A DNA stretch of 44,260 nt, taken from positions 1-44,260 of the forward strand of contig JAJPJE010000109.1 in NCBI GenBank assembly GCA_021324365.1. Direction: 5' to 3'. The notes beneath the pieces were generated by a model. The model worked only from the letters and a program-made list of their open reading frames with translations. It was not told the DNA's origin and did no database searches. Below, in pieces: positions 1 through 44,260 of this stretch (position 1 is its first letter; every line of letters begins with the position of its first letter). The translations under genes and the position numbers were made by a program. This DNA comes from Terriglobia bacterium (GTDB lineage Bacteria; Acidobacteriota; Terriglobia; Terriglobales; Acidobacteriaceae).

Positions 1-389
1 CGGTTTACTCTCTCTAATTTCAGAGTCAAGAAAATCAGCGTAAGTTTATCTCTTGTCTTTTCAATCGAGTGCAGCCCGTCCACAGGCCGGTGACAGAAAA
101 TAGTGCAGTTGGTTTGAAGTCGATTCGCGGAAGACTGCTTCTGTAAGGCTTTTTGCTGCCACAGACACGACAGTCGGCCTACAACGCGGACCTGCTTCTG
201 ATTACCCGCATGTGAAAATCACGGGAAAATTATGGCCTGATGCGGATTTTGCAACGGCTATGTCCATCGGATTGATTTCTCAGATTTCAAAAATAAGGAT
301 TGCCTCCGGGGGGAAAGCCTGCAGTTGTGTGGCCACGAACGGCGCGACCGAAGCAGCGCCCTTGCAAAACTGAGCTTTCAACAGTTTTC
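1..389. other. Left-edge stretch without a recognisable gene
   Basis: No open frame here has family-like features. The stretch is AT-richer than the genes to its right and lies beyond the 3' end of the minus-strand racemase gene. The frame that opens near 300 on the plus strand is antisense to that gene and looks like a shadow. I see no convincing terminator, tRNA or repeat. Confidence 0.5.
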
Positions 390-1082
390 TCAGGATTCAG
401 CGTCGCGAAGAGCGGCGCGAGCCAGCAGGCGAGTGGAGTCAAGCGGCGGAATCGGAGAGTTTTGCGGAGTGATGATCAGTGGTATCTCCGTGCAGCCGAG
501 GATCACGGCATCACAACCTTCTTCTTCTGCGAGCCGCGTAATGATCTTCTGAAAAGAAGCGACAGAGACGGGAAGGAACTTCGCGCGGACAAGTTCATCA
601 AAGATGATGCAGTTGATTTCATCGCGTTCCTTCGGAGTGGGCCGGCGATATTCGAGACCGCGGTCGGAGAGTTTCTCAGGATAGACGTCGCTGTCGACGA
701 GGTACCTGGTACCGGTAAGCGCCAGGCGCTTGTATCCGCGCGTAACCGCTTCTTCGGCGACGACCTCGGCAATATGCAGCCAGGGCAGCGGCGACTTCGG
801 GAGGACAAACGGCATGGCCTGATGGATGGTGTTGTCGGGGCAGATAAGAAAGTCGGCACCTGCATGGGCCAGTTTGCGAGCGGATTCGAGCATTAGTGCG
901 GCTACAGCCTGCCAGTCACCGCGGTCGATGTGTTCCATCCAGTGCCGCAGGGCAATCGTGTGCAGTGTGATTTCAGGATGGCCGTGCTTTCCGAAGAATT
1001 GTTCGCCTTCCTCGCAGATGGTGCGATAGCAAAGAGCGGCGCCCTCCGCGCTGCAACCGACAATGCCGATGTGCTTGGTCAA
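390..1082 (-). CDS. Aspartate/glutamate racemase family protein, one-cysteine type
   Basis: This 230-residue protein belongs to the Asp/Glu/hydantoin racemase superfamily of cytosolic, cofactor-independent racemases. The N-terminus has the expected GIVGCSAEGAA strand-loop, and near residue 197 it carries GCTEIPL with the second catalytic cysteine. The usual first motif, Cys-Asn-Thr, is read here as ICPDNTIH, so Asp stands where the first catalytic Cys would be. Related enzymes with only one catalytic Cys are known, for example L-Asp/Glu-specific types, so loss of function does not follow. The start is a TTG preceded by AAAGGT; no in-frame ATG fits better. It stands alone on the minus strand. 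Substrate is unknown; aspartate or glutamate is the family default. Confidence 0.85.
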   Translation of the reverse strand: MTKHIGIVGCSAEGAALCYRTICEEGEQFFGKHGHPEITLHTIALRHWMEHIDRGDWQAVAALMLESARKLAHAGADFLICPDNTIHQAMPFVLPKSPLPWLHIAEVVAEEAVTRGYKRLALTGTRYLVDSDVYPEKLSDRGLEYRRPTPKERDEINCIIFDELVRAKFLPVSVASFQKIITRLAEEEGCDAVILGCTEIPLIITPQNSPIPPLDSTRLLARAALRDAES

Positions 1083-1102
1083 GTTCTACCTTTGCAAGAT
1101 GT

Positions 1103-1190
1103 GCCGCCCCTCCAGGGCTGGGTGACCTTCTTTGTTGCGTGACCCACGGCTTCCGCCGTGAGCTATGCTGTTTCGCCGCTCCCGCGGCTG
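1103..1190. repeat. Cluster of three REP-like GC-rich hairpins
   Basis: Three short palindromes follow each other between divergently transcribed genes: GCCC/GGGC at 1106-1118, CACGGC-TTCC-GCCGTG at 1145-1160 and GCCGC-TCCC-GCGGC at 1175-1188. The arrangement of small GC-rich stems separated by about 20-40 bases resembles the extragenic palindromes common in acidobacterial genomes. No transposase lies next to it. Confidence 0.5.
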
Positions 1191-1316
1191 CAGTCTGTAT
1201 CGATACCGCCGCACAACAAATTTCGTTTCGTTGCTGCCGCAGCTGCACCCCACTCGTGGTCATCCACATACCGCGGGTACGCTGTAACCTCTGCTGGTAC
1301 CATTAGTCTATTGGGT

Positions 1317-2261
1317 ATGTGGGCTTTCATAAAACGACTATGGATCGCACTTTTCGTCGTAACGTGCCTCCTCGCTTACCCGCAGTCACAGCTGGTGTAT
1401 GAGGTCCAGAGGGCAGTTGCCAGTAACGATCTTTCGACAGCCAGGCAGATTGTCGAAGCGTACCAGCAACAGCGGGGCACTACGCCGGAACTCGCTGAGG
1501 CTGTCTCATGGGTTGCGCGCGGGGAGTTGTCGGCCAAAGACTACACTGCCGCCGACGCTTACGCCAAGAAGGCCTACGCGCTTGCAGAACAGCAGCTGGC
1601 AGGCCGCTCGGTGGACGTGAATGAAAACTTGGCGACGGCGTTGGGCGCGGCGATTGAGGTTCATGCGCAGGCGCTCGCCGCGCAGAAGCAAAAGTCGGCC
1701 GCGACTGCCTATCTCCGGGCTCAAGTGGTGAAGTACGGCTCGAGTAGCATCGGCCCGCGCATCCAGAAAAACCTAAACCTGCTCACTTTGCAGGGAGGCC
1801 TGGCGCCCGCTCTGGACGAAACACACTATATTGGTTCTAAGCCGCCGACTCTTGCGTCGCTGCGCGGAAAGCCCGTGCTGATGTATTTCTGGGCGCACTG
1901 GTGCGTGGACTGCAAAGCTGAAGCTCCCATTCTGGCGCGGCTGAAGTCCGAGTATGCGAGCAAGGGGCTAACGTTGATAGGGCCGACACAGCTCTACGGG
2001 AGCGTGGCGCAGGGAGAGCCGGCGGCGCCGAGTACGGAAATGCGCTACATCGAAAAGGTGCGTGATACGTACTATTCGTCGCTGCGCGACGTCCCGGTTC
2101 CGGTCAGTGCGGCGAATTTCAGCCGCTACGGAGCGAGTACCACGCCAACGCTAGTTCTGATCGACGGTCGTGGTCGTGTTGCGATGTATCATCCGGGACG
2201 GATGACGTACGAGGAGCTGCGCGCAAACATTGAAGCGGTTGTCAGCGGAGCGAAGTCATAG
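1317..2261 (+). CDS. TlpA-like secreted thioredoxin with N-terminal helical-repeat region
   Basis: The product of about 314 residues starts with a hydrophobic segment (WAFIKRLWIALFVVTCLLAY), read as a signal peptide or membrane anchor. A helical region rich in Ala and Gln follows (about residues 25-130) and may be TPR-like. The C-terminal half is a thioredoxin fold of the TlpA/ResA type: GKPVLMYFWAHWCVDCKAEAP holds the redox motif Cys-Val-Asp-Cys, and the cis-Pro region reads GASTTPTLVLIDGRG. I chose the ATG at 1317 because the frame upstream runs through the REP-like palindromes and lacks protein character. It probably acts as an envelope thiol-disulfide oxidoreductase; its partner is not evident from the neighbours. 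Confidence 0.85.
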   Translation: MWAFIKRLWIALFVVTCLLAYPQSQLVYEVQRAVASNDLSTARQIVEAYQQQRGTTPELAEAVSWVARGELSAKDYTAADAYAKKAYALAEQQLAGRSVDVNENLATALGAAIEVHAQALAAQKQKSAATAYLRAQVVKYGSSSIGPRIQKNLNLLTLQGGLAPALDETHYIGSKPPTLASLRGKPVLMYFWAHWCVDCKAEAPILARLKSEYASKGLTLIGPTQLYGSVAQGEPAAPSTEMRYIEKVRDTYYSSLRDVPVPVSAANFSRYGASTTPTLVLIDGRGRVAMYHPGRMTYEELRANIEAVVSGAKS

Positions 2262-2640
2262 GGCCGTGCAACGGGATCCGTGGAGAGAAGAATTAAAAGC
2301 CCTCCCGCAAAACAAAGGACTTGTCCTCGGGACGAAAAGGCCGTCCCGCATAATAAAGGAGTTAGTCCGAGCGTCCCGCATTCTAAGGCAGTTACAGCCG
2401 CTGGATGTGTCTGATACACAGTAGATTCGCTTCGCTCACCATGACAACTGAAGTCATGAAGGGACGTTGGTTGGGGCAGTCTAGGGCGGCTGCCCCCACG
2501 CGAGTGTGGGCAAATCCCATCTACTTCTATTGTGACAAATTGAAGGGCAGCTACCTGACAGTTGATGAAGATTTATTTCCGGAATGGAATGAAGATGTTG
2601 GGAGGAAATCTACGAAGTTCGGCTCTTGACAATAGCAGCG
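2262..2640. other. Intergenic region with degenerate short repeats and a solitary REP
   Basis: Two convergent genes end on either side of this stretch. It holds three degenerate copies of a unit beginning TCCCGCA and followed by (T)AA-rich sequence and an AAGGA/AAGGC block, at about 2303, 2343 and 2373 (spacing 40 then 30). A solitary REP copy lies at 2483-2500. A 74-codon frame at 2405-2629 looks like repeat-derived noise and I do not call it. Confidence 0.5.
2483..2500 (-). repeat. Solitary REP copy matching the RAYT-flanking repeat
   Basis: These 18 bases (AGGGCGGCTGCCCCCACG) are the exact reverse complement of 8332-8349, the repeat in front of the RAYT transposase pseudogene. A further hairpin, GCCCCCAC-GCGA-GTGTGGGC, follows directly. 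This places a member of the same REP family about 6 kb from its presumed transposase. Confidence 0.75.
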
Positions 2641-4077
2641 TCAAAATTCGAAGTGGGCGCGCAGGCCTCCAACGAACACCGGGCCACGGGCCTGGTTGTA
2701 ACCAGGATTGTTGATGTGCTGGATATCTGGCCCGAGATACATACCCTTCCACATGTGAGCCGTGTAATAGCTTTCGAAGATGCTTTCGCGACCATAAGTA
2801 AGCCCGCCGTCTCCCAGTAAGAATCCGCTGCCGCCCAGAGCCAGATATTTCTGATGATCTTTCTTGATCGCATTTGAAACGAACGCGATTCCCGCGCGGT
2901 CGAACCGGCGCTTCCAGCGAGTTCCATAGCCCATCGCGCCTAGCTGTATTGTCTGGTCGACTTCGGTGTAGGCATAGGACTCGGTTTTTCCATTGTTCCA
3001 TCCGAAACGGCCGTTGATTCCGAACCAGCCGTTCAGCATCTGCTCGAGATTCACACCAAATCCGTACTTGCCGGTAACCTGCAATGGATGTGCAGTGATA
3101 TCGGGCGTGAGCGTAAGTCCGGCAAGATATTTCTGGTTCTGGACGCGGTAGATTCCCATATTCGCGCTGTTGTTGTAGGCGAGCAACCGGATGGCGCCTT
3201 CCCTGTCCGGCAGAAATGCACGATGGAGAATGAATTCGTAGTTTTCACTATGTCCGCGGCGCAGGTTCGTCTGCAGATCGATGCCGTTCGCAACGGTTGG
3301 CATGAAGGCTTCCGCGAAGTGGAAACTCCAAGCGGGTCCCTCATAGGCAAGAATGGCGCCGACGGTATAGCCGCGTGTGTCGGCGGCATAGTCCCATGCT
3401 CCATTATTGTCGATGGTCCAATTCATGAATTGGAAATGGCTGTCGGTGGCGATGGTATTCAGGTCGAAAAAGTCGGCCAAGGAGAACTTTCCCAGGCGCA
3501 CTTCGATGCGGCGAGAAGGTAACCTGGTAAATCCCGAAAGCGGGCCACGGTCGACTTCCACCTGGTCTTTGCTGAGGCCGAATACTTTGTGAATCATGCC
3601 GCGGGCGAGATACGGGGCCTTGCTGAGGGTGGGGTTGCGAACGACATCGAGGTTGGTAAATCCGGCGAGACCTAATGCCTGACTGAGTCCCTGGCCGCCG
3701 GTCTCTTCCACGTCAACGAGCAGTTCTAATGAATCGTTCAGCTTTAAACCGGTGAACAGTGTCACCACACGGGAAGTGGCCTTCTGATAACCGTTCAGAA
3801 AACTGTTAGGATCGTTATAGGCAGCATCGAAGGGCGGATTCGCCTGGAAGATAAAATTGGCCTGCCCTGATACCCAGTACCGGGCGTCCGGATGGGGGAA
3901 AAAGGTCTCGACACCCTGGCTCTCCGGTGCATTCACTTGCTGCTGCTCTTCCTCTTCCCGCTTCTGTGCCGATGCGGTGGGGAGAGAGACGAACAACACC
4001 ACAGCAATAAGGAACAAAGATATCCCGATGCAGCGCCAAGGATGGTGCAAAAAGGTCATTCGCCTGCGTTCCATCAT
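2641..4077 (-). CDS. OprB-like outer-membrane porin
   Basis: The 478-residue protein has a basic start and a long hydrophobic signal segment ending in PTASAQ, then a charged linker rich in Glu and Gln. The rest has the alternating polar/aromatic pattern of a beta barrel and ends in HFEF, the aromatic C-terminus that the BAM complex recognises. Segments such as RLGKFSLADFFDLN and TRGYTVGAILAYEGPAWSF resemble carbohydrate-selective porins of the OprB family. It should sit in the outer membrane as a passive channel, possibly for sugars; the substrate is inferred only from the family. An earlier Met is used here; the Met at residue 7 (MTFLHH) is an alternative start. Confidence 0.8.
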   Translation of the reverse strand: MMERRRMTFLHHPWRCIGISLFLIAVVLFVSLPTASAQKREEEEQQQVNAPESQGVETFFPHPDARYWVSGQANFIFQANPPFDAAYNDPNSFLNGYQKATSRVVTLFTGLKLNDSLELLVDVEETGGQGLSQALGLAGFTNLDVVRNPTLSKAPYLARGMIHKVFGLSKDQVEVDRGPLSGFTRLPSRRIEVRLGKFSLADFFDLNTIATDSHFQFMNWTIDNNGAWDYAADTRGYTVGAILAYEGPAWSFHFAEAFMPTVANGIDLQTNLRRGHSENYEFILHRAFLPDREGAIRLLAYNNSANMGIYRVQNQKYLAGLTLTPDITAHPLQVTGKYGFGVNLEQMLNGWFGINGRFGWNNGKTESYAYTEVDQTIQLGAMGYGTRWKRRFDRAGIAFVSNAIKKDHQKYLALGGSGFLLGDGGLTYGRESIFESYYTAHMWKGMYLGPDIQHINNPGYNQARGPVFVGGLRAHFEF

Positions 4078-4508
4078 GTACTTATTTCGTAAACATTCCG
4101 TTACAGAGCGGCAGCCTGCGCAATCGTGTCGTCTCTACCGTACCCGGTCGGCCTGGTTCCTACTAACCACAGCTTACGCGGTGGCTTGCGAATTCCGCTT
4201 CCTCCGCGGCTCGAATGTCGTCAGCATTGGCATTCTCTCTTTCCGCTCAGTCCAAAAGTTGCGGCAAAGGTGGAGCACATAGGTGCCCCTTCAAAAGCTA
4301 ATCGCGCATCTGCGGACGTCCATTGCATGCGCAAGTAGTTGTGTCTCCTCGCGTCATTTTCGACGATAGGTCCGCATGGGGAAGACAAGTGCGAGTGAGA
4401 CTCGCGGCTCCAAATCACCATCGGCGGCCCCGGAAAAGAGATAACCGCGCCCTTGTGGCGTTTGTCATTCGTTCTCCAACGACAAGGTTGTAGTGCTTGC
4501 GCACTGGG
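4078..4508. other. Intergenic stretch upstream of the porin
   Basis: About 430 bases lie between the porin start and the end of the small membrane-protein gene, both on the minus strand. It should contain the porin promoter and 5' leader, but I could not pick a convincing -35/-10 pair. Frames here are short and antisense-like, and no RNA gene was recognised. Confidence 0.45.
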
Positions 4509-4760
4509 TTATCTCGCGTGGTGGATGAATCCGGCCAGATCGATAACGTGATAGAAGACCATCAGCATCATCAGGACCAGATAGCCGCGTAGCGCGAATA
4601 ATGAATATTTCACGCTCGGCGTCATTGGCATCGGGCCCAGGCGAGAGGTGTCAATCTTCTCTTCCGGCACATCATCGAGTGGATGTACGACTACAAAGTG
4701 ATTCTCCGGCACTTCGTCCGCAGTCAGGTATTGCGGTTTAAGAAATCCCATTACGCTCAT
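4509..4760 (-). CDS. Small single-pass membrane protein next to Nramp
   Basis: This 83-residue protein has a soluble N-terminal half with many acidic residues and prolines, then one hydrophobic segment (YLVLMMLMVFYHVIDLAGF) close to the C-terminus. It begins 22 bases after the Nramp stop codon on the same strand, so the two are probably co-transcribed. I do not recognise a family. Its position suggests an accessory or regulatory subunit of the transporter, but this is inference. A GGTGAGCT-type ribosome binding site precedes the ATG. Confidence 0.65.
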   Translation of the reverse strand: MSVMGFLKPQYLTADEVPENHFVVVHPLDDVPEEKIDTSRLGPMPMTPSVKYSLFALRGYLVLMMLMVFYHVIDLAGFIHHAR

Positions 4761-4782
4761 AGCTCACCTCCGTGAAATCGGG

Positions 4783-6114
4783 TCACGATAGAGGAAATAG
4801 GTTGGGGGCGACGACTTGCGCCGCCAGGATCAGCGAGAGAGCGAAGAGGACGATGATGATGGTCCAGTTCACCCAGTTGTTCCAAGGCTTGTTGACGAAT
4901 TCTTCGCCGAGCAGCTCTTTGTCATTCAAAAGAAGCTGCAGGAAGATGATGGCCGAAGGCAGCATGATTCCGGCCAGCACCTGGACGCCCAAAATGATGA
5001 GTTGCAGCGGCGCGCGCGGAATCAGCACGATGGCAGCGGCAACTGCGACGCAAGCGATGTAGGTTCCATAGAAGCCTTTCGCCTCGCGAATCGGCAGCTG
5101 CAGGCTGTGCGGCCATCCACGCACTTCGCCGTAGGCCCACGCGCTCGACAGCGAAATCGCGGTGGTGCCAAGCACGGCGGCGTTAATCATGAGTAGAAGG
5201 ATGCCGTAGCGGATTCCTTCTCCGGTGAAGATGTGGAGCGCGTTCGCCATTTGCGCGGGATCTTCGAAGATGATCCCGTGCATGCGGGCGGCGTTGCCGG
5301 CGATCATCATGCAGCCAGCCACGATGATGGTGAATACGGCGCCGAACAGCGTATCGAGCCGAGCCCATTTCACGTCCGAGAAGCGCAGGCGCTTGTCGGC
5401 AATGCAGCTCTGCTGAAAGAACAGCTGCCACGGGGCGATGGTCGTGCCGACAATGGCGATAACGAGGAAGACCAGGCTCGCGGTGAGCCCGCCTGCCGGA
5501 ATTCCCGGGATGATCGAGTTATGCAGCAGTTCGCCAAAGCTGGGGCGGAGCTTGAAGGCGATGACCAGCCAGGAGAGGTCGAGGAGACAGAGCACGACCA
5601 CGATCCGCTCCCAGCGCAAATAGCTGCCGGTCAGGACCAGCGTGATCAATCCGACTGCGGCAACCGGAACACCGAGATTGGCGTTGATCCCCAGATGGCT
5701 CAGCGCCAGTGCGATCGCCGCGAACTCGGTGACCAGAGTGAGGAAATTCACCAACTCAAGGTCGACGAGCGAAAACAGTCCCCACCAACGGCCGAAGCGC
5801 TGGTAGATCATCGCGGCGTGACCCTTTCCGGTTGCGATGCCGAGGCGAACCACCATCTCCTGAATGAAGTACGTGGTTGGCAGCAGAAGCAGCAGCAGCC
5901 AGAGCAAGCGGGTGCCATATTGGCCACCGGCCTGAATGTAGGTCGAGACCGCGCCCGCGTCGTTATCGGCTTCCATGACGATGAGGCCGGGGCCGAACAC
6001 CATCAGAAACGTGAGCAGATGGTGCATCCATTTCTTCTTGACCACGCGACCGCGCACCTGCGGCAGCGCGCTGTCGATCCCTGCGGTCGAAATTGCCAAA
6101 ACTTTTTCCTGCAT
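4783..6114 (-). CDS. Nramp-family divalent metal transporter with non-canonical binding site
   Basis: The protein of 443 residues has about eleven hydrophobic segments and the family landmarks GPG in TM1 and P-rich TM6. Canonical Nramps carry Asp-Pro-Gly-Asn in TM1 and Met-Pro-His in TM6. Here TM1 reads ADNDAGA, keeping Asp52 but with Ala where Asn is expected, and TM6 reads TIAPWQ (about 225-230) with Ala in place of Met. Loss of these soft ligands is reminiscent of Nramp-related magnesium transporters, so Mg or another hard cation is as likely as Mn or Fe. I prefer the ATG at 6114, preceded by GGAGTTGGGACA, over the TTG five codons upstream. The 83-residue membrane protein follows downstream. 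Confidence 0.9.
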   Translation of the reverse strand: MQEKVLAISTAGIDSALPQVRGRVVKKKWMHHLLTFLMVFGPGLIVMEADNDAGAVSTYIQAGGQYGTRLLWLLLLLLPTTYFIQEMVVRLGIATGKGHAAMIYQRFGRWWGLFSLVDLELVNFLTLVTEFAAIALALSHLGINANLGVPVAAVGLITLVLTGSYLRWERIVVVLCLLDLSWLVIAFKLRPSFGELLHNSIIPGIPAGGLTASLVFLVIAIVGTTIAPWQLFFQQSCIADKRLRFSDVKWARLDTLFGAVFTIIVAGCMMIAGNAARMHGIIFEDPAQMANALHIFTGEGIRYGILLLMINAAVLGTTAISLSSAWAYGEVRGWPHSLQLPIREAKGFYGTYIACVAVAAAIVLIPRAPLQLIILGVQVLAGIMLPSAIIFLQLLLNDKELLGEEFVNKPWNNWVNWTIIIVLFALSLILAAQVVAPNLFPLS

Positions 6115-7003
6115 TGTCCCAACTCCCAATTAAGTTCCTGGTGCAGACGAACTTCGCCCGCTGGGTGTGTGAACGCCCGATCGGCAACACGACACCATTG
6201 GCGGCGTTTGCCTGTTTACGGGAGCGCTTGGAGGAGGAACGAGCCTCGACCCTCCACGTTCTTCCATTTCGGTTGTGCGTAGAAGAAGCAGAGGTGAGGC
6301 GATAGGCGGCACTGAGGGACTCAGCGAGAAGTCGCTGAGGGTCTATCGGGTCACGTGCTTTTTCTACACCGGAAAGCCGCCGCTACTCGGAGGCTGATCT
6401 TCTCGTTTCAGTTCGCTCATAAAACTTTCTGGCAGGAGAGGGAAAAATGCTTGGAGAAATTAACGACCGGAACGGTCTGTGAAGAAAGGAATCGAGGAAT
6501 CATGCGAGCTCTGCATGGAACAGAGCCGCGAAACCAGTTTTCTTTTCCCCACTCGTCCAAGCTTCAGCACCGCGCACCGTAAGAGGCTTGTTAAGCCTCA
6601 GCCACTTTGAGAAAACCCTTAATCCGGGAGTTCCTGTTCTACCTGTGTCTCGGACTTCTTTCGAAGCCGATCGGCAGTAGCCTGTGTGTTACGCGGGAGC
6701 CTCGCCTACCGAGGATCCATGCAACTGTTTGGACGTCGAAACGAAGTGCATCAATTCAACATCCATTGTCACCTTAACGCCGTGTTAAAAGTTGTGTCAA
6801 ATAAAAAAGCCGTAAGTAAGGCAGTGTGGTGACCGAGTCCATAGGGGAACTTCATTGCGGAAGTTATGCAAGCGAGGGGAACCGCGCCGTTCGGGGGACC
6901 AGAGTGTCCGCCCCACACAGTCCTGCCCGTGACCTAGCTCACACGGCCATGTTCACCGCGCTGATAGAATTTCTGGTCACGAATTGAGAATTGGCGGGCA
7001 TCG
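6115..7003. other. Long divergent intergenic region between Nramp and hemL
   Basis: Nearly 900 bases separate the two divergent starts. No credible protein is present. There are several perfect hairpins: CTCAGCGA-GAAG-TCGCTGAG (6320-6339), bracketed by GATAG/CTATC at 6301-6305 and 6343-6347, and GAGGCTT-GTT-AAGCCTC (6583-6599). A -10-like TAGAAT at 6965-6970 lies upstream of hemL. The region may hold a structured leader for Nramp or a small RNA; I could not match it to a known riboswitch. Confidence 0.5.
6301..6347. promoter_or_regulatory. Candidate structured RNA element upstream of Nramp
   Basis: The outer arms GATAG and CTATC enclose a perfect 8-bp stem CTCAGCGA/TCGCTGAG with loop GAAG, and a competing CACTGAGGGACTC strand precedes it. 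On the minus strand it would lie in the Nramp 5' leader, about 190 bases before the ATG. Being palindromic, it does not show which strand is used. Function is unknown. Confidence 0.35.
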
Positions 7004-8302
7004 ATGTCGCGCAAAACCAGCAAGTCCCACGAACTGCAAAAGCGAGCCGAGCGGATCATTCCAGGAGGCGTGGATTCCCCGGTGCGGGCGTTTCGTTCCG
7101 TTGGCGGAGAGCCGCCGTTTATCGTGCGCGGGGAGGGTTCGCGGCTGTGGGATGCTGACGGCAATGAGTACATCGACTACGTGCTGTCGTGGGGACCGCT
7201 GATTCTTGGTCATGCGGTGCCCGAGGTCACAGAGGCTGTGATGGAAGCCGCGCGCAATGGAACGAGCTTCGGCGCATCGACCCCGTGCGAAGTGGATTTG
7301 GCTGAAGCAGTGCTTGATGCGTATCCCTTCGCCGAGAAAGTTCGCTTCGTGAATTCGGGGACGGAAGCAACGATGTCGGCGATACGGCTGGCGCGCGGAT
7401 ACACCAATCGGAAATACATCATCAAGTTCGAAGGTTGCTATCACGGCCACTCCGATGCGCTGCTGGTGAAGGCCGGTTCGGGCGTTGCGACGTTAGGCAT
7501 TCCGGGATCGGCGGGCGTGCCGGAAGAATTCGTCCAGTTCACGCTGGCGTTGCCATACAACAGTCTGAACGTCGTTGAAGAAGCGTTTCGCCGATACAAA
7601 GATCAGATTGCGTGCGTGATCGTGGAGCCGGTGGTTGGCAATATGGGCTGTGTGCCTCCGGCGAAGGGATTTCTCGACGGATTACGGTATCTGAGCTCAC
7701 GCGAAAATGCGCTGCTGATCTTTGACGAGGTGATGACGGGCTTCCGCGTCGCTTATGGCGGAGCGACGGAGCTTTATGGTGTGCGGCCTGATCTAGTCAC
7801 GCTGGGGAAGGTGATCGGCGGCGGGTTACCTGTCGGAGCCTACGCTGGTCCGGCGGAATTTATGGACATGGTCGCGCCGGTAGGCCCGGTCTACCAAGCT
7901 GGAACGCTGTCGGGGAACCCGCTGGCGATGGCAGCCGGGAAAGCCATGCTCTGTTACTTGCGCGACAATCACGAGATCTACGGGCGCATGGATCGGCTCG
8001 CGGGGACCCTGGTGGAGATGGTAGCCAAGACAGCGCGCGATGCGGATCTGCCGCTGAGCTACAACCGCGTGGGATCGATGTTTACGTGGTTCTTTCAGCG
8101 TGGTCCAGTCACGGACTGGGATTCGGCGGCGAAGAGCGATACGAAAGCCTTTGGGAAATTCCATCGTGCGATGCTGGAAGCGGGAGTATATCTGCCGCCT
8201 TCGCAGTTCGAAGCAGCCTTCTTTAGCGCGGTGCATACAGAGGAAGATGTTCAGCAGACAGTGGCGGCTGCGAGACAGTCGTTTGCGGCCGTGATCGCGT
8301 AG
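7004..8302 (+). CDS. hemL: Glutamate-1-semialdehyde 2,1-aminomutase
   Basis: HemL converts glutamate-1-semialdehyde into 5-aminolevulinate, the first committed tetrapyrrole precursor of the C5 pathway, in the cytosol with PLP. At 432 residues it matches the family length. The N-terminal [17 protein letters not shown], the [17 protein letters not shown] block, the FDEVMTGFR segment and [10 protein letters not shown] with the PLP-binding lysine are all present. The ATG at 7004 fits the conserved N-terminus. The other haem genes of this window (hemE, hemH, hemG) lie 25 kb away, so it is transcribed separately; a TAGAAT -10-like box at 6965-6970 would give a leader of about 27 bases. Confidence 0.97.
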
Positions 8303-8329
8303 AGTTCGCGCTAACAATCTTGAATCCAT

Positions 8330-8355
8330 GACGTGGGGGCAGCCGCCCTCGGCTA
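8330..8355 (+). repeat. Left REP copy flanking the RAYT pseudogene
   Basis: The sequence begins ACGTGGGGGCAGCCGCCCTCG and carries the short stem AGCCG-CCCT-CGGCT. Its core is repeated in inverted orientation at 8859-8880 beyond the transposase, with one small interruption, and exactly at 2483-2500. REPs flanking their own RAYT in inverted orientation are the typical arrangement. Confidence 0.75.
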
Positions 8356-8367
8356 CCGCGAATAGAC

Positions 8368-8903
8368 ATGACTTTCTATCGACGCGATTTGCCACATCTG
8401 CAGCGCGACTTCAAGGCTCATTTTGTGACCTTCGCGAGCTTTCAACGGCGGATCCTGCCGGAATCGGCAAGAGACATTACCCTCGACTGCTGTCTTCACG
8501 ATCACGAACGGAAGATCGCGTTGCATGCTACGGTTCTCATGCCAGATCACGTACACCTTATCGTTAGTCCACTGGTTGATAAGGAAAGGCGATGTATTTA
8601 TTCACTCGCGGAGATCATGAGTGGAATTAAGGGGCGTCCGCTCATCGGATAAAGTTGCTTGGACGGCGAGGCAGAGTGTGGCAGGACGAATCGTTCGACC
8701 ACGTATTACCTAGCGCGGAGAAGCTGGAGGACCGGATTGAATATGTACTGCAAAATCCGGTTAGGCGAGGTTTAGTTAAGAATTGGAAGGATTATCGCTG
8801 GACATGGTCAATGGCCGTTGCGAAGGCAAAAGCTGACGAGCTGCGCTCGCCTCGCCCAGCGAGGGCGGCTGGGCCACGTAAGCCTGCGAACTTGAATAAT
8901 TAA
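8368..8903 (+). pseudogene. REP-associated tyrosine transposase (RAYT, Y1_Tnp), frameshifted
   Basis: The first frame (8368-8652) starts MTFYRRDLPHLQRDF, contains the HuH motif in MPDHVHLIV and reads out of frame at IKGRPLIG. The second frame continues with SAHRIKLLGRRGRVWQDESFDH and the typical C-terminus RIEYVLQNPVRRGLV. Restoring one G in the GGGG run at 8631-8634 gives an uninterrupted KGASAHRIKLLG, the family consensus, so a single-base deletion split the gene. The full protein would be about 178 residues. RAYTs are single-strand nucleases of the IS200/IS605 relationship that mobilise REP sequences. It lies between hemL and dtd and is flanked by inverted REPs. A sequencing error in the G run is the alternative. 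Confidence 0.85.
8859..8880 (-). repeat. Right REP copy flanking the RAYT pseudogene
   Basis: Reverse-complemented, the stretch reads TACGTGGCCCAGCCGCCCTC, matching the left copy except for a GGG/CC change after ACGTGG. It also forms the stem GCCCAG/CTGGGC with its left neighbour. It overlaps the last codons of the second transposase frame, whose low-complexity C-terminus (SPRPARAAGP) is therefore repeat-derived. Confidence 0.7.
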
Positions 8904-8905
8904 TT

Positions 8906-9355
8906 ATGAGAACGCTGATTCAGCGGGTAACACGAGCTTCGGTGAAGGTGGATGGCGAGGCAGTCGGGCGAATCGACAAAGGTCTGCTCGTGTTACTGGG
9001 AGTCGCACAGGACGACACGGAGGCCGATGCCGACTATCTGGCTGACAAGATCGTAGGACTGCGTGTTTTCGAGGATGCCGATGGGAAAATGAATCTCGCC
9101 GTACCAGAAATCGGCGGCGCAGTTCTGGCCGTTTCGCAGTTTACTCTTTACGGCGATGTGCGCCGCGGCCGGCGTCCCTCATTCGATGCGGCAGCGAAGC
9201 CGGAGCAAGCCCGAAAATTGTACGAGTACTTTGTCGAGAAAATCCGCGCGGCGGGTGTTCCTTGTGAGACCGGGAGGTTTCAGGCGACGATGGAAGTCGA
9301 ACTAGTCAACGACGGGCCGGTCACCATCCTGATCGACTCGAAAAAGATTTTTTAA
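8906..9355 (+). CDS. dtd: D-aminoacyl-tRNA deacylase
   Basis: Dtd hydrolyses D-aminoacyl-tRNA and mischarged Gly-tRNA(Ala), protecting translation from D-amino acids in the cytosol. The 149-residue protein has the usual length and start ([17 protein letters not shown]). Both cross-subunit active-site motifs are intact: SQFTLYGD near residue 77 and the NDGPVTI motif with the Gly-cisPro pair near residue 136. The ATG follows the RAYT pseudogene by two bases, which suggests the transposase inserted immediately upstream. No Shine-Dalgarno sequence is evident. Confidence 0.97.
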
Positions 9356-9465
9356 ATTGGTAATTGGATCGTTTGGTAATTGAGTCATTGAGTGATCGGG
9401 TCATTGAGCCATTGCCGTTTACAGCACAGCCAGTCTCTCTCCATTACTCCGGCTCGATACGTAGG
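9356..9465. repeat. Degenerate ATTG/TCATTGAG simple-repeat tract
   Basis: Short units such as GGTAATTG, GAGTCATTGAG and GGGTCATTGAG follow one another between about 9357 and 9416, in the gap between the convergent dtd and folP genes. Similar GGGTAATCGG and GGGTCATTTGG-type tracts appear near 23990 and 25560. They look like a recurrent intergenic simple repeat and not a coding remnant. Confidence 0.5.
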
Positions 9466-10398
9466 TCACCTTGAGTTGAGGATGGCATCGGCGACGGTGA
9501 TGGCATCGGCGGCCGCTTTCACGTCGTGCACGCGAACAATCTGGGCACCCTTAAGGATGGAAATCATCATGGCGGCGAGGCTGCCGTAAAGACGATCCTG
9601 AGGTTCGGGCCGAATGCCATTCTTCTCGAGTGCTTTGGCGATAAAGGACTTGCGAGACGTGCCAACCAGCAGTGGCATGCGGACGTCTTGAAGTTCGTTC
9701 AGCCGGTTTAAAAGAGGATAGTTCTGCTCGAGATTCTTGCCGAAACCAATCCCCGGATCAACGACGATTCGCTTTCGCTTGATTCCCGCCAGTTCGGCCT
9801 GTTGTACGCGATCGCGCAGTTCCCGTTTGACCAGGCTGACCATGTCCGAAACGGGCGGGAGCGCTCGCCACGTCTCGGGCGTGCCGCGCATGTGCATGAG
9901 GATGAATCCGCAGGGGAGCCCAGCTACGGTCTTCTTCATCTCGGGATCCCATTGCAGGCCACTGACATCGTTGACGATCTCGGCGCCGGCTTCCACGGCG
10001 GCGCGAGCTACCGTGGCCTTGTAGGTGTCGATGGAGATCAGCGCATCCGGGCGAGCACGCTTGATCTTGCTGATGACGGGCAGGACGCGTTGCAGTTCCT
10101 CTTCGGGGGAGACAGCGGTTTTGACAACTGTTGCGTGAGAAGTACCTCCAGAGCTGCGCGTCGTATTTGCAACGGCTTCAACTTTTGCCCCGGGTCGCGT
10201 AGATTCGCCGCCGACGTCGAGGATGTCGGCGCCCTGCTCGAGCAATTGCAGGCCGTGCTCTACGGCGCGTCCGGGATCAAAGAACTGGCCGCCATCAGAA
10301 AAGGAATCCGGTGTGACGTTCAGAACGCCCATAATCAGCGTGCGCCGCCCAAGTTCGATGGTGCGGTCACCGACTGCCCACTGAAAGATGGGACGCAT
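9466..10398 (-). CDS. folP: Dihydropteroate synthase
   Basis: FolP condenses 6-hydroxymethyl-dihydropterin pyrophosphate with p-aminobenzoate to dihydropteroate in folate synthesis; it is the sulfonamide target. The TIM-barrel signatures are clear: MGVLNVTPDSFSDGG, LDVGGESTRPGA, the SIDTYKATVA strand, NDVSGLQWDP and VGTSRKSFI. A segment of about 20 residues rich in Thr and Ser (near residues 75-98) is inserted after the second loop and makes the 310-residue protein slightly longer than usual. It is divergent from dacB and convergent with dtd, so probably monocistronic. Confidence 0.97.
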   Translation of the reverse strand: MRPIFQWAVGDRTIELGRRTLIMGVLNVTPDSFSDGGQFFDPGRAVEHGLQLLEQGADILDVGGESTRPGAKVEAVANTTRSSGGTSHATVVKTAVSPEEELQRVLPVISKIKRARPDALISIDTYKATVARAAVEAGAEIVNDVSGLQWDPEMKKTVAGLPCGFILMHMRGTPETWRALPPVSDMVSLVKRELRDRVQQAELAGIKRKRIVVDPGIGFGKNLEQNYPLLNRLNELQDVRMPLLVGTSRKSFIAKALEKNGIRPEPQDRLYGSLAAMMISILKGAQIVRVHDVKAAADAITVADAILNSR

Positions 10399-10456
10399 GA
10401 GCCGATTGTAACGGAAGGTAACCTTCGGAAGTGGCGGAGGTGCTGCGAATCGGTGC

Positions 10457-10462
10457 TAGAAT
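10457..10462 (+). promoter_or_regulatory. -10-like box of dacB with a very short leader
   Basis: TAGAAT lies 12 bases before the dacB ATG. Transcription starting about 7 bases downstream would leave a leader of only about six bases. No clear -35 box is seen. Confidence 0.4.
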
Positions 10463-10474
10463 TCAGCCAAGTTT

Positions 10475-12079
10475 ATGCGTGCTCGCCGTCATGCCGCCCT
10501 TCTGTTTATTTGGCTTTTACTGCTGTCCTGCGCGGCCGCCAACGCAGCAAAGAAATCACAGAAAGTCGAGTCGAAAGGGTCCGGTCTTGCCGATGAGATC
10601 AACAAGATTTTGTCGCAACCGGATATCGCACGTGGTTACTGGGGCATCGAAGTCGACTCGCTGACGACTGGCAAAGTTCTGTACTCGCTCAACGAGGACA
10701 AGCTGTTCACACCTGCATCGAACACCAAGCTGTTTACGACTGCGGCGACGATGGCATTGATCGGGTCTGATTACCGCTTTCGTACCACGGTGGAGACCTC
10801 CGGCGCAGTCGATAAATATGGCCGGGTGAACGGAGATCTCATGCTGGTGGGCAGGGGTGATCCCAACATTTCAGGTCGTAACCTGCCGTACAGTGTACGG
10901 ACACAACGGACGTTACCGCCCATGCAGGTACTGCAACAACTGGCCGATCAGGTCGTGAAACGCGGCGTGAAGTTCGTGGACGGCGATGTCATCGGCGACG
11001 ATTCCTACTTCGCCTTCGAGCGATACGGCGAAGGCTGGGCGCAGGATGACATGGTATGGGAGTGGGGCGCACCGGTTTCAGCGCTTACCATCAATGACAA
11101 CGTCGTATACGTCAACATTCTTCCGGCGGATCACCCCGGGGATCGCGCGTTTGTCGATATCACACCCTACGCTGAGTACTACAGAGTCGACAACCGGATT
11201 ATGACCACTCCGGCGGGTACCGGTCCTCGCAGGGTCTACATCACGCGCGAGCCGGGTGGCAACGAATTGACGATGTGGGGCAACATTCCCATCGATGATC
11301 CGGGAGCAACGGAAGCGCTGGCGATTGAAGATCCGGCGGCTTTTGCGGCCAAAGTGTTTCGCCAGATGCTGGAACAGCGTGGGGTGGTGATTTATGGACG
11401 CACACGCACGAAGCACACGGAGCTGGCATCGCTTTCGACCTTTACGGTAACTGCCTCTGCACCAGCGAATGGCGGAGGCGGCGATGTTCAATCACGACCT
11501 CCCGCTGTACCAATGACACTGGTGCTGGCCAGCTATGAATCGCAGCCACTGGCGGAGGATCTGCGGGTTATCAACAAAGTGAGCCAGAATCTCCATGCCG
11601 AGCTGATGCTACGCCTGTTGGGACGTGAGAAAGGCACCGGGGGAACGGTGCAGGCGGGGCTCGAGGTAGTTCGCGGATTTCTGACGCAAGCGGGCATTTC
11701 TCCGGATCAGTTCGTTTTTTATGATGGGTCAGGTCTGTCGCGGCAAAACCTGGTCACACCACATGCAATCGTGCTGTTGCTGAAATATGCGGATTCGCAG
11801 GTATGGGGACCAAAGTTCATTGACACTCTGCCGGTTGCTGGCGTGGACGGATCACTAGCAGGCCGAATGAAGGACTCGCCGGCGCAGGGCCGCGTGCAGG
11901 GCAAGACCGGTGCACTAGGTCACGTGAGCACGCTCTCGGGATATCTGACGACTTTGAGTGGCGACCGGGTGGTTTTCTCCATCATGGCGAACAACTTCAA
12001 CGTGCAGAGTAAGCGTTCTACGGAGAGCATCGATCAGATTGTGAACGCAATTGTGACCTACGGAGCCAAGAAGCACTGA
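10475..12079 (+). CDS. dacB: D-Ala-D-Ala carboxypeptidase/endopeptidase PBP4
   Basis: PBP4-type enzymes cleave terminal D-Ala and peptide cross-links of peptidoglycan in the periplasm. The 534-residue protein starts with a signal segment (LLFIWLLLLSCAAANAA) whose LLSC could also be a weak lipobox. The S-x-x-K motif is ASNTKL (about Ser82-Lys85), the second block is YDGSGLSRQN, and the KTG triad occurs in GKTGALGHVS near the C-terminus. The long insertion domain between the first two motifs is typical of class C PBP4. Its stop is one base from the stop of the convergent DUF488 gene. Confidence 0.95.
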   Translation: MRARRHAALLFIWLLLLSCAAANAAKKSQKVESKGSGLADEINKILSQPDIARGYWGIEVDSLTTGKVLYSLNEDKLFTPASNTKLFTTAATMALIGSDYRFRTTVETSGAVDKYGRVNGDLMLVGRGDPNISGRNLPYSVRTQRTLPPMQVLQQLADQVVKRGVKFVDGDVIGDDSYFAFERYGEGWAQDDMVWEWGAPVSALTINDNVVYVNILPADHPGDRAFVDITPYAEYYRVDNRIMTTPAGTGPRRVYITREPGGNELTMWGNIPIDDPGATEALAIEDPAAFAAKVFRQMLEQRGVVIYGRTRTKHTELASLSTFTVTASAPANGGGGDVQSRPPAVPMTLVLASYESQPLAEDLRVINKVSQNLHAELMLRLLGREKGTGGTVQAGLEVVRGFLTQAGISPDQFVFYDGSGLSRQNLVTPHAIVLLLKYADSQVWGPKFIDTLPVAGVDGSLAGRMKDSPAQGRVQGKTGALGHVSTLSGYLTTLSGDRVVFSIMANNFNVQSKRSTESIDQIVNAIVTYGAKKH

Positions 12080-12080
12080 G

Positions 12081-12509
12081 CTAGGGCCGGCGCATCCGGT
12101 TGCGCGCCTGACCTGCGCGAGCCGCAACTGGTCCGGTGGAAGAAGGCGGCTTGCGCATTCCATCGAGAAGTTCTTTCAGCACGACCGCGTTATTCTGCTC
12201 TTCATTTTTCGACGCGTAGACAAGAGTCAGCGGTTTACGGCGCTTGGCCAGCTGATGTAACTGGTCAAGTCCGGTCGCAGCCTCGGGAGTAGAAAGCTCC
12301 TGCAGATACTTTTTCCGAAAAGCGAGCCACTGCGTAGGCCGCTCGTGAAACCACTTGCGCAGTTCGTTGGAAGGCGCCAGTTCGCGCATCCAGTGATCGA
12401 TTCGAGCGCCGTCTTTAGTGAGTCCACGAGGCCACAGCCGGTCAACCAGAACGCGGGTGCCATCGTTCACGGATGGTGGATCATAAGCGCGCTTGAGCAC
12501 TACCGGCAT
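12081..12509 (-). CDS. DUF488 family protein
   Basis: The 142-residue protein has the family's N-terminal block LKRAYDPPSVNDGTRVLVDRLWPRG, the HWMRELAPS segment and the LVYASKNEEQNNAVVL block near residue 97. DUF488 proteins are small cytosolic proteins of unknown function. The basic C-terminal tail (ARAGQARNRMRRP) follows the end of the conserved region. It converges on dacB with a single base between stop codons. Confidence 0.9.
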   Translation of the reverse strand: MPVVLKRAYDPPSVNDGTRVLVDRLWPRGLTKDGARIDHWMRELAPSNELRKWFHERPTQWLAFRKKYLQELSTPEAATGLDQLHQLAKRRKPLTLVYASKNEEQNNAVVLKELLDGMRKPPSSTGPVAARAGQARNRMRRP

Positions 12510-12577
12510 GGCTCTTTATTCTACGTCTGAGACGTAGGAGACGAATTCATAAGAGGCCTCACCAAAGTTCGAGAAAA

Positions 12578-12916
12578 ATGACAAAAGTAATGATGCGGAT
12601 TGCGCTTGTCTTGCTGTGCGCAGCGGCTGTCGGCTGCAAGTCAAAAAAAACAGAAACGCCTTTAAACCTGACACCCCAACAGCTCGCGGGGCAGCAGATT
12701 TTCAACCAAACCTGCGCAGTCTGTCATCGCAATGGAGACCACGCACCCAATCTGGTCGGGCTATACAAGAGGAAGTACATGACGAATGGCATGCCGGTGA
12801 ACGATGATCGAGTGCGCGACACCATCAGCATGGGACGGGCTATGATGCCGGCGTTCGGCAATGTGCTGGACCCGCAGCAGATGGATGATGTGATCGCGTA
12901 TCTGCATGCGATGTAG
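12578..12916 (+). CDS. Lipoprotein c-type cytochrome
   Basis: The 112-residue product starts with a signal peptide ending in a good lipobox (AAAVGC, Cys20), so it should be lipid-anchored on the periplasmic side. One haem-binding CAVCH (46-50) is present, and MMPAFG near residue 87 supplies the Met ligand, as in small class I cytochromes. It would carry single electrons in the envelope. The preceding stretch contains the hairpin CTACGTC-TGA-GACGTAG at about 12520-12536. Its redox partner is not encoded nearby. Confidence 0.92.
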   Translation: MTKVMMRIALVLLCAAAVGCKSKKTETPLNLTPQQLAGQQIFNQTCAVCHRNGDHAPNLVGLYKRKYMTNGMPVNDDRVRDTISMGRAMMPAFGNVLDPQQMDDVIAYLHAM

Positions 12917-13022
12917 ACACCCGTTTTACCGCGGAGCACGAAGACAGGGAAGAAGTCGGGACAAAAAGCAGGCGCGCGATAGCCGCTCGGGCTGTGAATC
13001 GTCAGGTGGGCAGGCCTCATCG

Positions 13023-13028
13023 TACAAT
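13023..13028 (+). promoter_or_regulatory. -10-like box of lipA
   Basis: TACAAT lies 12 bases before the lipA ATG, the same spacing as at dacB, and implies a leader of only about six bases. No convincing -35 box was found. Confidence 0.35.
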
Positions 13029-13040
13029 TGAGATATCGGC

Positions 13041-13970
13041 ATGAGCAGCCTGGTCCAGCTAATCCAGATCGAGACGAGTCCGCGCCCGCACGTGCGCAAG
13101 CCGGAGTGGTTGAAGGCACGTGCCCCCATGGGCGAGGGATATCATGACCTGAAAAAACTCGCCCGGGGATTGGGGCTGCACACGGTTTGCGAATCGGCAC
13201 AGTGCCCGAACATTGGGGAATGCTGGAATCATCGTACGGCGACGTTCATGCTGCTGGGCGATCATTGCACTCGACGCTGCGGTTTCTGCGCAGTCCCCAA
13301 AGGACACATGGAGCCGATCGACTTCGAAGAGCCAATCCGGGTGGCGGAAGCGGTTGCGACCCTGGGCCTGAAGCATGCCGTCGTTACCAGCGTGAATCGC
13401 GATGACGACAACATAGGCGCCGCGCGCGTGTTTGCAGATACGATCACCGAGATCAAGCGGCGCGTTCCGGATTGCCGGGTGGAAGTGCTGATTCCCGACT
13501 TCCAGGGCCGCGAAGATTGTTTGCGGATCGTGATGGGAGCCAAGCCGGACGTGCTGAATCACAACACCGAAACCGTGCCACGAATGTATCCGGCGGCGCG
13601 TTCCGGAGCGCGGTACGAACGCACCCTGGAACTATTGTGGCGGGCCAAGCAGATCGATACGGGTGCTGTAACGAAAACGGGCGTTATGGTTGGCCTGGGT
13701 GAAGAAGTCGCTGAACTTCTCGAGGTATTCCACGATCTGGCCGCGCGCGATGTCGACATTCTAACGATCGGACAATATCTGCGTCCGTCGAAAGACCAGC
13801 TGCCGCTGCAGCGTTTTTATACGCCCGATGAATTCCATCACTTGAAGGAAGAAGCTTTGAAGCTTGGTTTCCGGCACGTGGAATCAGGGCCACTCGTTAG
13901 ATCCAGTTATCACGCACATGAGCAGGCGGACGCGACGGTGCGGCGCCTGGTGTGGTTCCGCGAACCATAG
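13041..13970 (+). CDS. lipA: Lipoyl synthase
   Basis: LipA is a radical-SAM enzyme that inserts two sulfurs into octanoyl groups on lipoyl domains of 2-oxoacid dehydrogenases and GcvH. The auxiliary cluster cysteines are in CESAQCPNIGEC (50, 55, 61), and the radical-SAM triad is in CTRRCGFC (76, 80, 83). The C-terminal RSSYHA contains the conserved serine ligand. The 309-residue length is normal. No lipB is visible in the window, so octanoyl transfer must be encoded elsewhere. Confidence 0.98.
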   Translation: MSSLVQLIQIETSPRPHVRKPEWLKARAPMGEGYHDLKKLARGLGLHTVCESAQCPNIGECWNHRTATFMLLGDHCTRRCGFCAVPKGHMEPIDFEEPIRVAEAVATLGLKHAVVTSVNRDDDNIGAARVFADTITEIKRRVPDCRVEVLIPDFQGREDCLRIVMGAKPDVLNHNTETVPRMYPAARSGARYERTLELLWRAKQIDTGAVTKTGVMVGLGEEVAELLEVFHDLAARDVDILTIGQYLRPSKDQLPLQRFYTPDEFHHLKEEALKLGFRHVESGPLVRSSYHAHEQADATVRRLVWFREP

Positions 13971-14045
13971 TCGTCTACTATTCACTCCGCACGCTTACCG
14001 TGATCCGCAGCGCGCCCGCCGGCATCTGTGTGAATGGAGCGCACG

Positions 14046-14600
14046 ATGAGAGTTTCTGTCGCAAAGCGAATTGTTCACTTCATTAGCGTAGTTTTCCTAT
14101 TCTTGATCCCGGTTGTTGCGATGGGATCTGATGATCAAGGCACGATCTTCGTGGTTCGTCACGGAGAGAAGGCGTCTTCGGCTGCTGATGCGCTGTTAAG
14201 CGCGGCAGGTCACAAACGCGCGAATTGCCTGGCGCAGATGCTCAAAGGCGCGAACGTGCGTGCGATCTTCACGCCGGAAGTGAAGCGTACTCAGCAGACA
14301 GCGGAGCCACTGGCCAGCGATAAGCTCATACAAATCACGGTGATCCCGCGCAGCCATGTCGAAGAAATGACTCAGAAGGCGATCAGCGCGGCACAGAATG
14401 GCGCCGTGCTGATTGTTGCCCAGCAGGATACGATGCCGAAAATCGTGCAACTGCTCGGCGGCGGTACGATTGCGCCTATCGGCGACAATGAATTCGATCG
14501 GCTCGTGATCCTGCACGTTGCCGGAGCCGGAGCGACGATAACGACGCTGCACTACTGCACGTGCCGGCAAAGCGAGTCGAAGAGCGGCGCCATGCGCTAG
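14046..14600 (+). CDS. Secreted histidine-phosphatase-fold protein with altered second catalytic motif
   Basis: A signal peptide (HFISVVFLFLIPVVAMG) precedes FVVRHGEK (Arg38, His39), the phosphoglycerate mutase/histidine phosphatase signature with the phospho-accepting His. Arg in FTPEVKRTQQTAEPL fits the second basic pocket residue. Family members usually have a second catalytic His in a GHSNT-like motif; here the equivalent reads VAQQDTMP, with Gln at the expected His. Activity may therefore be lost or changed. I chose the ATG at 14046, preceded by GGAGCG, over the ATG four codons upstream. The 184-residue protein is likely periplasmic. Substrate is unknown. Confidence 0.85.
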   Translation: MRVSVAKRIVHFISVVFLFLIPVVAMGSDDQGTIFVVRHGEKASSAADALLSAAGHKRANCLAQMLKGANVRAIFTPEVKRTQQTAEPLASDKLIQITVIPRSHVEEMTQKAISAAQNGAVLIVAQQDTMPKIVQLLGGGTIAPIGDNEFDRLVILHVAGAGATITTLHYCTCRQSESKSGAMR

Positions 14601-14732
14601 AGGGTGGACCATCCGAAGACGCGGTGAATGCTGAAAAACCGACGGATCGTAGTGCCCAACTCACGCACCAGCAGGTTCACCAGTTCGATTCCGTCGCTTT
14701 CTCTGTACGCCCGAGTGAGCTAAGCTGCCCGG

Positions 14733-15383
14733 GTGCGTGTCTGCCGCATCATCGTCGCTGCATCGATTCTGATTTTCTGTTCGTGGAGCGCACTGGCGCA
14801 GAAATACGGCCGCAATGTTTTGCAGAAGCTTCCGCAGGCATCGGCGGCTGTAGGTGTGACGGGCGCTGCCGCTCCGAAACAGAACTGCGTCAACTGGCTA
14901 TGGGCGGCGGAGGTCGAAACCATACTCAAGAAGCAGAAAATCGATCTGCCGCAGACATACTGGGTGACGCAAGCGAATCTGGGCGAAGTCTGTGTTGACG
15001 AGCCGATCGATCTGGCCTCGATCGCGTCACTGGTTGAGCGCGATTATCAACTCGAAGACGGCAGCAAGTTCCACCTGAAGGCGATTCGCACGACTGGGGC
15101 GCCCTCGGACATCGGCCACTTCATCGCAAGCCTGCAGCAGGAGCGTCCTTTCATTCTGGTGTGGAAAGGGCGTCCGCTGCTGGTCACAGGCATGACATAC
15201 GATCAGTATGGCTACCCGAATGGCCAGCGCATGTACCAGGTGCGCACCATCGATATGGTCGACCCGGCGTATCCGGAAGGCGACGAGCATCGAAGTGTCA
15301 CCTTCGTGAATGGTACAGATGATCCCAATGAGATCAGCGGAACGCTGGAAGTAGTCGCGGTGCCGGTGGACCCGTTCCGGTAA
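14733..15383 (+). CDS. Secreted papain-like/C39-like protein, probably not a protease
   Basis: The 216-residue product, with a GTG start, has a signal peptide ending in ALAQ. QNCVNWLWAAE (50-60) resembles the active-site helix of papain-like C39/C70 proteins, which usually reads Q-x-C-S-N-W-C-W-A-A, so the nucleophile Cys52 is kept. The expected GHAVVVxGYD strand with the catalytic His appears as GRPLLVTGMTYD, which lacks the His. The following YQVRTIDMVDP strand still fits the fold. I infer an inactive or repurposed papain fold. It follows the phosphatase-like gene on the same strand, about 130 bases downstream. Confidence 0.65.
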   Translation: MRVCRIIVAASILIFCSWSALAQKYGRNVLQKLPQASAAVGVTGAAAPKQNCVNWLWAAEVETILKKQKIDLPQTYWVTQANLGEVCVDEPIDLASIASLVERDYQLEDGSKFHLKAIRTTGAPSDIGHFIASLQQERPFILVWKGRPLLVTGMTYDQYGYPNGQRMYQVRTIDMVDPAYPEGDEHRSVTFVNGTDDPNEISGTLEVVAVPVDPFR

Positions 15384-15419
15384 AGAATCCTTCTGAGGGC
15401 TCATGGAATCTCACTGACT

Positions 15420-15809
15420 GTGAGTTCGACTGACAAAGCCCAGCCTCGAGGAACAGTCCTTTACGACGGTGCCTGCGGCTTTTGCTGGCGTTGGGTGCGC
15501 TTCTGCAAACCCACGCTACGACGGCACGGATTCCAAGTCTCTTCGCTCCAGCAACCCTGGGTGAGTGAGAGCCTCGGCATGGATGCCACGCAGTTGCTGT
15601 CCGACATTCGCGTGCTCACGCCTAATGGGAAACTTGTCTCAGGAGCAAACGCGTATCTCTACGTCGCTCGGCGCGTCTGGTGGCTGACACCTTTCTGGGC
15701 ACTGTTCAGCCTGCCCGGTCTGAACTGGCTGCTTCATCGCGGCTATCGATGGTTTGCGCGCAATCGGTATTGCATATCGGGGGCGTGCCGGTTATCGCCG
15801 GAACGATGA
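15420..15809 (+). CDS. DCC-family (DUF393) thiol-disulfide oxidoreductase-like protein
   Basis: The 129-residue product begins close to VLYDGACGFCWRWVRF, the DxxCxxC signature that names the DCC family (Cys19 and Cys22). A hydrophobic segment (LTPFWALFSLPGLNWLLHRGY) and the closing WFARNRYCISG are also typical. Family members are thought to be thioredoxin-like redox proteins, but their substrates are unknown. The GTG at 15420 is the only start compatible with the motif. The stop lies about 90 bases before rpmH. Confidence 0.88.
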   Translation: MSSTDKAQPRGTVLYDGACGFCWRWVRFCKPTLRRHGFQVSSLQQPWVSESLGMDATQLLSDIRVLTPNGKLVSGANAYLYVARRVWWLTPFWALFSLPGLNWLLHRGYRWFARNRYCISGACRLSPER

Positions 15810-15819
15810 TGCCACTGGT

Positions 15820-15849
15820 TTGCCGCTAAGCGCTTCCTTCTTATATACT
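15820..15849 (+). promoter_or_regulatory. Candidate sigma-70-type promoter of rpmH
   Basis: TTGCCG (15820-15825) and TATACT (15844-15849) are separated by 18 bases and lie about 50 bases before the rpmH ATG. This would drive the rpmH-rnpA-yidD-yidC transcript. Confidence 0.55.
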
Positions 15850-15897
15850 TTGAGTTTGCCTCGAGCTTAATTTTCGATTCAGGAGCAAGCAGCTTTC

Positions 15898-16053
15898 ATG
15901 CCCAAGCGTACGTTTCAACCGAACCGTCGCCGTCGTTCGAAGACGCACGGATTCCGCAGTCGTATGAAGACCAAGAGCGGGCAGGCGGTTCTGTCGCGCC
16001 GCCGCGCGAAGGGTCGCAAACGAGTTTCCGTAAAGCCCGGATATCGCGAGTAG
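15898..16053 (+). CDS. rpmH: 50S ribosomal protein L34
   Basis: Direct translation gives 51 residues beginning [20 protein letters not shown] and containing [10 protein letters not shown], the signature of L34, a small basic component of the large ribosomal subunit. AGGAG at 15881 precedes the ATG. It opens the conserved cluster that continues with rnpA, yidD and yidC. dnaA, which often sits divergently next to rpmH, is not present; a DCC-family gene lies upstream instead. Confidence 0.97.
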
Positions 16054-16134
16054 TTTGCCGGGCGTGAAACGGCGCTTTGCTTGATCGCAATCATCCCAGG
16101 GACGCCGAACTCCGCTGCAAGGACGACACCTTCA

Positions 16135-16569
16135 ATGCCGGCCCTCGATTCCGCCGGTAATACGCCGACCTCGACCCGCCGGTCAGCTTTTCTGCGAAGC
16201 TCGAAGTTGCTGAAGCACGGAGATTTTCAGCGGGTCTATAAGAATGGGCGGCGTCACTTTTCGGGTCTGTTGACGGCATTTTATCTGCCACGCACCAGTC
16301 AGGTCGGAGATGGTCCTAGGATTGGCACTGCCGTTGGACGCGTTCTGGGCGGCGCCGTGGAGCGCAACCGGATCAAGCGCAGGATGCGCGAGGCAATCCG
16401 GCTTCATCTGGCCGAAATGCCTTTTGCGGTGGACGTGGTGATCAATCCCAAGAAGAACGTTCTCACGGCCGAATTCGTAGAAATAGAGCGCGAGGTAGTC
16501 CGGGCATTCCAGGTGGTTCGCAAATACATGGAATCGGCCCAGGCGAAACGGGCGGCAGGCAAATCATGA
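16135..16569 (+). CDS. rnpA: Ribonuclease P protein component
   Basis: RnpA binds the RNase P RNA and aids 5' maturation of tRNAs. The RNR-type motif is AVERNRIKRRMREAIR, and the N-terminal LKHGDFQRVYKNGRRHF fits the substrate-binding region. The frame is open from a TTG at 16081, which would give 162 residues. I prefer the ATG at 16135 (144 residues) because AAGGA precedes it and the extension is low in similarity to the family. The stop overlaps the yidD start. Confidence 0.95.
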   Translation: MPALDSAGNTPTSTRRSAFLRSSKLLKHGDFQRVYKNGRRHFSGLLTAFYLPRTSQVGDGPRIGTAVGRVLGGAVERNRIKRRMREAIRLHLAEMPFAVDVVINPKKNVLTAEFVEIEREVVRAFQVVRKYMESAQAKRAAGKS

Positions 16570-16949
16570 TGCGCAGATTCTTATTGTTATTGTTAAGCGC
16601 GTACAAATGGCTGATCTCGCCGCTGCTGCTGCCTGCCTGCCGCTATGTCCCCACGTGTTCCGAATATGCAGCAGAGGCCATCGAGCGCTACGGAGCTGTC
16701 CGCGGAACGCTGAAGGCGGCGTGGCGCTTGTTGCGATGCCATCCATTTGCGCATGGCGGCTACGATCCGGTGGTCCCGGCGATTTTGAGCGAGGCCGCGA
16801 TTGCAGCTGAAGAAGTCGGACATCGCCGTCCGGGCGTTCCCGTACAAGCAGTTTTAGAGGCAATTAAACCTGAGCCGCGGCCAGTCGCGGCTTCGCAAAC
16901 GATCGTTGCCACGCACGATTGCAATCTGCGCCTTACCCGGCGCTGCTGA
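16566..16949 (+). CDS. yidD: Membrane protein insertion efficiency factor YidD
   Basis: YidD is a small membrane-associated protein that assists insertion of inner-membrane proteins along with YidC. The conserved core is here: LLSAYKWLISPLLLPACRYVPTCS, then the block YAAEAIERYGAVRGTLKAAWRLLRCHPFAHGGYDPV. At 127 residues it is longer than common YidDs because of a C-terminal tail (about 50 residues) of unknown role. It overlaps rnpA by four bases, and its end overlaps the open frame upstream of yidC. Confidence 0.95.
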   Translation: MMRRFLLLLLSAYKWLISPLLLPACRYVPTCSEYAAEAIERYGAVRGTLKAAWRLLRCHPFAHGGYDPVVPAILSEAAIAAEEVGHRRPGVPVQAVLEAIKPEPRPVAASQTIVATHDCNLRLTRRC

Positions 16950-16963
16950 GAAGGAAAGTAGAC

Positions 16964-18727
16964 TTGCCCGAATATCACAGCCCCAACCAAGAACCCGCCA
17001 GCAGCCGCATGATGCTGGTGATCCTCTTCACCTTCATCTTCCTCATCGGTTTTCAGTTCATCTACAGCAAATACGGCCCGAAGAAGCCGGCTGAACCCGC
17101 GCAGCAGCAATCTCCCCAACAGCAACAGGCAGCAGCCACGAGCGCTCCAAGTGTTGCGGCTTCCGTTGCGGCGACTTCGGCACCGGCTGCGATTGGAACG
17201 AAGCAGGCATCGTCCGAATCGCAAATTGTTATCGAGAATGGGCTATATAAGATCACCTTCAGCAATCGTGGCGCGCAGGTAAAGTCGTGGATTCTGAAGA
17301 ACTATCACAACGAAAATGGCCAGCCGCTCGATCTGGTGAACGAAAAAGCTGCAGCGCAGTACGGTTATCCGCTCTCTCTGTTCACTTATGACCAGGCGCT
17401 CAAGGACAAGCTGAATTCGGCGCTCTATGTCACAAACCTCCAGGGCACGCAGCAGGCGCCCACGGATATTACTTTTGAATATGCAGAAGGCAGTCTGTCG
17501 GTTCGCAAGACTTTCCACTTCGACGACTCCTATGTGGTCGGCGCTGATATTGAGGTCGCGCAGAACGGATCAGCGGTACAAGCCTTCCCGGCGTGGCCGG
17601 CGGGCTTCGGTGACACGAACACCCCCGCTCTGTATGCCACCAGCACGATCGACTACGACAACGGCAACAGCATCGATCGGCTTGCGATCAAGAAAGTCAG
17701 TGGCGGTGCGACCTACCGCGGACCGCTGGCGTGGGCCGGCCCGGTAGACCAGTACTTCGCGGCCATCTTCTTGCCCGACGATCCCAGCAATGCCGCGTTA
17801 GTCACGCTGCACAACACGATCCAAATTCCGAAAAATCCGGAGAAGCCGGAAGCGAATGACGTCGTTTCGGTAAGTGTACTGGGCGGCGCGGTCGGCAACC
17901 TGGACGGCCACACCCGCGAGCGAATCTTCATCGGCCCGAAGGCGCTGAACGTTCTCTCCACCATTCATCCGGCGCTGGTGCCGGGACAGACGGAAGCGAC
18001 CGATCTGCGACGGATCGTCGATTTCGGCTGGTTCAGCTTTATTGCGCGCCCGTTGTTCGCGTGGTTGCGCTGGACGCACGTCCACATGATCTCCAACTGG
18101 GGCTGGGCCATTGTATTTCTGACTGTGATCATCAATGTGGCGCTGCTGCCGTTGCGGATCACCAGCATGAAGTCGGCGCTGAAGACGCAAAAGGTTCAGC
18201 CACAGATCAACGCGATCAAAGAAAAATACAAGAAATACTCGATGCGCGATCCGCGGCGCCAGGAGATGAACCAGGAAATCGCGGCGCTGATGAAGACAGA
18301 GGGCGTGAATCCGGCGGGCGGCTGTCTTCCGCTGCTGATCCAGATGCCATTCCTGTTCGCGTTTTACCGGTTACTCGGCAACACGATCGAGTTGCGCCAG
18401 GCACCATTCCTTTACTTGAAGGATCTGTCGGCAGCCGACCCAACGCATATCATGCCGATCCTGATTATCCTGACGACATTCGTTACGCAGAAGATGACTC
18501 CGACGGGCGGCATGGACCCGCAACAGCAAAAGATGATGAACCTGATGATGCCGGTAATGCTTGGCCTGATCAGCTGGAATCTGTCTTCAGGACTGTGTGT
18601 CTACTGGATCGTGAGCAACATCATTGCGATGCTGATGCAGTTAGGAATGAACCGCACCAGCATGGGCCAGGAGATGAAGCAAATCGCCGAAAAGCGTGCC
18701 CGCAAAGCGGCTTTAAAAAAGGCGTAA
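16964..18727 (+). CDS. yidC: Membrane protein insertase YidC
   Basis: YidC inserts and folds inner-membrane proteins, alone or with SecYEG. The start TTG at 16964, preceded by AAGGA, gives the N-terminus MPEYHSPNQEPAS, then TM1 (MMLVILFTFIFLIGFQFIY) and a Gln/Ala-rich linker. The periplasmic P1 domain follows (about 90-350). The C-terminal five-TM core includes the hydrophilic-groove helix region and KTQKVQPQINAIKEKYKKY. The product has 587 residues, normal for Gram-negatives. It overlaps the end of yidD, and a terminator follows at 18787. Confidence 0.97.
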   Translation: MPEYHSPNQEPASSRMMLVILFTFIFLIGFQFIYSKYGPKKPAEPAQQQSPQQQQAAATSAPSVAASVAATSAPAAIGTKQASSESQIVIENGLYKITFSNRGAQVKSWILKNYHNENGQPLDLVNEKAAAQYGYPLSLFTYDQALKDKLNSALYVTNLQGTQQAPTDITFEYAEGSLSVRKTFHFDDSYVVGADIEVAQNGSAVQAFPAWPAGFGDTNTPALYATSTIDYDNGNSIDRLAIKKVSGGATYRGPLAWAGPVDQYFAAIFLPDDPSNAALVTLHNTIQIPKNPEKPEANDVVSVSVLGGAVGNLDGHTRERIFIGPKALNVLSTIHPALVPGQTEATDLRRIVDFGWFSFIARPLFAWLRWTHVHMISNWGWAIVFLTVIINVALLPLRITSMKSALKTQKVQPQINAIKEKYKKYSMRDPRRQEMNQEIAALMKTEGVNPAGGCLPLLIQMPFLFAFYRLLGNTIELRQAPFLYLKDLSAADPTHIMPILIILTTFVTQKMTPTGGMDPQQQKMMNLMMPVMLGLISWNLSSGLCVYWIVSNIIAMLMQLGMNRTSMGQEMKQIAEKRARKAALKKA

Positions 18728-18786
18728 TTAATCAGACATTACACAAAGTTGTAACCGCCAACTGGTAATTTTCTCAGGTCAACGAG

Positions 18787-18830
18787 ATGCCCCTGCCCGT
18801 TTTTAATCACGTGGACGGGGCATTTTTATT
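18787..18830 (+). terminator. Rho-independent terminator after yidC
   Basis: ATGCCCC (18787-18793) and GGGGCAT (18817-18823) form a stem, with an alternative inner pairing TGCCCGT/ACGGGGCA, followed by TTTTTATT. It ends the rpmH-rnpA-yidD-yidC transcript about 60 bases after the yidC stop. Confidence 0.8.
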
Positions 18831-18992
18831 GGTCACGGCCAATATTGCAGGAAGCGTTATCCCCGGGCTCGGATCGAGCAGGGCTGCCTGCTTCGACGCC
18901 GATCAGTTCATCGACTTGCGTGGCAAATGCAACAACGGTGACACGGGTTACATCTCAGTGATAGAAGTAACCCAGTCGGCCAGGGTGGCGGA
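18831..18992. other. Short intergenic stretch with a hairpin
   Basis: Between the terminator and the next gene, GGGTTAC (18945-18951) and GTAACCC (18967-18973) form a perfect 7-bp stem. It lies about 20 bases before the small secreted protein gene. I compared it with the c-di-GMP riboswitch core and saw no match. Confidence 0.4.
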
Positions 18993-19430
18993 ATGCGGGT
19001 TTCTTGCTTGTTCGTTGTCGTCTTCTTATCTATGGGCGCCTGGACCCAGCAGGCGAAGCTGGTTTCCGCGCCTACACCGCATCTTCAATCAGATTCGCCT
19101 GACGCGTATACCCGTACCTTTCAACTGTACGCAACTCCGACGCTCACCGAGGGCCGGTTGTGGTATTGGGAAGTGAACGACTGCAGGCTGGCCCCTTCAG
19201 CGGCCGATAAGTATCTCCCCGCGAAAGCAAGAGTAAACAACGACTTCTCGCCTGCCACCCTGGAGTGGACGTTCACTGGCAAGCGCAAGCTGATGCCAGT
19301 AGTCGATCTCACCGTCATTAAGATCAAGCCGGGCGAAGGCGAGAAACACACGGCAGGCGCTTCAGTGCCGGACCATAGCGGTCTCTGGGAAAAGGCAACT
19401 CACTCCATGATGGATTTTTTGCACAACTGA
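18993..19430 (+). CDS. Small secreted protein of unknown function
   Basis: The 145-residue product has a signal peptide (MRVSCLFVVVFLSMGAWTQQ). The mature part contains a short duplicated-looking beta pattern (RLWYWEVNDCRL, LEWTFTGKRKLMPVVDLTVIKI) but I recognise no family. Codon use and a good signal segment support a real gene. It is not obviously linked to its neighbours; the response regulator follows after about 200 bases. Confidence 0.65.
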   Translation: MRVSCLFVVVFLSMGAWTQQAKLVSAPTPHLQSDSPDAYTRTFQLYATPTLTEGRLWYWEVNDCRLAPSAADKYLPAKARVNNDFSPATLEWTFTGKRKLMPVVDLTVIKIKPGEGEKHTAGASVPDHSGLWEKATHSMMDFLHN

Positions 19431-19574
19431 GGCTCCGATCAGGGCGAGTGATTCCGGCGGCAGTGACTCCCGTCACAAGGTGTTAACACGAAGGTCCCCG
19501 ATCCAATTTGGACTGGTACTTTGCCGCTCCGAACAATACCCTAAGCGCGAAAGACTTTGTTGATATCGCATAGG

Positions 19575-19601
19575 AGGACTCCGCTTTGCGTGCGGAGTCC
19601 T
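19575..19601 (+). promoter_or_regulatory. Perfect 10-bp hairpin upstream of the diguanylate cyclase gene
   Basis: AGGACTCCGC (19575-19584) and GCGGAGTCCT (19592-19601) pair fully around a seven-base loop. No T-run follows, so it is not a standard terminator. It lies about 30 bases before the TTG start and might be an operator or a 5' structure. Confidence 0.45.
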
Positions 19602-19632
19602 GACCCGCAAATCATAGGTTTGGACCAAGGCC

Positions 19633-20574
19633 TTGATTAAATCGGAGCAAATCAAACTCCTGGTTGTGGATGACTCGGCGCTCTATCGCAAACTGGTGGA
19701 GCATTCGGTTTCGCGCGAGCACTTCACTCTGTTTTTCGCGGAGAATGGCCGGCGTGGGCTCGAACTGTACCAGCAGGAGCAGCCTGACCTGGTGATCACG
19801 GACTGGACGATGCCTGATCTCAGTGGGCCGGAACTGTGCCAAAACATTCGCGGACTCCAGCGCAGCTCTTATTGCTACGTAGTTCTGTTGACCAGCCACA
19901 CGGAGAAGGAACAGGTTGTCGCGGGTCTTGCGGCGGGAGCCGATGACTATCTGACAAAACCTTTCCACGAAGGAGAACTCCTGGCACGCCTGGGCGTCGG
20001 GCGCCGCATCATCCAGTTACACCGGCAAGTCGAAGCCAAGAATCGTCAACTAGAGGAACTGGCGCTGACTGACGCACTAACCGGTCTGCCAAATCGCCGC
20101 GCCATTGAGCAATGGGCGGTGCGGGAATTGAACGGTGCTGCCCGTCATGGGTATCCTGTCTGCCTCGCGATCGCCGATCTCGACCACTTTAAGAAAGTCA
20201 ATGACAACTACGGCCACGATTCGGGCGACCTGATTTTGCGCGGCTTCGCCGACGTTCTTAGGACGAGCATGCGCAAATCCAACCTCTGCGGGAGATTGGG
20301 AGGCGAAGAGTTTCTTCTGGTTTTCACCCACGCCAGCCCGCAGGATGTCCTGGTTGCGATTGAACGCGTTCGCAGCGAGTTCGAGAAGCGGGAGTTCGTA
20401 ACTCCAAAAGGTGTCGTAAAGGCCACGGCGAGCTTTGGAGCCGCCGGATTTCAGGGCTCGGTCGCGCCGGACTTTAACGAAATACTCAGCCGCGCTGACA
20501 CTGCGCTTTACTCCGCCAAAAACAAGGGTCGCAACCGCGTGGAGATCGCCGAGCCTGCCCTGATATCCTCGTGA
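19633..20574 (+). CDS. Response regulator with diguanylate cyclase output
   Basis: An N-terminal receiver domain (residues 8-120) has the acidic pair VVDDS, the phosphoacceptor Asp57 in VITDWTMPDLSG, the conserved Thr/Ser in LLTSH and Lys109 in YLTKPF. A short coiled linker leads to a GGDEF domain (about 145-305) with RLGGEEFLLVF at 221-230, LTGLPNRRAI and ADLDHFKKVND. The protein should make c-di-GMP when phosphorylated by a sensor kinase not encoded here. The inhibitory I-site, RxxD five residues before GGEEF, reads RKSN, so product feedback is probably weak. The start is a TTG preceded by AAGG. Confidence 0.95.
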   Translation: MIKSEQIKLLVVDDSALYRKLVEHSVSREHFTLFFAENGRRGLELYQQEQPDLVITDWTMPDLSGPELCQNIRGLQRSSYCYVVLLTSHTEKEQVVAGLAAGADDYLTKPFHEGELLARLGVGRRIIQLHRQVEAKNRQLEELALTDALTGLPNRRAIEQWAVRELNGAARHGYPVCLAIADLDHFKKVNDNYGHDSGDLILRGFADVLRTSMRKSNLCGRLGGEEFLLVFTHASPQDVLVAIERVRSEFEKREFVTPKGVVKATASFGAAGFQGSVAPDFNEILSRADTALYSAKNKGRNRVEIAEPALISS

Positions 20575-20598
20575 AACCTGCCGCCCACCGTCCCCGCT

Positions 20599-21399
20599 TC
20601 ATCCCTGATGATCAACAGGTTTATATCGTGACGCGAGTACACATGTAGCCGCCGTAAGATCGATATCTGCTATCAACAAGCCCTCGTTCCCATACGGCTG
20701 CCAGCACAGTACCGTGCCATCCGGTTTCGCGATAGCGGAAGTCGTCGGCGAATCCGGGCAGGCGTAGTTCACCGACGCGAAATAGCAGTCGTTTTCGGCG
20801 GCGCGGCAAAGGATCGCCTTCTCATGAAACGTGTTCTTCGGATCGCCGAAGGTCGATGGGATGTAGTCGCCTTCTTCTGCGGGAGCGTAGTGGGGATGAA
20901 AGACAATCTGTGCGCCATGCCTCGCCGCCCAGCGCACCGTCTCGGGATAACGCCAGCCCTCATGGCAGATCACCACTCCGAACCTCAGCGAACCCAATTC
21001 GAATACCCGCCTCTCGCACCCGGGCGCATAGAGTCCTTCTTCCGACGGAGCTATCTGAACTTTGTCCTGAAAGCCACTGGTCGTGCCGTCTCGATTGATA
21101 ACCAGTGCGGTCGCAACTGGCGTGTTATCAACCACGCGTTCCGTTCCCAACACGACAGCGATGTTGGATTCGCCTGCAGATTTCGAGATTGTCGACCATG
21201 CTTGCTCGAGGAATGCAGCATCGGGAGGCGGAACGTGATGGCCGAGTCCGCGATACCCGGGAACGTAACACTCCGGGAAACAGATCAGCTCAGCCCGCTT
21301 GTTCGCAGCGTCCGCAATGGCCGCGGTCACAAGCGCGACGGATTCCTCAGGAGTTCCCGGATAGCGGAGGTTAGCGAGCGCAATACGAACGGAGCTCAT
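20599..21399 (-). CDS. Nitrilase-superfamily carbon-nitrogen hydrolase
   Basis: The 266-residue cytosolic protein carries the full triad of the superfamily: Glu in ICFPECYVPGY (about 43), Lys in FQDKVQIAPSEEG and Cys in VICHEGWRYPE. It should hydrolyse a C-N bond in an amide, nitrile or carbamoyl substrate; the specific substrate cannot be told. It ends 25 bases after the convergent diguanylate cyclase gene. ATG at 21399 fits the conserved N-terminus RIALANLRYPG. Confidence 0.9.
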   Translation of the reverse strand: MSSVRIALANLRYPGTPEESVALVTAAIADAANKRAELICFPECYVPGYRGLGHHVPPPDAAFLEQAWSTISKSAGESNIAVVLGTERVVDNTPVATALVINRDGTTSGFQDKVQIAPSEEGLYAPGCERRVFELGSLRFGVVICHEGWRYPETVRWAARHGAQIVFHPHYAPAEEGDYIPSTFGDPKNTFHEKAILCRAAENDCYFASVNYACPDSPTTSAIAKPDGTVLCWQPYGNEGLLIADIDLTAATCVLASRYKPVDHQG

Positions 21400-21420
21400 G
21401 GTTCATCATAGCGAAAGATC

Positions 21421-21676
21421 GGGTGCCCCACACATCCTGCATCTGGATGTGTTGGAGACGAATTCACGTCACAGACTAATCCGGTGAAGCGCGGACTGGT
21501 TGTGAGTCCCGAGCAGTGGAGGTGGAGCAGTTATCGCTTTTATCTGCTGCAGGAGGAAGGTCCAGTTCCATCCATGAGGGCTGGCCGGAGATCAAATTTC
21601 CTGTCAGGTGAAAGAGACTACTGCTCGGTACATTTCAAACTCCCACACATCCAAAGTCAGGATGTGTGGGGCACCC
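21421..21676. repeat. REP-type inverted repeat bracketing a RAYT relic
   Basis: The 19 bases at 21421-21439 (GGGTGCCCCACACATCCTG) recur as their exact reverse complement at 21658-21676. Each arm also folds with its inner neighbour: CACATCC/GGATGTG in the left copy, CCACACATCC/GGATGTGTGG in the right. The enclosed 218 bases carry the C-terminal end of a RAYT transposase. This is a different REP family from that at 8.3 kb. It ends 20 bases beyond the DoxX stop codon and could act as 3' hairpin for that operon. Confidence 0.8.
21478..21600 (+). pseudogene. RAYT transposase C-terminal relic
   Basis: The frame reads NPVKRGLVVSPEQWRWSSYRF, the typical C-terminal segment of REP-associated tyrosine transposases, with nothing upstream. 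After EEGPV the frame is lost: a shift of one reading frame at about 21575 restores EGWPEIKF, the usual end of the protein. Both the N-terminal HuH domain and the start are missing. It sits between two arms of a perfect inverted REP. Confidence 0.75.
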
Positions 21677-21695
21677 TGTTCAGAATCGAATCCCT

Positions 21696-22196
21696 TTACG
21701 CTGCCGCGCGTATACGACTGCTGTGCACGGGCTTTCGTTCGAGCGACAGCAAGTAGTCCAGCGCGAGGCGGCCGGGGCCAAAGATCAAGATCATCAGGCT
21801 GGCGAAGAAGAAGGTGTACGGGTCAGCGTTGTAGAACTTGCCTGGATCGGAAATGATCGAGGCCAGGGCCGCACGGTCAGCCGTGAGATAGGCGACGAAC
21901 ATGTCCACAGTGAGAAGAAGCGAGATAAAGCGCGACCCAAGTCCTGCGATCAGCAGGATGCCGCCAACGAACTCTAATCCCGACACAAACCAGGCATTCA
22001 GCGCGGGTGCAGGAATGCCGAGACTGGTGAAGAATCCGATGACCTTGTGGATGTGCTGCAGTTTGCCCCATCCGGTCTGCAGGAATTGCCACCCCCAGTA
22101 GAGACGCACTAGAAGCAGAAGTGGCGATTGCAGCGAATTGCCGACACTGCGCAAAAGTGCGTACCCGCGGGCAGCGAGTTGGGCGACAGCTTTCAT
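21696..22196 (-). CDS. DoxX-like membrane protein of the bufferin-type operon
   Basis: The product from the ATG at 22196 has 166 residues and four hydrophobic segments, including LLLLVRLYWGWQFLQTGWGK and GLEFVGGILLIAGLG, as in DoxX/DoxD family proteins. The start ATG overlaps the stop of the DUF2063 gene as ATGA, which indicates translational coupling and fixes the start. DoxX proteins accompany many DUF692/DUF2063 RiPP loci; their role there is not established. It may take part in redox chemistry at the inner membrane. An upstream extension in the open frame runs through the DUF2063 gene and is not used. Confidence 0.88.
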   Translation of the reverse strand: MKAVAQLAARGYALLRSVGNSLQSPLLLLVRLYWGWQFLQTGWGKLQHIHKVIGFFTSLGIPAPALNAWFVSGLEFVGGILLIAGLGSRFISLLLTVDMFVAYLTADRAALASIISDPGKFYNADPYTFFFASLMILIFGPGRLALDYLLSLERKPVHSSRIRAAA

Positions 22197-23080
22197 TCGT
22201 TCTCTCCATGCGAGCGGAATGGGACGGCAAACCAGCCCAGCGCCATCCAAGCGGCAAACCATTCCTGGATATGCATAGCCTGATCTTCTTCCGATAGCGG
22301 GCTTTGGGCGAATGCAGTTTCCAGAGCTTCGCTGAGCGGCTTGCGTTCCCGCAGCGTGGTCAGCAGCAGATAGGACTCGCGTTCCAGGCGTCGGTAGCAG
22401 ACCGAGTAGTCGGCGCGATGAACCGCGAGGTAGATTGGTTCCGGCGAATTCTTTAGCCAGCGGCGGATCGGAAAAGCGCGAGCTGCTCCTGTCTCTTCCT
22501 GTTCCTCATCGTGCTTGCGGACAGCGAGCAGCAGATCGTCGACGGCATAGTGCAACTCGTGGAGCGAGATGTGCGGCTGCAACAGCAACTGCGGATCTTC
22601 ACCCAAGGTCATCAGCGCTTCGGGAGTGAGTCGTGGAAGATCGGCTGCATCGAAGGCTTCGATGTGCGCCCATTCCAGCTTGAGCATGTCGGCAGCAAGG
22701 GAGTAGCGATCACCTGCCAGATCGTTGTGATCGGCGAGCCACTGCGGCAGAAACTGTCCAAGATTGCGTAATGTAAACGACTGCGACGGGCATTCGGTGA
22801 GATAAGCGCGCGCGATCCGGTCAAAGCGCTTCCGTCCAACGACGGCGCGCAGGCCCGGAAAATCCTCTGCAAACGAATCGAGAATGCGGAACCAGTACTG
22901 CCGGTTGTAAATCTCCAGCCGCTCGAAACTGGTGAGGCGCGAGTTGGGCTTGATGAACTCGGCGGCTTCCTTGGCGTTGGAGCGGCGCTGCGGATTGCGC
23001 CGCCGCATCTGGTCGGACTGGGCAAGAGGCTGCATTACTGCAGAAGCCATGCGACGCTGCAGATCAAGTAAAGGCGTCAT
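22193..23080 (-). CDS. bufC: DUF2063 protein, RiPP recognition partner of the MNIO enzyme
   Basis: This 295-residue protein fits the DUF2063/BufC family: N-terminal helical region with LTSFERLEIYNRQYWFRILDS and FPGLRAVVGRKRFDRIARAYL, then a C-terminal domain. In bufferin and related systems the DUF2063 partner binds the precursor and the DUF692 enzyme and is needed for modification. The start overlaps the DUF692 stop by four bases (ATGA), and its own stop overlaps doxX likewise. The gene symbol follows the bufferin nomenclature and is inferred from context as much as from sequence. Confidence 0.85.
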   Translation of the reverse strand: MTPLLDLQRRMASAVMQPLAQSDQMRRRNPQRRSNAKEAAEFIKPNSRLTSFERLEIYNRQYWFRILDSFAEDFPGLRAVVGRKRFDRIARAYLTECPSQSFTLRNLGQFLPQWLADHNDLAGDRYSLAADMLKLEWAHIEAFDAADLPRLTPEALMTLGEDPQLLLQPHISLHELHYAVDDLLLAVRKHDEEQEETGAARAFPIRRWLKNSPEPIYLAVHRADYSVCYRRLERESYLLLTTLRERKPLSEALETAFAQSPLSEEDQAMHIQEWFAAWMALGWFAVPFRSHGENE

Positions 23081-23964
23081 GCACGCACCTCGGTCAGCTC
23101 TCCTGCGGGGCGCTGCGGCGTCTGCGCCAAGCGCACTTTGTCGAGATACTTATTCGCCTTCAGAGCCTCGCGATGTACTTCTTCGAAGGACGGAATCTTG
23201 TCATCCCACTCGAGCAGTGTGGCAGTGGGTCCGATACGCTCGATAGCGTGCTCGTAAAGGGCCCAAACCGGGTCGATCACCGGATGGTCATGCGTATCGA
23301 GGACATACTTCTCATAACGCGAGTGCCCGGCAATATGGATCTGCGCGACGCGCTCCGCAGGAACAGAGTCGACGTAGACATGCGGATCGAAGTCGTGGTT
23401 CACCGAGCTGACGTAGATGTTGTTGACGTCGAGAAGAATGCCGCAGTCGGCGCGCTCGACGACTTCGTTCAGGAATTCCCATTCCGTCATCACGGAGTCG
23501 TGAAACTCGGCGTAGCTGCTGACGTTCTCGACAGCGATTGGCACTTCGACAAAATCGCGCACCTGGCGAATCTTTTCCGCCGTAGTGTCGACGGCTTCCC
23601 ACGTGTATGGGATGGGCAGCAGATCGTGTGTGTAGCGCCCGTCGACACTGCCCCAGCAAAGGTGATCCGTGAGCCACGGAGTGTTGGTGCGCTTCACCAG
23701 CGTTTTCAGGCGCTTCAAGTGCTCGGGGTTGAGCGGTTGCGCCGAGCCGAAGTACATCGAAACACCGTGCTGCACGACCCGGTACTGTTCGAGAATCTGA
23801 TCCAGGATGGCGAGCGGGCGGCCGCCGTCGATCATGTAGTTCTCGGAGATGATCTCGAACCAGTCGACCACCGGCTTCTGCTCGAGAATGTGGCGGTAGT
23901 GAGGGATGCGAAGACCAATTCCCACGCCGTATTCGGTAAATCCGTTGAAACGATTCGCTGGCAT
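23077..23964 (-). CDS. bufB: DUF692/MNIO multinuclear iron-dependent RiPP maturase
   Basis: The 295-residue TIM-barrel protein has the ligand set of multinuclear non-haem iron oxidative enzymes: His66 in VQHGVSM, Asp100-His101 in TDHLCW, Glu146 in VENVSSY, Asp179/Asn181 in LLDVNNIYVSSVNH, His210 and His214 in IHIAGH, His225 and His227 in DTHDHPV, and Glu252 in LEWDD. Such enzymes modify cysteines of a precursor peptide, in bufferins to thiooxazole- or oxazolone-type groups that bind copper. The gene lies about 170 bases behind the precursor gene and overlaps the DUF2063 gene. The chemistry for this particular precursor is inferred. Confidence 0.93.
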   Translation of the reverse strand: MPANRFNGFTEYGVGIGLRIPHYRHILEQKPVVDWFEIISENYMIDGGRPLAILDQILEQYRVVQHGVSMYFGSAQPLNPEHLKRLKTLVKRTNTPWLTDHLCWGSVDGRYTHDLLPIPYTWEAVDTTAEKIRQVRDFVEVPIAVENVSSYAEFHDSVMTEWEFLNEVVERADCGILLDVNNIYVSSVNHDFDPHVYVDSVPAERVAQIHIAGHSRYEKYVLDTHDHPVIDPVWALYEHAIERIGPTATLLEWDDKIPSFEEVHREALKANKYLDKVRLAQTPQRPAGELTEVRA

Positions 23965-23996
23965 AAAACCTCAGGAAAATCGGGAGATCTTGTAAT

Positions 23997-24128
23997 CGGG
24001 TAATCGGAAAGAGGATGCTCGCGTCGCGCTATTTTGGCCTCGCTACGCTCAGCCGGCGCGGTCGCTCGCCTGAATCCTTCGCTCGCAAAAGCTGCTCGCT
24101 CGAGGATGACAATCGTTCCGATTACCCG
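23997..24128. repeat. 13-bp inverted repeat between precursor and maturase genes
   Basis: CGGGTAATCGGAA (23997-24009) recurs as its exact reverse complement at 24116-24128. The enclosed 106 bases are CG-rich and contain further short palindromes of REP character. In RNA the arms could close a long hairpin just after the precursor stop codon. Such a structure could protect the precursor message or dampen read-through to the maturase, but it may also be an inserted repeat. Confidence 0.6.
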
Positions 24129-24135
24129 ACCGTGT

Positions 24136-24432
24136 TTACTCCGGCATCTTGGAGCCGTCGGTGGCGCAACCACCTTTGCCCTTGCAGGAGTTCTTGCCCT
24201 TGCATCCGTTGTCGCCGCTCTTGCAGCCGCCCTGGCCTTTGCAATCATTCTGGCCTTTACAGGCATGCTTGGTTTTGTCGGCAGCCTGCAGCAGGCTGGC
24301 GATGCTGGAGCTGCTGACGGAGTTCTGGCTGGAGCTGGGGGCGGTCTGAGCATTAAGAGTCAGGGCGCCGCCGGTCATCAGGCCGGAAACAGCGGCCGTC
24401 ATTAGAAGCGATTTCACAGTCTTCTTCGTCAT
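24136..24432 (-). CDS. bufA: Bufferin-like RiPP precursor, six-cysteine type
   Basis: The 98-residue peptide begins with a basic, hydrophobic Sec signal segment (TVKSLLMTAAVSGLMTGG...LNAQ), then a Ser/Gln-rich spacer. The C-terminal core has cysteines at 58, 64, 70, 77, 83 and 89, spaced 6, 6, 7, 6, 6. It consists of two copies of C-K-G-(Q/K)-N-(D/S)-C-K-G-(Q/K)-G-G-C joined by KSGDNG. This resembles the second family of bufferin precursors, secreted peptides whose modified Cys bind copper. The ATG at 24432 is preceded by AGGAAAGAAG; the longer frame upstream has no protein character. It is followed by bufB, bufC and a DoxX gene and preceded by an ECF-type promoter. Confidence 0.88.
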   Translation of the reverse strand: MTKKTVKSLLMTAAVSGLMTGGALTLNAQTAPSSSQNSVSSSSIASLLQAADKTKHACKGQNDCKGQGGCKSGDNGCKGKNSCKGKGGCATDGSKMPE

Positions 24433-24513
24433 CTTCTTTCCTCGTGAGGTAATTTGGATTGTCCCTGGAACGGACCGCGCCAGCAGGTGCTGCCGGGTGC
24501 CATCCTCATGGCA

Positions 24514-24542
24514 TACGACTGCCAAGTGCGGCAAAGGTTACA
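24514..24542 (-). promoter_or_regulatory. Candidate ECF promoter of the bufferin-like operon
   Basis: On the minus strand TGTAAC (24542-24537) and GTCGTA (24519-24514) are separated by exactly 17 bases. The same pattern with the same spacing occurs in front of the divergent sigma gene. Transcription would start near 24506, about 75 bases before the precursor ATG. Confidence 0.65.
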
Positions 24543-24585
24543 GGGTCGGACGAAAAAAGGCCAGTCCCCCTACTTGTCATAGGGT

Positions 24586-24614
24586 TGTAACTTACGGTCG
24601 AATCGCGAGTCTTA
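24586..24614 (+). promoter_or_regulatory. Candidate autoregulated promoter of the ECF sigma gene
   Basis: TGTAAC (24586-24591) and GTCTTA (24609-24614) are separated by 17 bases, as in the divergent promoter. This places the -35 elements of both promoters about 43 bases apart, back to back. It predicts a start near 24621 and supports the ATG at 24647 for the sigma factor. Confidence 0.65.
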
Positions 24615-24646
24615 CACTGTTTGGCTGGGGTTCCTTGCCTGAGCGC

Positions 24647-25327
24647 ATGCCGGAATCGCTACAAAACGCAGCCGGTAACGTCGAAAGCTCCGATTCAGTT
24701 CGGGTACGCGATGGGGAACTGATCCGGCGCGTGCTGGCGGGCGAACGTGAGCTTTTCCATGAACTGATCCGGCCTTATGAGAAAGCTGTATATCTCACAG
24801 CGTACTCACTTTTGCAGAACGAAGCGGATGCTGAGGAAGTTGCACAAGAAGCAGTGCTGAAAGCGTACCGGAAGCTGGCGACGTTTCGCGGCGACGCTAA
24901 ATTCAGTACCTGGCTGATCACGATTGCGGTGAACGAAGCGCGCGGGCGATTGCGTCACGCCAGGCTGATCGCTTTCGAGTCGATCGACGAGCCGGCAGAC
25001 GAAGACAGCGACGTAGTTCCAGCGGTGATCTCCGACTGGCGCGAGATTCCCAATGAGACGCTGGAACGGAAAGAAGTCCGCGACTTGCTGAGACAGGCGA
25101 TGGAAAGCTTACCGCAAGCGTATCGCGAAGTTTTTGTCTTGCGTGATGTAGAAGAAATGAACATCGCCGAGACCGCGGAGGCTCTGGGAATCAATGAGCA
25201 ATTAGTAAAGACACGGCTGCTGCGCGCCCGGTTGATGATGCAAAAGATTTTGGCGCCACAACTGAAAACGCGACGCACGGGATTCCTGGGATTTTTCAGT
25301 CGCAAGGCTGGTGGATCATGGCTCTAA
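24647..25327 (+). CDS. ECF-type RNA polymerase sigma factor
   Basis: The 226-residue product contains sigma region 2 (HELIRPYEKAVYLTAYSLLQNEADAEEVAQEAVLKAYRKL region, then FRGDAKFSTWLITIAVNEARGRLR) and region 4 (LPQAYREVFVLRDVEEMNIAETAEALGINEQLVKTRLLRARLMM). Regions 1 and 3 are absent, as expected for extracytoplasmic-function sigmas. The frame is open from 24497, but the putative promoter at 24586-24614 argues for ATG 24647. It overlaps the anti-sigma gene by ten bases and is divergent from the bufferin-like precursor, which carries the same promoter pattern. It probably controls both. Confidence 0.93.
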   Translation: MPESLQNAAGNVESSDSVRVRDGELIRRVLAGERELFHELIRPYEKAVYLTAYSLLQNEADAEEVAQEAVLKAYRKLATFRGDAKFSTWLITIAVNEARGRLRHARLIAFESIDEPADEDSDVVPAVISDWREIPNETLERKEVRDLLRQAMESLPQAYREVFVLRDVEEMNIAETAEALGINEQLVKTRLLRARLMMQKILAPQLKTRRTGFLGFFSRKAGGSWL

Positions 25328-25554
25328 ACTGCAAACACGTCTGGAAGCAGATTTCGGATTACATCGACGGCACGGTTTCTCCGGAGCTGCGCGAAGAAAT
25401 CGAGATCCACCTCGCCGGTTGCCGCCATTGCTCCGCCGTTCTCGATTCCACGCGCAATATCCTGGTGCTGGTTGCTGACGATCGGACGTTCAATCTGCCG
25501 GTGGGGTATAGCGAGAGGCTGCATAAGAAGCTGGAGCAAGCCATGAAGGAGTGA
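25318..25554 (+). CDS. Zinc-finger anti-sigma factor (ZAS/zf-HC2)
   Basis: The 78-residue protein has the ZAS signature His31-x3-Cys35-x2-Cys38 in HLAGCRHCSA plus a preceding Cys5/His7, and the helix CKHVWKQISDYIDGTVSPELREEIE. Such proteins hold their ECF sigma inactive and release it on oxidation or metal stress. It has no membrane segment, so it senses a cytosolic signal. The start overlaps the sigma stop, typical of sigma/anti-sigma pairs. Confidence 0.92.
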   Translation: MALNCKHVWKQISDYIDGTVSPELREEIEIHLAGCRHCSAVLDSTRNILVLVADDRTFNLPVGYSERLHKKLEQAMKE

Positions 25555-25635
25555 GTAATTAAACCATTGGGGTTGGGTCATTTGGTGATTGGCTGATTTC
25601 GAATCGCAGATGATGGTGCTCCGCGCGGACTCAAT

Positions 25636-26157
25636 CTAGATCTCATGATGAAACCACGGGTGCGTAATCACTTCGGCGGTAATCAACAGCAATGCCAGTA
25701 CTGACGTTACGAGCTGAATCATGCGGCGGCGCTTTTGCTGTTTTGTCAGGGGACGAATGCGCCACGCCGCTGCCGGGTTATTGCGAAGCCGGTTCTCATT
25801 CCACCATAAAAGCAGATTCAACAGGGCTCCGATTGTTCCGGCAACAAGGAAAGGAACGCGAATCGATTCGCGATGCCATCCGGTGGCAGGGCCCCCGGCG
25901 GTTGCAGCTATGAGCGACGACGCGCCGATCAGCACACGAAATCCACTGAGACCGACGGCAGCGACGCAAAGACTTTCAGCGGTCGCGAGCGCAAGCGATC
26001 CCCAGCTCAACAACGTGGTCGCGAGGCGCGATGGTTGGGGGACCCTCGAGATCGGAACAGGTTCCGCCCGCACTTCCCTGCGAACAGCTGGATTTCCCAC
26101 AAACTCTCCCAGTGGAACGACTGGTACCAGCTTATCTGATGTGGAAACGAGCTGCAC
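25636..26157 (-). CDS. Multi-pass membrane protein of unknown function
   Basis: The product of about 173 residues has three to four hydrophobic segments: TTLLSWGSLALATAESLCVAAV, a Gly/Ala-rich middle, LVAGTIGALLNLLLWWN and IQLVTSVLALLLITAEVI. A soluble N-terminus rich in Pro and Val precedes them. I recognise no family. The open frame begins at 26292 but runs through a terminator hairpin, so I prefer the GTG at 26157 (VQLVSTSDK). It lies next to the anti-sigma gene in convergent orientation. Confidence 0.6.
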   Translation of the reverse strand: MQLVSTSDKLVPVVPLGEFVGNPAVRREVRAEPVPISRVPQPSRLATTLLSWGSLALATAESLCVAAVGLSGFRVLIGASSLIAATAGGPATGWHRESIRVPFLVAGTIGALLNLLLWWNENRLRNNPAAAWRIRPLTKQQKRRRMIQLVTSVLALLLITAEVITHPWFHHEI

Positions 26158-26193
26158 GTTGCCATACTTTAAGTTGCATGACAAAACAGAACA

Positions 26194-26222
26194 GGGGCCT
26201 CGCTTCCCCAAGTCGAGGCCCC
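26194..26222 (-). terminator. Terminator after the secreted lipocalin-like protein gene
   Basis: GGGGCCTCG and CGAGGCCCC form a perfect 9-bp stem with an 11-base loop. On the minus strand the sequence after it is T-rich (TGTTCTGTTTTG). It lies nine bases beyond the stop of the gene at 26231-26704. Confidence 0.75.
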
Positions 26223-26230
26223 AGGCGCCC

Positions 26231-26704
26231 TCAGTGAGTCTCCGCCTCCCACGAGAGTCGCTTCTTGCCGATACTGCGCACCGAGAGAACACCCGGCGGG
26301 GCTACGACAACGGTGTCCAGTTCCAGGCCATTGAGCGCAATCACAAAGTTTGTAGTAACAGGAGGCCTCCCGTCAGTGAAGTTGATGGTGAACGTGCCGG
26401 TGCAATCCGAGTTGACGGAGTACTTGCCGTTCGCGACCGGATGTGTGAAGTCGGCAACAACGGCTCCATTTACGCTCACCGTGTCAATTTGCGTTAGCGT
26501 TCCATCGGGACGAAAGGTCGTCATGGCCACACCCTTCATAGGTCCCACCGGGGTGTTAGGCGGACCGGCGAGCTTCTCTCCTTCAACGGTGAAGCTGTAG
26601 GTGCCCACAATCAAATGATCGTTACAAGCAGGAGATACGGTCTGCGCCTGCGCAGTAGCGGCAGCAAAGCAGGCGGCGATCAGCAGTGCAAATAGGGTTT
26701 TCAT
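26231..26704 (-). CDS. Secreted protein of unknown function
   Basis: From the ATG at 26704 the product has 157 residues and a clear signal peptide (KTLFALLIAACFAAATAQAQ). The mature part, with GTYSFTVEGEKL, MTTFRPDGTLTQIDTVSVNG and NGKYSVNSDCTGTFTINF, resembles small beta-barrel proteins common in soil bacteria; the barrel is inferred. GGTGAGGA precedes the ATG. It stands alone and is followed by a strong terminator. Confidence 0.8.
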   Translation of the reverse strand: MKTLFALLIAACFAAATAQAQTVSPACNDHLIVGTYSFTVEGEKLAGPPNTPVGPMKGVAMTTFRPDGTLTQIDTVSVNGAVVADFTHPVANGKYSVNSDCTGTFTINFTDGRPPVTTNFVIALNGLELDTVVVAPPGVLSVRSIGKKRLSWEAETH

Positions 26705-26854
26705 CGAATCCTCACCCGGCGTGAGAAACGCCGTCAATGCGGTGATCTTCGTTGAGGGTGCGTCGGGAGACAATGGAGCGCACCTGTAGGAATCCTTAAT
26801 TTGAAATGAATTTCCCGCGTCTCGCCGGATAGAATGGCCTCTCCTACCAAGACT

Positions 26855-28615
26855 ATGAGCAGCGATCGCTTCCGTTTTCACGACTTTGAACTGAACCTGC
26901 AAGCGTATGAATTGCGTCGCGGCGGTTCTGTGGTGAAGCTGGAGCGAATTCCAATGGAATTATTACGTTTGCTAGTGGAGCGCCCAGGGCAATTGGTTAC
27001 GCGCGACGAGATCATCGCGCACATCTGGGGCAAGGAAGTCTTCCTCGATACCAACAACAGCATCAACACCGCCGTTCGGAAGTTGCGCAGGACGCTAGGC
27101 GATAACACAAGTAGTCCAACGATGATTCAAACCGCTCCCGGCAAGGGGTATCGTTTCGCCGCCGCGGTTGAACGAGTGGACATACTGGAAAATGCCGTAC
27201 GCAAGAAAGGCGAGAAGGCTCTCATGCTTGCCGTGCTTCCATTCGAGAATCTGAGCGGAGAGCGCGAACAGGAATACTTCAGCGATGGAATGACAGAAGA
27301 AACGATCGCAAGCCTGGGGCAGCTAAGCCCGAATCGCATGGGTGTTATCGCCCGTACATCTTCGATGGCATACAAGCACAGCAAGAAAACCGTCGGCGAG
27401 ATCGGGAAAGAACTCGCAGTCGACTACATCCTGGAAGGTAGCGTTCGGCGCGAGAGGGAAAAGGTTCGTATTACCGCGCAGCTGATACGAGTTTCCGACC
27501 AGATCCATCTTTGGGCGCAGTCGTATGACCGTGAACTGGGCAGCGTTCTCGGAGTGCAGGCGGAGTTAGCGATGGCAATTGCAGAGCAGGTGCAACTGAG
27601 GCTAAAGCCAGGAGCGAACACCGAAGCTCCGAGGGAGCAGAAACAAGATCCCGAAGCGTACGACGCTTATCTGCGCGGGCGCTACCATTGGGCGCGGCGC
27701 AAGCTTCCGGAAGTACAGAAGGCAATTCGCTTCTTTGAGCAGGCAATTTCCATCAGTCCGGCATACGCCGAAGCTTACGCCGGAGTCGCGGACAGCTACC
27801 TGGTGCTACCAATCACCAGCGATATGCCCGCGAAAAGTTGCTTCCCCAAAGCGAAAACGGCGGCGCTGAAGGCGTTGGAGCTTAATCCGAGACTGGCCGA
27901 AGCGCACACTTCTCTCGGTGCCATTCGCTTCTGGCTTGAGTGGGACTGGGCGGGAGCAATCCAGGCGTTCGATCATGCTTTGGAATTGAACCCGAACTAT
28001 TCCATTGCTCGCCTTTTTCGCGCTCATTGCTTTTCCAATTGGGGCAAACATAGCGAAGCGTTGCGAGAGATCCAGCGCGCATGCCGGCTCGATCCGCTGG
28101 CACCGATTCTGAGCACGCTGTATGCCGAGTTTCTTTATCACGCAGGACATTATCCAGAATCTATCGAGCAGTCGATGCGAGCAATCGATCTCGACGCTGA
28201 CTTCTGGGTTTCTCACCTGAACCTGGCACGCGCTTACGAGCAGGTTGGCGATTATGGACGTGCCATCAATGAAATCGAAAAAGCAAGGGCGCTTTCTTCG
28301 GGAAATTCAGAGCCAATCGGCCTACTTGGTTATGTGCTCGCACGATCGGGAAAACGAAAAGCGAGTCAAGAACGGCTGCAGGAATTGCTGCAGCTTTCCA
28401 AGAGCCGGTACGTTCCTCCGTTTAATGTTGCGCTCAGCTATTGGGGACTCGGCGAGACTGACAAAGCGCTCGAATTCCTCCAGAAGGGCTGTGAAGAGCG
28501 GGACGTCCACATGACCTTCCTGCTGGATCCCAAGTGGGACGCATTGCGCACGAACCCGCGGTTCATTTCCATTCTGGAAGTTGTGGGGCTCGGCGAAAAC
28601 GCGAAAAAGCGCTGA
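26855..28615 (+). CDS. Winged-helix DNA-binding protein with TPR repeats
   Basis: The N-terminal domain (about residues 5-100) is an OmpR/PhoB-type winged helix: RFRFHDFELNLQAYELRRG, LLRLLVERPGQLVTRDEII and AVRKLRRTLGDN with GKGYRFAA. Then comes a TolB/FlgO-like segment (LAVLPFENLSGEREQEYFSDGMTEE region) and about six TPR-like repeats to the C-terminus (for example AYAEAYAGVADSYLVL). This CadC-like architecture without a membrane helix is common in Acidobacteria; its ligand is unknown. The open frame begins at 26834, but TAGAAT at 26830-26835 would be its -10 box, so ATG 26855 is more likely (586 residues). Confidence 0.85.
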   Translation: MSSDRFRFHDFELNLQAYELRRGGSVVKLERIPMELLRLLVERPGQLVTRDEIIAHIWGKEVFLDTNNSINTAVRKLRRTLGDNTSSPTMIQTAPGKGYRFAAAVERVDILENAVRKKGEKALMLAVLPFENLSGEREQEYFSDGMTEETIASLGQLSPNRMGVIARTSSMAYKHSKKTVGEIGKELAVDYILEGSVRREREKVRITAQLIRVSDQIHLWAQSYDRELGSVLGVQAELAMAIAEQVQLRLKPGANTEAPREQKQDPEAYDAYLRGRYHWARRKLPEVQKAIRFFEQAISISPAYAEAYAGVADSYLVLPITSDMPAKSCFPKAKTAALKALELNPRLAEAHTSLGAIRFWLEWDWAGAIQAFDHALELNPNYSIARLFRAHCFSNWGKHSEALREIQRACRLDPLAPILSTLYAEFLYHAGHYPESIEQSMRAIDLDADFWVSHLNLARAYEQVGDYGRAINEIEKARALSSGNSEPIGLLGYVLARSGKRKASQERLQELLQLSKSRYVPPFNVALSYWGLGETDKALEFLQKGCEERDVHMTFLLDPKWDALRTNPRFISILEVVGLGENAKKR

Positions 28616-28616
28616 A

Positions 28617-29408
28617 TTATTCAGTTCGGACGGCAGTCTCGTCTTTTCTTGGATCTGAGACGTGTGACCGCACATAGTACATTTCTTCGACTTGTCTCTG
28701 CACCCGCGCGCTGAGCTTGTCCATGTCTCGCGCAGAGTAATCGCTGGTAGCGATCGGCTCGCCTATGAGAAGTTCCAGCTTTCCCGGACGAATATGAAAG
28801 GTGTTCATTGGCAGGACTTCGTAAGTCCCGACAATCGCCATCGGAATTACCGGTACGCCAGCTTTGATAGCAACATAAAAGGCGCCGCTGAGAAAAGGCT
28901 GAGTCTGACCGGTCTTCGAGCGGCCGCCTTCGGGAAATACCATCAGCGACATACCCGACTTCACGGTATCGACAGCTCGCGCGAGGCTGCGCAGATTCGC
29001 ACGAGCATTGTTCTCATCCACTGGAATTTGTCCCGACCGCGTCAAATGCCAGCCCATGAAGGGATAGCGGAACAGTTCGCGCTTGGCCAAAATTCGAAAA
29101 GGCACCGGCAGGTTTGCATAGATCAGAGGAATGTCGAGGGCCGAGATGTGATTCGCTGCGAATACTACAGGTTTCGAACGATCGATGTTCTCCAGCCCAC
29201 TCACGCAGACTGGAGACAACACTGTTTTCAGGATCAGGCGCGACCATAGTCGTGCGAATCCGTGCTGAATGCGGCCGCCGTGATCGAAAAAAGAGGACAG
29301 CAGCGACAGAATCCCCAGGACGACCGTGTAGAGATAGATCAGCGGGTCGAGCAGGAAGATGGATCGAAGCCAACTGAGTCGATCGAGGAAGTTGTTGGTA
29401 TTGGCCAC
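28617..29408 (-). CDS. plsC: 1-acyl-sn-glycerol-3-phosphate acyltransferase
   Basis: PlsC-type enzymes transfer an acyl chain to lysophosphatidate to give phosphatidate at the inner membrane. The catalytic H-x4-D is AANHISALDIPL, and the substrate block is FPEGGRSKTG (usual EGTRS, here Thr to Gly). The N-terminus carries a hydrophobic segment (LLDPLIYLYTVVLGILSLLS). The start is a GTG; the metallophosphoesterase gene ends 14 bases upstream, so the two are likely co-transcribed. The stop is one base from the convergent regulator stop. Confidence 0.9.
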   Translation of the reverse strand: MANTNNFLDRLSWLRSIFLLDPLIYLYTVVLGILSLLSSFFDHGGRIQHGFARLWSRLILKTVLSPVCVSGLENIDRSKPVVFAANHISALDIPLIYANLPVPFRILAKRELFRYPFMGWHLTRSGQIPVDENNARANLRSLARAVDTVKSGMSLMVFPEGGRSKTGQTQPFLSGAFYVAIKAGVPVIPMAIVGTYEVLPMNTFHIRPGKLELLIGEPIATSDYSARDMDKLSARVQRQVEEMYYVRSHVSDPRKDETAVRTE

Positions 29409-29422
29409 AGCTCCTGCTCTTG

Positions 29423-30178
29423 TTATCGCCCAAACTGCAGGCGGCTGGCAAGGCGTTCCGGGAGATTCGCGTCCATGATCTTTTTCTGGGCTGTCTCCAC
29501 GTCATAGGGAACGCGATAGTAGGTGACAGTTTTGCGTTCCGAATCATAGAGCGCAAAAGCAGCGCGCCAGTCGCCATCTCGCGGCTGTCCGACGGAGCCG
29601 GGGTTAATCAGATGAACGCCGCCGTTTTCAATCGGAAAATCCCAATGCGCCTGATCGCGGTTAGAAGAATACCGGGGATGATAAGTGATCTGCTGTTTGT
29701 CGGTGATCCGGAAACATCCCTGCATGTGCGTGTGTCCGAAAAAGGTGATGGGAACACGGGCATGAGCCGCCGAGGCGGCCGCATCATCGGGCAACAGGAG
29801 GTACTCATCTTCGTCGCGTGGCGACCCATGGACAAGTTGTAGGTCCGGCAACTCCGGCAGAAAGATCGGACCCAGGGGGAGGCTCTTCAGCCACTCCAGG
29901 TTGCTGGGGGAGAGCTGGCGGTTCGTCCAGATCGCCGCGGCGGCTGCAATGTAGTTAAAACCGCGTACATCGGTGAGGCCGGCACAGGCCCGGTCATGAT
30001 TTCCACGAACGAAGATGTTGCCCAACTGGCGTACGCGGTCGATAACCTCATTCGGATTAGCGCCGTACCCCACACTGTCGCCGAGGTTCACCACGACGTC
30101 GTGGCGCGGGGCCGCAGCCAGGCAGGCTTCCAAGGCTTCAAGGTTTCCGTGGATATCACTCAGGAATAGGACGCGCAC
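29423..30178 (-). CDS. Calcineurin-like metallophosphoesterase
   Basis: The 251-residue protein has the dinuclear-metal motifs of the family: LFLSDIHGNLEAL, VVNLGDSVGYG, VRGNHDRACAG and the histidine pair in ITFFGHTHMQG. It resembles YfcE-type phosphodiesterases of the cytosol; the substrate is unknown. The open frame begins at a GTG 22 codons upstream, but a -10-like TTTATTAT lies there, and GTG 30178 begins exactly at the first strand (VRVLFLSD). It is followed at once by plsC. Confidence 0.88.
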   Translation of the reverse strand: MRVLFLSDIHGNLEALEACLAAAPRHDVVVNLGDSVGYGANPNEVIDRVRQLGNIFVRGNHDRACAGLTDVRGFNYIAAAAAIWTNRQLSPSNLEWLKSLPLGPIFLPELPDLQLVHGSPRDEDEYLLLPDDAAASAAHARVPITFFGHTHMQGCFRITDKQQITYHPRYSSNRDQAHWDFPIENGGVHLINPGSVGQPRDGDWRAAFALYDSERKTVTYYRVPYDVETAQKKIMDANLPERLASRLQFGR

Positions 30179-30262
30179 GTTTCGGCCAAAGCGCAATAAT
30201 AAACTGTAGCCTGCTGCAGAGGCGAGGACGAGCGACAACGGCACTTTCCCGGAAAACGTGCA

Positions 30263-30634
30263 CTATCCGCGCTCCGAGCAGAGGGTCCCGCGCTGCTGGG
30301 CGAATAAACTCGGTGGGCCAGCCGTCACCTCTTCGAGTTCGCGGAGTAGAAGATTTGGATCGAAATAGAGCATGTGCCATTCGCGCACCGCTTCTTCAAG
30401 GGGAATACCGTCGCGCACCTCGCCGGGATTGCACATGATCACGTCGCCTGCCGAGGCGGTCAATATCTCGATGCCGCTCCAAGATTGTTGGGAGCCTGCG
30501 GTGATGATGCCAACCGTAACGGTACCCGGCGTGGCCTTGCTCCATCCTATGGACCGTATCTGCAGGTTGCGCTGGATCGGCGAGACAATTTCCGGCCGCC
30601 GCTTCGTCTGGGCAAAGCTGCCTCTCGAGGATGT
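30263..30634 (-). pseudogene. AraC-type regulator N-terminal remnant
   Basis: The open stretch of 124 codons lacks a good start. It reads VGIITAGSQQSWSGIE, then GDVIMCNPGEVRDG and EWHMLYFDP, the ligand-binding cupin segment of AraC-type activators. The usual start of this domain with its HFHE-like motif is degenerate, and the C-terminal HTH domain is missing altogether; the frame ends shortly after LREL. Only the middle of the sensor domain survives. It lies between the phosphoesterase and the acyltransferase genes. Confidence 0.7.
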
Positions 30635-30678
30635 TCAGGTATCACAGTGACGGCAGCCGCGAATAGTAAAATTATGGT

Positions 30679-31710
30679 TTGTCCCGCCCCGGCTCCAACC
30701 AGAAGATCGCCACCCTCAGCGCGCTGCGCGGACTAGCCGCGCTCGCTGTCTGCTGGTACCACTTCACCTATGGCCAGAGCGCTGCCCTCAAGCACACCGG
30801 CAATTACGGCTGGCTCGGAGTCGAAGTGTTCTTTGTGATTTCGGGCTTCATCATTCCCTACAGCCTGTATCAGCGAAACTACCGTTTCAGCGATTACGGA
30901 CGGTTCATGATGAAGCGCATGGCGCGCCTTCACCCGCCGTATCTCGCGTCTATTTTCGTCACGTTGCTCATCGCGTATGGCATGTTTCTTGCGCCTTGGC
31001 TGCACTCACCCGGCCCAGGGTTCAGCCTTAAGCAGCTGGCACTGCACTTCTTCTATCTCAACGATCTTGTAGGCCAACCGTGGGTGAACGTCGCATACTG
31101 GACCCTGGCGATCGAGTTCCAGTGGTACCTCTTCGTCGGGCTCACGTTCTCGCTCGTCGCGCATCGCAACCCGTGGATACAAACGAGCACGATTATCGGC
31201 TGGGTGACTCTGTTCCGCATCTTCTGCGCACAGGATAAGATCGTCTTCCACAGCCTGCCGATCTTTCTGGTCGGCGTCTTCATCTTTCAATATCGCGCTG
31301 GACTGATGGGCGCCACGCGCACCGTCGCGTGCCTCAGCCTGAATTTCCTGATGATGGAAAAGTTTCACGGCCAGCCGGTCGCATACACGGCACTCGCGAC
31401 AGGTTTGCTGATCGCCACCGTTTCCGTCGACAACCGGGTCCTGAACTGGTTCGGCGAAATCAGTTACTCGGTCTACCTTTTGCATTTGCCTATCGGCGTC
31501 GGACTGATCGGCTTGCTCTCGCGGATGCCTTATTCGGGCTCGTACCTCCTCTTCATCGATTTTGCGGGCCTGCTTGCGACATTGGCAGCGAGTTGGGTTT
31601 TGTATCGCTGGGTAGAGGCGCCATCGCAAGGGTGGTCGTCGCGGCTCTCCTTCGGCCGGGCGCAAGCGCCAGCTCCGCAGATGCAAAGAGTCGCTGCCAG
31701 CGCTGACTAA
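30679..31710 (+). CDS. Acyltransferase 3 family membrane protein
   Basis: The 343-residue protein has about ten hydrophobic segments and the N-terminal family motif LSALRGLAALAVCWYHF, with the conserved Arg and His, and FFVISGFIIP. The block RFMMKRMARLHPPYLASIF also fits. Family 3 acyltransferases modify exopolysaccharide, lipopolysaccharide or other envelope glycans with acetyl or similar groups. The TTG start lies six bases after a TAAAAT box (30667-30672), suggesting a leaderless transcript. Its acceptor is unknown. Confidence 0.9.
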   Translation: MSRPGSNQKIATLSALRGLAALAVCWYHFTYGQSAALKHTGNYGWLGVEVFFVISGFIIPYSLYQRNYRFSDYGRFMMKRMARLHPPYLASIFVTLLIAYGMFLAPWLHSPGPGFSLKQLALHFFYLNDLVGQPWVNVAYWTLAIEFQWYLFVGLTFSLVAHRNPWIQTSTIIGWVTLFRIFCAQDKIVFHSLPIFLVGVFIFQYRAGLMGATRTVACLSLNFLMMEKFHGQPVAYTALATGLLIATVSVDNRVLNWFGEISYSVYLLHLPIGVGLIGLLSRMPYSGSYLLFIDFAGLLATLAASWVLYRWVEAPSQGWSSRLSFGRAQAPAPQMQRVAASAD

Positions 31711-31749
31711 GCCGATTCGCTATCGTGGAGCGGCGCTTTCGAATTCTTT

Positions 31750-31776
31750 TAAGAGCTAACGCATAAGAGCTAACGC
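31750..31776. repeat. Tandem 13-bp direct repeat at the hemG stop codon
   Basis: TAAGAGCTAACGC occurs at 31750-31762 and again at 31764-31776. The second copy contains the hemG stop (31770-31772). It probably arose by slippage or duplication in the 3' end of the gene. Confidence 0.7.
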
Positions 31777-33269
31777 GAAACGCCGGTTGGCCGCGTGAAC
31801 GCTTTCTCTTCGCCCTTGGCGGCGACTTGAGGACGCGGGAGTCCCAGTTGCTCAACTACATCAGCCGCCGCCACGGTTCCCGAGGCGATGCAATCGGGCA
31901 CTCCTATGCCTTCGTATGCGTTTCCTGCGAGCGCGAAGGAATGCAGCTGATTCGATGCGCTTTGGATGTGTCGCACACGTGCCATGTGCCCGGGGCCATA
32001 TTGAGCCATCGAACGGTTCCATCGGTAAACGCGTTCTGCACGCGGCTCCGCTTCGAGGCCAACGATTTCCTTCAGTTCGCGGCGCACAATTGCAAGGATT
32101 TCCTCATCGCTCTGCGCAAGCACACTCGCATCCCGCAGCCCACCTAGAAAAGTACGAATAATGCCCCGATCTTCGGGCGCACGATGTGGAAACTTGTTAT
32201 GCACGAACGTGCAGGCGAGCATCCGCTTGCCTTCATTCCGAGGGACGAGAAAACCAAATCCCGGAGGAAGGTTGCGCAAATCAGCGCGATCGTACACTCC
32301 GGTGACCGTTACCGACGAACTGTAGCTCACGTCCAGTAATTCATTGGCGAGTGGCGGCGCTACCCCGGAAATCAATCGGCCGGCAAGCTGTGCCGGCGTT
32401 GCAATAATCAGGCCCTCAAACACTTCCACGCCCGCGGCGGTTACCAGCCGCCATTGTGTCCCGTCATAAAGGATCGCTGTGACCTCCCGGTTCAGTTGCA
32501 TTGATTCGCGTGGCAGAAAGTCGGCTACGGCATCTACCAGTTGCTGCATACCTGCCTTAAGCGAGGAAAACAGCGGACGCGGTGCAGACTGGTGATTGGC
32601 TCCATGCTTCTCGCGCATCATCGCCGCCATCTTTTTCCTCGCGGCCAGCATTCCGCGGCTCAGGCTGCCGTACCTTTTTTCCATGTCGACGAAACGCGGC
32701 AAGACTGCCGCGGCGCTCAACGATTCCGCATCGCCACCATATACACCGGCGAGCAGCGGATCGGCTAAGCGCTGCACCATCTCGCGTCCGTAATGCCGTT
32801 CCACCAGTTGCGCTACTGATTCATCGCCGTTTGTACATAGCTTTGGCGCATGGAAGTATTCCAATCCCATGCGGATCTTGGTGCTCCAGGAAAATAATGG
32901 CGATGTAATGGTGGGTAGTAGTTTGGTTGGGACCATGAACATCAGGCCATCCGGAATTGAGACTAACCTTCCATTTACCAGGATGTAAGTTTTGCGCTCG
33001 TTATCGTTCGAGCCGATGATCTGATCGCCCAAGCCGAGGGATCGGCAGAAATCCAGTCCCCAACTCTTTTCGGTGAGAAACGAATCTGGGCCAGCTTCAA
33101 CGAGGCAGCCATCCACATGATCCGTAATCATCACACCGCCAAGTCTCGAGCCGCGCTCGAACAGCGTGAACTCAACCGCCGCCCCTTCACGGCGTGCGCG
33201 CTCGACGATCGTAGCCGCAGCAAGCCCGCTGATTCCTCCTCCGACAATGGCGATACGCTTCATACCCAT
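31770..33269 (-). CDS. hemY: Protoporphyrinogen/coproporphyrinogen oxidase (HemY/HemG type)
   Basis: The 499-residue flavoprotein carries the FAD-binding IAIVGGGISGLAAA at the start and the PPOX-family blocks LTEKSWGLDFCRSLGL and YGGDAESLSAAAVLP; the C-terminal FALAGNAYEGIGVPDC closes the FAD fold. It oxidises protoporphyrinogen IX or coproporphyrinogen III, depending on the pathway. The gene is last in hemE-hemH-hemY, six bases behind hemH; the ATG two codons later is an alternative start. The same order is known in Bacillus, where the coproporphyrin-dependent route is used. Location is cytosol or membrane-associated. Confidence 0.93.
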   Translation of the reverse strand: MGMKRIAIVGGGISGLAAATIVERARREGAAVEFTLFERGSRLGGVMITDHVDGCLVEAGPDSFLTEKSWGLDFCRSLGLGDQIIGSNDNERKTYILVNGRLVSIPDGLMFMVPTKLLPTITSPLFSWSTKIRMGLEYFHAPKLCTNGDESVAQLVERHYGREMVQRLADPLLAGVYGGDAESLSAAAVLPRFVDMEKRYGSLSRGMLAARKKMAAMMREKHGANHQSAPRPLFSSLKAGMQQLVDAVADFLPRESMQLNREVTAILYDGTQWRLVTAAGVEVFEGLIIATPAQLAGRLISGVAPPLANELLDVSYSSSVTVTGVYDRADLRNLPPGFGFLVPRNEGKRMLACTFVHNKFPHRAPEDRGIIRTFLGGLRDASVLAQSDEEILAIVRRELKEIVGLEAEPRAERVYRWNRSMAQYGPGHMARVRHIQSASNQLHSFALAGNAYEGIGVPDCIASGTVAAADVVEQLGLPRPQVAAKGEEKAFTRPTGVSR

Positions 33270-33275
33270 TACTGA

Positions 33276-34211
33276 CTACTGGTTACAGACTACTGGTTTT
33301 CCCAGCTTTACCCTTGCGACGTCGGCAACTGCTGCCGCGAATGTTGGCGAATCGTTCAGAGACTCCGCGCGCCACAGCCGCATCCCACGTTCTTCCGCGA
33401 ATTTTCGAAACGCAACATCGATATCGTAGAGAATCTCGACGTGATCGCAGACGAACCCAATCGGCTGAATAAAAACCGCCGCATGTCCCCCTTCTTTTAA
33501 ACGGACGATCGTCTCCTCCACTGTAGGCCCCAGCCATACGCCGCCCGACATCCCCTGGCTCTGGAAGGCGAAGCTCCAGTCACTGGATGCCAGACCTGTT
33601 GCAGTTGCGACCAGCGATGCAGTCTCGCGCGCCTGTGCTTCGTACGGATCGCCGTCGGCAATTGTCCGTTGCGGAACGCTGTGTGCGGTAAAGATCACCG
33701 GCACGTTGGTTCTCCTCTCTTCACACGCGCGCTTCCAAGCGGGTTGGAACTTCTCCGCAAACGCGCGAATCAGCAACGGGTGGTCGTGCCAGTGCTCGAC
33801 AAAATCGATCGCAAATGGTGTTTCGCCGGACGCTCCAAGTAATGCTCTCTTATACAACCCCACGCTCGTCCGGGAATTCTGAGGTGCGAGGCAAATTGCA
33901 ACCGCGCGCGTGATTCCATCGGCTGCCATCCGCTTCACCGTATCGGCGATGAAAGGTTTCCAGTTCCGCATGCCAATGTACACAGGAATCCCAAGTTCCC
34001 GACGTACACCGTCTGCTTGATCCATCGTGTGGCAGGTCAGAGGGGAACATCCGATGAGTCCGTAACGGTGCTTGATCTCCTCGATCACTGGCTCCGGCAG
34101 CGGGCGTCCGCCGGTAACGTTCCGTAGAAACTCTGGGACCTCGTCGACTGTGTCGGGGCTGCCGTGAGCAAGTAGCAGCACGGCACATTTTTCTCTCTCT
34201 TGCTTGCTCAA
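33276..34211 (-). CDS. hemH: Ferrochelatase
   Basis: HemH inserts iron into protoporphyrin IX, or into coproporphyrin III in the coproporphyrin-dependent route. The 311-residue protein has the catalytic His in VIFTAHSVPQR and the Glu of the second motif in DHVEILYDID. The N-terminal LLLAHGSPDTVDEVPEFL and the GLIGCSPLT block are also conserved. The ATG overlaps the hemE stop by four bases, and hemY follows six bases downstream, so the three form an operon. Confidence 0.96.
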   Translation of the reverse strand: MSKQEREKCAVLLLAHGSPDTVDEVPEFLRNVTGGRPLPEPVIEEIKHRYGLIGCSPLTCHTMDQADGVRRELGIPVYIGMRNWKPFIADTVKRMAADGITRAVAICLAPQNSRTSVGLYKRALLGASGETPFAIDFVEHWHDHPLLIRAFAEKFQPAWKRACEERRTNVPVIFTAHSVPQRTIADGDPYEAQARETASLVATATGLASSDWSFAFQSQGMSGGVWLGPTVEETIVRLKEGGHAAVFIQPIGFVCDHVEILYDIDVAFRKFAEERGMRLWRAESLNDSPTFAAAVADVARVKLGKPVVCNQ

Positions 34212-35281
34212 CCCTCTACCTCAGCGCTCCGCTTCGCTGCGGCCATTGGACGACGGGATTCTTCGTGCACCACTTCGATGAGATGTTTTACGTTCTCTAC
34301 TGGCGTTTCCGGCAATATCCCGTGGCCCAGGTTAAAAATGTGTCCGGCACGTCGGCCGGCCCGCTCCAGAATATCCACCGCGCGAGAACGTAGTTCCTTC
34401 CTGTCCGCAAACAGCAAGACGGGATCCAGATTTCCTTGAACCGCACCGCGGTTGCCCAGCAGCTTCCAGCCTTCATCCAGCGGGATGCGCCAATCCAGCC
34501 CGACTACGTCCGCTCCCGTTTCCTGCATGGATGTGAGTAAGGTCGCGCTGTCCGTACCGAAATAGATGACGGGGACTCCCGTAGCCTTCAATTTAGCAAC
34601 CAGCTTCTTCGAATGCGGCAAAACATAGCGGCGATAGTCTTGCACGCTCAAACAGCCCACCCAGCTATCGAATACCTGCAATGCATCCGCACCTTGTCGC
34701 ACCTGTTCGGCAGAATATTCCGCGAGAACCGTAACCAGCTTCTGCATCAGCTGATTCCACACATTCGGCGAACGATACATCATCTTCTTCGTTTCGATGT
34801 AGTGGCGCGATCCGCCGCCTTCAATCATGTAGCTGGCAAGCGTGAAAGGGGCGCCGCAGAAGCCAATCACCGGCCGCTTGGAACCGAAGTGCTTCGCAAC
34901 CAGCGCAACCGATTCGCCGACATAGGCGAGATCGCCGGCGTGATCCGTGCGCAGTGCTGCTACGTCTTCCGCACTACGGGCGGGCCGTTCAATGACGGGG
35001 CCTTCGCCCGCTTCGAAGTGGAAGGGCAAACCCATCGCCTCAAGCGGCAACAACAGATCCGCAAAGATGATCGCCGCATCCACGCCGAGAATTTCCGCAG
35101 CCTCGATCGTTACCTTTGCGGCCAGCTCCGGCGTTTTGCAGATCTCCACTAGCGAGTGATGCTTGCGCACGGCGCGGTATTCGGCCATGTAGCGGCCGGC
35201 CTGGCGCATGAGCCAGATGGGGGTAAACTCGGTCACACGGCCTCTGCAGGCTTCTACGAAGGGTGATTTCGGGGCTGCCAT
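34208..35281 (-). CDS. hemE: Uroporphyrinogen decarboxylase
   Basis: HemE removes four acetate carboxyls of uroporphyrinogen III to give coproporphyrinogen III. The signature WLMRQAGRYMAEYR is present, with the acidic DAAIIFADLLLPLEAMG strand and GFCGAPFTLASYM. From the ATG at 35281, preceded by an excellent GGAGG, the protein has 357 residues, the normal length; the frame extends six codons further upstream but without a ribosome binding site. It is the first gene of the hem operon and divergent from an outer-membrane protein gene. Confidence 0.97.
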   Translation of the reverse strand: MAAPKSPFVEACRGRVTEFTPIWLMRQAGRYMAEYRAVRKHHSLVEICKTPELAAKVTIEAAEILGVDAAIIFADLLLPLEAMGLPFHFEAGEGPVIERPARSAEDVAALRTDHAGDLAYVGESVALVAKHFGSKRPVIGFCGAPFTLASYMIEGGGSRHYIETKKMMYRSPNVWNQLMQKLVTVLAEYSAEQVRQGADALQVFDSWVGCLSVQDYRRYVLPHSKKLVAKLKATGVPVIYFGTDSATLLTSMQETGADVVGLDWRIPLDEGWKLLGNRGAVQGNLDPVLLFADRKELRSRAVDILERAGRRAGHIFNLGHGILPETPVENVKHLIEVVHEESRRPMAAAKRSAEVEG

Positions 35282-35427
35282 GTGCCTCCAATGTAGCATT
35301 TTGCGCGAATGATGCCCGGATCATGACCTCACGCGTGACTGTGATTCTGGTCACATTACGCCGTTTTCATGTGGAACACCCATGCTCTCGGCTATCATCT
35401 ACTTGCCTTGGGGCGAGGAGAAACCTC

Positions 35428-36234
35428 TTGCGGCGTCGCCTTCTTTGGAAGACATATCTTTCTTTCCTGGTCGCCCTGCTCGTTCCGCTGACTCTTCTTC
35501 ATGCCCAGGACAATTATGAGATCCAGGTCTACGGTTCCGATCTTGTGCCCAAGGGCGACACCATGGTCGAACTGCATTCCAATTACACCATCGATGGCAG
35601 CACGACCCCAGTCGATGGCATGTATCCCACCGAGGGAGCTGTTCACGAAACAGTGGAAATCACGCACGGCTTCAGCGACTGGTTCGAGACGGGCTTCTAC
35701 ATTTTCACTGCGGCGCCACAAAACCTCGGCTACCAGTGGGTCGGCGATCATATTCGACCGCGCGTACGGATTCCCGAAAAATGGAAGTGGCCGGTCGGCG
35801 TAAGCCTCTCCATGGAGATCGGTTATCAGCGCGCGCAGTTTTCCCCGGATACCTGGACCCTCGAAGTCAGGCCGATTGTCGACAAAAAACTCGGCCCGTG
35901 GTACCTCGCATTCAATCCCACACTGGATCGCTCGCTGCACGGACTCACCGAGAACAAGGGTTTCGAATTCTCACCCAACGCGAAGATCAGCTATGACGTG
36001 ATCAAACAGGTAGCAGTCGGTCTTGAGTACTACGGGGCTCTCGGGCCAATCACTGGCTTCGATCCGCTACGCGAACAGGAGCAGCAAATCGTTCCCGCAG
36101 TTGATCTCAATGTTTCCCCCAAATGGGAGTTCAATTTCGGAGTGGGCGTCGGTGTAACTCACGGTACCGATCATCTGCTGGTGAAATGGATTGTTGGCCG
36201 CCGCTTCAACGGTTTTTTCGGTTTGCATAGATAG
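35428..36234 (+). CDS. Outer-membrane-like beta-barrel protein of unknown function
   Basis: A TTG start preceded by GAGGAG gives 268 residues beginning with a signal peptide (LSFLVALLVPLTLLHAQ). The mature protein alternates hydrophobic and polar residues (WFETGFYIFTAAPQN, WPVGVSLSMEIGYQ, WEFNFGVGVGVTHG), as expected for a barrel, but ends in LHR and not in an aromatic residue. I recognise no family. The longer frame from 35263 runs over the hemE promoter region and is unlikely. Confidence 0.72.
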   Translation: MRRRLLWKTYLSFLVALLVPLTLLHAQDNYEIQVYGSDLVPKGDTMVELHSNYTIDGSTTPVDGMYPTEGAVHETVEITHGFSDWFETGFYIFTAAPQNLGYQWVGDHIRPRVRIPEKWKWPVGVSLSMEIGYQRAQFSPDTWTLEVRPIVDKKLGPWYLAFNPTLDRSLHGLTENKGFEFSPNAKISYDVIKQVAVGLEYYGALGPITGFDPLREQEQQIVPAVDLNVSPKWEFNFGVGVGVTHGTDHLLVKWIVGRRFNGFFGLHR

Positions 36235-36317
36235 AAAGTTCCACTTCGCATCCACAGTTAGATTCCACGATCACCTTGGATTTATCCTGTAAGCGTTACT
36301 GCTGGCATCCAACGACC

Positions 36318-38846
36318 ATGATTTCCGACAGCGCCATCCTGCGAAAAATCGAGCAGCAGCCGAGGCAGAACGCCGGCTTCAAACAGCTGGTGCGCGAACT
36401 GCGTGCGCATGGGGCAGAGCGGCGCCAGTTGCAGGAACGGCTCGACGAACTGGTAAAGCGCGGACAATTGCGCGAGTCAGATGGGCGTTACCAGATTCCC
36501 CGGGCTATCGCGAGCCGTAATCAGGCAATCGGTCGTCTTACGATGCATCGCGATGGATACGGCTTCGTAATTCCCGACAGCGACGAACTGCGCACCCGCA
36601 TACAAGGGGATATTTACGTCGCTCCACACGCCATCGGAAACGCCATGCATGGCGACCGTGTCCTCCTGGAACTGGGTCAGCAGCGCGGAGAAGGACGAGT
36701 CGAAGGCCGGATCATCCGCGTAATGGATCGGGCACATCCCAGCGTCGTCGGCATTTTTCACTATGGGCGGAAGTACAACTACGTCACCCCCATCGATGAA
36801 AAGGTCACGCAGGATATCGTGATTCCGAGCGGCCAGGAGTACCCGCAAATTGAGGACGAATCAGAGCCTGGGGCCCGGAAGCATCGGCGGTTGGACGCGC
36901 ATCGCGTGGTTGGCTCCGAAGCGCGCCGGCGTACCGAGTGGGATGACCTCGAAGGTGTCGCCGTAGATGTAGAAATTACCGAATGGCCTACGCCGACCCA
37001 GAATCCAAAAGGGCGCGTCATCGAGATTCTCGGTTTCGAAGAAGACTTTGGCGTAGACGTCGAAATCGTCATCCGCAAACACCATCTTCCACATCGCTTT
37101 CCGCTCGAGGTTCTCGAAGAAGCTCAGGAGTTCGATGACGTGATTCCGGCGTCCGAGTTGCGGCATCGGAGGGACTTTCGGTCCATTCCGATTATCACAA
37201 TCGATGGCGAAACCGCTCGCGACTTCGACGATGCCGTAACCGTGCACATCCTGCCAGATGGAAATTACGAACTGCAGGTGCATATTGCCGACGTCGCGCA
37301 GTTCGTCACTGAAGGTTCCGCGCTCGATCGCGAGGCTCGGCTGCGCGGCACCAGCGTGTATTTTCCTGATCGTGCTATTCCAATGCTTCCGATCGAGCTT
37401 TCGACGGACCTGTGCTCATTGCGGCCCAGGCTGGATAGATTGGTTCTCTCGTGCGTCATGCAAATCGATCGCCAGGGCGAGGTGCTTGGATTCGAACTGA
37501 ACGAGGGCGTGATCCGCTCGATCGAACGCATGACTTACACCGACGTAAACGCCATCCTCGATGGCGATTCGAAGCTGCGCCAGCGATACGCTCCCCTTGT
37601 GAGTAATTTCGAAATGATGCGGGATTTGGCGATGATTCTGAATCGCAAGCGCATGCGCCGTGGATCCATTGATTTTGACTTGCCTGAGCCGGTCATTGAA
37701 TTCGACGAGAACGGAATGATGCGCGGCATCAGTCGGTCGGAACGTAACATCGCTCACCGCTTGATTGAAGAATTCATGTTGTCCGCCAATGAATGCGTTG
37801 CCAGCTATCTCGAGAAGAAACATGTCGCTTCTCTATATCGCATTCACGAAAAGCCCGACCCGAAGCGCGTGTTCGACTTCGAAACCATTGCCGCTGGGTT
37901 CGGCTACTCGCTTGGCGTCGGAGCGTTGCCCATCAAGCGCATGGAGATGAAATCGGATCGGCGCTCGCATCAACATGCAGGTCGTAACCCGACACGAATC
38001 GAAATACCCGAAGATGTGCATATTACCCCGCGCATGTACCAGAAGTTGACCGATAAAATTGCCGGCAAGCCGGAGGAGCGCATCCTCTCTTTCCTGATGC
38101 TGCGCTCCTTAAAGCAGGCGCGTTATTCGGAGGAGAACGCCGGCCACTTTGCGCTGGCGGCGCCCACGTACACGCACTTCACATCGCCTATCCGGCGCTA
38201 CCCGGACTTGATCGTCCATCGCATTCTGAAGGAAGTTCTTCGCGCCAGCCCCGAATTTCATGATGGCCAGGTTCCGGTCGGACGTGGAACGCCCGTGGGC
38301 AACGAGCGTCCGACCGCCTGGTCTAAGCGCGCGGAGAGTTACCAGATAAGTGAGCGCTCCCCGTGGTCGAAGGAGTCGTCGAAACGAACGAAGAACACGG
38401 CCGAGGGCAAAGCGCCGGAGCTTTTCGGGCCGATTCCTTTGCCCGTCCTGCATGAGATTGCCGAAGAATCCAGTGAATCCGAGCGCCGCGCCGACGACGC
38501 CGAGCGCGAGCTGATGGACTGGAAGAAGGTTAAGTTCATGGCCGAACGTATCGGCGAAGAATTCGAAGGCCTGATCATCAGTGTGACGAAGTTCGGCTTC
38601 TTCGTCGAACTGAAAGACCTTTTCATCGAGGGACTGGTGCCCCTCTCGACCCTCACAGACGACCGATATACATTTCATGAGAACACTCGCCAGATCATCG
38701 GTCAGCGTTCCCGAAAAACTTACTCACTCGGGGAGACGGTCCATGTGATTGTGGACCGCATTGATCCCGTGTTGAAGAAGATCAATTTTGCTGTGAACGA
38801 ACCGGAATCGGTGAAAGTGCAGGGGCGAAGGAGAAAGCGCTCTTAG
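36318..38846 (+). CDS. rnr: Ribonuclease R
   Basis: RNase R degrades structured RNA 3' to 5' and helps in tRNA and rRNA quality control. The ATG at 36318 gives 842 residues with an N-terminal helical domain, cold-shock domains, the RNB catalytic domain and a C-terminal S1 domain (EFEGLIISVTKFGFFVELKD). The active site TIDGETARDFDDAV keeps the four Asp ligands. A segment of about 60 residues rich in Arg, Ser and Lys (around residues 660-720) is inserted just before the LPVLHEIAEESSESERRADDAERE block and is not part of the common family. Confidence 0.95.
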   Translation: MISDSAILRKIEQQPRQNAGFKQLVRELRAHGAERRQLQERLDELVKRGQLRESDGRYQIPRAIASRNQAIGRLTMHRDGYGFVIPDSDELRTRIQGDIYVAPHAIGNAMHGDRVLLELGQQRGEGRVEGRIIRVMDRAHPSVVGIFHYGRKYNYVTPIDEKVTQDIVIPSGQEYPQIEDESEPGARKHRRLDAHRVVGSEARRRTEWDDLEGVAVDVEITEWPTPTQNPKGRVIEILGFEEDFGVDVEIVIRKHHLPHRFPLEVLEEAQEFDDVIPASELRHRRDFRSIPIITIDGETARDFDDAVTVHILPDGNYELQVHIADVAQFVTEGSALDREARLRGTSVYFPDRAIPMLPIELSTDLCSLRPRLDRLVLSCVMQIDRQGEVLGFELNEGVIRSIERMTYTDVNAILDGDSKLRQRYAPLVSNFEMMRDLAMILNRKRMRRGSIDFDLPEPVIEFDENGMMRGISRSERNIAHRLIEEFMLSANECVASYLEKKHVASLYRIHEKPDPKRVFDFETIAAGFGYSLGVGALPIKRMEMKSDRRSHQHAGRNPTRIEIPEDVHITPRMYQKLTDKIAGKPEERILSFLMLRSLKQARYSEENAGHFALAAPTYTHFTSPIRRYPDLIVHRILKEVLRASPEFHDGQVPVGRGTPVGNERPTAWSKRAESYQISERSPWSKESSKRTKNTAEGKAPELFGPIPLPVLHEIAEESSESERRADDAERELMDWKKVKFMAERIGEEFEGLIISVTKFGFFVELKDLFIEGLVPLSTLTDDRYTFHENTRQIIGQRSRKTYSLGETVHVIVDRIDPVLKKINFAVNEPESVKVQGRRRKRS

Positions 38847-38910
38847 CTTCGGAATACACGGCCAAGTCCTTTCGTTTCGCGTCTGCTCGCGTCATTTTTT
38901 TATTTGCCGT

Positions 38911-38916
38911 TATAAT
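38911..38916 (+). promoter_or_regulatory. -10 box TATAAT seven bases before an ATG
   Basis: A perfect TATAAT ends eight bases before the ATG at 38924, so transcription would begin at the start codon or within a base of it. A leaderless mRNA is the natural reading. No clear -35 was found. Confidence 0.55.
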
Positions 38917-38923
38917 CCGGGCC

Positions 38924-39799
38924 ATGCCGCTGAATCGCCGGGAATTCCTGCGAAACTCTTCTCTGATCGTTCTGGGATCAACTGTACTGTCCAAACTTGT
39001 ATCTGCCGAGAGCCTTCCATGGCCGCCGGGACTGCAATCGTGGACCCTTGGCGACTTATGCCGGAGAGACCTTCCGGGCACGCTAAAAAAGCTCAGCGCC
39101 ATGGGTTACAAGGACATTGAGTTTGCCGGCTACTACGGCCATACCATCGCGGAAATCAAGTCCATGCTGGCAGACAATGGCCTCCGCTCCACCAGCCTGC
39201 ATTTCACCAGCAACAGCTGGAATCACTGGCGCGCGCAATGGCCTAAGTTCTGTAACGATGTCGCTGAAATCGGCGCGACCTACGCCACCTTTCCCATGTT
39301 TCATCCCATGCTCCAGGCTGGACAATTCGGGAAAGCGGTCGACACGCTCAATGCGCTGGCCAAGCAAGCTGACACAGGTGGCGTGAAGTTCGCGTATCAC
39401 AATCACAATTACGAGTTTCGTCCCCAAGGCAAGGAACCCGGTTACGACTACATCCTCAAGAATACCGACGCGGCGCTGGTGAACATGGAACTGGATTGCT
39501 ACTGGATGGTGCAGGCGGGCTACGATCCCGTTCAGTACATGAACCAGTATCCAGGTCGCTTTGCTCTGATACACGTCAAAGATCGCCTGCCCGGCTTTCC
39601 GACATCAACCGATCTCGGCATCGCGGCGCTGCATACAACAGCCGTCGGAAAGGGCAGCATCAACTGGGTGCCAATTTTTCAGGCGGCAGAAAAAGCGGGC
39701 GTGAAGCAGTATTACGTCGAGCAGGAGAACAACTTCATGCGCTCGAAATTCGATAGCGTCAAAGCGAGCGTCGATTATCTGAAACAATTACAGATTTAG
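38924..39799 (+). CDS. Tat-exported sugar phosphate isomerase/epimerase-like protein
   Basis: The 291-residue protein starts with a twin-arginine signal (NRREFLRNSSLIVLGSTVL), then a TIM barrel of the xylose-isomerase-like AP-endonuclease 2 superfamily. Conserved features are MGYKDIEFAGYYG, KFAYHNHNYEF with its metal-ligand His, VNMELDCYWM and FALIHVKDR, and VEQEN near the end. Homologs act on sugars or cyclitols with a bound divalent metal. Export through Tat implies folding with its metal in the cytosol. Substrate unknown. Confidence 0.88.
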   Translation: MPLNRREFLRNSSLIVLGSTVLSKLVSAESLPWPPGLQSWTLGDLCRRDLPGTLKKLSAMGYKDIEFAGYYGHTIAEIKSMLADNGLRSTSLHFTSNSWNHWRAQWPKFCNDVAEIGATYATFPMFHPMLQAGQFGKAVDTLNALAKQADTGGVKFAYHNHNYEFRPQGKEPGYDYILKNTDAALVNMELDCYWMVQAGYDPVQYMNQYPGRFALIHVKDRLPGFPTSTDLGIAALHTTAVGKGSINWVPIFQAAEKAGVKQYYVEQENNFMRSKFDSVKASVDYLKQLQI

Positions 39800-39818
39800 C
39801 ATCGCGTGAAATGCGGTT

Positions 39819-40616
39819 TTACTGCCGAGGCACACGGAATTCCACGCCGCGATCTTCGTTGGATTTCAGCGTGGCTTCGCGGTCGAGTTCCGACAGCGGA
39901 TACTTTTTCATCCGTCCATCAGCCATCAGCCACAGATTATTGCCGACAATGGCGTAATTCTGTGCTTCCAGGTGCTTGCCATCGCGAAAAACCAGAGTCG
40001 TTGGGGGCCCATTGTCTTGGGGCTTTTCTGAAGAAGGAGCCGTATAGGAAGGAGGAGCGGCCTGGGCCGGCCGTGCCGCGGCTTGGCTTTCCTCGTAATC
40101 TCGTTGCACTTCCTGATCGTGGCGCATCTCGGCAAGTTGCTGCTGCAGGTATTGCACTTGCCCTTCAAGCGCTAGCTGCTGGTTGTAGCTGGCCTGTTGC
40201 TGTTGCTGATTGTCGTAAGACGATCCATTGTCCCAATCCCAGCCCCAGCCCCAGTCTGCCCATCCCCAATACGGGTAATACCCGTAGTATGGATAGTAGG
40301 AATTGTAGGGATATCGGTGATGATGGAAATCGTCGAAATCATGATCATGACCACGGAATCCATTCCATCCGTAGCCGTACATTCCATAATTGCCGACTAT
40401 TCCGTGATTGATCCCCATAGACCGTATGGGGACTCCGGCCGGACGAAATCCGTATCCACCGTGGCTGAAGCCGCGCGGTCCCGGTGCGATGGCATGCCCG
40501 GTTCCGCCATGAAAACCACCGCCGCGGAAGCCACCTCGCGCTCCTCCGCCTCGCTGGGCAGCCGCGGGAAGCGCTGCGAGCGCGAAGAGCAGAATCGATA
40601 CAAAAACGCGCCGCAT
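39819..40616 (-). CDS. Secreted Gly/Tyr/Trp-rich protein with a coiled coil
   Basis: The 265-residue product has a signal peptide (VFVSILLFALAALPAAAQ), then a low-complexity region with GGG, HGG and YPYYGYYPYWGWADWGW-type runs (about 22-135). A Gln-rich coiled-coil segment follows (QVQYLQQQLAEMRHDQ), then a Pro/Ala linker and a conserved-looking C-terminal domain with TTLVFRDGKHLEAQNYAIVG. Such proteins are frequent in Acidobacteria and probably sit at the envelope; function is unknown. The ATG is well supported by the signal peptide. Confidence 0.75.
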   Translation of the reverse strand: MRRVFVSILLFALAALPAAAQRGGGARGGFRGGGFHGGTGHAIAPGPRGFSHGGYGFRPAGVPIRSMGINHGIVGNYGMYGYGWNGFRGHDHDFDDFHHHRYPYNSYYPYYGYYPYWGWADWGWGWDWDNGSSYDNQQQQQASYNQQLALEGQVQYLQQQLAEMRHDQEVQRDYEESQAAARPAQAAPPSYTAPSSEKPQDNGPPTTLVFRDGKHLEAQNYAIVGNNLWLMADGRMKKYPLSELDREATLKSNEDRGVEFRVPRQ

Positions 40617-40861
40617 ACCTGTGATTATACCCCTATTTCAGAACAGGGTTTCACCGCAACACCGGGTTAAGGTGGCCATAAATTGTTGGTTAATTCGGCT
40701 CTTCACCTTCCCTTTCAGGCTTGAAGCCTGTACCCTCTTCATACCGCTCGCGCCTCGGATTACGAATCCAAGTAGGTGCGGATGCGACCCAGTTTCCAGT
40801 TCCCCGGGGACCATTACGGACCCGCCTGGGATTCTTGCTCATCGAGTTCGAGGTGAGGCGA

Positions 40862-42028
40862 TTGCGAAAACCATTCCTGTGGCTGCTTACATTGGCATTC
40901 TGCCTGGGCACAACTGCAGCCATGGGCGCCGGTTCGCCTGACCCGAAGAGACTTGTTTCCGAAGACGTTCCCCAGAGCCTGCTGCCGCGCTTCGTTCATT
41001 ACAATCGCATGTCATCGCTGGCCCGACAGGTAGCTGCTCAGGGTGGGTATGCGCGCATCGCCATCAACTCCGTTCCGCACTGGTCGGGCGCTTTCTCTAA
41101 CGACGGCACCGTCTATCCCTTCACCATGGCCGGTGGCAAACCCGCAACTGGCGGAGTAACACAGATTCGCACCGCCATCCTGCCGATTTCGATTGAGTTC
41201 GACGAGTACGTCGATCAGCAAGGTAAGCCAATCGTTCTGGACGTCACTCCGGTGATTCCGCGCGTACTCCAATCGCCGAACTTCGTCCCCTACAACTATG
41301 CCGATGGCGACGTCCAGTTCGCCGACGCAGTCCAGCGGGCACAGTTCGCCGCGTATGCCCCAAGTAACTGGCATACCGAGCTTGCGCCTCCGCGGGTACT
41401 GGCACCCGTTTTGCTGGAAGTGCCGGTGGGAGCCGCCAAGCTCTACAAGACCGCGACCGGCATTCTCTACGCGAAAATTGATTTCAACTTCTTTGCCTCG
41501 CAGATCAACACGATCACGCAGATGGCCGGATTTCGCGTCGACGAGTTTCCCATCCTGCTCGCCCCCAATACGCTGCTCTACGAAAGCGGAGACAGCAGCC
41601 AGTGCTGCATCCTGGGGTTTCACACCGCTTACGAAACCGGGCGTACCTCCAACACGATTTCCATTCAGACCTTCGCCTACGCAACCTGGCTCGATTCCGG
41701 CATCTTTCGCGATCCCGAGATCGCCGACGTGCTGCCGCTGAGCCACGAAATCTCCGAATGGATGAACGATCCATTCCTCGGGAATGCTGCTCCGGGCTGG
41801 GTTTCTCCTGATGGCGGCGGATGCCAGACGCACATTACAACCGGCGATCCGGTCGAAGTGCTTCCGCATGCTGCTTACGAAGTGGAACTCGGCGGGTTTA
41901 CCTATCACCCGCAAACACAAGCCCTCCTGCAGTGGTTCACGCGGGAACAGCCGTCAAGCGCCTTCGACCATGCTTACAGCTTCCCCGATGCCAGCGTGCT
42001 GAAAGCGCCTTCGCAAGCTTGCCAGTAG
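40862..42028 (+). CDS. Secreted protein with an HExxE motif, unknown family
   Basis: From the TTG at 40862, preceded by GAGGTGAGG, the product has about 388 residues and a signal peptide (PFLWLLTLAFCLGTTAAMGAG). A GTG three codons upstream is an alternative. The mature protein includes CCILGFHTAYETGR and LSHEISEWMNDPF, with His-Glu-x2-Glu, which recalls zinc-metallopeptidase helices but lacks the standard HExxH. A Cys pair in SSQCCILG and a cysteine near the end may form disulfides. I recognise no family; a protease is possible but unproven. Confidence 0.7.
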   Translation: MRKPFLWLLTLAFCLGTTAAMGAGSPDPKRLVSEDVPQSLLPRFVHYNRMSSLARQVAAQGGYARIAINSVPHWSGAFSNDGTVYPFTMAGGKPATGGVTQIRTAILPISIEFDEYVDQQGKPIVLDVTPVIPRVLQSPNFVPYNYADGDVQFADAVQRAQFAAYAPSNWHTELAPPRVLAPVLLEVPVGAAKLYKTATGILYAKIDFNFFASQINTITQMAGFRVDEFPILLAPNTLLYESGDSSQCCILGFHTAYETGRTSNTISIQTFAYATWLDSGIFRDPEIADVLPLSHEISEWMNDPFLGNAAPGWVSPDGGGCQTHITTGDPVEVLPHAAYEVELGGFTYHPQTQALLQWFTREQPSSAFDHAYSFPDASVLKAPSQACQ

Positions 42029-42052
42029 CTGCGCACCGCGCCAGAACTCCTT

Positions 42053-42058
42053 TACAAT
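42053..42058 (+). promoter_or_regulatory. -10-like TACAAT six bases before the DUF59 gene
   Basis: The box ends six bases before the ATG at 42065. It implies a leaderless or nearly leaderless transcript, like the gene at 38924 and the acyltransferase at 30679. Confidence 0.4.
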
Positions 42059-42064
42059 GAACCC

Positions 42065-42376
42065 ATGGCAACCTTGACCTCCGAAGATGTGATGGAAAAG
42101 CTGCGCAATTGCTACGACCCGGAGATCCCTCTGAACGTGGTTGATCTCGGACTTATCTACGGCGTCACCATCGAGAACGAAGGCGATGTCACGGTGGAAA
42201 TGACGCTCACCGCGCAGGGCTGCCCATCGCATACCGAGATCAGCCGCGATATCCGGCAAACGCTGCTCGGCATGGAGGGCGTCAACAACTGCAAGGTCAA
42301 TGTTGTTTGGGATCCGCCGTGGACGCCGGAACGCATCTCGCCCGAAGGACGCCAGAAGCTGGGGATTGAAGATTAG
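42065..42376 (+). CDS. DUF59/MIP18 family iron-sulfur assembly protein
   Basis: The 103-residue protein has the family core VMEKLRNCYDPEIPLNVVDLGLIYGV and the conserved Cys in LTAQGCPSHTEI. SufT-like DUF59 proteins help maturation of iron-sulfur proteins in the cytosol. No other suf gene lies nearby. It is followed 25 bases later by tRNA-Pro. Confidence 0.92.
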   Translation: MATLTSEDVMEKLRNCYDPEIPLNVVDLGLIYGVTIENEGDVTVEMTLTAQGCPSHTEISRDIRQTLLGMEGVNNCKVNVVWDPPWTPERISPEGRQKLGIED

Positions 42377-42400
42377 CGCTGGTGTAAAATCTTAGTCAGT

Positions 42401-42477
42401 CGGGACGTGGCTCAGCCTGGTAGAGCACTCGCTTGGGGTGCGAGGGGTCGGCAGTTCAAATCTGCCCGTCCCGACCA
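42401..42477 (+). tRNA. tRNA-Pro(GGG), integration target
   Basis: The acceptor arms CGGGACG (42401-42407) and CGTCCCG (42467-42473) pair fully. The D stem is GCTC/GAGC, the anticodon stem CTCGC/GCGAG with loop TTGGGGT, anticodon GGG at 42435-42437, and the T stem GGCAG/CTGCC with TTCAAAT. A discriminator A and an encoded CCA (42475-42477) follow. The recombinase gene ends inside it on the opposite strand, which marks the tRNA as the probable attachment site. Confidence 0.95.
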
Positions 42478-43911
42478 TTCTTCATTTTTCGCTCTCTGAA
42501 AGATCAGATCGAATGGCTTTCGGTAAGTAGGCCAAAGACTTATCCCATCCGTGGTGCAGTTCAAAAGCACCGATTTCAGCAATTGGCCTCTTTCCGCGTG
42601 ATTCTGCGTAACGTACAGAAAATACGCCTTGTGGGCGAGTTCAAAAATCCTTTCAACGTTTAGCACGCGATCCTGGGTGATCGGCGTATTCAAACTCGAT
42701 AGCGCCGTTTTGAGGCTGCGCTCCTGGTCGGAGTATTCAGATTGCTTGCGCGTCCAGAATTCTTCCGTGATCCTACCGTCGAGCTTGTCCTCATAGAGTT
42801 GATCCATGCGCGTGCGCAGCGCCGCAAGGCGCTGCGTGTGTCCGGCGATCTGTTGCTGACGAGCGGCCTCGCTGGAGTTTAGATCGGCTTGCAACGAATT
42901 CACCACTGTTCGCGCAATGGTTTCCGGTACATAGATCTGCTTGAGTAAGCCACCCATGCGTTCGGACAGATCCTGCTCCCGCATGTAAGGAAGCGAGCAT
43001 TTGCCGCGCCCGTGTGAACAGCGGTAATACACGTACTTCTTCTTCTGCAATTCAGAGGTAACGGTGCAGCCGTCATGAGCGCAGGTCAGCAGACCAGCGA
43101 AGGCAAACTGGTGCTTGCGATATTTCGGTTTGTTTCTGCTGGCGACCGTATCCTGTACGCGCTGAAACAATGGGAGCGAGATCAGTGGTTCATGGGTTCC
43201 CTTATAGTCGATCTCTTGCCACACGAACCGGCCGATATAGAACGGGTTCTTCAGCATGGTTTCGAGATAAGATCGATTGATGCGGACTCCCCAATCCTTG
43301 ACGATTGCTTCGCGTAATGTGCTGAGCGAATATTGACCGGAGGCATACCTCTCGAAGATGCTCTTCAGTATCGGCGCTCGCTGCGGATCGACCTCGATGC
43401 TACGAGTAACGGAATTGTTTTTGTAGCCGAAGGGAGCACGGCCCGGATAGATTCCCTCTTCAGCCTTTTCGCGCATCCCTTTCTTCACTTCTTCCCGCAG
43501 GTTCTCCGAGTAGTGCTTGGCCACGGCCACGTGAATGTCGTGCATGAATTTGTCTTGCGAACGCGAGTCCTTGGCAATCACCCGGCCTTCTTTTACGAGG
43601 TGAATTTCGACGTTGCGGGTTTCGATCAGTTCCTCGAAGGCGATGCTGTCGGTGCGATTGCGATACAAGCGGTCGGTCTTTTCGACCAGCACGATGCGGC
43701 AACCATTGCCACCTTCCAGCAACTGCCGCATCTTCCCGAACTCCTTGCGGCCGGGGTTCTTGGCCGATTCCACATCGATGAATTCCTGCTCTACGCGGAA
43801 ACCGCGCACGCGCGCGTATTCGTTCAGCAGTTTGCGTTGCGCGGGAATCGAGTAACCCTCGCGTTCCTGCTCGCGGCTGGAAACGCGGGCGTAGATCACT
43901 GCACTCTGCAT
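42412..43911 (-). CDS. Large serine recombinase (integrase) of an integrated element
   Basis: The 499-residue protein starts with the resolvase catalytic domain: VIYARVSSREQ with Ser11 as nucleophile, and the block VLVEKTDRLYRN. The recombinase domain follows (about 155-280: PFGYKNN, RINRSYLETMLKNPFYIG), then a zinc ribbon with CAHDGC and CSHGRGKC, and a coiled-coil region (about 350-420). It inserts or excises DNA by strand exchange through a covalent Ser link. The last 22 residues (EEWSGRADLNCRPLAP...) are encoded by the tRNA-Pro gene read backwards. The element itself lies to the right, beyond the window. Confidence 0.93.
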   Translation of the reverse strand: MQSAVIYARVSSREQEREGYSIPAQRKLLNEYARVRGFRVEQEFIDVESAKNPGRKEFGKMRQLLEGGNGCRIVLVEKTDRLYRNRTDSIAFEELIETRNVEIHLVKEGRVIAKDSRSQDKFMHDIHVAVAKHYSENLREEVKKGMREKAEEGIYPGRAPFGYKNNSVTRSIEVDPQRAPILKSIFERYASGQYSLSTLREAIVKDWGVRINRSYLETMLKNPFYIGRFVWQEIDYKGTHEPLISLPLFQRVQDTVASRNKPKYRKHQFAFAGLLTCAHDGCTVTSELQKKKYVYYRCSHGRGKCSLPYMREQDLSERMGGLLKQIYVPETIARTVVNSLQADLNSSEAARQQQIAGHTQRLAALRTRMDQLYEDKLDGRITEEFWTRKQSEYSDQERSLKTALSSLNTPITQDRVLNVERIFELAHKAYFLYVTQNHAERGQLLKSVLLNCTTDGISLWPTYRKPFDLIFQRAKNEEWSGRADLNCRPLAPQASALPG

Positions 43912-44099
43912 ACCTTCACCCCCTTGCGCTTGCTTCCATTGTGCACCAACTCGCGGTCCCAGCGGTCCAGCGTCCGAAAAAACTCAACCAGAGTATGGAC
44001 CTCCGCTGCGCTGAGTGAAGCCTCCAGAACGAAGTGTTCCGCTGCTACTGGTTCGTTAATCTTCTGCCGTTCATTCAGTCGGACATTGCGTTTCTCCAT
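43896..44099 (-). CDS. Small protein upstream of the recombinase
   Basis: The 67-residue product overlaps the start of the recombinase gene by 16 bases on the same strand, which suggests coupling. It is basic and helical in pattern (MEKRNVRLNERQKINEPVAA, then HTLVEFFRTLDRWDRELV). I recognise no family. A regulatory or recombination-directionality role is conceivable from the position only. Confidence 0.55.
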   Translation of the reverse strand: MEKRNVRLNERQKINEPVAAEHFVLEASLSAAEVHTLVEFFRTLDRWDRELVHNGSKRKGVKVCRVQ

Positions 44100-44260
44100 A
44101 GCACCCGCTCATGAGCTGTCCCTCTGCAGAACCAAAGGGATAGGGAATGGGGTGGGTGAAAGGGTGGCCTTGCCCCTGGAATGCGTATCCCATAGCTGAG
44201 CGTGGTTCAGGTAGTTCGTAGTCGTCGTGGTTGTGGGAAAGTTGGAAAGCGGTTCTTTGC
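44100..44260. other. Right-edge stretch of the integrated element
   Basis: No gene or repeat is evident in the last 160 bases. It includes GGG-rich segments and probably the promoter of the small gene and the recombinase, read leftwards. Confidence 0.4.

Follow-up and report, generated by a model that had tools for sequence, protein, structure and literature searches.

A Buf2-like bufferin-type locus flanked by a divergent ECF sigma factor and a soluble ZAS anti-sigma factor in Acidobacteriaceae

The window, i.e. the whole 44,260-nt stretch of DNA that was analysed, contains a bufferin-type locus in which the genes for a precursor peptide, an MNIO enzyme, a DUF2063 partner and a DoxX-like protein lie on the minus strand, while the genes for an ECF sigma factor and a ZAS anti-sigma factor lie divergently on the plus strand. 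Sequence comparisons make it quite probable that this is a self-contained captophorin/bufferin module, switched by its own ECF/ZAS pair through two like promoters that face in opposite directions. An earlier, sequence-only reading had named these six genes and proposed a bufferin-type locus with its own ECF sigma and soluble ZAS anti-sigma factor; all six were found where it had placed them, the five other than the precursor matched PF05114, PF09836, PF07681, Sigma70_r2/r4_2 and zf-HC2, and both these profiles and the linkage in relatives support the proposal.

Gene content and the precursor peptide

The features of the locus are as follows.

21696–22196, minus strand: DoxX-like membrane protein (PF07681, 70.3 bits); ATGA overlap with the DUF2063 gene
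22193–23080, minus strand: DUF2063 partner protein (PF09836, 56.8 bits); ATGA overlap with the MNIO gene
23077–23964, minus strand: MNIO (DUF692) bufferin maturase (PF05114, 368 bits; NCBIfam MNIO_BufB, 353.7 bits; EWDD motif)
23965–24135, minus strand: precursor/MNIO spacer with an interspersed palindromic repeat (fold z-score −2.3)
24136–24432, minus strand: precursor peptide, 98 aa, 6 Cys (NCBIfam BufA2, 35.1 bits, E 1.1e-8)
24514–24542, minus strand: ECF-type promoter predicted for the precursor operon (TGTAAC-N18-TCGTA; 82 nt to the ATG)
24586–24614, plus strand: promoter predicted to give autoregulation of the sigma gene (TGTAAC-N18-TCTTA; 33 nt to the ATG)
24647–25327, plus strand: ECF sigma factor (Sigma70_r2, 59.3 bits; r4_2, 59.1 bits; placed in a clade tree)
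25318–25554, plus strand: ZAS (zf-HC2) anti-sigma factor, 78 aa, with no TM segment (PF13490, 47.3 bits)
25636–26292, minus strand: TMP, a conserved membrane protein that belongs to no known family; its gene converges with that of the anti-sigma factor

The ATGA junctions between the MNIO and DUF2063 genes and between the DUF2063 and DoxX genes are real, as had been read from the sequence; the precursor gene stands outside this chain of overlaps because between it and the MNIO gene lie 171 bp that contain the palindromic repeat. The repeat has eight further partial matches elsewhere in the window's genome. The sigma gene, whose start was taken as the first ATG, overlaps the anti-sigma gene too. 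A scan for sigma-70 promoters rendered one site, and none within the precursor–sigma intergenic region.

The precursor consists of a putative Sec-type signal peptide (judged by eye), a linker and a core, KHACKGQNDCKGQGGCKSGDNGCKGKNSCKGKGGCATDGSK, with 6 Cys, and is Buf2-like and of the Cys-Lys type; the core is largely conserved in 25 aligned rows. The six Cys, the BufB-class MNIO, DUF2063 and DoxX, and probably the signal peptide, are shared with Buf2 bufferins (BUF_6/12Cys, BufA2; Cys-Lys captophorins), from which the window locus differs by its ECF/ZAS pair and by a precursor that lies below the cut-off of the curated BufA2 profile (35.1 bits vs 60). The precursors of two family relatives scored 36.1 and 47.9 bits against the same cut-off, and the profile matched 23 of the 25 aligned precursors at E ≤ 0.01 (best E 1.4e-12). 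Six Cys were counted in 36 of 47 precursors, the other 11 having different numbers (4 in six of them); the precursor frame of locus L041 comprises the signal part only, with no Cys. These low scores and variable counts are what would be expected if the precursor were not made into a bufferin, the MNIO making another product or the Cys-rich protein acting unmodified. We consider this unlikely: the window MNIO exceeds the MNIO_BufB cut-off (310 bits), a DUF2063 partner is present, and the Cys-Lys core, together with the Asp that follows the presumed catalytic Asp, fits the Cys-Lys group as described in PMC13097082. In a bufferin pathway, the MNIO/DUF2063 pair would convert the core Cys, probably to 5-thiooxazoles; the peptide would be exported by Sec, its mature form probably binding periplasmic copper or another metal like it, and DoxX may play a linked sulfur/redox role.

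Among named genomes, the closest MNIO loci were mostly from Acidobacteriaceae (Edaphobacter, Granulicella, Silvibacterium, Bryocella and MAGs), with Verrucomicrobiota further down, in agreement with the earlier view of the window as DNA of a likely acidobacterium. A PDB search with the MNIO profile rendered six chains, 3bww_A being the best. Loci L047–L049 have lower-scoring MNIOs and no window-like precursor, and in L060 a stop splits the MNIO. Thirteen weaker PF05114 places fell outside the first locus set, two of which were later covered inside L094 and L114.

The ECF/ZAS pair and its linkage in relatives

The anti-sigma factor bears the motif C5-X25-H31-X3-C35-X2-C38, which agrees with the ZAS pattern (C/H-X23-26-H-X3-C-X2-C, in a gene adjoining an ECF gene), and no TM segment was seen by eye. 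Its four ZAS ligands are invariant in 25 aligned anti-sigma rows. The sole Pfam match was zf-HC2, so that the protein does not qualify as a membrane NrsF, and it did not pass the profile of the redox ZAS protein RsrA (33.6 bits vs 62.5). A PDB sequence search with the ZAS protein rendered 3hug_B alone, as a weak match (E 0.038).

Of the 47 loci from the same family whose precursor resembles that of the window, 27 have an ECF/ZAS pair of this type within ∼3.5 kb, and five gene orders occur among them. The 25 ECF/ZAS rows from those loci that could be placed fell into one tree clade; the ECF tree leaves out L034 (broken frame), L040 (cut by a contig end) and stray ECF fragments. This clade (37 rows, SH-aLRT 99, midpoint-rooted) includes 25 rows adjoining bufferin loci, one (L094) adjoining a broken one, and 11 with no adjacent bufferin locus; in L080 and L081 a pair of the window clade is present in genomes with no MNIO match. 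Named isolates carrying the module are Edaphobacter (L178), Granulicella (L204 and L218), Silvibacterium (L206) and Bryocella (L197). The pair might be a chance neighbour that serves other genes, its closeness to the bufferin locus being a family-wide relic; ZAS relatives are indeed widespread (128 of 150 genomes, E ≤ 1e-8), and the 11 clade members that stand apart would fit. This explanation is nonetheless very improbable, since pair and locus are kept together through five different arrangements and, as detailed below, have a promoter motif in common whose strict form is almost confined to the locus in its genome.

A promoter motif common to both units

The box [TC]GT[AT]AC is present upstream of all 27 precursors lying beside an ECF/ZAS pair, followed by TCnnA 18–19 nt on in 26 of them. 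TGTAAC itself precedes 23 of the 27, where shuffled sequences gave 0.6 on average, and across 29 box sites TCnnA lies at a gap of 18 or 19 in 26. On the regulatory side, TGTAAC was found upstream of 13 of 27 ECF or DoxX-ECF genes, in the full form in seven, the other six having no exact TCnnA at 18–19. As to the 14 ECF upstream regions with no TGTAAC, in 10 the ECF gene sits downstream in an operon. No box was found before the assumed ECF start in L031, L040, L043 and L056, where the ECF gene is upstream of the precursor (the L040 and L043 ECF genes lie at a contig end). In the control set of TMP upstream regions, TGTAAC occurred in 1 of 24 (0.49 expected from shuffles), as did the full form (in L064). 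The outcome that would have refuted the sequence-only reading, a pair and locus that are not neighbours among relatives, was not observed, the pair being retained beside 27 of the 47 loci and the motif being shared by both units.

In the window's genome (4.44 Mb) the strict motif has three matches, two of which are the promoters listed above; the third (C14) points away from its two flanking genes, both of which are on the opposite strand. Genome-wide, the motif was not enriched in this genome (3 matches vs 4 for a backwards control), and a table of 150 family genomes showed no obvious excess, its columns not being summed; no larger regulon is therefore claimed.

Of 30 loci from genomes with an ECF of the window type, 28 have the motif, vs 3 of 14 from genomes where none was found, absence being judged from searches and the tree in genomes some of which are incomplete; L050, L051 and L076, near contig ends, were set aside. 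Loci with the motif and no ECF of the window type found in the genome were L042, L057 and L065; in L043 and L055 the −35 box is present and the −10 part absent. In named genomes, whose counts overlap this locus set, the motif was present in 21 of 23 with the ECF, in 6 of 43 without an ECF, and in 1 of 12 that have a different one. A phylogeny-aware test of ECF against motif did not reach p 0.05: the MNIO tree contains only 3–4 independent changes, and the co-occurrence is therefore not significant when kinship is allowed for. Finally, where bufferin genes are absent from members of the clade and from sister loci, the motif precedes Oxidored_molyb/cytochrome b561 and MsrA genes.

Known systems, the proposed switch and its signal

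The overall design, in gene classes and promoter, is not new. The Neisseria sigmaE-MseR operon (NMB2140-NMB2145), published in 2010, is autoregulated and encodes DoxX, three then-uncharacterised proteins, an ECF sigma and a ZAS protein (PMC2893595). The cluster has been matched to H. influenzae genes of COG3767, COG3220/UPF0276 and DUF2063 (PMC7907618), which are the precursor, the MNIO and the partner. Compared with the published text of PMC2893595, the window locus belongs to the same type (ECF, ZAS and MNIO/DUF2063/DoxX with a GTAA...TCTAA promoter): the gene classes are the same and the promoter, given there as −35 GTMAGBWTT, −10 CGTCTAAH and a spacer of N12/13, is nearly identical, the form here being GTAACcT...TCTaA and the start-to-start spacing being 23–24 in both by our own arithmetic. 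The Neisseria system differs in its EGKCG-type precursor (gonophorin, PMC13097082) and in its second target, msrAB; the window has a Buf2-like precursor, divergent genes and an extra membrane protein alongside. A further likeness is RpoE2-HrsE of H. influenzae, studied under hypochlorite, in which an ECF sigma and a 67-aa anti-sigma with a ZAS motif control the hvf (oxazolin) cluster of DoxX, periplasmic protein, MNIO and DUF2063; there, the sigma genes lie apart from the cluster, msrAB and mtsZ are also controlled (PMC7907618), and the precursor is an oxazolin (PMC13419390). Caulobacter SigF-NrsF likewise controls precursor-MNIO-DUF2063(-DoxX) operons from a GTAACC −35 (PMC3511200), but with a membrane anti-sigma, a DUF2282 (Buf1) precursor and a −10 of CGAA. 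Locus L167 is an acidobacterial example of this SigF type, with DUF2282 and NrsF, and its ECF scores 38 bits with the window ECF model. Membership of the window sigma in SigF was rejected, as NrsF is lacking and this NrsF-linked ECF scores only weakly.

The pairing of a cytosolic ZAS with this precursor type had been called unusual. That holds for the Buf2-like precursor, not for ZAS alongside MNIO, which is known from Neisseria (PMC2893595) and H. influenzae (PMC7907618). A published survey reports sigma and NrsF genes in Buf1 BGCs and none in Buf2 BGCs (PMC12452194); a Buf2-like precursor under ECF/ZAS is new on that account, and runs counter to this one statement found in the literature. 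Control of MNIO peptides by a sigma factor and ZAS, known for EGKCG-type precursors in Neisseria and Haemophilus, would extend to Buf2-like ones in soil bacteria, the locus offering a precise predicted promoter and a regulon that seems to comprise this locus alone. Common to Neisseria, Haemophilus and Caulobacter is the idea of MNIO peptides in envelope sulfur/metal stress circuits with GTAA- or GTMA-type −35 elements.

In the proposed switch, the soluble ZAS protein would hold the ECF sigma in unstressed cells until oxidants of thiols or of the envelope, or thiophilic metals (copper, for example), oxidise the zinc/thiol cluster of the ZAS protein (C5, H31, C35, C38) or displace its zinc. A metal- or thiol-stress response had also been proposed in the earlier reading. 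The freed sigma would bind the shared motif and fire its own gene, in positive feedback, as well as the precursor-MNIO-DUF2063-DoxX operon from the divergent promoter. An RsrA-like oxidant switch should not be presumed here, because peroxide, diamide and singlet oxygen are reported not to induce the Neisseria system (PMC2893595). The signal could be copper or another thiophilic metal, Cu(I) displacing the ZAS zinc and the locus being a dedicated copper buffer as reported for bufferins, which chelate copper and improve growth under copper stress (PMC12452194); we rate this somewhat below an even prospect. The near-confinement of the strict motif to this locus would suit it, as would the control by Caulobacter sigF of DUF2282-MNIO-DUF2063(-DoxX) operons under dichromate from GTAACC-N16-CGAA (PMC3511200), although the word copper is absent from the text of that paper, the anti-sigma here is a soluble ZAS rather than a membrane NrsF, and sister and some clade loci have the motif before genes of the methionine-sulfoxide-repair type. 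Since named isolates carry the module, non-pathogenic bacteria are available for deciding between copper and thiol oxidation.

Another account, which we think improbable, is that an ancestral ECF/ZAS envelope sulfur-repair switch with MsrP/MsrA-type targets was rewired in Acidobacteriaceae to a single Buf2-like operon, TMP being a membrane sensor that detects a metal or oxidant in the periplasm and relays the signal to the soluble ZAS. If true, it would mean a three-part signalling chain and bufferins of a class responding to oxidation, not copper; we know of no ZAS system with such a chain.

The TMP gene, absent from the sequence-only reading, adjoins the regulatory side of the locus. Its open frame is of 218 aa, with a conserved part of ∼145 aa and an unsure true start. 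TMP had no match in Pfam, and the window protein none in NCBIfam, four families of which each matched one member weakly among 27. The locus set searched with TMP rendered 39 matches, and its AlphaFold2 model, with no PDB match at E ≤ 0.001 in a fold search, has three long helices (mean pLDDT 82).

The locus in the window and its precursor

The window locus is real and conserved: a ZAS-governed MNIO peptide module of known sort, novel in its Buf2-like precursor, whose signal and product we infer. The window (contig C111 of a 4.44-Mb genome in 125 contigs) carries six genes of interest, of which, in profile searches, the precursor alone falls below the Pfam cut-offs.

Genes of the window locus
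24136-24432, minus strand: precursor; below the BufA2 cut-off
23077-23964, minus strand: MNIO (DUF692); above the Pfam and the NCBIfam bufferin-maturase cut-offs
22193-23080, minus strand: DUF2063 partner; above the Pfam cut-off
21696-22196, minus strand: DoxX; above the Pfam cut-off
24647-25327, plus strand: ECF sigma factor, overlapping the ZAS gene; above the Pfam cut-off
25318-25554, plus strand: ZAS anti-sigma factor, 78 aa; above the Pfam cut-off

The precursor starts like a Sec-exported protein and has a six-Cys core of the Cys-Lys type. Its sole NCBIfam match is BufA2, at 35.1 bits; since this is under the cut-off of 60, it is called Buf2-like and is not filed as a BufA2 member. The profile search returned one PF05114 (MNIO) match in the genome. 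An interspersed palindromic repeat lies between the precursor and MNIO genes (23965-24135), with eight more partial matches in the genome.

Distribution of the ECF/ZAS pair

PF05114 was present in 58 of 150 same-family genomes, and 50 loci were examined (the window plus 49 places; relatives' loci bear L-numbers). A window-like precursor match was found in 47 of them (in L041 to the signal part alone), and 28 had both an ECF and a ZAS gene no more than about 3.5 kb from where the MNIO gene starts. In a joint ECF/ZAS tree, 25 of these 28 bufferin-adjacent pairs fell inside a clade of 37 (SH-aLRT 99, midpoint root), and that of L039 fell in another clade; L034 and L040 were left out of the tree, and their ZAS proteins scored 132 and 142 bits with the ZAS model. 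A pair of the window type is thus counted at 27 of 47 loci, the 25 in the clade plus these two, unplaced, by ZAS score. By the neighbourhood table, the sigma genes lie divergently upstream in 6 loci, codirectionally upstream in 5 and downstream in the operon in 10; a DoxX-ECF-ZAS group lies divergently upstream in 5 and convergently downstream in 1. A 4-Cys precursor form accompanies the DoxX-ECF-ZAS grouping (L034, L053, L063, L067, L070, L074 and L094); the bufferin genes of L094 appear to be in decay, and the sigma pair next to them is intact.

The ZAS model had no match in 40 loci chosen from other families of the phylum (from 98 positives among 396 genomes), and 3 of the 40 gave weak ECF matches. 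Among the best 80 MNIO loci from named genomes, a set overlapping the same-family one, 23 had a window-type ZAS (≥130 bits), all of them in Acidobacteriota, and 12 had an ECF match and no window-type ZAS. These 12 include L176 and L187, which, with L039, are bufferin loci beside an ECF/ZAS pair of another type (L176 and L187 by low model scores); the full motif described below was not found in L039 or L176, and a variant is present in L187. Several Buf2-like loci from Verrucomicrobiota, Planctomycetota and further Acidobacteriota (L209, L216, L227, L230, L233, L234, L240, L242, L252 and L254) have other ECF sigma genes no more than about 5 kb away; in L254 the sigma gene is followed by a short protein with H-X3-C-X2-C and no Pfam match.

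Beside the pair, 24 of 27 loci encode a membrane protein (about 145 aa) for which the profile search found no Pfam family; it had 39 matches in all, loci lacking bufferin genes included. The alignment shows invariant H, R and W residues; the predicted structure has three helices (mean pLDDT 82) and no match in the PDB at E ≤ 0.001. Its gene (window 25636-26292, minus strand; L031-L119) mostly lacks the promoter motif and travels with ECF/ZAS pairs even where bufferin genes are lacking.

A shared promoter motif

A [TC]GT[AT]AC box was found upstream of all 27 precursors, and its full form, with TCnnA 18-19 nt beyond, upstream of 26, L043 being the exception. TGTAAC preceded 23 of the 27, against a mean of 0.60 in 200 shuffles that do not allow for the kinship of the sequences, and 1 of 24 membrane-protein genes taken as a control. 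Of 29 box sites, 21 had TCnnA at a gap of 18 and 5 at one of 19; gaps of 10 (3 sites), 13 (1) and 16 (1) were also seen. TGTAAC also preceded 13 of 27 ECF or DoxX-ECF genes, in its full form in 7; of the 14 ECF genes lacking it, 10 sit downstream of DoxX in the operon. In two of these 10, L052 and L061, the full motif also precedes doxX, beyond the 200-nt region used for the counts. The upstream region searched held no motif before the ECF genes of L031, L040, L043 and L056.

In the whole genome of the window, TGTAACYTN{16,17}TCNNA occurred 3 times (24514-24542, minus strand; 24586-24614, plus strand; and once elsewhere) versus 4 for the backwards control. A looser form gave 2 matches inside the window against 0.20 expected, a number reached in 2 of 100 shuffles. 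The motif was present in 28 of 30 loci whose genomes hold a window-type ECF versus 3 of 14 where none was found, a correlation that kinship could explain, since the tree needs only 4 changes. That the ECF sigma factor of the window would govern the locus is well supported at the level of sequence.

Related sigma factors and published systems

The clade includes L080, from a genome with no MNIO match, where the motif lies before an Oxidored_molyb gene (MsrP-like in our reading) followed by cytochrome b561; a gene for a small secreted protein rich in Met, His and Asp is likewise preceded by the motif. Outside the clade, the motif precedes Oxidored_molyb and lactonase-like genes in L101 and an MsrA (PMSR) gene in L097; Pfam assignments of motif-bearing neighbours cover ten chosen proteins. 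Because the motif precedes such genes at related ECF/ZAS loci, this choice of loci, which is not a survey, suggests that the related sigma factors originally answered to envelope sulfur oxidation. Near related pairs in L080, L097, L101 and L110, the genes so preceded encode MsrP-like, MsrA, lactonase-like and MKHDNM-repeat proteins. In the bufferin loci L063, L067 and L074 and the decayed L094, the motif also precedes one further protein; the copy from L063, which alone was run against Pfam, belongs to DUF1223.

According to a landscape survey, sigma and NrsF genes are found in Buf1 and absent from Buf2 gene clusters (PMC12452194, whose main text has no word beginning Acidobacter). The open-access literature searched held no account of ECF/ZAS with Buf2, nor of bufferins in Acidobacteriota. 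In the autoregulated meningococcal operon NMB2140-2145, sigmaE and the ZAS protein MseR are encoded together with DoxX and three proteins that were unknown at the time; the operon is not induced by peroxide, diamide or singlet oxygen, and its promoter is close to the motif of the window (PMC2893595). In H. influenzae, RpoE2/HrsE controls a matching DoxX-MNIO cluster, studied under hypochlorite (PMC7907618), and Caulobacter SigF is described as controlling Buf1 operons via GTAACC-N16-CGAA (PMC3511200). The classic arrangement occurs within Acidobacteriota, the phylum of the window, as well: in L167 (3576-5192) a Buf1 (DUF2282) precursor is accompanied by ECF and NrsF. Cys-Lys MNIOs are reported to have an Asp after the catalytic Asp (PMC13097082). 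The window MNIO, not aligned to FonB itself, has EWDD at the presumed catalytic-Asp site; the residue at that following position is A in the Buf1-linked L167, N in L166 and A in L169, but the Buf2-like L254 has S.
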